Positions 1-46,878 of a DNA stretch of 46,878 nucleotides are shown piece after piece. Position numbers and translations under genes: made by a program. The stretch covers positions 1 to 46,878 of IMG/VR virus record IMGVR_UViG_3300009182_000096; one strand, 5' to 3'. Under the pieces are notes generated by a model, which did not search any database, was not told the DNA's origin, and was given only the letters and a program-made list of their open reading frames with translations. Origin of the DNA: a virus. Position 1 is the first letter of the stretch. Every line of letters starts with the position of its first letter.

Positions 1-2097
1 ATTAATGATAGTACTTCACTAGCTACCAGAGATTTTGTCACACAGCTTAAAGCTTCACACGATAGTATAATAAATACTATGTGGACAGCACTGCAAACTC
101 GAGGATATGAACTTACTTGGACAGATGTTGATGAGGCATATACAAGAAGAGATGCAGGAACCTTACTTGTAGCACTAGAAAAAACTCTGATTTACAGCAA
201 CGAGCAATATATGTTTGATTTTGTAAGGGGTTTGTATAACACTGATGGTAGTTTGGTAATTGATTACCAAAAAATGCCTGCTGTATTATATTCTTGGGAT
301 ACTATGAGAACTAGTATCTTGGCATTAAGCAGCATAGGTGGTGCAACAAGTGTCGCCTATCTAACAGTAAATGCACTATTTACTGCACTAATATCTAACT
401 TTAAATTTAAAAGTGGAGTTACAATTAGCAGTCAAGTTAGTCGATCAGCTGCATATGATAAAGTTAACTACTATCCTGTTATTACAGGCGATACTATATG
501 GAGTAGTATTGTCAATGAAGGATTAAATACACTATACTTAAATGACAGCTATGATCATGACTATACAGTTAGAGATGGCAATAATTTAATAGCAGCTATA
601 CAACAAGCTTACTATGATACCAGCGATTCACCAATAACAGTATTTGGATATGGTTTATATTCATTTTTTGGAACTTCGGTAATAGCTAGTAATAAAATGC
701 CTGCTGTGCTATACTCTTTTGATCAGATAAGAGATTTTACCAACATTTATTTAACAGATGGCAATGCAAAAAATGCTATAAGTAATGTTATAGCAGCACT
801 AAAAGAAAATGTTGTTATTAAAAGAACTAGTACTTTTCCAACAGACGCAGTAGCAGCAGCTAAACTAGATCCAAGAGGACTTTATGGGCCCGCTAATGTA
901 AAAGCTACTTTAGATAGTTTATGGGCTACACTACCTAATTTTGTTGCGGGCTGGAATTTAATTAATAGTAATCCCGAGGATAAAAAGTTTACTTACAGAG
1001 ACGGCACACTATTCCTACAAGCACTAGCAGATTGTTTATATAAAGGTTCAGATCAACCTATGGTTGATTTTGGAAATCAGTTAACAATTTCTTTTGGTAT
1101 ATACGCAATATCTCCTCAAAAAATGCCAATAACTTTATTTGCATTTGAAACTTTAAGAGATTTAGCTATTGCCAAAATAGGTAATTCGTACTCTGCACAA
1201 ATAACTGCTTTAGTAAGTAATTTAAAAGATAATTTAACTTGTAGTAAAAATGTATTACCTGCTATAAGTGATTTAGCTAAAACAAGATTAAAAGACTCTG
1301 TTGCAATAATTAAAGCCAATGAATCAGCAATAGTTGAAAGTACTTGGACAGCTTTAACACAAAACTCACAAGTATTTGCTACTGGCAAATTAACTATGTC
1401 TGATATGGCTCTTACCAAACGAGATACTTTAACACTACTAGGTGCGCTAGAAAGTATGCTAAATACTTACAGTGAGAAACCACTGCTTAATTTTGCAAGT
1501 GGAATGTTTGAGCCAGCAAGAGTACCTGTTATCAATGGTTCAAAAATTATTCCAACAGTATACGCTTTTCAAACTTTAAAACTTAAATTAGGTGAACTAG
1601 ATCCTAGTACTAACAGTACTAGTACAATGTTGCAAAATTTAATAGATAACGCTACACTTAATTCTAACAAATACGCTTTTGTGTACTGCTGGGATTATAT
1701 AAAAAAATATATTAAAAATAATACTATTAGTAGTGGCAGCAATACTCTTAAAGGTGTTGCAGATACTTTACTTGACAATATGCAAAAAACTGTATTAAAT
1801 CCTTCAACAATAACTGAGCCAAGTCGTATTACAGCTATTGGACATACTTGGACTGCGGTAATGAGCGGTGTTGCACTTACAAAAGTACCACCAGCTAATA
1901 ATGGTGCAACTATTCAAGACTCTATTATAGAAAGCGATAACGGTATAGTTATTGCATCAGGACAAGACGACCAAGGTAATGCGTTATTTGTAGGCGGATT
2001 ACAAATAAATTCAGATACTGGTGAGCTAGGCGGTCCTCCTTTTGATCAAGCAGTTAGACGAGTAGCAACAAAAACATCAATATCCAGGAGTTTCTAA
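1..2097 (+). CDS. Tandem-repeat virion protein, 5' end outside window
   Basis: The reading frame is open from base 1, so the true start lies upstream; 698 residues are visible. The protein is built from at least four tandem units of about 141 residues. Each has an R-D box (YTRRD near residue 47, YTVRD near 189, FTYRD near 330, LTKRD near 471), then an Ala-Leu-rich helix, then a KMPAVLY-type box and an aromatic/Leu-Arg segment. I do not recognise the family. Its position before fibre genes and its repeats suggest a structural tail or fibre component, which is inference. It ends in TAATG, overlapping the next start, so the two are translationally coupled. Confidence 0.7.
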   Translation: MNDSTSLATRDFVTQLKASHDSIINTMWTALQTRGYELTWTDVDEAYTRRDAGTLLVALEKTLIYSNEQYMFDFVRGLYNTDGSLVIDYQKMPAVLYSWDTMRTSILALSSIGGATSVAYLTVNALFTALISNFKFKSGVTISSQVSRSAAYDKVNYYPVITGDTIWSSIVNEGLNTLYLNDSYDHDYTVRDGNNLIAAIQQAYYDTSDSPITVFGYGLYSFFGTSVIASNKMPAVLYSFDQIRDFTNIYLTDGNAKNAISNVIAALKENVVIKRTSTFPTDAVAAAKLDPRGLYGPANVKATLDSLWATLPNFVAGWNLINSNPEDKKFTYRDGTLFLQALADCLYKGSDQPMVDFGNQLTISFGIYAISPQKMPITLFAFETLRDLAIAKIGNSYSAQITALVSNLKDNLTCSKNVLPAISDLAKTRLKDSVAIIKANESAIVESTWTALTQNSQVFATGKLTMSDMALTKRDTLTLLGALESMLNTYSEKPLLNFASGMFEPARVPVINGSKIIPTVYAFQTLKLKLGELDPSTNSTSTMLQNLIDNATLNSNKYAFVYCWDYIKKYIKNNTISSGSNTLKGVADTLLDNMQKTVLNPSTITEPSRITAIGHTWTAVMSGVALTKVPPANNGATIQDSIIESDNGIVIASGQDDQGNALFVGGLQINSDTGELGGPPFDQAVRRVATKTSISRSF

Positions 2098-2624
2098 TGT
2101 CAGAAAAAATTAAATGTAAAACACCTTCAACAGGTAGAGTTAAAAATTATACCTATAACAGTATTAATACTAACACTTGGTATACTATAGCTGAAGCACC
2201 CTACTTTTCAGTGCCTGATGCCCGTAGAATATACACTGATAGAGATTCTAGCGATATTACCAGAGGTTTACGTCCTGGCGAAATATTTTTTATGACACCT
2301 ATTTTTGTTAGAAATACAACTTATGGTACACTTCCACCTGGCGTAAATGGTAGTGTGTCTACTGAAATAATTACTGCTGATATACAAATGGTGTTAGAAG
2401 ATGGTACCATTATAGGTTGTCCTGGGCAAATGTTAGTACCCCCAGGCGAAACAGCTATGGTTCCAGTACAGGGTAGAAGTTTAGTAAAAAGAGATTTTAC
2501 AAAATCAGACGGTGATAAACTACAAATAAAAATATATAGTTTAACTACTGGTGTAGCACCTATACAAATTTGGGCAAGTGCAGAAGAAAAACCTTCTTCT
2601 GAACATACTGGACTAGAAAAATAA
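2097..2624 (+). CDS. Hypothetical structural protein
   Basis: This 175-residue protein has no motif I recognise. Composition is polar and beta-rich with many Thr, Pro and Gly, no signal peptide and no membrane segment. It starts inside the stop of the preceding repeat protein (TAATG) and is followed with no gap by the next gene (TAA then ATG). The tight coupling suggests all three belong to the same virion assembly. Function unknown. Confidence 0.65.
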   Translation: MSEKIKCKTPSTGRVKNYTYNSINTNTWYTIAEAPYFSVPDARRIYTDRDSSDITRGLRPGEIFFMTPIFVRNTTYGTLPPGVNGSVSTEIITADIQMVLEDGTIIGCPGQMLVPPGETAMVPVQGRSLVKRDFTKSDGDKLQIKIYSLTTGVAPIQIWASAEEKPSSEHTGLEK

Positions 2625-5600
2625 ATGAGTAACTTAAGCGATTCAAAATTAGTATCAGGAAGAACGCCTGCTATAGGGTATAGTTACAGAAAAACACCTA
2701 TTAGCGGCGATTTATCGACATTACTACCACCTGCAGCCTATGAGGGTTCTTGGGCATACTATGATAATGATATGTACCTTTCCGATGGTACAACTTGGAA
2801 AACGCCAGCACCTCCTATTATACGTACTCCGTCACCAATTACACCAGATCCAAATAAATTAATAACTAAAAGGCAACTAGTTATTACTGGATACGTATCT
2901 ACTGTTGTTGGATTGCTACAAACTGGTGCAAAATTTCAAATTAGTTTGACCAGAGAATTCACTAATCCTGTAACATTTATAGTAGATGCTACAGCTACAC
3001 CTGCAGGTAGTTTTATTATTGGACAAAGTTATACTATATCTAGTTTAGGAACAACTAACTGGAGTCAAGTTACTGGCAAGAACAAAACTTGGGTTGAAGG
3101 CGATAGGTTTACAGCTGTTACTATAGGTTCGGGTAATGGAATTGCTACTTTTAATCCTAATTCATATACCATACTACCAAATGAACCCGACATAGCACTA
3201 ACTCCAGGAACAGTTTTTTATTGGCGCGGCAAGTACATGGCTGAAAATGCCCAAGAGTCTGCTTGGTGTTCTATAACTGCTCAAACTTTTCCCTACTATA
3301 TAGAAAAACCAAAAATAGTTACAAGTGCTGGTCTAAGAACTTCAAAATTACAAATATCAAGATACGAAACGGCATTTAGTCTTCCAGGAGAGGTTACATA
3401 TGCTAATACTATTTGGTACTTATATTATAGTATTAATGGATCTCCAAATAATGTTATAAGAACTACTGATAATGTTATACCTAAATTAGATACAGTTGAG
3501 TATCTTACTAAAGGTTCTACTTACTACTGGAAAGCTGAGCACAGCGGATTTTTAAATAATAAAACAGTATCGTCTCCTTCTACCGATATTCAACAACAAC
3601 TAGAAGTACTGGATATAGCAACACCAGAAATAGTAAGTAAAATAGGTGCAGTATTAACAGAACTAGAAGTAACGCCTTTTGATAGTTCTGCTAAACCTCC
3701 TGAACAACTAGCCGAAGTTATATGGGAATTCTATACTAGTCCTGATTTAGCTGATTATATTAGAAATTATACACTTAGCTATAATGCGCTTACAATGACC
3801 TATGCATCAGCAGCTAAACTAAGTGTAACAGCATTAACATTTTTAGAGGAAGAAGTAATATATTACTGGAGAGTTAGATATAAAACTGTAAGTGGAAAAT
3901 ATTCAGAATATAGTAGTTTACAACCAGTAGCATTTATTAAAGCTTCCTTAATAAATACTCCAGTATTAAGTGGTGAAATTACACCAGGAACAGTATTAGA
4001 TAAATTTTTATTAACAGGATTTGTAAGTGCTTATAGTTTAACTTTTATACAAACTAACTATGAAATATACAGTAATTCAACTGTATCTGCACAAAACTTA
4101 CTATATTCGCAAGCTGTGGGAAGTGATACAACTGGATTTATTTTAGCAGGAGTTAGTCAAACGCTTAGAAGGGGTCAACTATACTACTGGAGAGCGCGAT
4201 ATAGTGGAAGAATAGGTGGCGTAGGTGCTACCCCAACCACTAGTAAATGGACTGAGTTATACGCATACATACAGCCAGATTCGATTGCTAAACCTAATTT
4301 AAGTATTGCTTCTACTTTAAATAGTTCGGGATTATTGGAATCACCTAGTATTAAACTTGCTAGTACACCATTTGAAAAAATAAATCCTGACTCTAATGAA
4401 GCCCACATATCTAGTGATTGGCAAATATATGTAAGTGGAGTTTCAGGCATATATGATTCATCTATTAGTGATACAAAAAATTTAACTACTTATACTAACT
4501 ATAATTTAGAAGAATCAAAAACTTATACTGCCAGAGTTAGATATACTGGTATAAGTGGTGATAGTTCTGACTGGAGTAATAGTGTAACCTTTCAAACTAT
4601 TAATCAATTTAGAAATGTTATACCTCAACCAAACAAAAATCCTGTAAATGAGAGTGGTGGAACTTTAAAGTACAGAGACTATTCAAGTGTTTTTGGAGGT
4701 TTTTATGCTGCAGATATGTGGCAGTGGGCTATTCAAACACGTACAACAGATAATATTACTATTACTCAAACTATAGACTTAGTAGATAAAAGTGTAGGTG
4801 GTCCAGCATCTACAAATACTCAATATAAATTTGATTTTGCAATAACAGATCAATACGATAAACTCTATCAACAAGATATACAGCCTTTGTTTTATATAGG
4901 TCAAAAAGTAAGTGTCAGATTAAAAAGTGACACTACCAAAACCCTAGAAGGATATATTGTAAAAGCTTATGGTAGTAGAATAAGTGTTGGTGTATTTAAA
5001 ACTGTTAATATTAGTGCACGTTCAATTTTAACGGGCGGATTTCATGTATTAGTAGGTTATAGGTTAATATTAGGCGATAGAAATATACAACAAAGACAAC
5101 AATATTTTGATTGGTATGATTCCGGCAGAACTTATGCTAGTATTACAGGTAATAGTTACTATAATAATAGTGCTGGTTTTAATGGTGCTACAGGTCTTGG
5201 TGCATTACCTATGCCTTTTGAGTGTTTTAGTACTACAGAAGGATATAGAATTACAAAAGCATTAGCTACAATGAATCAAGGCAAAGCCTGGGAGCGTGCA
5301 GCGTGGGCCGCATATACATTAAATTATAATGGTAAAAGTGATTGGTACATACCTGCAAGAGATGAATTAGTAGCAATATTCTATTATTGTCATAACTATA
5401 CTGTAAGTACGGTTTCAAGTACTGCTTGGAACTATAAACCTTGGGGATATATACAAAATAGTAGCTCTAATAGTAACTATATCAAATCAACTCCTGTATA
5501 TACAGGCCCTGGAGGTGGCAGTAGTAGATATAGTCTTGTACATAATACATTTACTGGATTTGGAGAAAAACCAGATACTCCTACAGATTTTTGGGGTTTA

Positions 5601-5969
5601 AATAGAAATTCATATGTTGAACAACTAGAATATAATTCTCCAGGCTGGGTACTTCAACCACGACTTACTGATAGTAGAGGATATCTTTCACCAGTAACGG
5701 ATTCTGGTTATGGTTGGAGCCAAAGACTTTTAACATCAACTTTGTATAGTAATGACTTATTTAGTGACTCAAATGACAGAGCAACCTATGAAAGAAATCC
5801 ATTTACCCCAAAAATCACTGACAACGGCATCCGACTGAATACTTATTCAGATCTTAGACTACCTTATATGAACATAGGTACTACTAGTACCTATCCAGGT
5901 CTTATGGAAACAACCAGTGCAACTGGAACTAGTGGTGGTTATAGGCTTATTAGAAGGGAACTAATATGA
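2625..5969 (+). CDS. Large tail-associated adhesin with Fn3-like repeats and DUF1566-like C-terminal region
   Basis: The protein has 1114 residues. Residues about 80-640 contain repeated beta-sandwich-like units marked by Y-Y-W-R/K-x-R/E-Y and YSEYS/SDWSNS-type strands, the usual signature of fibronectin-III-like modules. Around residues 850-1000, the segment with GKSDWYIPARDELVAIF resembles the DWRLPTxxEL core of DUF1566/Lcl-like domains found in surface and phage adhesion proteins. There is no signal peptide. It follows immediately after the stop of the upstream gene and overlaps the next by 4 bases. A role as a tail fibre or tip adhesin that contacts the host is inferred from domains and location. 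Confidence 0.7.
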   Translation: MSNLSDSKLVSGRTPAIGYSYRKTPISGDLSTLLPPAAYEGSWAYYDNDMYLSDGTTWKTPAPPIIRTPSPITPDPNKLITKRQLVITGYVSTVVGLLQTGAKFQISLTREFTNPVTFIVDATATPAGSFIIGQSYTISSLGTTNWSQVTGKNKTWVEGDRFTAVTIGSGNGIATFNPNSYTILPNEPDIALTPGTVFYWRGKYMAENAQESAWCSITAQTFPYYIEKPKIVTSAGLRTSKLQISRYETAFSLPGEVTYANTIWYLYYSINGSPNNVIRTTDNVIPKLDTVEYLTKGSTYYWKAEHSGFLNNKTVSSPSTDIQQQLEVLDIATPEIVSKIGAVLTELEVTPFDSSAKPPEQLAEVIWEFYTSPDLADYIRNYTLSYNALTMTYASAAKLSVTALTFLEEEVIYYWRVRYKTVSGKYSEYSSLQPVAFIKASLINTPVLSGEITPGTVLDKFLLTGFVSAYSLTFIQTNYEIYSNSTVSAQNLLYSQAVGSDTTGFILAGVSQTLRRGQLYYWRARYSGRIGGVGATPTTSKWTELYAYIQPDSIAKPNLSIASTLNSSGLLESPSIKLASTPFEKINPDSNEAHISSDWQIYVSGVSGIYDSSISDTKNLTTYTNYNLEESKTYTARVRYTGISGDSSDWSNSVTFQTINQFRNVIPQPNKNPVNESGGTLKYRDYSSVFGGFYAADMWQWAIQTRTTDNITITQTIDLVDKSVGGPASTNTQYKFDFAITDQYDKLYQQDIQPLFYIGQKVSVRLKSDTTKTLEGYIVKAYGSRISVGVFKTVNISARSILTGGFHVLVGYRLILGDRNIQQRQQYFDWYDSGRTYASITGNSYYNNSAGFNGATGLGALPMPFECFSTTEGYRITKALATMNQGKAWERAAWAAYTLNYNGKSDWYIPARDELVAIFYYCHNYTVSTVSSTAWNYKPWGYIQNSSSNSNYIKSTPVYTGPGGGSSRYSLVHNTFTGFGEKPDTPTDFWGLNRNSYVEQLEYNSPGWVLQPRLTDSRGYLSPVTDSGYGWSQRLLTSTLYSNDLFSDSNDRATYERNPFTPKITDNGIRLNTYSDLRLPYMNIGTTSTYPGLMETTSATGTSGGYRLIRRELI

Positions 5970-6529
5970 AATATATAAAATATACTTTCGTAGACAAAAA
6001 CACAGGAATAAATGTATTTAGTAAACTTTCTACAGATCCAGTTATTTTACCTAGCATAGAAGGGCTTGAGTTTGTGTGGGCAAAAACTTCCTTGTATCCA
6101 ACATTAACTCCTGAATTTTTTGGAACTTGCCCAGATAGCTCTAATACTGATATTGAAGGTGTATTAGAGGTAATGACAGAAGAGTCGTGGAATAACGCCA
6201 GAGTTTTAGAGAATAATGCTAGTTTTATTTGTCCCCCAACAATAAGTGCTAAAAATTTAAGGTTAGGATTTTTAAAGTATAATATATTGGACAGTGTAGA
6301 ACAAACAGTAAAACTTTTGCCAAAAAATCTTCAAATAGAGTGGCAGTATGCCACCACTTTTTATAGAAACAGTGATTTAATAAGGGAATTAGGTACTAGA
6401 CTAGATATAATTACAGATAAATATATGTACATTAATGAAGAAGGTTTAGACGCAGAATATCCAGAAGAAGAACAACCAAGTATAATACATAAAATTTTTA
6501 CAGAAGGCATTGAGGTATCAGAAATATGA
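5966..6529 (+). CDS. Hypothetical protein after adhesin
   Basis: This 187-residue soluble protein overlaps the adhesin stop by ATGA and itself overlaps the following heme-oxygenase-like gene by ATGA. I recognise no domain. It has a mixed alpha/beta look with an acidic C-terminus (EEGLDAEYPEEEQ). Its place directly after a long adhesin would fit a fibre chaperone or tail accessory protein, but nothing in the sequence proves it. Confidence 0.6.
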   Translation: MKYIKYTFVDKNTGINVFSKLSTDPVILPSIEGLEFVWAKTSLYPTLTPEFFGTCPDSSNTDIEGVLEVMTEESWNNARVLENNASFICPPTISAKNLRLGFLKYNILDSVEQTVKLLPKNLQIEWQYATTFYRNSDLIRELGTRLDIITDKYMYINEEGLDAEYPEEEQPSIIHKIFTEGIEVSEI

Positions 6530-7044
6530 TGAACACAGAATTATGGAATGCAACCAGAGACCTACACCATGCCTGTGAGCAACACCCAGTTGGCGGAGTA
6601 ATGGCAGTAGGTAAACCTCCAGTAATTTGGTATCGTGCATGGTTACAAGTATTACTACAACTTCATGAAGTTGTAGACCAACATTTACCAGATACAGTAC
6701 ACAGAGTAAATCGTATTAAAGCGGATATTAAAATACTCAATATTGATATAAAACCAATTAAAGCCGCAGAAACGTATGCAAATACATTAACTAATCAAAC
6801 AGCAATAACAGGTGCTGCCTATGTATTAACAGGCGCACATTTAATGGGGGGTGAAATAATGCGTAGACGTTTAGAGGATTTTCCTACAGAACATCTATCT
6901 TGGGATGATCGTAAAGAAGCGCTTAAATGTTTAACTGTATTACGAGAATCTCCTGATGTTATAAAACCTGCTCGTGATTGTTTTAAAGCCCTATTGGACT
7001 CAATGGATGAAATTGTTCAGCAATACCCTCAAGAATCTGTGTAA
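6526..7044 (+). CDS. Heme oxygenase-like protein
   Basis: This 172-residue, nearly all-helical protein opens with LWNATRDLHHACE, matching the start of biliverdin-producing heme oxygenases (L-x-x-AT-x-x-x-H-x-x-x-E). H14 is placed like the proximal heme ligand. Near residues 97-112, GAAYVLTGAHLMGGEIMRRRL resembles the distal helix with its Gly-rich kink and following Arg-Arg. Length is slightly below the usual 190-220. Enzymes of this family open heme to biliverdin, CO and iron. The gene sits inside the tail operon (ATGA overlap with the gene before), which is odd for a metabolic enzyme; a structural use of the fold is possible. Heme-oxygenase fold is likely, catalysis unproven. Confidence 0.6.
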   Translation: MMNTELWNATRDLHHACEQHPVGGVMAVGKPPVIWYRAWLQVLLQLHEVVDQHLPDTVHRVNRIKADIKILNIDIKPIKAAETYANTLTNQTAITGAAYVLTGAHLMGGEIMRRRLEDFPTEHLSWDDRKEALKCLTVLRESPDVIKPARDCFKALLDSMDEIVQQYPQESV

Positions 7045-7150
7045 TCAATTTTTATTAGATTTAGTAGTAGGTTTGGCATTAATAGGTGGTTATTACCACT
7101 TTGATGATAAACCCAGAGCAGATTGTACCAAAGCAAAAGAAAATGGCTAA
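7007..7150 (+). CDS. Small single-TM protein (47 aa)
   Basis: ATG at 7007 lies inside the 3' end of the heme-oxygenase-like gene in another frame. The ORF encodes 47 residues with one hydrophobic stretch (LLDLVVGLALIGGYY, about residues 20-34) followed by a polar tail ending KAKENG. Its stop at 7148-7150 lies just before the terminator, which is the normal position of the last gene of an operon. The Shine-Dalgarno is weak (GGA about 8 bases upstream). Function unknown; a small membrane protein is the only safe reading. Confidence 0.5.
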   Translation: MKLFSNTLKNLCNQFLLDLVVGLALIGGYYHFDDKPRADCTKAKENG

Positions 7151-7152
7151 AT

Positions 7153-7186
7153 AAAAAATACCAACCTTAGGGTTGGTATTTTTTTA
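7153..7186 (+). terminator. Rho-independent terminator ending the adhesin operon
   Basis: Inverted repeat AATACCAACC / GGTTGGTATT with a TTAG loop, followed by a run of T. It lies 3 bases after the 47-aa ORF and immediately before the strong promoter at 7189. Confidence 0.9.
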
Positions 7187-7188
7187 TG

Positions 7189-7217
7189 TTGACATACCTT
7201 TGCTTAGATGGTATAAT
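7189..7217 (+). promoter_or_regulatory. Consensus sigma-70 promoter of the fibre/lysis operon
   Basis: TTGACA at 7189-7194, a 17-base spacer, and TATAAT at 7212-7217: a 12/12 match to the host vegetative promoter. About 100 bases of leader follow before the ATG at 7325; the leader is very AT-rich and I see no clear structure in it. Confidence 0.9.
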
Positions 7218-7324
7218 AATACCAAAATAATGGCTAAAATAACTATAATTATTTATTTTAATAATTGTGCAAAAATACGTATAGACTATAATTTTTGCTT
7301 ATAATCACTTTTAAAGGAAATAAA

Positions 7325-7660
7325 ATGGGTCCAAATGAAACATCTGTACTTACCCAATATTTAGGGGAATTTATTGCCTGTGTTGTAGCATTAGTATTTT
7401 TTGGTAAAAAATTATTTACTGGTTGGAAGATAAATAGTGCAGAAAACTCTATTATTACACTTATGCACAATGAGCTGGAACGTATGTCTCAACAAAATAC
7501 CTTACTAAGTTTAGAGTTGGGAAGACTGCAAGATGAAGTTATAAAATTAAATAATCAACTACAAAAGTTAACTATTGAAAATCAACGTTTACAACAAGAA
7601 GTAATAGTACTTACCAGAGAAGTTACTAGACTTCAAGTTATACTGCATAAGGGGGAATAA
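7325..7660 (+). CDS. Membrane-anchored coiled-coil protein
   Basis: ATG 7325 was chosen because AAGGA sits 6 bases upstream; a TTG at 7295 in frame lacks one. The 111 residues comprise one transmembrane helix (about residues 12-29, GEFIACVVALVFFG) and then a long heptad-rich coiled coil from about 45 to the end (LxxELxRLQDEVIKLNNQL). It is the first gene after the strong promoter. It resembles small phage membrane proteins of the spanin or virion-anchor type, but a full Rz/Rz1 pair lies downstream, so its role is unassigned. Confidence 0.7.
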   Translation: MGPNETSVLTQYLGEFIACVVALVFFGKKLFTGWKINSAENSIITLMHNELERMSQQNTLLSLELGRLQDEVIKLNNQLQKLTIENQRLQQEVIVLTREVTRLQVILHKGE

Positions 7661-7661
7661 T

Positions 7662-8246
7662 ATGGTAACACCAATTAAGTTAAATATAAAAATATACCAA
7701 GGCAGTACTTTTAGTAAATTATTTCGCTGGGAATCAAATATTAAAGGGTATAATCAAATTACTGCTATAAGTAAAACTGCACCTATGGTAGTAACTGCGC
7801 CAGCTCACGGGATACCCGTAGGTTGGCGTACAAAATTAACCAATATTGTTGGCATGAAAGAGGTAGCAAATTTAGACTATATTACTCCTTCAGCAGTAAC
7901 CACAGATACACTAACTTTTAATTCAATAAATAGTGCAAGCTACAGTACTTATACTGGTAGCGGCGTACTAGAGTATAATCGACCTGTTGATTTAACTGGT
8001 ATTACTGCGCGTATGCAAATCAGAGAAAAAATTACCAGCAGTAATTTTATAGTAGAATTAACTACAGAAAATGGTTTAATACAAGTGGATAATACACTAA
8101 AAACTATTACTTTTACTATTCCTGCTGCAACTACTCAAGCATTTACATTTAAACAGGCAGTGTATAGTTTAGAGTTAGTAAAAAGTTCAGTGGTTATACC
8201 TTTTGCAAATGGAACTGTATCTTTAGTACAAGAAGTTACAAGATAA
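7662..8246 (+). CDS. Ig-like fibre-attachment / baseplate-type structural protein
   Basis: The 194 residues begin with an YQGSTFSKLFRWES segment. Further conserved pieces are PVDLTGITARMQIR, a T-x-N-G-L-I strand and VYSLELV near the C-terminus, ending VQEVTR. This pattern is typical of a widespread phage protein that precedes collagen-like fibres and resembles the N-terminal Ig-like domain of BppU-type baseplate upper proteins. An insertion of about 60 residues (29-90) separates the two halves. It is followed 9 bases later by the collagen-like fibre, consistent with a connector role. Confidence 0.65.
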   Translation: MVTPIKLNIKIYQGSTFSKLFRWESNIKGYNQITAISKTAPMVVTAPAHGIPVGWRTKLTNIVGMKEVANLDYITPSAVTTDTLTFNSINSASYSTYTGSGVLEYNRPVDLTGITARMQIREKITSSNFIVELTTENGLIQVDNTLKTITFTIPAATTQAFTFKQAVYSLELVKSSVVIPFANGTVSLVQEVTR

Positions 8247-8255
8247 AGGAATACC

Positions 8256-11159
8256 ATGGAAAGTATAATACAAACAGATGATACAACAATTGTTATAGAT
8301 AATGAAGTATCTTCAATTGTTGTTGTAACACCAGATTTTGGGCCACAAGGAGTAGCTGGCCCTAAAGGGGATCCTGGTACTCCTTATCAATCACAAGCTG
8401 CACAGTTAGCTACAGAAACAGCCAGGGATCGTGCAATAACAGCAGCTACAGCTGCTGCTACATCAGCTACAGCTGCTGCTACATCAGCCACAAGTGCCAG
8501 CACAGCAGCTAGTGCTGCTAATACTTCTGCGGTATCTGCTGCTACAGCTGCTACAAGTGCAAATACTGCAGCAAATAATGTTAGTTTAAATGCTGATCGT
8601 GTTACAGAAGATAAAAATTTAGTAAGAAACTACTATAATGATACTGTGGCTGCAGCAAATGCATTAAATGCTGTATTTAATACATTTGATGATAGATTTT
8701 TAGGTTCTAAGGCTACTAACCCTACTGTATCTAATAACGGTGCTCCTCTAATACCTGGTGCTACATACTATAATACTGTTCAACAAGTGGTACTGTACTA
8801 TAATGGTGTTACTTGGGAATCACCTGGTTTAACAGCTCAAACAGCAGCAAATACTGCTACAGATGCTTTAGCGCAAATAACACAACTTACATCTACAGCA
8901 ACAGTAGCATCAAACTCAGCTACAACTTCAGCTACACAAGCTGTAGCCGCTGCTGCAGCAGCAGCAACTAGCGCTCAAATATTAAAAACTACAGCTGATA
9001 ATGCCTATGCCGATGTACAAACAATAATAAGTAATGCTAATAATACCGTTACTGCAAAAGCAACTGAAGTAACTTCAACTGCAGCCCAAGTAGCTGCATT
9101 TGCTACACAAGCTACAACAGCAGCTGCATCAGCAACAAGCGCTGCTAATACAGTACAAAGTGTTGTTACAGATATTACAAACAAAGCAGCAGCAACTGCA
9201 ACAGCTGCTACAGCTGCTCAAAATAATGCTGGTTCAAGCGCTAATTCTGCACTAAATGCAACTGCCTCAGCAGCTGCTGCTGCCTCTGAAGCAGCTGCTG
9301 CAATAGCTGCTCGAAATACAGCTGAACAAAGTGCAAATAGAGCAACTGTTTCAGCAACTAATGCTGCTGGATCGGCTACTCAAGCTTATAATTCTTATGT
9401 TACTGCTCAGGCAGCAGCAAACTCAGCTTCTGAAGATGCCATAGATGCTGAAAATAGTAAAAATACCGCAGCTAATAAAGCAGCCCAAGTAGCTGGATAT
9501 GTAGACACTATAGTTGCTGCAAGTGCAAGTGCTGCAAGCGCTGCTACAACTGCAGTAGAAGCAAAGAATGTAGCAGTAGCTGAAGCAGATCAAGTACTAA
9601 CATCTTCTCAAAATGCTAATTCGTATGCACAGGCAGCAGGAATTGCTGCTGATAGAGCAACTCTTTCTGCAAGTGGTGCACTTACTACTGAAAATAATAT
9701 TAAAAATGTTCTATTACCACAAGCCGCAGATTATGTTCAAAGTGCTAGTAATTATGCACTACAAGCCAATCGAATTATATGGAGAAACGGTACAATAGTT
9801 CCATCAAATACATTAGGTATAGATGGTGACTTCTACTTAAATACTACTACAAGTGATATTTATAAAAGAACCAGCGGTGTTTACTCTATAATTGGTAACT
9901 TTAAGGGCACCTCTGGCAGAGCTATTAGTTCAATAGCCAGAACCAGTGGAACAGGGGTTGTTGGTAGTACTGATACTTATACTATTACCTATAGTGATTC
10001 AACTACAAGTACTTTTACAGTAGTTAATGGTAGTAATGGTAGTAATGGTACTAATGGGCGAGGCATTAATGCAATAGCCAGAACTAGCGGAACAGGTGCT
10101 GCTGGTACTACAGATACCTATACTATTACCTATAGCGATTCAACTACAAGTACCTTTACAGTAGTTAATGGTAGTAAAGGTATTAATTCAATAGCCAGAA
10201 CTAGTGGAACAGGTGCCGCAGGTACTACAGATACCTACACTATTACTTACAGTGATTCAACTACAAGTACTTTTAGTGTAACTAATGGTAGTAATGGTAC
10301 TAATGGACGAGCTATTAATGCAATAGCTAGAACCAGTGGTACTGGAACTGCAGGTTCAACTGATACATATACTATTACTTACAGTGATTCAACTACTTCA
10401 ACTTTTAGAGTAGTTAATGGTACTAATGGTAATGATGGTGCTACGGGTGCTCAAGGTGCTACGGGTGCTCAAGGTGCTACAGGTGCTCAAGGTGCTACTG
10501 GTAAAGGTATTTCTACTATTTCAAGAACCAGTGGAACTGGTTTAGCTGGTAGTACAGATACTTATACTATTACATATAGTGATTCAACTACAAGTACTTT
10601 TACAGTAGTTAATGGTAGTAATGGTGCTCAAGGTAGTACAGGTGCTACAGGTAGTACGGGTGCAACAGGCGCTAATGGTCGTGGTATTAACTCAATAACT
10701 AGAACTAGTGGAACTGGCTTAGCTGGTAGTACTGATACTTATACTATTAGTTATAGCGACTCAACTAATTCTACTTTTACAGTAGTTAATGGTAGTAATG
10801 GTGCTACGGGTACTACAGGTGCTACGGGTGCTACAGGTGCTACTGGTAAGGGTATTTCTACTATTTCAAGAACCAGTGGAACTGGTTTAGCTGGTAGTAC
10901 AGATACTTATACTATTACTTACAGTGATTCAACTACAAGTACTTTTACAGTAGTTAATGGTAGTAATGGTACTGCGGGCACAAATGGTCGTGGTATTAGT
11001 TCTATAAGTAGAACCGCTGGTGATGGTACTGCAGGTTCAACAGATACTTATACAATTAGTTATAGTGATAGTACTAGCTCTACATTTACAGTAGTTAATG
11101 GATCTTCAACAGCTAGCGGAGGCCCAAGCACTCTTGCTTTTGCAGCAGCACATGGATAA
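8256..11159 (+). CDS. Long collagen-like / coiled-coil tail fibre with eight C-terminal repeats
   Basis: The protein has 967 residues and AAAGGA 6 bases before the ATG. Residues 1-30 are a beta-rich attachment region, followed by a short collagen stretch (GPQGVAGPKGDPG). Residues about 50-510 are an Ala/Thr/Ser-rich heptad region interrupted by a small globular insertion (TYYNTVQQVVLYYNGVTWES). From about 550, eight repeats of roughly 40-45 residues follow, each containing RTSGTG, TDTYTITYSDST and FTVVNGS, joined by Gly-x-Thr collagen linkers. It ends PSTLAFAAAHG. This layout is a trimeric side or tail fibre. The repeats are also strongly repeated at the DNA level, so length variation by recombination is likely. 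Confidence 0.9.
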   Translation: MESIIQTDDTTIVIDNEVSSIVVVTPDFGPQGVAGPKGDPGTPYQSQAAQLATETARDRAITAATAAATSATAAATSATSASTAASAANTSAVSAATAATSANTAANNVSLNADRVTEDKNLVRNYYNDTVAAANALNAVFNTFDDRFLGSKATNPTVSNNGAPLIPGATYYNTVQQVVLYYNGVTWESPGLTAQTAANTATDALAQITQLTSTATVASNSATTSATQAVAAAAAAATSAQILKTTADNAYADVQTIISNANNTVTAKATEVTSTAAQVAAFATQATTAAASATSAANTVQSVVTDITNKAAATATAATAAQNNAGSSANSALNATASAAAAASEAAAAIAARNTAEQSANRATVSATNAAGSATQAYNSYVTAQAAANSASEDAIDAENSKNTAANKAAQVAGYVDTIVAASASAASAATTAVEAKNVAVAEADQVLTSSQNANSYAQAAGIAADRATLSASGALTTENNIKNVLLPQAADYVQSASNYALQANRIIWRNGTIVPSNTLGIDGDFYLNTTTSDIYKRTSGVYSIIGNFKGTSGRAISSIARTSGTGVVGSTDTYTITYSDSTTSTFTVVNGSNGSNGTNGRGINAIARTSGTGAAGTTDTYTITYSDSTTSTFTVVNGSKGINSIARTSGTGAAGTTDTYTITYSDSTTSTFSVTNGSNGTNGRAINAIARTSGTGTAGSTDTYTITYSDSTTSTFRVVNGTNGNDGATGAQGATGAQGATGAQGATGKGISTISRTSGTGLAGSTDTYTITYSDSTTSTFTVVNGSNGAQGSTGATGSTGATGANGRGINSITRTSGTGLAGSTDTYTISYSDSTNSTFTVVNGSNGATGTTGATGATGATGKGISTISRTSGTGLAGSTDTYTITYSDSTTSTFTVVNGSNGTAGTNGRGISSISRTAGDGTAGSTDTYTISYSDSTSSTFTVVNGSSTASGGPSTLAFAAAHG
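9907..11115 (+). repeat. Eight tandem fibre repeats within the CDS
   Basis: Eight in-frame units share a core of about 110-120 bases encoding TDTYTI(T/S)YSDST and TFTVVNGS. They are spaced by variable linkers of GGTGCTACxGGT type coding for collagen triplets. Units 5 and 7 are nearly identical, pointing to recent duplication. Confidence 0.9.
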
Positions 11160-11165
11160 AAAATT

Positions 11166-11918
11166 ATGATTAGACTAGACTCAACAAATAGATCGTTACA
11201 ACTACTGCTTGATGCTGCACAAACAACTGCAGCAATGCAAATTGTTGTTTCGTACTCAGATCAAACAGCCACTTCATATTTAGGAGCCACACAGGTTTCA
11301 AATTCAAATGGCACAACTGCAGTAACTATCTGTAGCGCACCTGCTGCATCTACTATCAGAGATATTGACATGGTATCTGTGGTAAACGCTGATACAGCTG
11401 ATAAAACAGTTACAATTAGATTACTAGACACAGCAACTACTTATAAAATTTTAACTGCTACCCTAAGTGTTGGTGATAAATTAACTTATACACATGGTAG
11501 CGGTTGGCAAACAACAAACAGTACTGGACAACTTAAACTCAGCGGAGGTGCTGCAGGCACTATTAGTTTAGGAACAGTTACCACAGGTGCTGCAGGTACT
11601 TCTGTTACAATAACTAATACTGGAACTGCTAATGCAGCAGTTTTAAACTTTACAATACCGCAAGGTGCTGCAGGTGCTGCAGGTGCTGCAGGTGCTGCAG
11701 GTGCAACAGGTGCAACAGGTTCCGCAGGCACAAACGGACAAGGTGTTCCCACTGGCGGTACTACTGGTCAAGTATTAACTAAAACAAGCGCCACTGATTA
11801 TGCAACACAATGGAGCACCCCTGCTGCAGGTGGATCAACTCCTTATAATGTTGATGGTGGTTTTTATAATTCTGTTTACACAGGCACAACAGCTATAGAT
11901 GCTGGAGGAATAACTTAA
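11166..11918 (+). CDS. Tail fibre protein with collagen-like segment
   Basis: The 250 residues start with MIRLDSTNRSLQLLL, the N-terminus of a common phage fibre-associated family whose beta-sandwich ends in a YTHGSGWQ strand near residue 120. Residues about 175-198 are a collagen-like run of GAA/GAT triplets, and the C-terminus has the QVLTKTS...TQWSTP motif typical of phage fibre tails. It overlaps the next gene by one base (TAATG). Probably a second, shorter fibre or a tip segment of the long fibre. Confidence 0.75.
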   Translation: MIRLDSTNRSLQLLLDAAQTTAAMQIVVSYSDQTATSYLGATQVSNSNGTTAVTICSAPAASTIRDIDMVSVVNADTADKTVTIRLLDTATTYKILTATLSVGDKLTYTHGSGWQTTNSTGQLKLSGGAAGTISLGTVTTGAAGTSVTITNTGTANAAVLNFTIPQGAAGAAGAAGAAGATGATGSAGTNGQGVPTGGTTGQVLTKTSATDYATQWSTPAAGGSTPYNVDGGFYNSVYTGTTAIDAGGIT

Positions 11919-12439
11919 TGGCTATACAAATACAACTAAGACGTGCTACTGCTGCACAATGGACTACGGCAAATACTGTGTTAGCTCAAGGCGAACTTGC
12001 CTTAGAAACAGACACATTAAAAATAAAAATTGGTGATGGCTCAACAGCTTGGACCTCGCTTGCTTACTATCAAACTACTAGTGCATACACTCCACGTGTT
12101 CAATCACAAACAACAACTACTAACCAAACAAGTTTAACTTGGTCAAGTGCTGCTTATGATCAAATTAATATTACTTGCGGTAATACAGGTGTAACTTGCA
12201 ATATTGCATTGGACAGTAATAGTAGCCCTGCTAATGGTCAAAGAGTAGTTTTTAGAATTCGTGATAGTGGTACTGTGTGCAATTTAAGTTGGACTGTTAT
12301 GGGTACTAATCGATTTAGGGTTATAAATACTACATTACCTACATCAACCACAACAGCAAGTAAATTAACTTATGTAAATTGTATTTATAATTCAACTGAT
12401 TCAACTTGGGATGTAACTGGCGTAGGTGTAGAAGTATGA
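11918..12439 (+). CDS. Fibre protein with Mtd-N-like domain
   Basis: The 173 residues begin with IQLRRATAAQW, then LAQGELALETDTLKIKIGDG, then W-x-x-L-x-Y. This is the hallmark of the N-terminal domain of the phage major tropism determinant and many fibre proteins, which docks a receptor-binding protein on the tail. The remaining 120 residues are beta-rich with no recognised fold. It overlaps its neighbours by 1 and 4 bases. Confidence 0.8.
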   Translation: MAIQIQLRRATAAQWTTANTVLAQGELALETDTLKIKIGDGSTAWTSLAYYQTTSAYTPRVQSQTTTTNQTSLTWSSAAYDQINITCGNTGVTCNIALDSNSSPANGQRVVFRIRDSGTVCNLSWTVMGTNRFRVINTTLPTSTTTASKLTYVNCIYNSTDSTWDVTGVGVEV

Positions 12440-12699
12440 TAGTTTACACAAGAATTTACAATGGATTTGTAAATACTACAGCTGAACAACCATATACTGG
12501 TAATACAGAAGAAGACTACTGGATTGAACACGATGATTCTATAGTATATCTTATTGGTCATCCATACTCTAAACCAAAAGAAATAAAAGCTACAAACTGG
12601 GGCGTTACTACTATGGATAATCAACCAATAAATTATCAAACCGCTACTAATGATAACGAAATACGTGATCACGTAGCTGCTATTGCTGAGCCATTATGA
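12436..12699 (+). CDS. Hypothetical protein (87 aa)
   Basis: ATG 12436 is chosen because it forms the ATGA overlap used throughout this operon; an earlier in-frame ATG at 12406 would sit deep in the previous gene. The 87-residue product is soluble, with aromatic and acidic residues (EEDYWIEHDD). It resembles no family I recognise. It overlaps the 2OG oxygenase gene by 4 bases, so it may be a partner of that enzyme or of the fibres. Confidence 0.6.
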   Translation: MIVYTRIYNGFVNTTAEQPYTGNTEEDYWIEHDDSIVYLIGHPYSKPKEIKATNWGVTTMDNQPINYQTATNDNEIRDHVAAIAEPL

Positions 12700-13262
12700 A
12701 TGATAACGTGGTAACTATTATACCTAATTTTATTACCCAAGAGGAGTGCAATATACTTAATACTTGGGTAAAAAAAGCCATAGAAAACAAATGGTTGGAT
12801 TCAGGAATAACCACTGGTGGAAAGGTTGGGTATAATGGAAGACTAACTACTAGACTTTATGCGGATAGATTTGATAGTTATTGTAGTTTAGCATATAAAA
12901 TACAAGAACGTATACGTAAACAATTGAGTTTAAATATTGAACCTATAAGTATATTGGGCGGAGGTAAGCATGGTATTGTAGTAAGTAATACACTACCAGG
13001 TGGAGATGTTTACTACCATAGTGATCCGCTTGAAATGGGTGGTTGTCACGTACTTCGTTGTAATATTATAACACAAATGGCGGATAGTGGTGCTGTACTA
13101 ACGGTTAATAATAATACAATAAATGTTGGTCAAGGCGACCTGCACTGCTATTTAGCAAGTAAATATAAACATAGTGTTACTACAGTAACAGGAACCAGTT
13201 CGCGAATATTGTGGATGTTTGGCTTCCAAATTAAAGATACAGAATGGGAAAATAAATGTTAA
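12696..13262 (+). CDS. 2OG-Fe(II) dioxygenase, prolyl-hydroxylase-like
   Basis: The 188 residues have an N-terminal FITQEECNILNTWV segment typical of phage and prolyl-4-hydroxylase-like oxygenases. The iron site is complete: H108-S-D110 in YYHSDP and H159 in KYKHSV, with R170 (SSRILWMFGF) placed to hold the 2-oxoglutarate carboxylate. Such enzymes hydroxylate protein side chains or other substrates using O2 and 2-oxoglutarate. It sits between fibre genes and next to a cupin, overlapping both neighbours. Hydroxylation of the collagen-like fibres is an attractive but unproven substrate assignment. Confidence 0.85.
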   Translation: MNDNVVTIIPNFITQEECNILNTWVKKAIENKWLDSGITTGGKVGYNGRLTTRLYADRFDSYCSLAYKIQERIRKQLSLNIEPISILGGGKHGIVVSNTLPGGDVYYHSDPLEMGGCHVLRCNIITQMADSGAVLTVNNNTINVGQGDLHCYLASKYKHSVTTVTGTSSRILWMFGFQIKDTEWENKC

Positions 13263-13624
13263 ATCAAGATATTATTTTAGTAAGTAATTTGTGGGTAAAA
13301 CAAATGCATTTTGAAAATCCAGGCGATAAAATGCAAGGTCATTCGCACAAATTTGATCATCCTACACTAGTTGCCACAGGATCAGTAAAAGTAACTGTAG
13401 AAGGTATTTCAACAGTTTTTCGTGCACCACATATTATTTTTATTGCAAAAGATAAAGTGCATGAAATTGAAGCAATTGAGCCAGGTACAGTTGCTTACTG
13501 TATACATCCCATTCGTGGAGAAAAACAAGAAGATATTTATGATCACAGCCAAATTCCTGCAGGAATTCAATATCCTAAAAATATTTTAAATAATTTGGAC
13601 ACTGTAGCAAAGGAGCCTGAATAA
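13256..13624 (+). CDS. Small cupin-domain protein
   Basis: The 122-residue single cupin shows a first motif GDKMQGHSHKFDHP with H29 and H31 as likely metal ligands, the conserved Gly-Ser strand ATGSVKVTVEG, and a second motif around KVHEIEAIEPGTVAYCIHP. Length fits a one-domain metal-binding cupin. It starts inside the 2OG oxygenase gene and ends against the start of the glycine-rich fibre. It could be a lone enzyme or a helper of the oxygenase; the substrate is unknown. Confidence 0.8.
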   Translation: MLNQDIILVSNLWVKQMHFENPGDKMQGHSHKFDHPTLVATGSVKVTVEGISTVFRAPHIIFIAKDKVHEIEAIEPGTVAYCIHPIRGEKQEDIYDHSQIPAGIQYPKNILNNLDTVAKEPE

Positions 13625-15612
13625 TGGCAACAGTTGTAATTGGATTAGATTATACTCAAGGTAATACTTGGGTTGTTCCGCCTGATTGTTATGGCACTGT
13701 TCAGGTAGAGGCCATAGGTCCAGGTGGTGGTGGAGGTGGTAGCAACGGAGGCGGTGCATATACTAAAACCAACTTAACATTAACTGCTGGGCAAACAGTA
13801 TATTTAAATTGGGTTGATTCAACCTGGATGAATATTAGTACTAATGCTGCACCTACTAGTACAGCGCAAGGCATATTAGCAGCTGGTGGTCGTAGCGGAC
13901 TTAATACTACTGCCTCACAAGGTCTAGCAGCTAATTGTATACCTAGCACAGGTGCATATAGTGGTGGTAAAGGTGATGCAAGGGGATATGCTTGTGGTGG
14001 AGCCGCAGGACCAAACGGTGCTGGTGGTGATGTACCAAGCTCTACTAGTGGCGGATATGGCAATGAAGGCGGACCTGGCGGCTCAGCAAATGGTGGTACT
14101 GGCTCATATGGAGGTACTGGTAGCAATATTAGTGGCACTTCAGGTCAAACAGCTGGTAGTATGAGTTTAATTTATACTGATTATCTAGGCAAACAATTTG
14201 GTCCAGCAGGTGGTTCTGGTGGTGGTGGTAGCTATAGTCAAGGTAAATCAAGTGGCACAACCCTAACCTTAAATTCACCTTATGGTGGGGGCGGTTACCA
14301 AGGCAACACTTATGGTACTGGTAAAGGATATAATGGTTTAATTGTTATTACTTTTACACCACAACTACCATCACAAGGTAAATATTTACACGTATTTAGT
14401 ACCACAGGTACTAGTAATCTTAGAGTACCTTTTGGTGTAAACGCAGCTAAAGTAGAATGTTTAGGTCCTGGTGCAAGTAGTTATCTTTATTTATATTATA
14501 ATAATATAAATCCAGGTAATGGTAATTTTACTTTCTATACAAGCTATGCTGGTGGTGGTGGTGCTTATGCCAGCAGTATTTTAAAAATAAATACAGGTGA
14601 TGTTTTATATATAAATGTACCAAGTGTGTCTTCTTCAACAAACAACAGAACTTGGGTTAATAAAACCAATGCAGTACCTACTAGTATAAATAATGGTGTT
14701 TTAGCGGAAGGTGCTCTACCATTTATACAATCTTTTTCTTCTAGCAATGCAATAGTTCCAATATATAGTCTTGGCGGTCAAGCCAGTAACAGTATAGGTC
14801 AAATAACTTATAGCGGTGGTAACGGCGGAACTACGTATAGTCTTGCAGACAGTGTTTTTTATCAAGATTATAAAATGGGTGGTGCTGGTGGTGGCGGTTG
14901 TGCAGGGCCTAATGGTCCTGGAGGTAATGGTGCTAGTGGATACTATTTAAGTACTAGTACTGGTATTACTGGTAGTGCTGGTACTGGTGCTGGTGGTGGT
15001 AGTGGTGGTGGTGGTGCCGCAAATGGTGGTGGTAATGCTGCTCAAGTTACAGGTAAAGCAGGCAGCAATGGCGGTGCAAGTAGAACAGGTACTGCAGGTG
15101 GAGTAGGTGTAACTTATGACAGTAGTATACCTGCTGGAGTAGGCAGCAATGGTAGTGGCGGAGGTGGAGCTAGTTACTATTATACAGCAACACCACTTAA
15201 TCAGACCACTGGTACGCCCCCTACTTACTATGTTACTGCTTTAGCTAATACAAAAGGTGGCGCGGGTAGTACAGATGTAATTACAGAATGGAATCCTACA
15301 GGTAGTACTACGTTTGGACCTGGATCAGGTAGTGGCGGTGCTGGAAGAATTAGGAATTATGCAACTGGTACTGGATCGTATCAATTTTCGTATGATAACA
15401 ATTACACTAGCTTAGCTGCAGCTCCTGGTAAATATGGTGGTGGTGGTGGTACTGGTACTACCAGTTGGTCGAGTACTGCAAATACGTACTATAATGCATA
15501 TAATGGCTTAGTTGTTGTTGGTGACACTACAATGAATCCTAAAGGTGGACAAGGTTTAGCAGTTGTACAGTATTTTGTAACAAAAACTCCAAACCATCAA
15601 ATGTTTATTTAA
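13624..15612 (+). CDS. Glycine-rich fibre tip / adhesin
   Basis: The 662-residue protein is made of two related halves (about 1-245 and 250-662). Each starts with a beta strand and a G-P-G segment (VQVEAIGPGGGGGG; AKVECLGPG). Each continues through AYTKTNLTLTAGQTVYLNW or AYASSILKINTGDVLYINV into long Gly-Gly-x-Gly-Gly stretches that may form polyglycine-II helices. Phage receptor-binding tips with such glycine-rich loops are known. It is the last fibre gene before lysis, consistent with the distal receptor-binding protein. Confidence 0.75.
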   Translation: MATVVIGLDYTQGNTWVVPPDCYGTVQVEAIGPGGGGGGSNGGGAYTKTNLTLTAGQTVYLNWVDSTWMNISTNAAPTSTAQGILAAGGRSGLNTTASQGLAANCIPSTGAYSGGKGDARGYACGGAAGPNGAGGDVPSSTSGGYGNEGGPGGSANGGTGSYGGTGSNISGTSGQTAGSMSLIYTDYLGKQFGPAGGSGGGGSYSQGKSSGTTLTLNSPYGGGGYQGNTYGTGKGYNGLIVITFTPQLPSQGKYLHVFSTTGTSNLRVPFGVNAAKVECLGPGASSYLYLYYNNINPGNGNFTFYTSYAGGGGAYASSILKINTGDVLYINVPSVSSSTNNRTWVNKTNAVPTSINNGVLAEGALPFIQSFSSSNAIVPIYSLGGQASNSIGQITYSGGNGGTTYSLADSVFYQDYKMGGAGGGGCAGPNGPGGNGASGYYLSTSTGITGSAGTGAGGGSGGGGAANGGGNAAQVTGKAGSNGGASRTGTAGGVGVTYDSSIPAGVGSNGSGGGGASYYYTATPLNQTTGTPPTYYVTALANTKGGAGSTDVITEWNPTGSTTFGPGSGSGGAGRIRNYATGTGSYQFSYDNNYTSLAAAPGKYGGGGGTGTTSWSSTANTYYNAYNGLVVVGDTTMNPKGGQGLAVVQYFVTKTPNHQMFI

Positions 15613-15619
15613 GGATTAT

Positions 15620-16234
15620 ATGATCTCACTTAATCAATTAAAACAAATTATTCCTAAAAATCCTAATGCAGAACAGTGGCAACAAGCGCTAGAGCAGCTA
15701 TTGCCTGAATACAACATCAACACTCCTGAGCGCATTGCAGCATTTATTGCACAATGCGCTCATGAAAGCGCTGAGTTTACTGCTATTCGTGAAAACTTAA
15801 ACTACCGAGCAGAAAGTTTGCAAAAGGTATTTGCAAAGTACTTTCCTACCCAAGAACTTGCTGAACAATACGCTAAGCAACCTGAAAAGATTGCTAATCG
15901 CGTGTATGCTGATCGCATGGGTAATGGTGACGAAAGTTCAGGTGATGGTTATCGCTACTGTGGCCGTGGATTGATTCAATTAACAGGTCGTAACAACTAC
16001 CAAGCTTTTGCTGATTCAATGGAGTGCAGCCTAGAACAGGCGGTTGATTACTTAGCAACCTTTGAGGGAGCAGTACAATCGGCTTGCTGGTTTTGGGAAA
16101 CTAATAGTCTTAATCAATTAGCTGATACTGGCGATATTAAAGCAATGACCAAACGTATTAATGGTGGCTATATTGGCTTAGAAGACCGCGAGGCCAAGTA
16201 TGAACACATCAAGGAAATACTATGTGGATCTTAG
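15620..16234 (+). CDS. GH19 chitinase-like endolysin
   Basis: The 204 residues are a complete glycoside hydrolase family 19 domain of the phage type. Catalytic-site motifs are visible: AQCAHESAEF with E49, RENLNY with E58 as probable second acid, and GRGLIQLTGRNNY at 115-127. There is no signal peptide, so release depends on the holin encoded downstream. AAGGA lies 6 bases before the ATG. Codon usage is noticeably less AT-rich than the fibre genes. The enzyme would cleave the glycan chain of peptidoglycan in the periplasm. Confidence 0.9.
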   Translation: MISLNQLKQIIPKNPNAEQWQQALEQLLPEYNINTPERIAAFIAQCAHESAEFTAIRENLNYRAESLQKVFAKYFPTQELAEQYAKQPEKIANRVYADRMGNGDESSGDGYRYCGRGLIQLTGRNNYQAFADSMECSLEQAVDYLATFEGAVQSACWFWETNSLNQLADTGDIKAMTKRINGGYIGLEDREAKYEHIKEILCGS

Positions 16235-16785
16235 AGTGGATTCCCTACTGGGTATATTTAACACTGTTGACTTTTAGTACCCTTGCTGTTTGGTTTAGTT
16301 ATAGTCAACATTGGCGCAACGGTAATTTTTTGGTTGTAGTTTTTTGTGTTGGATGCTTAAGTTGGAATATGAGTCAACAATCTTGGAAAACTGAAGTGTC
16401 CAAGCTTAAAGAGCAGGCTGCAGTAATTCAACAACAATCTGCTAAAGTTAATCAGGAAATACAAACCAAAACGGTAACCAAAATCAAAAAAGTAAAAGAG
16501 ATTGAATATGTTAACAGAGATATTATCAAAACACAAATTATCAAAGAGCTTGATAGTAGCTGCGTTTTGCCTGAATCTGCAGTCATGCTCCACAACAGTG
16601 CCAGTCAAAATGCCGTGGCCTCAAGTGCCCGAGATACTGCTGGAACCTCCTCAAATGTTAAAGCCAGTGAGCTCCTTGACACAGTAGTTGTTAATTATGC
16701 CACTTATTATGAGTTGGCAGAAAAATTAAAAGCTTGGCAGGAGTGGTATAAGACTCAAAAACAAATATACGAATCTGCTAAGTAG
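16222..16785 (+). CDS. Rz-like inner-membrane spanin
   Basis: The 187-residue protein begins inside the endolysin 3' end. It has two hydrophobic N-terminal stretches (about 8-25 and 36-50), then a coiled coil (about 52-98, TEVSKLKEQAAVIQQQSAKV) and a C-terminal region with CVLPES and repeated hydrophobic heptads typical of Rz. The o-spanin partner is encoded in the +1 frame within it. Rz bridges to Rz1 and fuses inner and outer membranes in the last step of lysis. Two TM segments rather than one are unusual for Rz. Confidence 0.8.
   Translation: MWILEWIPYWVYLTLLTFSTLAVWFSYSQHWRNGNFLVVVFCVGCLSWNMSQQSWKTEVSKLKEQAAVIQQQSAKVNQEIQTKTVTKIKKVKEIEYVNRDIIKTQIIKELDSSCVLPESAVMLHNSASQNAVASSARDTAGTSSNVKASELLDTVVVNYATYYELAEKLKAWQEWYKTQKQIYESAK
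16508..16687 (+). CDS. Rz1-like outer-membrane lipoprotein, embedded in Rz
   Basis: ATG 16508 opens a 59-residue ORF wholly inside the Rz gene in the +1 frame. It has a basic N-terminus, a hydrophobic core (SLIVAAFCLN) and a lipobox LQSC with the acylated Cys at 27. The mature peptide is 33 residues and proline-rich (VPVKMPWPQVP, LEPP), as in lambda Rz1. Overlapping-frame architecture, lipobox and proline content together make this a confident o-spanin. Confidence 0.85.
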   Translation: MLTEILSKHKLSKSLIVAAFCLNLQSCSTTVPVKMPWPQVPEILLEPPQMLKPVSSLTQ

Positions 16786-16793
16786 GAACGGCT

Positions 16794-17567
16794 ATGATTG
16801 ATCCAGTAACACTTTTTGCTTTGGCTAATGGTGCTGTTAGTGCTGTTAAAGCTGGATGTAAACTTTACAAAGATATAAAAGGTGCTGCTGGTGATGTCAA
16901 AAGTGTTTTAAAAGATCTAGAAGATCAGTTTCATAAAAAACATCCGCCAGATAAACCAGCCAGCACAGAACAACGAAATCAATATGTTCAAGAAAAAAAT
17001 CGTGTTATTGAGTTAAACAAACACGATGGCAATACCACAAATGTTTACCAACAGATTGGTGAACATTTAGGTACTTACTATGACAACTACTATAAATGCA
17101 TAGCAGTTTTTGAAGAAGAAGAACGCCGTAGTCGTACTGAAATTTATCAAGGTGATTCAAGTCTAGGCAAACGTGCACTACAACGTGTGCTGATGCGTAA
17201 ACAACTAGAACAAATGGGCACTGAACTGCAAGAATTAATGATCTATCAATGTCCGCCTGAATTGGGTGCACTTTGGACTGAAGTTAATGAAATGATGATA
17301 AAAATTGGCAAAGAACAAAAAAGTTTAGTTGCCATTCAAATGCAACGTTTTCGTGTTGAAGAAGCTAGGCGGTTGGCAAGAAATCGTAAACTAACACAAC
17401 AAGCCGTAGTTGGATGTAGTATTTTATGGATAATCATAATATTTATGTATTTAATGATGTTGGTAGCTCAAGATAGGCAGCAAAGATACCCTGAATTTGG
17501 GCAAGACATAATCCCTCACAGAGAAATAAAAAGGAGTGCTAATGGGCATAGAATCCTCAACGAGTGA
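16794..17567 (+). CDS. Membrane protein with long helical domain in lysis cassette
   Basis: The 257-residue protein is mostly alpha-helical and charged, with a hydrophobic N-terminal segment (TLFALANGAVSAVKAG) and a strong transmembrane helix at about 204-225 (SILWIIIIFMYLMMLV). No enzymatic motif is visible. It starts 8 bases after the Rz stop, preceded by AGGAA, and overlaps the holin gene. It may be a lysis regulator or virion membrane protein; I do not recognise the family. Confidence 0.7.
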   Translation: MIDPVTLFALANGAVSAVKAGCKLYKDIKGAAGDVKSVLKDLEDQFHKKHPPDKPASTEQRNQYVQEKNRVIELNKHDGNTTNVYQQIGEHLGTYYDNYYKCIAVFEEEERRSRTEIYQGDSSLGKRALQRVLMRKQLEQMGTELQELMIYQCPPELGALWTEVNEMMIKIGKEQKSLVAIQMQRFRVEEARRLARNRKLTQQAVVGCSILWIIIIFMYLMMLVAQDRQQRYPEFGQDIIPHREIKRSANGHRILNE

Positions 17568-17883
17568 AGAACAAAAAGAACATTGGATGAACACTAGGTG
17601 GCGTCCAATGATGGGTTGGACTTATATGGGTACTTGTATAGCTGATTTTGTATTATTTCCAATACTTTGGAGTTTACTACAAGCAATAAGCCATGGCAGT
17701 GTACAAACACAATGGCAACCCCTAACCTTACAGGGTGCTGGATTATATCATATTGCAATGGGTGCTGTTCTTGGTATTGCTGCTTTTGGTCGCACACAAG
17801 AAAAGTTAAATCAAGCTCAAACCGTTGCGTCACCAACTAAACCAACATCAGTTATTCCTGTTAAGAAAGATCCTGAATTATGA
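17542..17883 (+). CDS. Holin, 3-TM type
   Basis: ATG 17542 has AAGGAG 5 bases upstream; an in-frame GTG at 17536 overlaps that site and is rejected. The 113 residues contain RWRPMMGWTYMG, a first helix, a second helix in FVLFPILWSLL, and a third in LYHIAMGAVLGIAAFGRTQEK. This is the pattern of the 3-TM holin family seen beside endolysins and in gene transfer agents. It would form the inner-membrane lesion that frees the endolysin. Confidence 0.75.
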   Translation: MGIESSTSEEQKEHWMNTRWRPMMGWTYMGTCIADFVLFPILWSLLQAISHGSVQTQWQPLTLQGAGLYHIAMGAVLGIAAFGRTQEKLNQAQTVASPTKPTSVIPVKKDPEL

Positions 17884-18035
17884 AAAAATTATTTGTAGTT
17901 TTGTGCGCCATACTAGCACTAACAATTACACCAGCATTAGCTAAACCTGCTGGCAGTTGCAAACCAAAATGTAAAACACACCATATGTTAAAAGGGCATA
18001 AAGTTCCAGAGTCTGTAAAGAAAAAGAAGAAATAA
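17880..18035 (+). CDS. Small secreted basic peptide (51 aa)
   Basis: The ATG overlaps the holin stop (ATGA). Residues 1-21 form a clear signal peptide: MKK, hydrophobic core, cleavage after ALA-21. The predicted mature peptide is 30 residues, highly basic, with a Cys-x3-Cys pair (C27, C31), a His pair, and a C-terminal run of five lysines. It has no lipobox. It is the last gene before phoH. Function unknown; location points to the periplasm and lysis, and the charge to binding of polyanions, both inferences. Confidence 0.65.
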   Translation: MKKLFVVLCAILALTITPALAKPAGSCKPKCKTHHMLKGHKVPESVKKKKK

Positions 18036-18050
18036 CTTTTAGGATATTTT

Positions 18051-18764
18051 ATGACAAATTCAGGTAAAAAAGCTCGTAAAAAACAACAACAAGCATTTGA
18101 GCAATATCAAGAAGATTTATTTCCAGACGGACCACCAGTTACAAAGTTTGTGCCAATTAGACCACTAAATTTTATTCAAGGCGAATATTTGGAAGCAATT
18201 AAAAGTTGTGATATTATTTTTGGCATTGGTTCGGCAGGCACAGGTAAAACATTTGTGGCAGCTAATTATGCTGCAGAACAGTTGTACTATAAAAAAATCA
18301 ATAAAATTATTTTAACCAGACCTAACGTAGAAACAGGACGTGGGCTGGGATTTTTACCTGGCGAATTAGATGAAAAATACGCGCCTTATTTAGATCCTTT
18401 TACTCAAGTATTTAAACGTGCACTAGGCACAGGATTGTATGAATACTCATTAAAGGCAAAAGCAATTGAGCCTAAACCACTGGGATTTATGCGTGGTGCA
18501 AGTTTTGAAGATGCCATTATCTTAGTAGATGAAGTGCAAAATATGACCAAAACTGAGTTTAAAATGCTTTTATCGCGCATAGGCAAAAACTGCAAAATGA
18601 TTTTAAGTGGTGATCCCTATCAGTGTGATATTCAAGATTCAGGACTGCTAGATGCTGTTAAACGCCTAGAGGGACTACCAGGAATTGAAGTAATTAGATT
18701 TTTAGATGACGATATTGTACGTTCAAAAATGTGTAAGCAAGTAATTATTGCCTACAAAGATTAA
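18051..18764 (+). CDS. phoH: PhoH-like P-loop ATPase
   Basis: The 237 residues carry Walker A GSAGTGKT at 60-67, RPNVETGRGLGFLPG, Walker B ILVDEVQN, and a LSGDPYQCD sensor, all diagnostic of the PhoH family. TAGGA lies 8 bases before the ATG. PhoH-like proteins are common in phages, including ones without a phosphate link, and the family is thought to act on RNA. It closes the lysis block in this operon. Confidence 0.95.
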   Translation: MTNSGKKARKKQQQAFEQYQEDLFPDGPPVTKFVPIRPLNFIQGEYLEAIKSCDIIFGIGSAGTGKTFVAANYAAEQLYYKKINKIILTRPNVETGRGLGFLPGELDEKYAPYLDPFTQVFKRALGTGLYEYSLKAKAIEPKPLGFMRGASFEDAIILVDEVQNMTKTEFKMLLSRIGKNCKMILSGDPYQCDIQDSGLLDAVKRLEGLPGIEVIRFLDDDIVRSKMCKQVIIAYKD

Positions 18765-18776
18765 CAAATTTTACAC

Positions 18777-18805
18777 TTGTGTGACTACTCCTAAAGTGGT
18801 ATAAT
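18777..18805 (+). promoter_or_regulatory. Sigma-70 promoter before Dps-domain gene
   Basis: TTGTGT at 18777-18782, 17-base spacer, and perfect TATAAT at 18800-18805; the ATG follows 24 bases later. The -35 is weak. Confidence 0.65.
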
Positions 18806-18829
18806 AGTGTTTTTATAGGTATTATAATT

Positions 18830-19621
18830 ATGGCAGAAACATATACGCCCACAGAGGGCATGGCAAGTGCAGCCAAACGAGCACTACAATGGCACGCAGA
18901 TGGTAAACCTGGCGGTACACTAGTGGGATTGGCTCGCGCTAATCAACTAAAAAATCGTGAACCGCTAACTGCTTCAACTGTACTTCGTATGCACTCATTT
19001 TTTAGCCGACATGAAGTTGATAAACAAGCTACTGGATTTTCAAGCGGTGAAGAAGGTTTTCCTAGTAAAGGCAGAGTAGCTTGGGACTTATGGGGCGGAG
19101 ATGGTGGTCAAACTTGGGCTGCACAAAAACGTGATCATATTATGAATCAACGTGAAAATAAGAGTTTAAATATGGATCAAACAATGACAGAATTTCAAAA
19201 AACAATCTTAGCAGCTTTTGCTACTGAGTTTAGCTTTTACCTAAAAGCAGCTAATTTTCACTGGAACGTTGAGTCACGTGATTTTTATGAGTATCACTTA
19301 CTATTTGAACGTATTTATACCGAAGTATACGAATCAATTGATGGTTTTGCAGAAAATGTTCGTACACTAGATTTATTTGTACCAGCAGGTTTAGAGCAAT
19401 TAGCTGAGTATTCACTAATTGAGGATAGCATAGCGCCCATAGACACGGATACTATGGTTAATACATTACTAATGGATAACGGTACAGTAATTGATGTATT
19501 AAATTCAGCATATAATATGTGTGGTTTATACACAGAATTTGGTTTTCAAAATTTCTTAGCAGATCGTATTACTGCACACAAATCACACAACTGGATGTTA
19601 AAAGCCAGTCAAAAGTTTTGA
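18830..19621 (+). CDS. Two-domain protein: capsid-associated-type N-domain plus Dps/ferritin-like domain
   Basis: The protein has 263 residues. Residues 1-105 match a small domain known from phage structural/protease-linked proteins (MASAAKRALQWHADGKPGGT, SFFSRHEVDKQA, GRVAWDLWGGDGG). Residues 120-263 are Dps-like: H144 in NFHWNV, H156, D171 and E175 have exactly the 12-15-4 spacing of the Dps ferroxidase ligands. Such sites oxidise Fe(II) with peroxide or O2, and Dps also binds DNA. It has its own promoter and ends at a bidirectional terminator. Fusion of a virion-linked domain to Dps suggests packaging or protection of DNA, which is inference. Confidence 0.8.
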   Translation: MAETYTPTEGMASAAKRALQWHADGKPGGTLVGLARANQLKNREPLTASTVLRMHSFFSRHEVDKQATGFSSGEEGFPSKGRVAWDLWGGDGGQTWAAQKRDHIMNQRENKSLNMDQTMTEFQKTILAAFATEFSFYLKAANFHWNVESRDFYEYHLLFERIYTEVYESIDGFAENVRTLDLFVPAGLEQLAEYSLIEDSIAPIDTDTMVNTLLMDNGTVIDVLNSAYNMCGLYTEFGFQNFLADRITAHKSHNWMLKASQKF

Positions 19622-19622
19622 T

Positions 19623-19661
19623 AAAAAAAGCCCCTAAGTATTGCTACTTAGGGGCTTTTTT
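19623..19661. terminator. Bidirectional terminator between convergent blocks
   Basis: Eleven-base-pair stem GCCCCTAAGTA / TACTTAGGGGC with loop TTGC, flanked by A-run and T-run so it can stop both strands: the plus-strand Dps-domain gene and the minus-strand gene at 19728-20189. The 66 bases up to 19728 hold nothing else I can identify. Confidence 0.95.
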
Positions 19662-19727
19662 ACTAATTAACTATATTCCAGCAAGTAAGGTGCAATTCCT
19701 TGTGTTTGTGATTGTGTTTGAAACATA

Positions 19728-20189
19728 CTATGCTACTTTCATTTTTGAGTAAAGTAACCATCCATGTTTACGGTGTTGATCCATGCGTTCACTTAAAAAA
19801 TTAGCTAAACCAAATTCTTCTAATTCTTCCGCCATTTTGTAAGTAGTTACTAAATCTGTATTTACTTTACCATTAGCTAAATAAAGCGCAGAATTCATTT
19901 CTTCAGCTGTAGGCCACATTCCTGCATACTTAGGGTCTGTGTCTACACTTGATAGTTCCATTAAATTTGTAAACTTTGATGGAACATATGCTCGCACACT
20001 TCTTACATGGTCTGCAAAAGGTTCAAGACTTTTATCTACTTCTTTATAAATATTACCAAATAAGTCAAAGTATATTAAATTACTGTTACTTTCAAAGTTC
20101 CAGTGATAACATTGAGCCAGTAACAAAAATCCATAAGTTGTTGCAAAAGATTTTCTGGTCCAAGCTTGTAAGTCTGTTAAAGTTGCCAT
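19728..20189 (-). CDS. Dps-like protein with altered ferroxidase ligands
   Basis: The 153-residue all-helical protein is related to the C-terminal domain of the neighbouring plus-strand gene: CYHWNFES matches NFHWNVES, and both end in a NFL-(S/A)-(E/D)-R-(M/I) plus HGWLL/HNWML segment. At the four ferroxidase positions it has H29, F41, E56 and D60 instead of His-His-Asp-Glu. One His is therefore lost and the acids are swapped, so normal iron oxidation is doubtful. AAGGAG lies 7 bases before the ATG. It is preceded by a terminator, so expression probably comes from read-through of the gene before. Confidence 0.75.
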   Translation of the reverse strand: MATLTDLQAWTRKSFATTYGFLLLAQCYHWNFESNSNLIYFDLFGNIYKEVDKSLEPFADHVRSVRAYVPSKFTNLMELSSVDTDPKYAGMWPTAEEMNSALYLANGKVNTDLVTTYKMAEELEEFGLANFLSERMDQHRKHGWLLYSKMKVA

Positions 20190-20204
20190 TCGTTTTCTCC
20201 TTGT

Positions 20205-20240
20205 AAAAAAGCCCCCACTGCTTGTGGCTGAGGGGGCTTA
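20205..20240 (-). terminator. Terminator after Gln/Gly-rich protein gene
   Basis: On the minus strand AAGCCCCC and GGGGGCTT pair around a partly paired loop and are followed by TTTTTT; it starts 5 bases after the stop at 20246. Confidence 0.9.
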
Positions 20241-20245
20241 ACTAA

Positions 20246-21232
20246 TTAACGAATGTTAGTATTAGTATTAGCTGGGCTAGCAGTTAGTGTGCCGCTTCCA
20301 ACATTGATTGCTTCATTAGTTGAACGAATTGACTGACCAAGACCATAGATCAAATTAGCCAGTTGGCCATACTGTTGTTGTTGCTGAGCTTGTTGCTGCA
20401 TTTGATTAATATTATTTGTAGTAGTAACATTAATACCGTTAGTAGCTGCTTGTAGACGACTGTCGCCACGTAGCTCAATAATTTCTGCATTTGCATCAGT
20501 TAGTTGACGATTTAATGTTTGTTCGTATTGACTTACAATCAATGCACGAGTAGTAGTACCATCAGCCGTAATAGCACGTTCTGTGTTATTAAAACCAACT
20601 AACATATTTGTGTTAACTTGATTTAGTTGTTGCATTACTGCAACTGCATTTGCATTAACAGCATCTTTTACGCCATCAATACGATTAACTAAACTACCTG
20701 TTGTAGCATTAAATTGATTGGTAATACCAATAGTTTGTTGAGCTTGTGAAGCTTCCATTGCTGCTTGACCTACAGCCACTGCTTTGTCAACTTGACCAAT
20801 TGATTGCATCAATGACATATTGGCTGCTGCTTGTTCTGGAGGTGAACGTAGTGCTGCTGCTGCACCGCCACTTTCTCCACCGCCAAATAATCCGCCTTGA
20901 CCGTTGCGTAGTAAACTACCTAAAATCAATCCGCCAATCAATCCGCCACCACTTCCAAAACCTAAACCGCCGTCTCCACCACCAGCCATCATCATTCCGC
21001 TTGGGTTTAATACTTCTGCCATATTTTTATCTCCTAAAGATGTTGTTGCATTACTAGCAACTTGTTTAATTTGTTTTGCTAATTTCTCGTAGTATTTACG
21101 AGCTTGATCAGCTTGCTGATTTAGCGCACTCACTAGATCATTAGTAACAGCTTTTTCTACATCTGCTTGTGCAGCTGTAGTTCCTGTTGTTGTACTATCT
21201 ACTGGTACGCTTTCTACTGTATCGTCTGCCAA
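20246..21232 (-). CDS. Gln/Gly-rich helical protein, probable structural
   Basis: The 328-residue product starts at TTG, with AGGAG 7 bases upstream; no ATG is as well placed. It has an acidic Thr-rich N-terminus, a helix around 35-60, a glycine-zipper-like hydrophobic segment at about 80-118 (GGGLIGGLILGSLL), and long Gln/Asn-rich coiled-coil stretches to the end, including QQQAQQQQQ. No enzymatic motif. It is a single-gene unit with its own strong promoter, two 5' leader hairpins and its own terminator, the layout of a highly expressed and separately controlled gene. Perhaps a virion component; unassigned. Confidence 0.65.
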   Translation of the reverse strand: MADDTVESVPVDSTTTGTTAAQADVEKAVTNDLVSALNQQADQARKYYEKLAKQIKQVASNATTSLGDKNMAEVLNPSGMMMAGGGDGGLGFGSGGGLIGGLILGSLLRNGQGGLFGGGESGGAAAALRSPPEQAAANMSLMQSIGQVDKAVAVGQAAMEASQAQQTIGITNQFNATTGSLVNRIDGVKDAVNANAVAVMQQLNQVNTNMLVGFNNTERAITADGTTTRALIVSQYEQTLNRQLTDANAEIIELRGDSRLQAATNGINVTTTNNINQMQQQAQQQQQYGQLANLIYGLGQSIRSTNEAINVGSGTLTASPANTNTNIR

Positions 21233-21251
21233 TTACAGCTCCTTGGATATA

Positions 21252-21294
21252 GTGATACTGCGTATCACGCGCAGTCGAAATTTTTTCGACTTGC
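21252..21294 (-). promoter_or_regulatory. Two leader hairpins upstream of the TTG-start gene
   Basis: In the minus-strand transcript a stem GTCGAA / TTCGAC (21274-21290, extended by TGCG/CGCA with a bulge) is followed by a perfect 7-bp stem GTGATAC / GTATCAC (21252-21268). The second ends about 10 bases before the AGGAG at the translation start. They could stabilise the mRNA or bind a regulator. Confidence 0.65.
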
Positions 21295-21298
21295 GATA

Positions 21299-21327
21299 AT
21301 TATAGCATAAATATTATTTCTAGTCAA
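21299..21327 (-). promoter_or_regulatory. Sigma-70 promoter (minus strand)
   Basis: TTGACT, 17-base spacer, TATAAT reading leftward. It drives the gene at 20246-21232 through a short leader with two hairpins. The bases 21328-21422 contain no other feature I can see. Confidence 0.85.
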
Positions 21328-21422
21328 TGATAGTTTTTAGGGTTTCAGGAGTATTATAGTATAGCAACTTTTTAATTCCAGTAACAGGATAAATAAAACG
21401 TTGCTAATTATGTTCCGCAAAC

Positions 21423-21460
21423 AAAAAGCCCCGTAGACAAAATCTACGGGGCTTTTCTTT
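21423..21460 (-). terminator. Terminator after the nrdJ operon
   Basis: Ten-base-pair stem GCCCCGTAGA / TCTACGGGGC with T-run on the minus strand, just past the stop at 21472. The T-rich flank on the other side could also work on the plus strand. Confidence 0.9.
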
Positions 21461-21471
21461 TTGGATAAAAT

Positions 21472-21642
21472 TTATTCTTGTTCTGGTTTAATACTCATCT
21501 CTTGCAGCTGTTGTTCCGCTTGAGACTTAATGCTTGTAGCTAGAGGATTACAGATCTTTGCTGGAAGTTCTTGTAAAGCTTCTAGTATAGTATTAGCTTC
21601 AGTTAAAGTTAATCTTATATTAAATATTGCTTCTTCGTTCAT
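21472..21642 (-). CDS. Small conserved phage protein (56 aa)
   Basis: ATG 21642 forms an ATGA overlap with the ribonucleotide reductase stop, so this start is preferred to an earlier in-frame ATG. The 56-residue protein has a beta strand FNIRLTLTEANTILEAL followed by helices, a pattern seen in many small phage proteins encoded near nucleotide-metabolism genes. Function unknown. It is the last gene of the operon before the terminator. Confidence 0.75.
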   Translation of the reverse strand: MNEEAIFNIRLTLTEANTILEALQELPAKICNPLATSIKSQAEQQLQEMSIKPEQE

Positions 21643-23603
21643 TTTACGGGACAAGCTCCAGTTGCACATTCAGCATCTGTGATCTCATCAAAACTATTTG
21701 TATTGTTAAGATCAACTACTGATAGGGTTTTTACATATTCTTCATAATCTTGTTGAGTTACGACTTCTTGTGGAAGGTATAAGTAACCAAGATCTTTTGC
21801 TGTTTTAGTAGGATCGGTTCTATAGATAAAACTAACGCCTACATAACAATCCCAGTTAACTAACAACCAGTCAATAATTGCTGGTACTTCAGTGGGATCA
21901 TAACTAATTGTTACACTAGTATTTTGTTGATTCCAACTAGTTTGCAACAATTTATATCGTTCTAGTTGTACTACTGCTGACTCTAAGTTAACTTCTTTGC
22001 CAGCAACATTGTCAAAAGGCACACCGTCCCAAGCTACTGGAAAAGTTACTAACACTCCTGAATCATCAACAGGGTGGTTGATTACTCTGTAGTTTGCTTC
22101 ACGCAGTTTTTCTACTACTGGATCATGTTTTGAAAATTGCACATTATTAAAAATATACTTGCCCAGCGGCTTGTGTACGCCTTCGGTAGTATCCATGATT
22201 TTGCTTAGCGTGCCACTTGGTTTAACACAAGTAATATTTTTTGGACTAGGCAATCCTAGTTCTTGAGCCATGCCAATAGCAGCACCTGTTGCTGTGCGCT
22301 TTAGGTATTCGTAATCATAACTGCCCATGTCTGGTCGCATTGCAATACCTGTTAAACCTACACCACATAATCGCATAAAGTAGTTGTTTAAGTGCCAAGC
22401 TTCTTGTAGTATTCCGTCTTGAAGATTAACACAAGTTTGTCGGTAGTTTGCACGAGCAGCTAATCTAATTGCACTGTGCAAACCAGCGGTGTCTCCTTTA
22501 AACTTGGCAATGTCAGTTTCGGTAAGGTTACAGAAACTTTTATTTCCAAGTAAGATTTCTACACAGGGATTTGCTCCTTTAAACCAAGGGGCACGTCGTA
22601 AGGCTTCAACTTCATTTATAAATCCTGGTTCGCTTCCACCAGCTTCTTGCATCATTGAAAAAATGCGTTCTAAATCTGAACGCAACGGTTTTTCTTTGAA
22701 TACTAAACTGTTGTTTGACTGTGTGCGGTGTGCATTATTATGTAACCACCAGTCTTTTTTAGCTACGGCAAATTCTTCCCATTCTGGTTGTCCGTAGTCA
22801 AAAAGGGCAATTTCAGCACTGCGGCGACTGGATAAAATAGTGCCAAGATGATTAACAATGTCCAAAATATCCATCCTAGACAGTAAACTATCAGCACGGC
22901 CATTAAGTATATTGGCGATAGCAAGATAAGCAGTACTAATTGCGCTATCGCCCGAAGAAATCCAACCATAACCTTTTAACCTTTCCCCTGCGGGGCGTAA
23001 TTGTGAAAAATCTAATACCAGTGTATTTGCTGGGTATTTACCTGCTAACAACTTGCCGATAGACTTGGCCCAAGCTTCTGCACTATCACCAATTTGCAGT
23101 GTCCAAGTAGCTGTTTCTGCATCCCAAGTTTCTGTGTTGTGCTCATTACCACCTTTGGCAGTACGAGTAGATCTAATTGTGCGAATATTTTTAATAGGTT
23201 TTGAAAAACCATTTAATGTACCAACAATTGGTTTGAAACCTACGCCACAACCTTGTAATAGCAACCATAACACGTCTACTACATCATACACTGTTTCTAC
23301 ATTTGTAAAACTACAATTAAATTGTGATGCTTCACGTGTTTTGGCTACGTTTGTACCGCCCAACCAAAGCGTACGACCACTCATTAATACTTTGCGATCT
23401 AGCATAAGTTGCTCAAGGTCGTAAAGTTCTGCGTATTCTAGGTCATTTAATTCACGTTTTGCTGCTCGTTGCCACAACCACTCTTGATGGTCAATAACTC
23501 TGGCAACTGTTTCTTGCCACGTTTCAAACTCTTGACCATCATCGCTTGTAGGCCTATTATATGTTCTGCGTGTAATTACTTGAGCTCTTGTGCTTATTGT
23601 CAT
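21639..23603 (-). CDS. nrdJ: Adenosylcobalamin-dependent (class II) ribonucleotide reductase
   Basis: The 654-residue protein is close to the monomeric RTPR-type enzyme. C97 (FNCSF) and C358 (SFCNLTE) form the active-site redox pair. C347 in NPCVE is the thiyl-radical cysteine with N345 and E349 alongside. The C-terminal ECATGACPVK supplies the shuttle pair C646/C651. All spacings agree with the family. It reduces ribonucleotides to deoxyribonucleotides and needs host vitamin B12, so the phage depends on a cobalamin-containing host. It is in an operon after dut and the 5'-3' exonuclease. Confidence 0.95.
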   Translation of the reverse strand: MTISTRAQVITRRTYNRPTSDDGQEFETWQETVARVIDHQEWLWQRAAKRELNDLEYAELYDLEQLMLDRKVLMSGRTLWLGGTNVAKTREASQFNCSFTNVETVYDVVDVLWLLLQGCGVGFKPIVGTLNGFSKPIKNIRTIRSTRTAKGGNEHNTETWDAETATWTLQIGDSAEAWAKSIGKLLAGKYPANTLVLDFSQLRPAGERLKGYGWISSGDSAISTAYLAIANILNGRADSLLSRMDILDIVNHLGTILSSRRSAEIALFDYGQPEWEEFAVAKKDWWLHNNAHRTQSNNSLVFKEKPLRSDLERIFSMMQEAGGSEPGFINEVEALRRAPWFKGANPCVEILLGNKSFCNLTETDIAKFKGDTAGLHSAIRLAARANYRQTCVNLQDGILQEAWHLNNYFMRLCGVGLTGIAMRPDMGSYDYEYLKRTATGAAIGMAQELGLPSPKNITCVKPSGTLSKIMDTTEGVHKPLGKYIFNNVQFSKHDPVVEKLREANYRVINHPVDDSGVLVTFPVAWDGVPFDNVAGKEVNLESAVVQLERYKLLQTSWNQQNTSVTISYDPTEVPAIIDWLLVNWDCYVGVSFIYRTDPTKTAKDLGYLYLPQEVVTQQDYEEYVKTLSVVDLNNTNSFDEITDAECATGACPVK

Positions 23604-23612
23604 CTTTATCCT

Positions 23613-24089
23613 TTATTTACCAGTACTGCCAAATCCGCCAGTACCGCGTTCCGTATCATTCCATGCATCTACAAATGCAGGCAATAAAACTGGTAAAATT
23701 ACCAGTTGTGCAATTCTGTCGCCTACTTTAATTTCATAGCGATCTTCGCTGGTGTTTTTTAAAATTATTTTTATGTTTCCACGATAGTCGCTGTCAATAA
23801 CGCCTACTGAGTGAGGGATAGTAATTCCCTTTTTTCCCTGACTGCTTCTGTTAAAAACAAAGCCTGCGTAGCCTTCTGGAATTTTTACCGCTACTCCTGT
23901 ATCAATCATTTTTTGTTCGTTGGGATAAATCTCACAAGCTTCAGTGCTCATTAAATCTGCACCAGCATCTGTGGGATTAGCACGTTTTGGTAAAAATGTT
24001 TTGTCTTCTACTAGACACTCAATTACTTGTTTTATGGCTACTCCACGGCTGTGGTCGTAGTTTTGATTAATATTTATAAAATTACTCAT
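23613..24089 (-). CDS. dut: dUTPase (trimeric type)
   Basis: The 158 residues show all five motifs: PTDAGADL, NRSSQGKKGI, GVIDSDYRGN, GDRIAQLVI and ERGTGGFGSTG. The enzyme hydrolyses dUTP to dUMP and pyrophosphate, keeping uracil out of DNA and feeding dTMP synthesis. The ATG overlaps the exonuclease stop by 8 bases, and nrdJ follows 9 bases after the stop. Confidence 0.97.
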   Translation of the reverse strand: MSNFININQNYDHSRGVAIKQVIECLVEDKTFLPKRANPTDAGADLMSTEACEIYPNEQKMIDTGVAVKIPEGYAGFVFNRSSQGKKGITIPHSVGVIDSDYRGNIKIILKNTSEDRYEIKVGDRIAQLVILPVLLPAFVDAWNDTERGTGGFGSTGK

Positions 24090-24927
24090 TTATATACTTT
24101 TCCAAAATTTCATCTATTGTTTTACAATTTTCTGTGCCAACTGCTTCTTCACAGTGCGTAACTAAATCCATTAACTGGTAGTTTACCACTAGTTGGTCTT
24201 TGCACTTATTTAGCTCTTGAATATACTTGTACTTGCCACTTAAGGGAATACTTGCAATAATGTCCCAGGTAGATCCAAATTCTTTAACCAAGCTAGTGGC
24301 TCGTTTTGGCCCCACACTAGGTACACCAAAAATATTGTCTCCAGTATCCCCCATAAGACACTTAATACTAATATATTCTTCTTGAGACCACTCATAGTGA
24401 TTTTCCCAATTTTCATGGGTAACTTCCTTTCTGGTAACATAGCTAAATCTTGATACTTTGGGCTGAACCAGTAAATCCCAGTCTTTGTCTGAGGACACTA
24501 GCCATATCTCGTCAAAAGGAAGTGTTTTTTTCTTTGAAACAATATATGCTGCTATATCGTCTGCTTCTACACCTTGAAACTTAATAATAGGATAGTCTGT
24601 GTTTGTTTTAATGTGTTCGAGTGTAGCCAAGAAGTCTTCGAAGAATAACTCAAAAGCTGCGTTTTCCGCATCAGTTTGTTCGGCTTGTTTATCTTTGCGA
24701 TTTTGTTTATACTCTGGGTACAGTGCTTTTCTATAAGTACTAGAACCTTGATCGCAAGCTATAATAACGTGTGATGCTTTATAGCTTTTCTTTAAGCTAT
24801 TTACTGTGCGTAAGTAGTCTTCAGCAAAATCTGTAGCGCCACTGTGTTTATAGCGAAAGGCTAAGTTTAGTGAATCTACAATAAGTAATGTATTATTGTC
24901 TTGGTTAATTTCTTGAAATGATTTCAT
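24082..24927 (-). CDS. 5'-3' exonuclease / flap endonuclease
   Basis: The 281-residue protein has the FEN/T5-exonuclease order of acidic clusters: LLIVDSLNLAFR, IIACDQGSSTYRKALYPEYK, GVEADDIAAY, LVSSDKDWDLL, and a helix-hairpin-helix at MGDTGDNIFGVPSVGPKRA. It would remove RNA primers and 5' flaps during replication and degrade DNA. It is the first gene after the promoter at 24957-24985. Confidence 0.95.
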   Translation of the reverse strand: MKSFQEINQDNNTLLIVDSLNLAFRYKHSGATDFAEDYLRTVNSLKKSYKASHVIIACDQGSSTYRKALYPEYKQNRKDKQAEQTDAENAAFELFFEDFLATLEHIKTNTDYPIIKFQGVEADDIAAYIVSKKKTLPFDEIWLVSSDKDWDLLVQPKVSRFSYVTRKEVTHENWENHYEWSQEEYISIKCLMGDTGDNIFGVPSVGPKRATSLVKEFGSTWDIIASIPLSGKYKYIQELNKCKDQLVVNYQLMDLVTHCEEAVGTENCKTIDEILEKYINE

Positions 24928-24956
24928 TTGCGTTCTTTTCTGTGATTTAAGACATA

Positions 24957-24985
24957 ATTATACAATATTTTACTAGAAAATTCAA
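24957..24985 (-). promoter_or_regulatory. Sigma-70 promoter of exo-dut-nrdJ operon
   Basis: TTGAAT, 17-base spacer, TATAAT reading leftward. The -35 overlaps the stop codon of the upstream nuclease gene. Confidence 0.85.
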
Positions 24986-25440
24986 GTGACAAATTCTGGT
25001 TGCTCATGTGTTAACCAGTCTTCTAAGAGTGCTATATAGAATTCATGCTGATCACAATTTACAAATACGTATCTGTACTCATTATCTGTAGGCATTTCTT
25101 TAAAGGCTACAAATACCTTGCTGCGATCGTATTTAAATATTAGCAAAGGTTTTTTGCCTACTTGCTCACCTTGACGAATAGCTTGTTTCCAAAATTCTAT
25201 TAACTGAGGGCTCTTACCAGTTAAAATATTGCTGGTAAGGTGATCCTTAGCATACCCTTTTACTTCAGTACACCACAAGTTAGTGCGCCCAGGTACATAT
25301 AAATCGCCTTTAAGCTGATGTTTAGGGTCAAGCGCCCCAGATCCAGGTATTTTTTCCCAATTTAAATTTGTGTGCTTTCGAAGTAAATCTCGCACTGTTG
25401 TTTCGGTTCTAGCACCTTTGGCTCTTGGATCAACTGTCAT
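24982..25440 (-). CDS. PD-(D/E)XK nuclease, Holliday-junction-resolvase-like
   Basis: The 152 residues match a phage family of archaeal-Hjc-like nucleases. The basic start RAKGARTETTV contributes E13. GSGALDPKHQLKGDLYV gives D46, and CTEVKGY gives E59 and K61, completing the E...D...ExK active site. It starts 1 base after the SbcC stop and so belongs to the recombination operon. It probably resolves branched DNA before packaging. RusA or RuvC folds are excluded by the ExK signature. Confidence 0.8.
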   Translation of the reverse strand: MTVDPRAKGARTETTVRDLLRKHTNLNWEKIPGSGALDPKHQLKGDLYVPGRTNLWCTEVKGYAKDHLTSNILTGKSPQLIEFWKQAIRQGEQVGKKPLLIFKYDRSKVFVAFKEMPTDNEYRYVFVNCDQHEFYIALLEDWLTHEQPEFVT

Positions 25441-25441
25441 A

Positions 25442-27280
25442 CTATGCCTCTATTTGTGAAATATTATTTTTCTTAATAACATTTATTTTTTCTAGTAGAG
25501 GATGAGTAAATCCGTGAGATACAATAAAAGTATTTAAGTACTCTTCGGTTAATAAAACTTCTACTAATTTTTCTTTTCCATCAACATCTAGTGTTTCTAC
25601 AGTTTCATCTAGAATTAATAAGTTAATTCTAGAACTTGACAGAGATTGCATTAATTTGCGAATAGCCAGTAGTGTAGCTACATTTACTCTAGCACGTTCT
25701 CCTCCGCTAAGTGCAAGAATATCAATATCTTTGCCGTTGTCAGTGATAACTACATTTAATTTATCACTGGCACTAATACGAAAAGCTATTTGAAATCTAC
25801 CATCACTTAAGTCTACCAAGTACTGATTGGTTAATTCTTCTAGATCTTTGACCAAACACTCAATTTTGTAGGCAACTAAACCTGTTGTTGAAAATGTTTT
25901 ATTAAGAATATTTATAATACCCATCTTTTCAGATAGCTCATGTAAAGTACCAGAATATTTTTCTAATTCTTCGCCCATTTCTATTAACTGCTTAGAAATA
26001 ATTTCAGTTTTAGTATTATGCGCTTCTGCTTCACGGTTATTTTTTTCTGCTTGGGTAATAGCAGTTTTAATATTAGTTACTGCAATTTGAAGTGCTGTAA
26101 ACTTAGATTCAAGTTCATTCTTGTCTAATAAATCTTCTGATAATTCTGTATCAATCAAAGAATGATACTTCTCCCATTCTTCTTTGGCTTTTATAGCTTT
26201 ATCATAATCAAAAAGTTGATTTTTATATTTTGTTTGTTGAGTACTATACTCTGATATAATTTTATCAGCTTCTTGCTTTCTAATTTTAGCTTTTTGTTGC
26301 AAATCTTCTTGTTCTGCTAATAAACTTGCAATTTTAGATTCATCAATAGTTTGTAAACAAGTAGGACAAGTACCAGATAATCCATTCATTTTTGTTACAA
26401 AAGTTTGAGAATCTCTGATAGTTTTATTTAATTCTATTTGTTCAGTATTAGCTTCCTCAGCACTAACTTTTAGTGTGCTATCTACAGAGTCAGGTTTATC
26501 TGGTATTGGAAATACTTTTAAATTGTTTTGTATTTGTTTATAAGTATTATTTGCAGTAATTTTTTTATTGGTTTGTTCTAGAGTTTTTAATTTGTTTTCA
26601 ATATTAGCTTGCTCGGCAATTAATGTTTCATCTAATACTGGTACTTCTATTATTGTTTTTTGTGTTAAGTTAGTACTACTGTACTTGTCTAGCCAACTAC
26701 TTATTGTTTTTACTTGTGTGTCAACAGCAACTATATCTTTGTTAAGGTTACTGGCTACTTCTTTGAATATTTCTTGCGCTTTGGTATACTTGCCTAGGTT
26801 AAGTAATTCTATAAGGAACTTTTTTCTAGCCGTGTCTGGCGCAGTTAAAAATTCTAAACTACTGGCATTTGATTGATACACAATTTGTGCAAACGTTTTA
26901 TGATCAAAACCTATAATGTCTTCAATCATCTTGTAAGTTGCTGTGGCTGTGTGTGCTGAAATATCGTTGTTAAATTTAAATAATTTTACGGCTTGCGTAG
27001 TACCACGAGTAGTTTTAATTTGATAGTCTACTCCGTCTTTTTCAAAGTCTAATTCTATTGTATAACTTTTATCTTTGGTATAACGATTAAGTATGTCGGC
27101 TTTTTTAATGCCTTTGCTATTTTTATTAAACAGTACTTCTTCTAGGATTAAAGCAATACTAGATTTACCGTGACCGTTTTTTCCAACCAATTGGGTTAGT
27201 GGGCCACTAATAAAACATACACTATTATCTTTGCCATAACTAAAAGCATTAGACCATCGTAATGTTTTTAATGTAATCAT
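25442..27280 (-). CDS. SbcC / gp46-like recombination ATPase
   Basis: The 612-residue SMC-like protein has Walker A GKNGHGKS at 33-40, two long coiled coils, a zinc hook CPTC near residue 305 at the turn, the ABC signature LSGGERARVNVA near 522, and Walker B LLILDE near 556. It works with the SbcD-like nuclease encoded two genes before. The complex resects DNA ends for recombination-dependent replication, as T4 gp46/gp47 do. ATGA overlap with glutaredoxin. Confidence 0.95.
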   Translation of the reverse strand: MITLKTLRWSNAFSYGKDNSVCFISGPLTQLVGKNGHGKSSIALILEEVLFNKNSKGIKKADILNRYTKDKSYTIELDFEKDGVDYQIKTTRGTTQAVKLFKFNNDISAHTATATYKMIEDIIGFDHKTFAQIVYQSNASSLEFLTAPDTARKKFLIELLNLGKYTKAQEIFKEVASNLNKDIVAVDTQVKTISSWLDKYSSTNLTQKTIIEVPVLDETLIAEQANIENKLKTLEQTNKKITANNTYKQIQNNLKVFPIPDKPDSVDSTLKVSAEEANTEQIELNKTIRDSQTFVTKMNGLSGTCPTCLQTIDESKIASLLAEQEDLQQKAKIRKQEADKIISEYSTQQTKYKNQLFDYDKAIKAKEEWEKYHSLIDTELSEDLLDKNELESKFTALQIAVTNIKTAITQAEKNNREAEAHNTKTEIISKQLIEMGEELEKYSGTLHELSEKMGIINILNKTFSTTGLVAYKIECLVKDLEELTNQYLVDLSDGRFQIAFRISASDKLNVVITDNGKDIDILALSGGERARVNVATLLAIRKLMQSLSSSRINLLILDETVETLDVDGKEKLVEVLLTEEYLNTFIVSHGFTHPLLEKINVIKKNNISQIEA

Positions 27281-27522
27281 CTTAATGCATTTGTTAGTTC
27301 TGCTAATCCGCCAATATGTTCGTTATTAATAAATACTTGCGGTACTGAGCGTGCATCGGGCAAACGAGCATAAAACTCTTCTTTGGTAATATCTACATTT
27401 AGCATTTTTACTTGATATGCTATGCCCCTAGAAACTAGTAAATTTTTTGCTTGTTCACAGGCAGGGCAGTTGGGCTGTGACCATAGTTCTACTGTAAGAT
27501 TATTGTTCGAATTTGTCTGCAT
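27277..27522 (-). CDS. Glutaredoxin
   Basis: The 81-residue protein has a thioredoxin fold: redox site CPAC in WSQPNCPACEQA, the cis-Pro segment RSVPQVFIN and the GG in IGGLAEL. It probably reduces the class II ribonucleotide reductase or other thiols. It is wedged between sbcD-like and sbcC-like genes, overlapping both, so its translation is coupled to the recombination proteins rather than to nrdJ. Confidence 0.95.
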   Translation of the reverse strand: MQTNSNNNLTVELWSQPNCPACEQAKNLLVSRGIAYQVKMLNVDITKEEFYARLPDARSVPQVFINNEHIGGLAELTNALR

Positions 27523-28453
27523 AATTTTGCATTTCCTTTAGTACGTTTTCTACTGTTGGTTGTGGTAGTTGTAAAATAAATGTTAAATATTCGGAAACTT
27601 CTTCCGATAAGCTCATAGTAGGGTCTAGGATTAAGGCAGACTCTGTGGCTCGTTTTATAACTTTTTTATCTATTAAATCAGAGTTTTCTAACTCTGCTAA
27701 TTCTTGCATATCGCCTTCAATTTCATACATTGTATGATGAAATTGAGTAGCAGGCTTTTCATCATGTACACCAACAGTTTTACGAATTAATTGTGGCAAT
27801 TCTAATTTTAACCATTGATGTTCTGTGCTATCTGTATCAAACAGTATAGTACCAGTATCTACTAAATTACGGTGAAAACTGGTAGTAATAGGACTTCCAG
27901 GATATAAGATATTACGCTGACAATTATCATAAGAATGTAGATCGCCAGCGAGTACCACTTCCCATTTATTGAATACATCAAGATCAATCTCAGGTTTAAC
28001 ATGAGGAGGAATTTCTCCCCTTACGTGGGTACACAAAACTTTTTTGGCAAAACTAAATTCCGTTTTTTCAAGTTCTTTTAGTTTATTGTAGGGAACGAAA
28101 TCAACGCCTTTATACGTATAAAAGTCATCTACAATTCTAACTAAAGGATTAAGGCGACTTGTTACAATTTTTAAATTTGATAAAAAAGTTGTGTCTTTTT
28201 TAACGGCTTCATGATTACCTGGATAAATTATAGTTTCCACTTGACAACTAGAAACGAAATCAAAGTAAGTTTCTAGTTCTTCCATATTAGGTAATTTATC
28301 AAATATGTCACCACCTACAACAAATAAGTCGCATTGTTTTTGTTGTTGTTTGAGTTGTTCCCAAAGCATATTAAATCGATTTTTTGCCCACTCTATAGGT
28401 ACGTTCTTTTGCCCTAATTTTATGTGAACATCTGCTGTGAAAAGTATTTTCAT
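27500..28453 (-). CDS. SbcD / gp47-like nuclease
   Basis: ATG 28453 is chosen; an in-frame TTG at 28468 lies in the T-run of the preceding terminator and has no ribosome binding site. The 317 residues show calcineurin-like phosphoesterase motifs: FTADVHI (D8, H10), VGGDIFD, YPGNHE, CTHVRGE and AGDLHSY, giving the two-metal site. It partners the SbcC-like ATPase to process double-strand ends. Confidence 0.95.
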   Translation of the reverse strand: MKILFTADVHIKLGQKNVPIEWAKNRFNMLWEQLKQQQKQCDLFVVGGDIFDKLPNMEELETYFDFVSSCQVETIIYPGNHEAVKKDTTFLSNLKIVTSRLNPLVRIVDDFYTYKGVDFVPYNKLKELEKTEFSFAKKVLCTHVRGEIPPHVKPEIDLDVFNKWEVVLAGDLHSYDNCQRNILYPGSPITTSFHRNLVDTGTILFDTDSTEHQWLKLELPQLIRKTVGVHDEKPATQFHHTMYEIEGDMQELAELENSDLIDKKVIKRATESALILDPTMSLSEEVSEYLTFILQLPQPTVENVLKEMQNYADKFEQ

Positions 28454-28466
28454 TATTTTTTTAGAC

Positions 28467-28499
28467 AAAAAAGCCTGGTAAGCTATAAGTTTACCAGGC
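28467..28499 (-). terminator. Terminator after SSB gene
   Basis: Eleven-base-pair stem GCCTGGTAAAC / GCTTACCAGGC with one wobble, loop TTATA, followed by six T on the minus strand. It separates the SSB gene from the recombination genes. Confidence 0.9.
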
Positions 28500-28508
28500 C
28501 TGTGTTAT

Positions 28509-29150
28509 TTATTCTACTAAGTCTTTTACTGCTTCTTTTTCAGACTCTGATTGACCTTCATCGTCAGTACCAGAACTAATTTTTTGCAGTAATGCTAGCA
28601 CTTCAGCTTCTGTAGGACGTGGATATTTTTCATCAATTGTTTTTTCAGCATTAGCTAATTCACGTTCTGCTTCTGAAAGTTTACGTGGTTTGCAGCGCAA
28701 AACTTGTAGTTGATATTCAACGTTAAACGCTAGTGGACCTGTTTTAGTGCGTTTAAACACTACATCCCAACCTGTATCAAAATCGGTAGGATCACCCAAG
28801 TCTTCTGCGGCTGCCATAATTTGCTCAAATAATTTTTTCTTTAAGTTAAGAGCTTTGACTTTACCATCTTTTGGGTCAATGCAATTAATTGAATAACTCC
28901 AAGCACATTTAGCTTCGGGATAGAACTCTTGAACATGATCTTTTTCAAGATTATCAAACTTTTCTTTTTCACGGCTAAATGCCAAGCACTCAATAGGAAT
29001 ATCTTTGTTGTTAGTGCCTTTTAACCAGTAAATATATCGTGGAAGAATACCACCAATTAATCGTACTGAATTTTCTCCGTCTTTGTACTCAAAGGCTTCA
29101 ACCTTATTTGATTGTGCTTTGCCTTTAGTATTTTTAAAGCTAATTGCCAT
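28509..29150 (-). CDS. Single-stranded DNA-binding protein, phage gp32-type
   Basis: The 213 residues begin MAISFKNTKGKAQ and have a large OB-like core (VEAFEYKDGENSVRLIGGILPRY; W-containing strands; QLQVLRCKPRKL) and a strongly acidic C-terminal tail (SSGTDDEGQSESEKEAVKDLVE). This is the usual plan of replication SSBs: binding core plus acidic partner-recruiting tail. Location in the replication block before SbcCD fits. The first six residues are shared with the small protein at 45434-45694. Confidence 0.8.
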   Translation of the reverse strand: MAISFKNTKGKAQSNKVEAFEYKDGENSVRLIGGILPRYIYWLKGTNNKDIPIECLAFSREKEKFDNLEKDHVQEFYPEAKCAWSYSINCIDPKDGKVKALNLKKKLFEQIMAAAEDLGDPTDFDTGWDVVFKRTKTGPLAFNVEYQLQVLRCKPRKLSEAERELANAEKTIDEKYPRPTEAEVLALLQKISSGTDDEGQSESEKEAVKDLVE

Positions 29151-29541
29151 TTGTTAATTCCTCGTATTTGAATTTTATTTGTTCGTTTGTTATTTCTAGC
29201 AATGGATTAGTATCCAATGCATTTAAGTTTAAATCAGTAAAGTAGCTCAGATCTAAGTATTTAATGTGTTGTAGTTTATATAATTGATAGTCTCTGCGAC
29301 CACATAATCTTAGATATTGAGCTAAATACCGAATATCTGTAGTTTTATCTTTAAAAAAGTCTTTTGGATTTAGTAGAAAACTACTGCCAGCTAATGATTT
29401 TGTAATGGGTTTATAAACACTATATTTTGTTTTAGGTAATGTTTTATTTTGCCAATAAAAATAAAGAGCTCGCATCATATAGTCTGGGTTACAATTAGTT
29501 TCTTGTTCCAGGACTAATATGTTGAAAAATAGAGTAGTCAT
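29140..29541 (-). CDS. Hypothetical protein upstream of SSB
   Basis: The 133-residue protein has many Tyr, Leu and Lys and no known motif. It is the first gene after the promoter at 29564-29592 and overlaps the SSB start. Position between helicase and SSB would suit a helicase loader or replication accessory factor, but the sequence does not establish this. Confidence 0.65.
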   Translation of the reverse strand: MTTLFFNILVLEQETNCNPDYMMRALYFYWQNKTLPKTKYSVYKPITKSLAGSSFLLNPKDFFKDKTTDIRYLAQYLRLCGRRDYQLYKLQHIKYLDLSYFTDLNLNALDTNPLLEITNEQIKFKYEELTNGN

Positions 29542-29563
29542 TGTGTGCTATTCTCTAGATAAT

Positions 29564-29592
29564 ATTATACCACTTTAAGGATTTCTAGACAA
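29564..29592 (-). promoter_or_regulatory. Sigma-70 promoter of the SSB operon
   Basis: TTGTCT, 17-base spacer, TATAAT reading leftward, 22 bases before the first ATG. Confidence 0.8.
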
Positions 29593-29604
29593 GTGAATTT
29601 TTCA

Positions 29605-30915
29605 TCAAACTGTAATGATTTCCCAACCTTTACGCATATAAAGACCTAACCTATCATTATTTTGCTTCTTGTCAGCATATCCAGAAAAATTTATGTCTAT
29701 TACTAAAGGTGTAAGTTTTTCTTCATGAATACGCTGTATTCGCCCTACAATTTGTTCTAGTAGACTATCATTGCTCATAGGAACTGCTAAAATAACGCAG
29801 GACAACGAGTTAATAGATATGCCTTCTGAGAATATTTGTCTTGAGCCGCAAACACACTTCTTTTCTCCACTAAGTAATTGTTCTTTGGCAAGCTGTCGTT
29901 TGGCAAGCTGTCGTTCTTGACTTTCTGACCCACCAACAACCAACACACTTTCGTCACCAACATATTCTGAAACCTTTTCTAAGAATTCTACACGATCTGC
30001 AATTACTAATACTCTGTGTCCTGCAGCCATTTGAGTTAATGCAATACTTGCAATAAAGCGGCGATAGTCGTCGTCTTGCGTAAGATAATTGATTTTTTCT
30101 ACCCAAGTAGCGTTGGGTTTTAATATAATTCCTGGTTTTATAATCTTAACCTGAGGAGTAAGAGTATTAGATTGAGGTGGTTTAACTACATGATCTCCAA
30201 AATAGTCGCGAAATACAATGTGTTTTTGATCTTTGCGAATCATTGTGCCACTTAGCGCAATTCTATATCTGGCATGAAAACAGTCAATAGTTGATGCAAA
30301 TGTAGTGGCAGGACAGTGGTGGGCTTCATCCAAGATAATAGTACCAAACTCTTTGGCAAGTTGACTAGTGTATTTGACTAGTGTTTGAATATTGGCAACT
30401 GTTATAAAGTGGTCTTCGTGGTCAACTTGTCCACCGCCAATGATTCCAGGTTTATGTCCAAATAAAACTTCAACTTCTTCTGCCCACTGATCTCTGAGGG
30501 CTGCGGTGTGGGTAATAACCAAGGTTTTTTGCCCAAACTTGTGTGCAAGGTGTAGGGCTGTAAAAGTCTTTCCCCATCCAACAAGAGCATTGATAAAAAC
30601 TGTGTCTGAAATTTCGTCAAAAACAATTTGCTGTTCTGGTCTAAGCGGGAATTTTGGGTTTGGAAAAGGAGCTGGTACAAAAATTCTTTTATCTGTAATT
30701 TCATACTCTGTGGGAATTAAATCATGTCTGCCCTGTGGAATAGATAAAATACCGCGTGGTAGTAACCTATAATTTTTAATTGTTTCTACTGTGGAAAATT
30801 TCTTAGACCCAGTATCTTTGTTAATTTTATAAGTTAATGCTTTAAGTATGGCTTTGGTTTCTTCTACACCTGGATTATCCATGTATATACGATTAGATAT
30901 TATAGCCTTAGCCAT
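29605..30915 (-). CDS. SF2 DNA helicase, UvsW-like
   Basis: ATG 30915 overlaps the previous stop (TAATG) and gives 436 residues. Motifs in order: RPEQQIVFDE (Q-like), VGWGKT (Walker A), VITHTAALRDQW (Ia), ILDEAHHCPA (II, DEAH), ALSGTMIR (III), and the C-terminal QIVGRIQRIHE (VI). T4 UvsW and its relatives unwind branched DNA and R-loops and link recombination to replication. It follows the polymerase operon. Confidence 0.9.
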   Translation of the reverse strand: MAKAIISNRIYMDNPGVEETKAILKALTYKINKDTGSKKFSTVETIKNYRLLPRGILSIPQGRHDLIPTEYEITDKRIFVPAPFPNPKFPLRPEQQIVFDEISDTVFINALVGWGKTFTALHLAHKFGQKTLVITHTAALRDQWAEEVEVLFGHKPGIIGGGQVDHEDHFITVANIQTLVKYTSQLAKEFGTIILDEAHHCPATTFASTIDCFHARYRIALSGTMIRKDQKHIVFRDYFGDHVVKPPQSNTLTPQVKIIKPGIILKPNATWVEKINYLTQDDDYRRFIASIALTQMAAGHRVLVIADRVEFLEKVSEYVGDESVLVVGGSESQERQLAKRQLAKEQLLSGEKKCVCGSRQIFSEGISINSLSCVILAVPMSNDSLLEQIVGRIQRIHEEKLTPLVIDINFSGYADKKQNNDRLGLYMRKGWEIITV

Positions 30916-31448
30916 TAAATTAATCTCCAACTTTCTTTTGGTTTGTCTTTGTACAAACCATATAATATATAACAATGGTTTGAATATAGTACAGCAGCGT
31001 AAGTATCATCATCATTTGGTTTAAAAGCAGTTTTAAATCTTTGTGGTATATTTTTAAGTTCTATAACTGCACCTAAGCCGTTAGTTGGTAAAACTTTAGT
31101 TATTTCTTGCACTAACAATTTAACTCGCCGAGTCTTTTTATACTGAAATACCGTTCCATGGCTGTCAATAAACCAAGTAGTATTTTTAGCTAATTTTAGC
31201 AAATCACCTAGAAAATACACTGCTTTATTAATAGGAAAAAGCTTTACGCCTTCAACCAATAATTGTAGCCTTCTGCGACTTAGGGTTTCTTTATTTATGC
31301 TTTTATCATCAACTATCCGCATAACTGCACTATGCTCATTGGTATCTAAATCTTCATACTCAGTAGCATAGTACGTTACACCGTCTTCTGTTTGCGGAGT
31401 TTTTTCACCTAGTCTAAATACGGGCCAAACTATTTTCTCTAAGTTCAT
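30915..31448 (-). CDS. Hypothetical protein between polymerase and helicase
   Basis: ATG 31448 has AAGGA 5 bases upstream and overlaps the 3' end of the polymerase gene by 35 bases, giving 177 residues. The product is basic with alternating hydrophobic strands; no motif recognised. It overlaps the helicase start, so it is translated with the replication proteins and may bind DNA or polymerase. Confidence 0.7.
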   Translation of the reverse strand: MNLEKIVWPVFRLGEKTPQTEDGVTYYATEYEDLDTNEHSAVMRIVDDKSINKETLSRRRLQLLVEGVKLFPINKAVYFLGDLLKLAKNTTWFIDSHGTVFQYKKTRRVKLLVQEITKVLPTNGLGAVIELKNIPQRFKTAFKPNDDDTYAAVLYSNHCYILYGLYKDKPKESWRLI

Positions 31449-33696
31449 AGTATCCTTCAAACTTATCAAAGGAGTAATCTTGACCAATATCTTGATCTAC
31501 TCCAATAGGGCAGCCTTTTATAGAGCAACCACGATCTTTTTGTGTGTTACGTTTTAAGATTTCACAGTATTCTTCTACACACTCGTCTTTTACTAGTGCA
31601 ACAATAGAGTCATGTACAAGCATAAATATTTTAGCATCTAAACCTTTAGCAGATATTTCATTGGCAGTGTCTATTGCAGCCAATAAGTTTATATCACTAG
31701 CAATAGATTGGATCTCCGAATTGATGCCTGACCTAACTTCGTGGGCGGCAATACCTTTGTCTGTGCTAAACACATTAGGCAGCCTGCGCTTGCGACCAAA
31801 AAAACTATAAGTATAGCCGTTTTCTTGAATAAACTCTTTGCGAGAATTAAGCCAAGTTTTAAGTCCACTAAATTTTGTAAAATAACTTTTAATATCTTCT
31901 TTAGCCCTGTCAACGCCATAGGTTTCTCCTGTTGCTTTTGATACCGTGTCTGATACTTTTTGTGGTCCACTACCATATAAAATTCCAAAAGAAATTGCTT
32001 TAGCACTTTGACGCTTATCGCCAAATAGTTTTTTAACATCTTCTACTTGACAAACTAAATCAAACACCATTTTAGCAATAGTTGAGTGAAAATCACCTTT
32101 GCTAATAAAAACTTGCTGCAAGTTTGTGTCGCCACTTAACACAGCAGCGTAATACATTTCTGCTGTAGCCAAGTCTTGGCTTACAATTTTATAGCCAAGT
32201 GGAGCTCGGATGCATCCTTTAATAATTGGATCATCTCGCGGTATCTGCTGGGCATTAAACTTACCGCTACTAGACAACCTGCCAGATGTGGTAAAAATAA
32301 GGTTAAAGTTAGTACGAATTCTATCATCTTTGTCCAATTCTGGAAGAATTTTTTGTATATAAGTATTCTGAATTTTGCCCAGTTTACGTACATTTAGAAT
32401 AGCTGCAGGTAAGCGGTGTTGTTCGCTAAGTTCTTCAAGCACTTCTGCATCAGTGGAAATTGCACCAGTTGCAGTCTTCTTACCAGTATGCTTTAATTTA
32501 AGGTAGTCAAATAAGATTGTTCTTAGTTGAAGTACAGAGTTAGGGTTAAAGATTTTGCCTTGGTCTTGCTCAAACTGTTTTACTTCATCAAAGGTATAAA
32601 TAGTTTCTTTTGCTTCTTGAATCTTTTCATTTAAGTAAGTGTTTGCAGCTTCCATGCGTTCACGGCTAATAGGAATACCTACTTCTTCCATGTCCATTAA
32701 GAATAGTGTGCCTTTAACTAGTAAATTTTCATATACTGATCTAAATTTGTCATTCTTTTGTACAATAGGCCAAAACTTGTTAAACAAGTCAAAAGTAACA
32801 GCAGTATCAATACTAGCGTATTGTGAAATAATGTCAAAAGGAATCAAGTCATAGCTAAAGTCATCTTGTAGCATACCGTGCGTGTTACAATAATCCTTTT
32901 TAAAAGAATCTAGTTCACTGTCATAGTCACCATAATCTGTGTACTTAAGTGCTAGTGGCTTTAAGCCGTGTGTATCATTTTCATCAAGTACGTAGTGTAA
33001 CAACATAGTGTCATGAACTCTGCTACGATCAAACTCAATTCCAAGATGATACTTAATCATCTTGTAGTCAAATTTCATGTTGTGAAACACAGTTATAAAA
33101 TCACGAGCAATAGTGTTCAGCAACTCCATGCACTCTTCATCAAGGCAATCTGTGGAGATATATCTGCCTTGATGAGTTTTGTAGGTTAAAGATACACCTA
33201 AAACATAACCATCTCTGGGATAAAGTGCTGTTGTTTCTGTGTCCCAAGCCACATAACCACTTGCATTAGCAATAATTTCTTCTAAATAAGCTTTGGCTTC
33301 CTTGGTACTATTAATACCAGAATAATCTCCGCTAACTGTAGGTTTAATATCGCCTTTAATGTACTTGTGAATTCTATCACAAGCACGTTGAAAGTCTGGC
33401 TTACCTTCAGGTTTAAACGACAGCATACTGGGATTTGAAATAGCAATAAATTTATCATTAACAAGCTGTCCAGCCATGTTTGTTACCGACGTAATTTTAG
33501 CGTACTCTTTGGCAGCTTCTGACCCTACCAAGATAACAAAATTGTACTCGCTTAAGTCTACTTCAAGATCTACGTCTTTTTTCAACAGTTTTGTTATGGG
33601 TTTGCTTGACATATGATAGTGGTCAAACTCAAACTCAAAATACTCTGAATATCTAGTTTTATTGGGTGCTTTATCAATGAGTGCAATTTTTGTCAT
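31414..33696 (-). CDS. Family-A DNA polymerase with 3'-5' exonuclease
   Basis: The protein has 760 residues. The exonuclease domain is intact: Exo I WDTETTAL (D152, E154), Exo II FHNMKFDYKMI (D210), Exo III YASIDTAVTFDL. Polymerase motifs: A is SQDLATAEMYYAAVLSGD, with D and E kept but Arg replaced; B is KRQSAKAISFGILYGSG; C is LVHDSIV, with D696 kept but Ser697 where Glu is usual. Residues 1-120 resemble the C-terminal half of a uracil-DNA-glycosylase fold (VILVGSEAAKEYA, ISNPS) without its catalytic start. It is the first gene after its promoter and the probable replicative polymerase. Confidence 0.95.
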   Translation of the reverse strand: MTKIALIDKAPNKTRYSEYFEFEFDHYHMSSKPITKLLKKDVDLEVDLSEYNFVILVGSEAAKEYAKITSVTNMAGQLVNDKFIAISNPSMLSFKPEGKPDFQRACDRIHKYIKGDIKPTVSGDYSGINSTKEAKAYLEEIIANASGYVAWDTETTALYPRDGYVLGVSLTYKTHQGRYISTDCLDEECMELLNTIARDFITVFHNMKFDYKMIKYHLGIEFDRSRVHDTMLLHYVLDENDTHGLKPLALKYTDYGDYDSELDSFKKDYCNTHGMLQDDFSYDLIPFDIISQYASIDTAVTFDLFNKFWPIVQKNDKFRSVYENLLVKGTLFLMDMEEVGIPISRERMEAANTYLNEKIQEAKETIYTFDEVKQFEQDQGKIFNPNSVLQLRTILFDYLKLKHTGKKTATGAISTDAEVLEELSEQHRLPAAILNVRKLGKIQNTYIQKILPELDKDDRIRTNFNLIFTTSGRLSSSGKFNAQQIPRDDPIIKGCIRAPLGYKIVSQDLATAEMYYAAVLSGDTNLQQVFISKGDFHSTIAKMVFDLVCQVEDVKKLFGDKRQSAKAISFGILYGSGPQKVSDTVSKATGETYGVDRAKEDIKSYFTKFSGLKTWLNSRKEFIQENGYTYSFFGRKRRLPNVFSTDKGIAAHEVRSGINSEIQSIASDINLLAAIDTANEISAKGLDAKIFMLVHDSIVALVKDECVEEYCEILKRNTQKDRGCSIKGCPIGVDQDIGQDYSFDKFEGYYELRENSLARI

Positions 33697-33716
33697 AATT
33701 TTCCTTGTAATACTTT

Positions 33717-33745
33717 ATTATAGCGTATTTGGGCTAACAATTCAA
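33717..33745 (-). promoter_or_regulatory. Sigma-70 promoter of the polymerase operon
   Basis: TTGAAT, 17-base spacer, TATAAT reading leftward; AAGGA ribosome site 7 bases before the ATG at 33696. Confidence 0.85.
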
Positions 33746-33747
33746 GT

Positions 33748-34602
33748 TTATTTTTTAATATATTCTATGGTGGATTTTACATCTTCTTCAGATAGTTCAC
33801 CAGGGTCACTGCCATCAGGTAGTACAATATTTTCAACTATAAAACCACATTCTTCTATTATGGGTTTTAGAGTAAACATTGCTTTTTCTCCAGCTTCATC
33901 ACCATCAAACATAAGATAGATGTGTGTTACGCCCTGAGCCTTAAACGGCAGTAGTTTTTGTACTGTGTTATTTTGTAGTGTGTTAGTACCAAAGGCACAA
34001 GTTACATTTGTTAAACCTTTATCGTACAAGTTAAGCATATCAAATATGCCTTCTACAATTACTAAACTTTTTCCAGCTGAGGGTAATTGTGCAGGAAATA
34101 GCGGAATCTGAACACCACTAGGGTAATTAAGATACCTTGGATTACCATTACTTAAGGTATGTCTACCAACATAAACTACGGTTCTACCAGTTACATCTGT
34201 AATTGGAAATATAATTCTGTCTACTAGTTTTTCAACTTGATGTGTGTAGAAAGCATTAAAGTGTTGTAGTGTTTTTACAGATATTCCTCTAAAAGGTTTA
34301 GTATAGGGAGTAGCGCCTGAAGGTATTTCTAAGTTGCCTGAATACGCTTTTATTTCCTGTAGTTTTTCTTTTAGTTTTGCTATCTTGATTGGTACAGGAT
34401 TAGTAAAAACTCCATAATATTTAAATATGTTAGTTTTAAATCCACAAGCAAAACAGTGTGCTACACCACTAATCCTATCTACACGAAAACTAGGATTACT
34501 ATCTGGATGTTCTGGATTTAAACAACCAATTAGGTAGTCTCGGCCACTCACTGTAAAAGCTAAGTTATTCTTTTGTATTAGTTCTAGTACTGGATCACTC
34601 AT
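33748..34602 (-). CDS. DnaG-type primase
   Basis: The start at 34602 overlaps the helicase stop (TAATG); an earlier in-frame ATG lies inside the helicase gene. The 284 residues have a CHC2-type zinc finger (C27, H32, C50, C53), then a catalytic domain with Toprim acids in VIVEGIFDM and MFDGDEAGEKA. It lacks the C-terminal helicase-binding domain of bacterial DnaG, as phage primases often do. It makes RNA primers for lagging-strand synthesis with the adjacent DnaB-like helicase. Confidence 0.93.
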   Translation of the reverse strand: MSDPVLELIQKNNLAFTVSGRDYLIGCLNPEHPDSNPSFRVDRISGVAHCFACGFKTNIFKYYGVFTNPVPIKIAKLKEKLQEIKAYSGNLEIPSGATPYTKPFRGISVKTLQHFNAFYTHQVEKLVDRIIFPITDVTGRTVVYVGRHTLSNGNPRYLNYPSGVQIPLFPAQLPSAGKSLVIVEGIFDMLNLYDKGLTNVTCAFGTNTLQNNTVQKLLPFKAQGVTHIYLMFDGDEAGEKAMFTLKPIIEECGFIVENIVLPDGSDPGELSEEDVKSTIEYIKK

Positions 34603-35993
34603 TATGCGTTCCAAGGTAAGTCACTGGATTGTTCATCTTTTACGGAGTCTGTTGACTTTTTAGACGATCCAGCTTTTTTAATAATTTCTTTACTTGCAGG
34701 TTTGTCAAGAGACTGTGGCGAGATGCGTAAGGTATCCCAATTAATGGGACAGGTAAAGGCCATTTCTTTGCCACCACGAATTTTAGTGGTTTCAAAGGAT
34801 ATTGCTTGTTGATCTTTATCATGGGCTTCCATAACAAGTGCAATGTCTGCGGCATCAAGTAGTCCTTTTGCAAAGCGAGCTTCACCGCTAGCATCAATTT
34901 GATATGGTGAGACCACGACCACTTCGTATTTGCGTGCAAGATTTTTAAGCTTTTTGGACACTTCAATTTGTGGTTGCCAATCATACTGTGAACTACCTTC
35001 AATTTTAATTTGATTTATATAATCTACTACTACAACCGCTAGTTTATCTCCAAATCTAGCTTTCATTTTGCCTATGTGTAAGTCAATATTTCCAAGAGTT
35101 AAGTCTCTGTCATCAACAATAACCATCTGATTTTCTGGTTTAAGAGCAAAGTTTCTAACTAATGTTTCTTCAAACTTAAATCTGTCTCGATGGCGCAGAT
35201 AATCGGAAACTAATTCATCTGCGCTTTCAAACATTCCTGCTCTGGCTTTTACTATTCGTAGTACTTCGTCATCTGTTAGTTTATTTTGTTTTAAATTTTG
35301 TAAGTCAACGTTGGCCAAGATAGCCAAGTTTCTTTGGTTTGTTTCTTGCGCAGTCATTTCAATACTAAAGTACAGGCAACTGTTGCCCATCTCATATTGA
35401 TTAACAAAAATATTTGAACTGGTAATAGATTTACCAGAACCACGCTTACCGCCTATTAGTATTAATTCTTGACGTGCAACACCACCCAATACTGCATCAA
35501 AAGTATTGTTAAGACCCAAAAACACACGTTCTTTGGCAAGGTCCTCGGGGTGTTGAAATAATAGCATATCTGACATAGTGAATACTTTTTCACTAGTATG
35601 CGTTTTTTCTTCAATAGTTAGTGCAATTGAAGATAAATTTTCTTTGATTTCATTAGAGTCGTAGAGTGGTAACTTATCTACAAATTTATCTAATAATTTT
35701 ATTGTTTCGTTTTGAGTATAGTGGTCTATGAGAGCGTCTAACGCTATTTCTGCTGATACTTCTGGAACTTCTGTTAACTTTAAAGTTGCCAGTGTTTTTG
35801 CTGACGGACCTTCTCTAAGGGTAAGCTCAAGATCATCAAAGCTAGGAAGTTTATTGTACTTCTCGTAATGCTTATTAACAATCGAATATATGCTTGAGTA
35901 GGCCGGGTCTAAAAACACAAGCTTTAGCTTTGCCCATATATCTAGGCTTTGCTCGCTAAGTAGCTTATTTAGAACAACGGCTGAAACATCCAT
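34602..35993 (-). CDS. DnaB-like replicative helicase
   Basis: The 463-residue protein has a helical N-terminal domain (1-130) and a RecA-like C-domain: Walker A GGKRGSGKS at 181-189, SIEMTAQE (H1a), VVVVDYINQIK (Walker B), VVSPYQID and a C-terminal FETTKIRGGKE arginine segment. It is a hexameric 5'-3' helicase. ATG follows the previous stop by 1 base, and primase follows with a TAATG overlap. Confidence 0.95.
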   Translation of the reverse strand: MDVSAVVLNKLLSEQSLDIWAKLKLVFLDPAYSSIYSIVNKHYEKYNKLPSFDDLELTLREGPSAKTLATLKLTEVPEVSAEIALDALIDHYTQNETIKLLDKFVDKLPLYDSNEIKENLSSIALTIEEKTHTSEKVFTMSDMLLFQHPEDLAKERVFLGLNNTFDAVLGGVARQELILIGGKRGSGKSITSSNIFVNQYEMGNSCLYFSIEMTAQETNQRNLAILANVDLQNLKQNKLTDDEVLRIVKARAGMFESADELVSDYLRHRDRFKFEETLVRNFALKPENQMVIVDDRDLTLGNIDLHIGKMKARFGDKLAVVVVDYINQIKIEGSSQYDWQPQIEVSKKLKNLARKYEVVVVSPYQIDASGEARFAKGLLDAADIALVMEAHDKDQQAISFETTKIRGGKEMAFTCPINWDTLRISPQSLDKPASKEIIKKAGSSKKSTDSVKDEQSSDLPWNA

Positions 35994-35994
35994 A

Positions 35995-36294
35995 TTAACT
36001 TACCTTAGCTTCATTATCAATAATGACTTGATCTATAATTTCAGTTACTTTATAAAGAACTTGCTCTCTTAATTTTTTTAATTCTTTTTGATATGTAGGA
36101 TCTTTATCAAAAAGCATACTCAACTGCTCATGAGTAATTAACTGTTGCAATCCAAAGTACAAGTAATCGTATGCCATTGTTGACTCAGGCATTACTTCTA
36201 CTTGCGCCATTTTACCATAATTATGGACTGCTTGTTTTACTACTTCTTCAACAGTAAACGACTCGTTATCGTGGTATGTAATTTTTACTTTCAC
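35995..36294 (-). CDS. Hypothetical protein (99 aa) before DnaB
   Basis: This 99-residue soluble protein has a beta start MKVKITYHDNESFTVEE and then helices rich in Leu, Glu and Lys. No motif is recognised. It sits directly before the helicase gene with 1 base between, so it is translated with it; a helicase loader or replisome accessory is possible. Confidence 0.65.
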   Translation of the reverse strand: MKVKITYHDNESFTVEEVVKQAVHNYGKMAQVEVMPESTMAYDYLYFGLQQLITHEQLSMLFDKDPTYQKELKKLREQVLYKVTEIIDQVIIDNEAKVS

Positions 36295-36311
36295 TTACTG
36301 ATCTCCAAAGT

Positions 36312-36345
36312 AAAAAGCCCAAGAGTTATTATAGACTCTTGGGCT
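36312..36345 (-). terminator. Terminator after multi-HTH gene
   Basis: Eleven-base-pair stem AGCCCAAGAGT / ACTCTTGGGCT followed by TTTTT on the minus strand, 18 bases beyond the stop at 36363. No promoter is evident between it and the next gene, so the DnaB-primase genes probably rely on read-through. Confidence 0.9.
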
Positions 36346-36362
36346 ACATGGTTTAAACTATA

Positions 36363-37109
36363 TTAAGCAGCGGCTTTAGCTTCTGCTTTAGCTTTTTTGG
36401 CAGCGCCATCATAGTCTACAACTTTGATACCACGACGGGTAAGCAAAGTACGAAGACCACGTTCTGTTTTATCAACAGCTTTAGCGATCTCAGCAACAGT
36501 CATAGTTGTAATTGCAGAGCCTAGTGCGGCTACTGGATCAACTGACTCTTTAGCGTGTGATTCACGTTGTGCGGGAATCTTGCTGATTTGACCTTTGCGT
36601 GTCAAACTGAGTGCTTTACCACGAACACTGGCAATTTCCTTACCAAGTTTAGCAGCGATTTCTTCAATGTAAGCACCGCTTTCAGCCATTTTGATAAATG
36701 TAGTTTCTTCAGCTTCTGTATAGCTACGAGCTGCTTCAACTTTTTCGGCTGGCTTAACTGAACCAGTCAATTCCAAAGCCAATAGTTTGCCTTGGATTTC
36801 TTTTGCGGAGAATTGTCCATTTGCAAAATTACTGGCAATGTCTTTGTATGTAAGTTCGCCTGCGTGAGCTTTTACATACTTGGCAAGAGCTTCGCCTTCT
36901 TCAGCTGTAAATGTGCTGGTTTTTTCTTTAGCCATAGAAGCAACTTCAAAGTCCATTTGACGCAATTTGCTGGCAACTGATCGTGTTGTAAAACCAAGGA
37001 TTTCTGCAACGGTTTCAACTTTGCCAACTGATACGGGACTTTCACCATTAACGATTTTCAACATTTGGTCAACGGCGTCGTCACTCCATTTTTTAGCTTT
37101 TTCTGTCAT
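36363..37109 (-). CDS. DNA-binding protein with four HTH-like repeats
   Basis: The 248 residues consist of four similar three-helix units at about 5-55, 63-116, 126-178 and 190-236. Each has an IA-x-x-(L/F) helix followed by a V/I-R-x-x-L recognition-like helix (FTTRSVASKLRQM, ASVRGKALSLTRKG, TERGLRTLLTRRG). The C-terminus is Lys/Ala-rich (AAKKAKAEAKAAA), typical of nucleoid-type binders. The N-terminal unit resembles the protein at 40534-40893. It overlaps the ligase C-terminal gene. Probably a phage transcription or genome-organising factor. Confidence 0.7.
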   Translation of the reverse strand: MTEKAKKWSDDAVDQMLKIVNGESPVSVGKVETVAEILGFTTRSVASKLRQMDFEVASMAKEKTSTFTAEEGEALAKYVKAHAGELTYKDIASNFANGQFSAKEIQGKLLALELTGSVKPAEKVEAARSYTEAEETTFIKMAESGAYIEEIAAKLGKEIASVRGKALSLTRKGQISKIPAQRESHAKESVDPVAALGSAITTMTVAEIAKAVDKTERGLRTLLTRRGIKVVDYDGAAKKAKAEAKAAA

Positions 37110-37861
37110 TTTTGTTTTTCTTTCAAGAAAGTGTTTAGGTTTTGGATAATTGTAATACCGAGTTCATCGGCTTTTTTACGTTTTGCGCTTCCCTTACTAT
37201 CTTCATCAACAAGATAATCAGTAGATTTCGTTACTGTTTCCGTAACTTTGAAACCTGCCTCTTCTAATGCTTTGTAGGCTTCTGATTTTGTCTTATAAGA
37301 AGATAGTTTTCCAGTAATACAGACGGACTTTCCGCCACTCTGTAATTGGACTTTTACTGAAGTAAAAGAGAAGGGTAGGAATTCTCTTACTTCTAGAAAC
37401 TCAGATTCTAACCATGATACTAGATTTTGTGAAACTTTATCGCCTAAACCTGCCTCACGACATTTGTCATAGGTAATTTCATCAATATTATTGATGGCTG
37501 CACAAATCTTTTTAGAGGCAGTATTGCCTACTAATGGTATAGAAAATGATGTAATAATTGTGGCTAAATCAACTTGTTTGGCTTTTTCTATTTCATTGAT
37601 TAATTTTGTGGCTAATACTTTACTTGACAGAGCACTAGATACTTGATCTTCATCTAAGTAAAAAATCTCTGTAATATCAGCCAAACCTAATTTGTCAATA
37701 GTTTTAGCACCCATGCCTTTGATACCCAAAGTCTTGCAGAAATGCTCAACTTTTTTGGTAAGCTGTGCATCACAAGCCGTGTTTCTACAAAAGAGTTGAT
37801 CGTTAATCATCTCAAGTGTATACGAACAGCAAGGACAGTTTACAGGTATTTCAATTTTCAT
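37106..37861 (-). CDS. NAD-dependent DNA ligase, C-terminal subunit (Zn-HhH-BRCT)
   Basis: The 251 residues carry only the second half of a bacterial LigA: zinc finger CPCC...CRNTAC (about 9-34), helix-hairpin-helix segments (LGIKGMGAKTIDKLGL; IPLVGNTASKKI), and a BRCT domain from about 170 (SVCITGKLSSYKTKSEAYKAL). The catalytic half is the separate gene at 37933-38883. This gene has its own promoter in the 71-base gap, so the split is organised and not a recent frameshift. Confidence 0.93.
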   Translation of the reverse strand: MKIEIPVNCPCCSYTLEMINDQLFCRNTACDAQLTKKVEHFCKTLGIKGMGAKTIDKLGLADITEIFYLDEDQVSSALSSKVLATKLINEIEKAKQVDLATIITSFSIPLVGNTASKKICAAINNIDEITYDKCREAGLGDKVSQNLVSWLESEFLEVREFLPFSFTSVKVQLQSGGKSVCITGKLSSYKTKSEAYKALEEAGFKVTETVTKSTDYLVDEDSKGSAKRKKADELGITIIQNLNTFLKEKQK

Positions 37862-37885
37862 GGTTTCTCATCAATTTGAATATAT

Positions 37886-37914
37886 ATTATACTGATTTTA
37901 GGAACATTTAACAA
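37886..37914 (-). promoter_or_regulatory. Sigma-70 promoter between the two ligase genes
   Basis: TTGTTA, 17-base spacer, TATAAT reading leftward, located in the gap that splits the ligase. A better -35 (TTGACT) lies 5 bases farther upstream but at a poor distance. Confidence 0.7.
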
Positions 37915-37932
37915 GTCAAAATTTCTTATGCC

Positions 37933-38883
37933 TTAAGCATCTACTTTATGTAAAATACAAGGAATAATTTCTCCAGACCTAATCACTGCAACTGTGTCAC
38001 CTATACGAAGGTCTAGTGATTCTATAAAACCTGGGTTGTTTAGTGTAGCTCTACTTACAAGTGCATCACCAATATAAACTGGTTCTAAGATTGCAACTGG
38101 GGTTACTTTTCCGCTTTTTCCTACTTGCCACTCAACATCTAATAGTTTAGTTTCTACATGAGCAGCTCTTTCCTTTTTAGCAAAAGCACCTTTTGGGTGT
38201 TTGGCTGTGTATCCTAGTTCGTAAAATTGTTTATTATTATTTACACGAAATACAATACCATCACAAGGAAATATTTTATCTAAATCATTTTCCTTGATTA
38301 CACCAAAACCATAAGATTTTAATTCTGCCATGTCTTGGTCAAAAGTATCGCGTAGGCATGGTTGAACACCATAGGCAAAAAAGCTAAGAGCACGAGTTTT
38401 AAATTCGTTTAAATCTTTTAAATTTAGTGAACCAGCAGCATAGTTACGACTATTTTCAATATTAATCGGTGCTACTATTTCTCCAGTAATTTGGATTACT
38501 CCCTTATAGGGGATTTCAAGTGGCACTAATTTAGTGGCTAATAGCTTATCTGTGATAAGCTGACCTTCTGTGCCATCGCCACGAGTTAGTGCTCGGGTTA
38601 AATGCCCATCTATGTAAAGTAAACTAACCGCAGCACCATCAAGTTTAACACTATAAGATAAATCTTTGATGCCTTCAAGCGGTTTTACTCCCTCGTCTTC
38701 GTAGTATTTTTGAAGACTGTACATTGGGTATAAGTGTTTTTCCTTGTTTTCATGCTGCTTTGAGCCTACTTTATTATAGCCAATAGAATCCGCTAACTTA
38801 TCAAACTGTTCATCACTAATAATAGGACTACCAGCATAATAAGCTTTTGAAGCGGAATCTAAAAACTGTTCAATCTTGGTCAT
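37933..38883 (-). CDS. NAD-dependent DNA ligase, adenylation-OB subunit
   Basis: The 316 residues hold the front half of LigA: a short Ia-like NMN-binding start (YYAGSPIISDEQFDKL), the adenylated lysine K80 in KLDG, TRGDGTEG, ITGEIVAP, the CDGIVFRVN motif, GKSGKVTPVAILEPV and an OB fold ending in IRSGEIIPCI. It lacks zinc finger, HhH and BRCT, which are in the next gene. ATGA overlap with the amidotransferase-like gene. It joins nicks using NAD+. Confidence 0.95.
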   Translation of the reverse strand: MTKIEQFLDSASKAYYAGSPIISDEQFDKLADSIGYNKVGSKQHENKEKHLYPMYSLQKYYEDEGVKPLEGIKDLSYSVKLDGAAVSLLYIDGHLTRALTRGDGTEGQLITDKLLATKLVPLEIPYKGVIQITGEIVAPINIENSRNYAAGSLNLKDLNEFKTRALSFFAYGVQPCLRDTFDQDMAELKSYGFGVIKENDLDKIFPCDGIVFRVNNNKQFYELGYTAKHPKGAFAKKERAAHVETKLLDVEWQVGKSGKVTPVAILEPVYIGDALVSRATLNNPGFIESLDLRIGDTVAVIRSGEIIPCILHKVDA

Positions 38884-39518
38884 TTGTTTATTAACCTTTG
38901 TACAAAATTACACATTAATTCACCATGTTGTGGGTCAAACAGTGAGGCATCCATATCAACACTAGTAAACCACCACTCTGCACTTTCAGGATGACAACCT
39001 ATCATGCCTACATTTTCCTGAATAGCAGCCATAGCATCACCATTTGCATACTCAGCTACAACTTCCATATCATTACCTAAAATAGCACAACCATCATAGA
39101 AGTACATATTGTATGGAACATTATTCCAAGTTATGTTAGCAAATGTTGGTTCATCAGTTGTAATATCTGCGGTTGGTTGTGCAATATACTGCTCAACCTC
39201 TAAATCTACAACCAAATTAAAGTAGTTTGGGCCAGCCCAGTAAGCACCCATGCAAATGCCTAAGTATTTACCGCCATTAGATACCCAGTCTTGCACAGTT
39301 TTAATTTGTGCAGAACTAAAAACATTGTGAAAATCATCCGCATCGCCCATGCCACCAGGAAGTGCTAACACATCTACTGTGTTTAGAAACTCTGAGTTTA
39401 TGTGATCTAAGTCTATGATTTTTACAGTAAAATACTTTTTAAAATAATCTGCCATTGCTAAGCCGCAATCGGTCTCGCACCAAGGATCGTGAATAAAAAC
39501 TGCTATTGTTGGTTTCAT
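38880..39518 (-). CDS. Class-I glutamine-amidotransferase-like protein (BPL_N-type)
   Basis: The 212 residues have the flavodoxin-like fold of GATase-1: LALPGGMGDADD, then the nucleophile elbow YLGICMGAYWAG with C89, and MIGCHPESAEWW with H176 and E178, a complete Cys-His-Glu triad. The GAYWAG context matches the BPL_N group rather than true glutamine-hydrolysing synthetases. No partner synthetase is next to it. It has its own promoter and precedes the ligase. Reaction unknown; hydrolase or deglycase-type chemistry is possible. Confidence 0.75.
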   Translation of the reverse strand: MKPTIAVFIHDPWCETDCGLAMADYFKKYFTVKIIDLDHINSEFLNTVDVLALPGGMGDADDFHNVFSSAQIKTVQDWVSNGGKYLGICMGAYWAGPNYFNLVVDLEVEQYIAQPTADITTDEPTFANITWNNVPYNMYFYDGCAILGNDMEVVAEYANGDAMAAIQENVGMIGCHPESAEWWFTSVDMDASLFDPQHGELMCNFVQRLINK

Positions 39519-39542
39519 GATTATTCCTTTCTTTAAAAGAAT

Positions 39543-39571
39543 ATTATACCATTATTAAATAAACAAAACAA
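39543..39571 (-). promoter_or_regulatory. Sigma-70 promoter of amidotransferase-ligase operon
   Basis: TTGTTT, 17-base spacer, TATAAT reading leftward; AAAGGA lies 6 bases before the ATG at 39518. Confidence 0.8.
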
Positions 39572-39573
39572 GT

Positions 39574-39861
39574 TTAATTTTCTTCAATCAATATTTTAGC
39601 AGCATAGTGTCTGATAATATCATCGCCTTCTGCTTTGGCGCAGATGTCAAGAAGGCCGTCTAATAATCCATAGATGTTCTCAATAGTTGCTGGGATTGAA
39701 ATACCTTCACGACTAGCTTGCCAATCACCCTCATAGGTTAAAAAATACTTGCGTAGCTGAATATATTCTACGTTTTTAAATTCATTGACTACTAATCGAA
39801 CCTGAAAGCCTTTGTCCATGTTTTCATCAATGGTTTTGTTATAGTGAATATTTTCATCCAT
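39574..39861 (-). CDS. PC4-like DNA-binding protein
   Basis: The 95 residues contain QVRLVVNEFKNVEYIQLRKYF, then GDWQASREGISIPATIENI and a terminal helix. This is the strand-strand-KGIxLP-helix order of PC4/Sub1-type single-stranded DNA-binding coactivators, which other phages such as T5 encode. The N-terminal 18 residues look disordered. It overlaps the preceding HTH gene by one base. Role: probably transcription or replication on single-stranded DNA. Confidence 0.55.
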   Translation of the reverse strand: MDENIHYNKTIDENMDKGFQVRLVVNEFKNVEYIQLRKYFLTYEGDWQASREGISIPATIENIYGLLDGLLDICAKAEGDDIIRHYAAKILIEEN

Positions 39862-40487
39862 TATATACGTACTCCAATTTCACGCAAATGTTGCAGCGAG
39901 GCAAGTTCTGTGGCTTCTTGATAGGCACTTTGTTTCCAGTTGTCAGCAAGCAGCCATACACGATAAACATACCCATGTTTATCGGTTTTTTGTTCTGCAT
40001 CAATACGAGCAGTAGAATCATATCGTGCTGAATAAACTACTTCACCAATTTGAAATCTGTCACGAACAGCTCCATCTGGAATCAGTTGAGGGTTAAAGTA
40101 AGTATGCCCAGGCACACGAATTGGTACAGCGTGATCTTCTAAAATTGATTTAATAAATGTTGTACCACGATAAGTTGACTTTGAAATAGAGTCAATTGGT
40201 TTACCTTCTAAATACTCTTGAATAATATAGCAAATTTCGTCTTTAGTGGCTGGTTTACCCCGCAGTTCTGCTCTGCGTTTTTGATCACGTTCACGTTTTT
40301 GTTTAAATTCTTCTATAATTGTAGCAAGACGTGTAGTATTATATGCCATGCCTAAAATTTGGCAAGCATCTTTTTTAGTAATAGGTTTTGTAGCAGTATC
40401 TTTAGGCTCAAGCAATCCAATAACTCGCAAAATATTAGCGTCAGTCATCAATTCTTGTTCTAATTCGCTTCGTTTTTTAGTTGCCAT
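39861..40487 (-). CDS. HTH-containing hypothetical DNA-binding protein
   Basis: The 208 residues begin with a Lys/Glu-rich helix. ITKKDACQILGMAYNTTRLATII and ATKDEICYIIQEYLEGKPIDSISKS follow, two likely helix-turn-helix segments. The C-terminal half is beta-rich (FQIGEVVYSARYDSTARID). I do not recognise the family. It follows a terminator and is coupled to the PC4-like gene. A regulator of phage transcription is a reasonable guess. Confidence 0.65.
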   Translation of the reverse strand: MATKKRSELEQELMTDANILRVIGLLEPKDTATKPITKKDACQILGMAYNTTRLATIIEEFKQKRERDQKRRAELRGKPATKDEICYIIQEYLEGKPIDSISKSTYRGTTFIKSILEDHAVPIRVPGHTYFNPQLIPDGAVRDRFQIGEVVYSARYDSTARIDAEQKTDKHGYVYRVWLLADNWKQSAYQEATELASLQHLREIGVRI

Positions 40488-40502
40488 TTTAGTCCTTGAA
40501 AT

Positions 40503-40527
40503 AAAAAAGGCGGCACAAAGCCGCCTT
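40503..40527 (-). terminator. Terminator after small HTH gene
   Basis: Stem GGCGGC / GCCGCC with TTTGT loop and six T on the minus strand. Confidence 0.9.
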
Positions 40528-40533
40528 AAATAA

Positions 40534-40893
40534 TTAGAGTACGCTTAAAAAGTAAACTGCTGCTTTACCTGTTAATTTAGACAAAATATCTTCATCAACG
40601 GGTTTGTTAGCGTCAATCAATGCTGTACGCAATGCTGCAATTGAATCTTCTTTGCTAACACGAGCTGGCTTGTCGCCGTCTTTCTTTGTTGATGTTTTAG
40701 TACTAGAAGTACCTGCTTCTTTTTTAACATAAACACCTGCTTGCACAAGAACCATACGAACTCCGTTAGGAGACATTTCGATTTCTTCTGCAATATCTTT
40801 GATAATTTCTGTTGATGTTTCTGGTGTTGGTTCTGCGCCCTCGTATTTTTCAATAACAGACGCTTTCAATTCATCGGTCCATGCTGATGCCAT
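40534..40893 (-). CDS. Small HTH DNA-binding protein
   Basis: The 119-residue protein has an N-terminal unit (WTDELKASVIEKYEG ... IAEEIEMSPNGVRMVLVQAG) like the first unit of the four-repeat protein at 36363-37109. It continues with a basic Ser/Thr/Lys linker (TSSTKTSTKKDGDKPAR) and a second helical domain (RVSKEDSIAALRTALI). AAGGAAATAAAATG start context. It is likely an early regulator or nucleoid-type protein; the exact function is unknown. Confidence 0.7.
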   Translation of the reverse strand: MASAWTDELKASVIEKYEGAEPTPETSTEIIKDIAEEIEMSPNGVRMVLVQAGVYVKKEAGTSSTKTSTKKDGDKPARVSKEDSIAALRTALIDANKPVDEDILSKLTGKAAVYFLSVL

Positions 40894-40902
40894 TTTATTT
40901 CC

Positions 40903-41175
40903 TTATTCGTAGTCGGTTACTACATTGGTCATACGACTAGGTACAAACCTTCTGTAATTATGTTTGAGGTCAAATTGATTGTACAACTCTGTACGCTTGT
41001 TATAGATTTCTTTTTCAAGTTCACTCAGTTGTTGAACAAACTCTGCGTAAGAGTCCATGCTCAATTCACTAATATCAATACCTTCAATGTGTTCAGTAGG
41101 AGTGACCAACTCTACTATAGTACGTTGAGATACATCGCCATTTGGCTTGGTATAAGTAAATTCTTTAATTTTCAT
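40903..41175 (-). CDS. Hypothetical early protein (90 aa)
   Basis: The 90-residue protein has a short beta start (IKEFTYTKPNGDVSQRTIVEL) and a central helix with coiled-coil heptads (YAEFVQQLSELEKEIYNKRTELY). No family recognised. First gene after the promoter at 41202-41230, so an early or delayed-early product. Confidence 0.7.
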   Translation of the reverse strand: MKIKEFTYTKPNGDVSQRTIVELVTPTEHIEGIDISELSMDSYAEFVQQLSELEKEIYNKRTELYNQFDLKHNYRRFVPSRMTNVVTDYE

Positions 41176-41201
41176 TGATGTTTTCCTTTGAATAAAGATA
41201 T

Positions 41202-41230
41202 ATTATACAATACAATAACACAATATTCAA
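41202..41230 (-). promoter_or_regulatory. Sigma-70 promoter (minus strand)
   Basis: TTGAAT, 17-base spacer, TATAAT reading leftward; AAAGGA lies 8 bases before the ATG at 41175. Confidence 0.85.
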
Positions 41231-41240
41231 ATTTAAATTT

Positions 41241-41498
41241 TTACTCTTGGCTTATGTTGTTTAACAAACTCTCACGAAACCTAGCGTTCATACTAGGAAT
41301 TAACAGTGGAGCAATAATAAAAGGTGTAATAATCATGGTAATGCAAAAAAATATAAAACAACTCAGAAAAAAGTTATTGGTTAACACATTATTTACTGAA
41401 TTACTTTTAGCTGTTTGCATTACTGGAATATACACATCAAACATACTATAAATCGAAGTTGTTAAGGCAATTAATAAATACCATTCAAATATAGTCAT
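41241..41498 (-). CDS. Small membrane protein (two TM helices)
   Basis: ATG 41498 overlaps the previous stop (TAATG) with GGAA upstream; an earlier in-frame TTG is less likely. The 85 residues have one hydrophobic helix at about 5-25 (YLLIALTTSIYSMF) and a second at about 42-66 (FFLSCFIFFCITMIITPFII). No motif recognised. Early location suggests a host-membrane or exclusion role, which is inference. Confidence 0.6.
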   Translation of the reverse strand: MTIFEWYLLIALTTSIYSMFDVYIPVMQTAKSNSVNNVLTNNFFLSCFIFFCITMIITPFIIAPLLIPSMNARFRESLLNNISQE

Positions 41499-41689
41499 TA
41501 AGGTTTCCAATTTACACGAGCCGCAATACTAAAATCAACCTTGCCCTCAGGCAAAGTTGTTGCAATTTTAGTTACAGCTTCTTGAAGTTGTTTATTATTA
41601 GGATTATCTTCAAGAAGCTTTTTCAACTTATTTAGTCTAGTTGGCTGATATTGAGTATTTACTTTTGTTTCTGTAACTGTTTTTTTCAC
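41498..41689 (-). CDS. Small hypothetical protein (63 aa, GTG start)
   Basis: Starts at GTG 41689, 6 bases after the stop of the acidic protein, with GAGTGG upstream as a weak ribosome site. The 63 residues are basic at the start, helical in the middle (LNKLKKLLEDNPNNKQLQEAV), ending in a hydrophobic strand. Function unknown. Confidence 0.55.
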   Translation of the reverse strand: MKKTVTETKVNTQYQPTRLNKLKKLLEDNPNNKQLQEAVTKIATTLPEGKVDFSIAARVNWKP

Positions 41690-41695
41690 TAGGGA

Positions 41696-41986
41696 TTACC
41701 ACTCAAATACAGTAATATTGTCTTCGTCTTCGACTGCTTCTTGTTCTGCTTTACCATTTTCAATGGTTTCAATTGAATCTCTTATTCCTTCTAAAACTTG
41801 AATAAGTAAACCAATGTGATTAACTGACATAGGGATGCTACGACCCACTGAATCAGAAATAACAAAGTCATCTTCTCCATTAAATTCAACTGAACTGTAG
41901 TACTGGTCACCAGCATACTCAAAAAGACCTTCGTCTCCGTAATTGTCTACATCATCACTGTCTACTTGTCCGAAATAGTATTTCAT
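41696..41986 (-). CDS. Acidic hypothetical protein (96 aa)
   Basis: This 96-residue, strongly acidic protein (DSDDVDNYGDEGLFEYAGDQY; EDEDNITVFEW) has a helix at about 55-75. The charge resembles small phage DNA-mimic or inhibitor proteins, but no specific family is recognised. First gene after the promoter at 42023-42051, with AAAGGAAAC before the ATG. Confidence 0.65.
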   Translation of the reverse strand: MKYYFGQVDSDDVDNYGDEGLFEYAGDQYYSSVEFNGEDDFVISDSVGRSIPMSVNHIGLLIQVLEGIRDSIETIENGKAEQEAVEDEDNITVFEW

Positions 41987-42022
41987 TTGTTTCCTTTGGT
42001 TGGTTGGTTATGGAAAGATTAT

Positions 42023-42051
42023 ATTATACTAAAATTAGCATAAAAGTTCAA
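42023..42051 (-). promoter_or_regulatory. Sigma-70 promoter (minus strand)
   Basis: TTGAAC, 17-base spacer, TATAAT reading leftward, right after the tRNA terminator. Confidence 0.85.
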
Positions 42052-42068
42052 GATTATTTTTTTGAATC

Positions 42069-42094
42069 AAAAAACCCAGCTAGGTAGCTGGGTT
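42069..42094 (-). terminator. Terminator of the tRNA operon
   Basis: Stem AACCCAGCTA / TAGCTGGGTT with a two-base loop and T-run on the minus strand, 3 bases after the CCA of the last tRNA. Confidence 0.9.
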
Positions 42095-42097
42095 GAG

Positions 42098-42174
42098 TGG
42101 TACGCCGAGAGGGACTTGAACCCCCGACCAAGCGATTATGAGTCGCCTGCTCTGACCAACTGAGCTATCAGCGC
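42098..42174 (-). tRNA. tRNA-Ile2 (CAU), probable AUA reader
   Basis: The 77-nt cloverleaf has encoded CCA and anticodon CAT. The acceptor stem is GCGCTGA/TCGGCGT with G1-U72. The anticodon arm and variable loop (GGCGACTCATAATCGCT, GGTC) match the well-known bacterial tRNA-Ile2, whose C34 is changed to lysidine by TilS so it reads AUA. Elongator Met is the alternative. The phage is rich in ATA codons. Confidence 0.75.
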
Positions 42175-42179
42175 GCGTT

Positions 42180-42254
42180 TGGTTGCCACGGACAATTTCG
42201 AAATGTCGGCCTATCGGTTATCAACCGATTGCTCTGCCTCTGAGCTACGTGGCA
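42180..42254 (-). tRNA. tRNA-Ile (GAU)
   Basis: 75 nt with encoded CCA; acceptor TGCCACG/CGTGGCA, anticodon loop TTGATAA. The T-stem has a T-T mismatch next to the loop. Five bases separate it from tRNA-Ile2. Confidence 0.88.
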
Positions 42255-42259
42255 ATAAT

Positions 42260-42346
42260 TGGCGGAGAGTGTGGGAGTCGAACCCACTCACCCATTTCTG
42301 GATGACAGATTAGCAATCTGTTGCATTACCATCCTGCCCACTCTCC
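42260..42346 (-). tRNA. tRNA-Ser (GCU)
   Basis: 87 nt with a long class-II variable arm, acceptor GGAGAGT/ACTCTCC, G73, CCA encoded, anticodon loop TTGCTAA. Its 5' half also encodes the last 11 codons and stop of the small gene at 42310-42489. Confidence 0.92.
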
Positions 42347-42489
42347 AACAATTCTATTATATTAGCAGCTTCTTCTAACAAGTCTGCAATTCTATCAGGT
42401 GCATTTTCTTGCACAGATTTTCGTGTTGGTATTTGCCTGCGAATTTCAGCACGTTTTCTTAGGCGATAAACTAAATTTTCATTATTCAT
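42310..42489 (-). CDS. Small protein (59 aa) ending inside tRNA-Ser
   Basis: ATG 42489 to TAA 42312-42310 gives a 59-residue basic-then-acidic helical protein (YRLRKRAEIRRQIPTRKSVQ; PDRIADLLEEAANIIELLE). The second part resembles a helix common in small phage proteins. The last 11 codons lie in the tRNA-Ser gene, and the TAA falls in its anticodon loop. No strong Shine-Dalgarno is visible; the gene follows the tRNA-Arg CCA by 7 bases. Function unknown. Confidence 0.65.
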   Translation of the reverse strand: MNNENLVYRLRKRAEIRRQIPTRKSVQENAPDRIADLLEEAANIIELLESGQDGNATDC

Positions 42490-42496
42490 ATATTAT

Positions 42497-42571
42497 TGGT
42501 CTCGCCTGCAGGAATCGAACCCACATTCGTAGGGTAGAAGCCCAATGTATTATCCATTATACTAAGGCGAG
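42497..42571 (-). tRNA. tRNA-Arg (UCU)
   Basis: 75 nt, acceptor CTCGCCT/AGGCGAG, CCA encoded, anticodon loop CTTCTAC with T33 and A37 in place. The first pair of the anticodon stem (T27-C43) is mismatched. Confidence 0.85.
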
Positions 42572-42578
42572 ATATACT

Positions 42579-42665
42579 TGGTGGAGAATCAGGGATTCGA
42601 ACCCCGTTGCCCCTGGGGGCTACAGATTTACAGTCTGCTGAAGTCGCCAATGCTTCTCATTCTCC
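42579..42665 (-). tRNA. tRNA-Tyr (GUA)
   Basis: 87 nt with long variable arm (CCCC/GGGG), acceptor GGAGAAT/ATTCTCC, CCA encoded, anticodon loop CTGTAAA. Confidence 0.93.
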
Positions 42666-42669
42666 AATT

Positions 42670-42746
42670 TGGTAGCAGAGGCAGGATTCGAACCTGCGAT
42701 TTCTAGCTTATGAGACTAGACGGATAGACCACTTCCATACTCTGCG
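42670..42746 (-). tRNA. tRNA-Met (CAU), with unpaired 1:72
   Basis: 77 nt, acceptor CGCAGAG/CTCTGCT with a C1-U72 non-pair, anticodon loop CTCATAA, T-arm GCAGG/CCTGC, CCA encoded. The open 1:72 position recalls initiator tRNA, but the three G-C pairs of initiator anticodon stems are absent. Its 5' part also encodes the end of the protein gene at 42716-42925. Confidence 0.82.
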
Positions 42747-42925
42747 ACATACTTTTTAATTGCTTCTGCATCTAGCGAAGCACTTGTGCGAAACTTTTCT
42801 TTGCCTACACTATCGTAGTGGTTTTCAGCCATTACTCGCATTGAAGCAAGCACAACCGATCCCAAACACACATATCTAGACAAGAAAGCGTCAACTAAAA
42901 ATTCTTTTGTATATGCTTTAGCCAT
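42716..42925 (-). CDS. Small protein (69 aa) ending inside tRNA-Met
   Basis: ATG 42925 has AAGGA 7 bases upstream and a sigma-70 promoter at 42945-42973. The 69-residue product is helical (AYTKEFLVDAFLSRYVCLGS; DAEAIKKYVAEYG). The last nine codons and the TAG lie within the 5' half of tRNA-Met, so protein and tRNA share 31 bases. Good start signals make the gene credible. Function unknown. Confidence 0.72.
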   Translation of the reverse strand: MAKAYTKEFLVDAFLSRYVCLGSVVLASMRVMAENHYDSVGKEKFRTSASLDAEAIKKYVAEYGSGLSV

Positions 42926-42944
42926 ATTTTTCCTTAAAGAATAT

Positions 42945-42973
42945 ATTATAAAATTTTTTTAAAAAAACTTCAA
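42945..42973 (-). promoter_or_regulatory. Sigma-70 promoter of the tRNA/small-gene operon
   Basis: TTGAAG, 17-base spacer of T and A runs, TATAAT reading leftward. It drives the 69-aa gene and five or six tRNAs down to the terminator at 42069. Confidence 0.85.
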
Positions 42974-42982
42974 GTTTAAATT

Positions 42983-43056
42983 TGGTATCCCGTGACGGAG
43001 TCGAACCGCCGCCCTTAGTTTTGGAGACTAATGTGCTACCATAACACTTACGAGAC
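42983..43056 (-). tRNA. tRNA-Trp (CCA)
   Basis: 74 nt, acceptor GTCTCGT/ACGGGAT (with wobbles), anticodon loop CTCCAAA, CCA encoded; position 8 is A rather than T. Confidence 0.88.
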
Positions 43057-43067
43057 TTAATTTGCTT

Positions 43068-43141
43068 TGGGGTGACCAATGGGTTTCGAACCCATACTAC
43101 CAGAGTCACAGTCTAGGTTGCTACCATTACAACATGGCCAC
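43068..43141 (-). tRNA. tRNA-His (GUG)
   Basis: 74 nt, acceptor GTGGCCA/TGGTCAC, C73 as expected for His, anticodon loop CTGTGAC, T-arm ATGGG/CCCAT, CCA encoded. The extra G-1 is not encoded (base is C), so it would have to be added after transcription. Confidence 0.9.
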
Positions 43142-43153
43142 GCCAAAACAAAC

Positions 43154-43229
43154 TGGTCTCCCTACTTGGATTTGAACCAAGACCACACGGCCCCAAACCG
43201 CGGATGCAACCTGATAACACTTTAGAGAG
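43154..43229 (-). tRNA. tRNA-Pro (UGG)
   Basis: 76 nt, acceptor CTCTCTA/TAGGGAG, anticodon loop TTTGGGG, CCA encoded. Confidence 0.9.
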
Positions 43230-43233
43230 ATAT

Positions 43234-43309
43234 TGGCGGCTTTAGGGGGTAACGATCCCCACTCTTCCACAGTGACAGTGTGGCGTGCGTCCGTGAACAC
43301 TTTAAAGCC
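43234..43309 (-). tRNA. tRNA-Asp (GUC)
   Basis: 76 nt, acceptor GGCTTTA/TAAAGCC, G73, anticodon loop CTGTCAC, CCA encoded. The T-loop is ATCGTTA instead of TTCGANT and the T-stem has a T-C mismatch, so the T-arm is unusual. Confidence 0.85.
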
Positions 43310-43325
43310 ATATATTAGTACTTAA

Positions 43326-44774
43326 TTAAATATAACTATTGCCTATAAATAATCCATCTAGTTTATGTTTAAGATTTATAGCATATTCTGGTGTAGCTAT
43401 TGGAAATCCATTAACATTTAGTGAAGTATTTAAAACTATAGAAGAACCTGTTAATTTTTTTACTTCAAGTAATAGTTCTGAAAACAACCCATCTACTACT
43501 GTTTGAGGCCTAGTGGTTCCGTCTACGTGAGTTATAGATTTAAGAGATGAATCAGATACATTAACACTGTATAACATATATGGGCTATAAAAATTACAGT
43601 CCATGTGTTTATTTGTATCTTCTAATAGAATGCTGCACCCAAAAGGCCTATAGTGTTCTCGATGTTTTACTTTAGTATTTATTATGTCTTTTCCATCTAC
43701 CAGATCTGCTCTCATTAATATAGAGCGATTGCCTAAAGCTCTTGCACCTATTTCACCTTTACCCTGGCACCAACCAATTATTTTACCATTAGCAATCATT
43801 TCTGCTGCTTTTTTAATTACTGTTTTTGATGGCAGCTCTTTAACTTCATCTTGTTGCCAGTAAGGAAATCCAGTATTAATAAAAGGTTCTTGTTGATATA
43901 TTTGTCTTAGTAACTCTACTAGACCTAATGATATTCCGTCGTCTCCACAATGAGGTGGAATAACAATATTATTATTCCACTGTTTTAACTGAGAGTTAAT
44001 TAGTATATTATGTGCTACTCCACCTGAGTAAGAAATATATTCACTATTTAAAGCTAAATACTTAAAAAAGTCATTAATTATTTTTTCACTAATAAAATGC
44101 CTATTTCTTAACCAATCGTGACAGGGTTCTGTTGGGGGATTTGAAAATAATTTTTCTATTTGTGTTATATTTAGATTTTCAAGTTGCTTTATAAGACAGA
44201 GGTCAATTTTTCCATATGACTGATATGCCATTAACTTGCCCGCATGGTCGGTTCTATGGCCCTCTAGATTCCAATGTTGCCCAAGAATTCTAAGCGCCCT
44301 ACCTAAAGACATTACTTCTGGTAATCTATATTTTTTTAATACAATTCCCTGATTATCAAAAACTGAAATAGTTTCGTAATCCTGCTTTTCAGAAGAGGAG
44401 CTTACACCAGCTCCATCTAATACAAATTTTTTAGTAACTAAATTATAATTTTCTAAAGGAAAACAACTTAATGCGTGACTATAATGGTGATTTACGCTGT
44501 AAGTAGCGCAGTTAAATACTGTTTGTTTTAATAAGTGATATTGTTTTTCTTCGGCATCTGTCAAATTAAACTGACCTGATATTGCTACAGCGTCTAGTTT
44601 GTTTATATCTATACCAAAATTTTTTAAATCATTTAGTAATTCAGTAGTAATACCGTAGTAAGCGTGATGTTTTATCTGTTTAAATCTTTCAGATTTAAAA
44701 TACCTTATATTTTTACCGCTTGTAAAGGTAAAATTAGAATCATGTGTACCAGTATGTATTCCTAAAAAATTCAT
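43326..44774 (-). CDS. NodU/TobZ-family carbamoyltransferase
   Basis: The 482-residue two-domain protein belongs to the TsaD-related carbamoyltransferase family. The N-domain starts FLGIHTGTHDSN, has the metal-binding VNHHYSHALSCF and KFVLDGAG. It continues to EYISYSGGVAHNILIN and PPHCGDDGISLG. The C-terminal YrdC-like domain shows GEIGARALGNRSILMRA, HREHYRPFGCSIL and IVLNTSLNVNG. The family uses carbamoyl phosphate and ATP to carbamoylate a hydroxyl group. It lies alone between tRNA-Asp and tRNA-Val. Possible targets are modified phage DNA bases or a nucleotide; none is shown here. Confidence 0.93.
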   Translation of the reverse strand: MNFLGIHTGTHDSNFTFTSGKNIRYFKSERFKQIKHHAYYGITTELLNDLKNFGIDINKLDAVAISGQFNLTDAEEKQYHLLKQTVFNCATYSVNHHYSHALSCFPLENYNLVTKKFVLDGAGVSSSSEKQDYETISVFDNQGIVLKKYRLPEVMSLGRALRILGQHWNLEGHRTDHAGKLMAYQSYGKIDLCLIKQLENLNITQIEKLFSNPPTEPCHDWLRNRHFISEKIINDFFKYLALNSEYISYSGGVAHNILINSQLKQWNNNIVIPPHCGDDGISLGLVELLRQIYQQEPFINTGFPYWQQDEVKELPSKTVIKKAAEMIANGKIIGWCQGKGEIGARALGNRSILMRADLVDGKDIINTKVKHREHYRPFGCSILLEDTNKHMDCNFYSPYMLYSVNVSDSSLKSITHVDGTTRPQTVVDGLFSELLLEVKKLTGSSIVLNTSLNVNGFPIATPEYAINLKHKLDGLFIGNSYI

Positions 44775-44809
44775 GTGTTTTATCTTCTGTTCTATCTGAT
44801 AGGCTATCT

Positions 44810-44884
44810 TGGTACATCCTGACGGGTTCGAACCGCCGACCTTTGCCGTGTAAAAGCACTGCTCTACCGCTGAGCTAAGGATGC
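44810..44884 (-). tRNA. tRNA-Val (UAC)
   Basis: 75 nt, acceptor GCATCCT/AGGATGT, anticodon loop TTTACAC, T-arm GGCGG/CCGTC, CCA encoded; the outer anticodon-stem pair (G27-A43) is mismatched. The 71 bases from 44885 to the next gene contain nothing I can identify. Confidence 0.9.
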
Positions 44885-44955
44885 AAATCCAACTGTTACC
44901 TTACGCTAAACCGTTGGCGTTGTCGCGGCCTTTTTTAAAGTCACATAGGAACTGA

Positions 44956-45258
44956 CTATAAGTCTGCAATTTTATTAAGACTGCTGACTTTGTGTCCAAC
45001 AATAGTATCTGTGGGTTTATACTTGCCATCAGCATCAGGTCTGTATACACGAATAAGAGCACCTGGGTCTTCAGGAGTACCTGTAATTTTAAAACTACTG
45101 CCAGGAATATTTTCACTGCCACTGGTAATTATTTTTGTTATTTTGCCACGCGCAGAACCTCCGCTGCTAGACCAACTAACACTATCACCTGTTTTTATTT
45201 TAATGCTTTTAATAAAACTATCTACCGCATTAATATAATCAGCAATTTCTTTTTTCAT
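44956..45258 (-). CDS. HVA1/TUDOR-like (DUF2945) small protein
   Basis: The 100-residue protein starts KKEIADYINAVDSFIKSIK. It then shows KTGDSVSWSSSGGSARGKITKI and, at the end, GHKVSSLNKI, the beta-barrel pattern of the hypervirulence-associated TUDOR domain family (DUF2945). The usual spacing GxVxW...GxVxxI is kept, though a long insertion (about 45-80) is present. Role unknown; the family is small, soluble and possibly ligand- or DNA-binding. AAGGATATG start context. Confidence 0.65.
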   Translation of the reverse strand: MKKEIADYINAVDSFIKSIKIKTGDSVSWSSSGGSARGKITKIITSGSENIPGSSFKITGTPEDPGALIRVYRPDADGKYKPTDTIVGHKVSSLNKIADL

Positions 45259-45272
45259 AGCATATCCTTAAG

Positions 45273-45346
45273 TGGAGCGGGTAGGGAGAATCGAACTCCA
45301 CTCAGCGCAGCTTGGAAGGCTGGCGTCCTACCTTAGGCTTACCCGC
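45273..45346 (-). tRNA. tRNA-Gly (UCC)
   Basis: 74 nt, acceptor GCGGGTA/TACCCGC, T73, anticodon loop CTTCCAA, CCA encoded; outer pairs of anticodon stem and T-stem are mismatched. Confidence 0.88.
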
Positions 45347-45352
45347 AAATTT

Positions 45353-45428
45353 TGGCATCCCTAGCGGGATTCGAACCCACGTGAACAGGCTGAAAACCTG
45401 CTATCCTTGGCCGCTAGATGATAGGGAT
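45353..45428 (-). tRNA. tRNA-Glu (UUC)
   Basis: 76 nt, acceptor ATCCCTA/TAGGGAT, G73, anticodon loop TTTTCAG, T-arm GTGGG/CCCGC, CCA encoded. Confidence 0.92.
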
Positions 45429-45433
45429 GATAA

Positions 45434-45694
45434 TTAAAATGGAATGTCTTCGTCTAGCCAAGGCTTGACTTCTTCGTCATAGTGACGTTGTTTTTCAACA
45501 TAACCTGCCTGTTGCTGTATAAACTTTGTTGTTTCTGTATTAAACTTTAGTAATCCAGATTTTTCTGCCCAGATTAGGTATTCATAGTGATCTGGTATAA
45601 CATCACACACTCGGCAACCTTGTAGTTTGCCTGTTGTGATTTTATCCAACATACCTAAGTTGGTTGATTTTATACTTTTAAAACTAATAGCCAT
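45434..45694 (-). CDS. Small protein with SSB-like DEDIPF tail
   Basis: The 86-residue protein begins MAISFKSIKS, like the start of the phage SSB (MAISFKNTKG). A middle region TGKLQGCRVCDVIPDHYEYLIW follows, resembling the short DUF3820-type domain found with exonuclease-X-like proteins. It ends WLDEDIPF, very close to the DDDIPF tip that bacterial SSB uses to recruit repair and replication enzymes. A role at single-stranded DNA or as a mimic of the host SSB tail is inferred. Confidence 0.65.
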   Translation of the reverse strand: MAISFKSIKSTNLGMLDKITTGKLQGCRVCDVIPDHYEYLIWAEKSGLLKFNTETTKFIQQQAGYVEKQRHYDEEVKPWLDEDIPF

Positions 45695-45698
45695 GTGT

Positions 45699-45854
45699 TC
45701 ACCAATGTCTGATTACGCCTAGTATAATAACTATGTTAGCTATTATACTAAGCAATACTATTGCAGTACGAATTAGTGCAATATAATCTGCTTCACGATT
45801 TGTACTGCCTGATTTGTCACCTAAGGCCTTAGTCCACAGACGCCACAACATCAT
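45699..45854 (-). CDS. Small membrane protein (51 aa)
   Basis: ATG 45854 (or 45851) lies inside the end of the ClpP-like gene in another frame and the stop is 4 bases before the next ATG. The 51 residues start LWRLWTKALGD, contain a READ box (NREADYIALIRT), and one transmembrane helix (AIVLLSIIANIVIILGVI), ending RHW. This arrangement is familiar from small membrane proteins in many phages, whose function is unknown. Confidence 0.7.
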   Translation of the reverse strand: MMLWRLWTKALGDKSGSTNREADYIALIRTAIVLLSIIANIVIILGVIRHW

Positions 45855-46437
45855 TTCTTTTAGCTTCTAGTTTTTTGTAGATTACTTCTAGTCGGCTTAT
45901 TACTTCCTCAGAACTTAACCAAATGTCTTTGTTGTTCAACATAGATTTGATTTCGTCTTCAGTTAGAAAATCTTTGTACACTTCTACCATAAAGTTTTCT
46001 GACCAACGGCGTTCAAATTGTACTTGGTCATACATTTCTCCGCCTTTGCCAAATGTTCCTGCACTGTAGTTGTGAAACATAAATAGTGAGTGCGGTGTTA
46101 CTTCATGAACGTGTCCGCTTAAAAATATCATAGTAGCAGCACTCATGCAAGCGCCTTCTACACTGGTAATTATTTCGGCTTGAGTTTCGCCCATTACACG
46201 CAAAAATTGTAGAGTTGTATAAAGATCTCCGCCTGCACTGTTAATGTAGATGCGAATAGTATCACTGGATGTGGCATTACGAATAACATCAAACCATTCA
46301 ATATATTCTTCAGGTGAACCAATGTCACCACTTAGGTAAAATTCATACAATTTTGCAGCTGATTTGCAAAAGTGATTTGTACCACCTTCAAGATCTAGCA
46401 GTTTAGGGTCAAAAAGGCTTGTGTTTTTATTTGCCAT
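45829..46437 (-). CDS. ClpP-like serine protease next to tmRNA
   Basis: The 202-residue S14-family protein has an intact triad: S99 in GACMSAAT, H122 in MFHNYSAG and D171 in NKDIWLSSEE. INSAGGDLYTTLQF forms the oxyanion strand region. Length matches ClpP without a long propeptide. ClpP works as a barrel with ClpX or ClpA unfoldases, which recognise tags ending in LAA. No unfoldase is in the window, so it would rely on host ones or act alone. In many phages S14 proteases mature capsids, but there they sit in the head module; here it follows a tmRNA by about 25 bases. Confidence 0.9.
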   Translation of the reverse strand: MANKNTSLFDPKLLDLEGGTNHFCKSAAKLYEFYLSGDIGSPEEYIEWFDVIRNATSSDTIRIYINSAGGDLYTTLQFLRVMGETQAEIITSVEGACMSAATMIFLSGHVHEVTPHSLFMFHNYSAGTFGKGGEMYDQVQFERRWSENFMVEVYKDFLTEDEIKSMLNNKDIWLSSEEVISRLEVIYKKLEAKRNDVVASVD

Positions 46438-46460
46438 AATTATTTATCCGTTAGTAAAGC

Positions 46461-46783
46461 GGTAGGTTATTCTGTTACGAGGAAACCTACCAAAAACCCT
46501 AAGCAGTGTTTAAGCTGCTAATGCGAACTGTGAGTCGTTTGCGTTTACTTTTGTTTAGTTTTAACATCTGCTCTGATGTGTTGTCCACTCTGCTACTACT
46601 TGCCCTGTCGAAACTAGTCACCCCCATCATAAAGACTTTTTATGAGACAGAACATATAATTTATCCAAATTAATATGCCCCATAGATAAACCCAATGCCA
46701 TTCATCAAACATAAAAATCCTTATGGTGGAGGTGGGGGGATTCGCACCCCCGTCCAAGACACGGTTCTCGTTGCTTCATACAA
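46461..46783 (-). ncRNA. ssrA: Circularly permuted (two-piece) tmRNA
   Basis: Reading leftward, the acceptor piece comes first: T-arm GGGGG-TGCGAAT-CCCCC, acceptor strand CACCTCC, A73 and encoded CCA ending at 46724. The coding piece starts at 46625 with GGGGGTGACTAGTTTCGACAG. The two ends pair as a 7-bp acceptor stem with the G3-U70 alanine determinant (GGGGGTG/CACCTCC). P2 pairs AGGGCA (46606-46601) with TGTCTT (46761-46756). The tag frame 46542-46510 reads ANDSQFALAA then TAA. A 98-base intervening segment (46626-46723) separates the pieces and would be cut out. A hairpin GGTAGGTT/AACCTACC (46461-46491) closes the coding piece. Outer ends are estimated. Confidence 0.92.
46614..46712 (-). 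CDS. 32-aa membrane peptide in the tmRNA intervening segment
   Basis: AAGGA lies 5 bases before ATG 46712; the ORF has 32 codons and stops at 46614-46616, 12 bases into the tmRNA coding piece. The peptide starts MFDEWHW and has one strongly hydrophobic aromatic helix (VYLWGILIWINYMFCLI) and a short polar end (KSLYDGGD). It resembles no family I know. The good ribosome site and hydrophobic pattern support it; it is short and may be fortuitous. Confidence 0.45.
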   Translation of the reverse strand: MFDEWHWVYLWGILIWINYMFCLIKSLYDGGD

Positions 46784-46789
46784 CAATAA

Positions 46790-46818
46790 ATTATACTTCT
46801 ACAAACTTTAACTGAAAC
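46790..46818 (-). promoter_or_regulatory. Candidate tmRNA promoter
   Basis: TATAAT at 46795-46790 reading leftward, with GTTTCA 17 bases upstream as a weak -35. The expected start, about 46783, coincides with the estimated 5' end of the acceptor piece. The -10 overlaps the stop codon of the metallophosphoesterase gene. Confidence 0.55.
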
Positions 46819-46878
46819 TTGTCAGCACGATCTTCATAGTTTGCGTAACCACGTGGATTGCAAACTACTCTGGTTGAG
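46791..46878 (-). CDS. Metallophosphoesterase, C-terminal end only
   Basis: Only the last 28 residues are in the window; the gene continues past the right edge. VVCNPRGYANYED and the terminal QLKFVEV match the end of small calcineurin-like phosphoesterases of phages, where the NPRGY segment lies near the C-terminus. The stop overlaps the candidate tmRNA promoter. Confidence 0.65.
   Translation of the reverse strand, partial: STRVVCNPRGYANYEDRADKFQLKFVEV

Follow-up and report, generated by a model that had tools for sequence, protein, structure and literature searches.

The DNA analysed here, which we call the window, is the whole stretch of 46,878 bases of an uncultivated virus record. Five genes follow each other on its + strand in the 5' to 3' direction: a 672-aa protein (79–2097), a 175-aa protein (2097–2624), a large fibre/adhesin-like protein of 1114 aa (2625–5969), a protein of 187 aa (5966–6529) and a 172-aa protein resembling heme oxygenase (HO) at 6526–7044. 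The first belongs to neighbour cluster c2; this member matches no family, and another c2 member matches the tail fibre family phrog_17885. The second (neighbour cluster c3) has no family match. The 1114-aa protein contains an Ig-like domain (PF25788) and an Lcl_C match below the cut-off, with no PHROG match at E ≤ 0.001; we infer that it has a fibre role. The 187-aa protein matches phrog_6034 and phrog_10241, both families of unknown function, and a Foldseek search of the PDB with its AlphaFold2 model (5 sequences, pLDDT 79.9, pTM 0.53) found nothing similar at E ≤ 0.001. Its stop codon contains the start of the HO-like gene in an ATGA overlap; translational coupling to virion proteins had been proposed in a preliminary description of this DNA. 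A possible Shine-Dalgarno sequence, GAGG, can be read on the + strand at 6512–6515, 10 nt 5' of the ATG.

The 3' end of the HO-like gene is overlapped out of frame by a small ORF of 58 aa (6974–7150, +), which has a GTG start and one hydrophobic stretch. By a crude rule seven of the 59 loci, the window not being one of them, have a hydrophobic small ORF at this end. About 110 nt past the HO stop, at 7153–7184 (+), there is a hairpin similar to an intrinsic terminator, with a 14-bp stem, a 4-nt loop and a U tract. It was found by folding positions 7145–7195 (MFE −17.6 kcal/mol, z −4.67) and is absent from the listing of a separate terminator scan. Directly after it comes a perfect sigma-70 consensus, TTGACA-17-TATAAT (7189–7217, +), the only one in the window; by chance the mean expected number is 0.11, and at least one was present in 8 of 100 shuffles. 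It probably starts the next transcription unit. Given the strong hairpin and the consensus just after it, transcription of the fibre unit probably ends with the HO-like gene as its last cistron. The next tail-type gene is found at 7662–8246 (+); it matches phrog_1084, of unknown function (1.4e-20), and the L-shaped tail fibre assembly family phrog_15373 (1.2e-4). Further on, at 12696–13624, there are two successive small fibre-region genes, the second with a weak cupin-type match (AraC_binding, 3.5e-4, just under the cut-off). The DNA polymerase of the window shares about 49% identity with the enzyme of Salmonella phages with genomes of 106–118 kb, which we take to be T5-like; from this identity T5 is probably a distant relative of the phage.

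The relation of the protein to HO is weak when the window alone is considered and becomes clear, beyond chance, when the family is sampled more widely. An HMM search against HO families had been named as a check in the preliminary description. With PF01126 the window protein scores 15.8 bits (E 0.012), below the gathering cut-off of 23. A search of the PDB with this single sequence found no HO, only two chance matches, and a profile built from the 42 nearest members reached HO-1 only at E 0.18, which is not significant. Among 42 members, window included, PF01126 is matched by 31 at E ≤ 0.1, with a best value of 2.9e-6, and three of ten relatives tested exceed the cut-off of 23 (L019 with 24.7, L196 with 23.5 and L201 with 24.3). 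In a Pfam search 23 of 32 diverse members gave a match at E ≤ 1, which we count as sequence homology to HO. A profile made from 32 diverse members ranked HO-2/HO-1 chains first (E 1.3e-4), and of its 21 matches the top 17 were all HO chains. When the family profile was compared with a profile of 21 canonical phage HOs, the probability was 94% and E 1.1e-7.

The AlphaFold2 model, built from 42 sequences, has an HO fold with pLDDT 95.0 and pTM 0.91. All 50 of the matches listed by Foldseek against the PDB are HOs or HO fusions. VIA-align places rat HO-1 first among solved structures (Z 18.7, rmsd 2.7, 169 residues). Among the matches listed by this method 49 of 50 are HO structures (wild type, mutants and fusions, Z 18.7 to 13.2); the other one is the HO-like protein 3dde (Z 13.4). 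Other folds are missing from the VIA listing, and we have not counted this as their exclusion. The product of 6526–7044 is thus predicted to have an HO-superfamily fold over its whole domain. The preliminary description had proposed an HO-like gene at this place, to be abandoned if the predicted fold were of another type; the open reading frame is present and AlphaFold2, Foldseek and VIA-align all give HO. With HO-1/HO-2 and HmuO (PF01126) the protein shares the fold of the whole chain, the proximal His, the heme-contact residues and the Gly-Gly of the distal helix. It differs from them in its length, 172 aa where most of the listed HO chains have about 205–222 residues, in its identity of only 12–19% in structural alignment, and in the positions of Asp140, Tyr58, Arg136 and His132, which are His, His, Leu and Ala.

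The conservation of these residues was studied in 63 distinct full-length proteins; L113 and proteins shorter than 140 aa were left out. The HO copy of L113 (L113:8001–8484) is interrupted, either by a change of frame or by an error in assembly. The equivalence to HO-1 was taken from the matches of the 32-member profile and from the profile-profile alignment with canonical phage HOs. All 63 proteins have His14 (His25 in HO-1; codon 6565–6567), Glu18 (Glu29), Tyr99 (Tyr134), Gly108-Gly109 (Gly143/Gly144), Arg140 (Arg183) and Phe153 (Phe207). In HO-1, Glu29, Gly139, Gly144 and Phe207 also have roles. The proximal His motif, TRDLHHACE, is intact as first described. The Gly-rich distal helix, described as intact too, is present as YVLTGAHLMGG and is not canonical: the position of Asp140 is a His (His105, codon 6838–6840) and that of Gly139 an Ala (Ala104) in 63/63 proteins. 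Around it the position of Tyr58 is His in 60 proteins (His47 in the window) and Gln in three; that of Arg136 is Leu in 58, Thr in 4 and Ile in 1 (Leu101 in the window); that of His132 is Ala in 57 (Ala97 in the window); and Glu62 is replaced by Asp51 in all 63, a conservative change. PMC5623701 describes roles for His25, Ala28, Tyr58, Glu62, His132, Tyr134, Arg136, Asp140, Gly143, Arg183 and Asn210, and calls His132 invariant in HOs. The porphyrin contacts Tyr134, Arg183 and Gly143 are kept in the family, while the distal residues Tyr58, Arg136 and Asp140, together with His132, are not. With the fold and the heme contacts of HO and a different distal network, we consider the protein a relative in the HO superfamily and not a canonical HO; it probably works like HO.

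From PMC5623701 we picked 11 pocket positions; Tyr114 and Pro170 are unmapped. Of the 23 invariant columns of A2, eight correspond to one of the 11 (chance 6e-6), and of the 19 columns without variation in the 63-protein set, six do (chance 4e-4); when Tyr137 and Tyr182 are added the figures are 8/13 (4e-5) and 6/13 (1e-3), and in all these cases the columns are not independent. The patterns used in the search contained parts of both motifs, so we also checked proteins found by a single motif. Those found only by the N-terminal pattern keep the distal residues in 5/5 cases, and those found only by the distal pattern keep His14, Glu18 and His20 in 9/9. Conservation of the pocket is not only a search bias. 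Four other residues, His20, Trp39, Asp67 and His123 in window numbering, are also invariant in 63/63 proteins; we know of no HO counterpart for them, and it is possible that they form a second site or contact the heme propionates.

The change in the oxygen-activating network (Asp140 to His, Tyr58 to His) raises the chance of another heme-based activity, either peroxidase-like or as a heme carrier or a gas/heme sensor. His105 in all 63 proteins points to a selected role, and D140A converts human HO-1 into a peroxidase (PMC5623701). The equivalents of Tyr134, Arg183 and Gly143/144 are kept in the family as for an HO-type placement of heme, which argues the other way. Distal networks of other kinds serve some HOs of Gram-negative bacteria, another point against such an activity, which we regard as possible, with a modest chance of being right. 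It is very unlikely that the protein is an HO-like enzyme with a non-heme metal, of the thiaminase/TenA or diiron oxidase type, which would use His47-x3-Asp51 and other residues. This pair of candidate ligands is present. His20, Asp51, His105 and His123 are invariant and His47 nearly so, and the Tyr58 position is that of an iron ligand in RNR and MMOH (PMC5623701). Several features are against it: the proximal His14 is invariant, the Pfam matches of the 42 and 32 members include no TenA or haem_oxygenas_2, VIA ranks HOs first, and three of 63 proteins have Gln in place of His47.

The family is mainly viral and phage-borne, as far as our scans reached. Three scans of IMG/VR found 60, 128 and 146 stretches which encode relatives; 60, 80 and 80 loci were kept, largely from the same contigs. 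In prokaryote genomes one scan found three loci in 84,980 genomes and an earlier one found none; both depend on two peptide patterns. The three loci include Roseovarius (L131) and Aliiroseovarius (L132), while the third (L133) is too short to place. Neither the window protein (E ≤ 0.01) nor a divergent member (E ≤ 0.1) has a match in 50,697 named phage records. Among the matches listed in our literature search, which mostly lacked subscription journals, we found no description of this family. Phage HO as such is already known, and the family is a variant of it; what is new is a mainly phage-borne clade with a rewired pocket and a recurrent position in late operons.

Of 59 distinct loci, 42 have a tail-type gene belonging to one of five clusters within 3 kb of the HO gene; under the strict set of three clusters (c2, c5 and c10), whose representatives match PHROGs tail families, the number is 20. 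The other two clusters were counted as tail-type, c1 from the sequence of its fibre-type members (Mtd_N and collagen matches) and c21 from the Ig-like protein of the window. The remaining 17 loci have no five-cluster tail gene within 3 kb: 11 of the 59 belong to a second context (clusters c4, c7 and c14–c16), L111 and L116 through one c4 gene each, and six to neither. In nine second-context loci (L025, L029, L033, L071, L078, L082, L083, L086 and L088) the HO gene is near phrog_11311. The second context also has a gene which by eye resembles an L,D-transpeptidase, and in some cases a Dps-like gene. The start of HO overlaps the upstream gene by −4 or −1 in 28 of 65 distinct loci, with the starts set by us as the nearest ATG; seven loci have no upstream ORF nearby. 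Among the 52 upstream proteins scanned, which exclude L131, L205, L110, L113 and repeated C-terminal ends, seven match a tail assembly chaperone and seven Mtd_N; endosialidase chaperone and collagen are matched by three each and DUF285 by two, and other families by one each. An endolysin-type gene follows HO in some loci.

The phages are of several types. T4 gp23 was detected in 5 of 23 records tested; one carrier is L094, whose HO protein is the same as that of L091. An internal virion protein cluster (phrog_511) is found in contigs of other relatives. In Aliiroseovarius there is a baseplate set like that of RcGTA (PF09931, NlpC/P60 and GTA_TIM), and HO lies between a DUF285-repeat gene and a DUF4376 gene on one side and the baseplate hub gene on the other. 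The 221-aa gene before HO in L132 was considered as similar to RcGTA g12 and rejected, as Pfam shows DUF4376. In both L131 and L132 a large repeat protein precedes HO inside an RcGTA-like tail module; the DUF285 repeats were identified by Pfam in L132 and by eye in L131. The position of HO beside fibre genes is genuine and is seen again in phages of several types.

The preliminary description had suggested, as one of two alternatives, that an HO fold was recruited into the tail. The protein would then be a structural or assembly part, such as a fibre chaperone with an HO fold or a component of the tail tip, with or without heme. The tail-type genes within 3 kb in 42 of 59 loci (20 with three clusters) and the start-stop overlaps in 28 of 65 are in its favour, as is the Aliiroseovarius hub gene adjoining HO, which is probably a relative of the RcGTA hub, a protein with an iron-sulfur cluster according to PMC7296036. 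However the upstream partners are mostly unrelated among themselves, 17 of 59 loci have no five-cluster tail gene within 3 kb, and the heme pocket is among the most conserved parts of the protein. The canonical HO of phage P-SSM2 is also near fibres, so that this proximity is not special to the family. The divergence of the genes is also against it. Between the window and L062, L063, L064 and L065 the dN values of HO are 0.107, 0.128, 0.192 and 0.279. Those of the coupled gene are 0.548, 0.272, 0.606 and 0.587, and those of the fibre 0.763, 0.488, 0.831 and 0.667; selection ratios are rough since dS is high and in one case saturated. In these four relatives HO diverges more slowly than its tail neighbours and not in step with either of them: it is more constrained. 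A chaperone or tail part is expected to track a fast-changing partner and an enzyme with a fixed small substrate is not, which disfavours a role in the tail. The recurrent position has thus been borne out, without codivergence with the fibre or the coupled gene, and we consider a tail part unlikely.

The other alternative was an auxiliary metabolic gene, either for iron release or for bilin synthesis. HO is the first step in bilin synthesis, and the gene could in principle resemble the hemO-pcyA/X cassette that PMC11480375 describes for phages of marine and fresh waters. Bilin reductase (PF05996) is absent from the 50 relative contigs and from the window, all of them fragments. In a control made of 28 of 69 loci with canonical phage HO (contigs of at least 10 kb, also fragments) it is present in four over the cut-off and in five at E ≤ 0.001; the Fisher p for 4/28 against 0/50 is 0.014. 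A role in bilin pigments is thus highly improbable, and release of iron is the part of this proposal which we retain as the best reading, with the heme-contact residues invariant and the gene more constrained than its neighbours. The [2Fe-2S] ferredoxin PF00111 is not found in 50 records (the window and 49 contigs), so electrons would have to come from the host. Two ferritin/Dps-like proteins (PF00210) are found in the window at 18830–19621 (+, 1.4e-13), where the match covers only residues 128–259 of 263, and at 19728–20189 (−, 1.6e-7). Such genes are found in only 4 of 50 relative contigs, so we do not use them as an argument for the family.

We also considered iron-loaded fibres, with HO feeding iron to HxH motifs; the idea came from the HxH motifs of T4 gp37. 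It was dropped, as there is no HxH in nine tail-region proteins of the window. The 42 large upstream proteins contain 21 HxH where 12.0 would be expected; one L131 frame, which is probably not the real gene, accounts for 11 (expected 7.1).

We favour, with somewhat better than even confidence, a late heme-binding enzyme of the HO superfamily, predicted from sequence and model, which as the last fibre-operon cistron would release iron from host heme. The protein would be soluble and made late together with the tail fibres. It would bind host heme through His14 and oxidise it with electrons from a host reductase, giving ferrous iron, an open-chain product and CO; His105, His47 and Asp51 would replace the canonical network of Asp140, Tyr58 and Glu62 on the distal side. 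The iron freed would serve infection, and in the window the two Dps/ferritin-like proteins could hold it. A fibre locus would simply be the usual place for late auxiliary genes and not the sign of a structural role. The rewired distal residues, the Pfam score below the cut-off, the failure of the near-member profile to reach HO significantly, the lack of ferredoxin, the rarity of ferritin and the invariant His20, Trp39 and His123, for which we know no HO counterpart, count against iron release. In order of likelihood we place iron release from heme first, another heme-based activity second and a tail role third. A combination of these features, a heme-binding family with a new distal pocket whose place of action is the tail, made together with the fibres and either carried or required by the tail, seems to us quite improbable. 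While the phage enters, such a protein might deal with heme or iron at the envelope, or it might supply iron to tail parts which contain metal; phages in which it recurs would be T4-like, T5-like, podovirus-like and RcGTA-like.

Phage HOs in the papers and named records examined are tied to the metabolism of tetrapyrroles or photosynthetic pigments. HO of the cyanophage type is found in 20 named phage records. In P-SSM2 (PSSM2_291 and its relatives) the gene is phage-encoded and near fibres as in the window, lying between psbA and tail fibre genes, whereas in P-HM1 it is found by psbA/psbD and hli genes, not near fibres. The P-SSM2 protein differs from that of the window by its canonical distal motif GDLSGG, its length of 233 aa and its score of 249.9 bits with PF01126; the two proteins match pairwise at E 0.004 only. 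According to PMC11480375, vHemO is likewise an HO of aquatic phages proposed as an auxiliary metabolic gene, found with bilin reductase and ALA synthase in hemO-pcyA/X-valaS cassettes. It differs from our family by this tetrapyrrole cassette, as no bilin reductase was found here. The family we describe is found in diverse phage types, keeps the heme contacts and has the oxygen-activating residues replaced. Should it prove to degrade heme, the late auxiliary functions of phages would include iron release more widely; should it act on heme in another way, it would offer a natural experiment on changes of activity within the HO fold.

The closest viral models in BFVD are two proteins of uncultured Caudovirales, A0A6J5KN38 and A0A6J5RJ96 (TM 0.87 and 0.83 by query). 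With identities of 18% and 17% they belong to another family or to a distant branch. They are named haem oxygenase-like and heme oxygenase, so that other viral HO-like proteins are already present in databases. The window also contains a carbamoyltransferase gene at 43326–44774 (−; PF16861, 3.3e-44), possibly involved in the modification of DNA or sugars.
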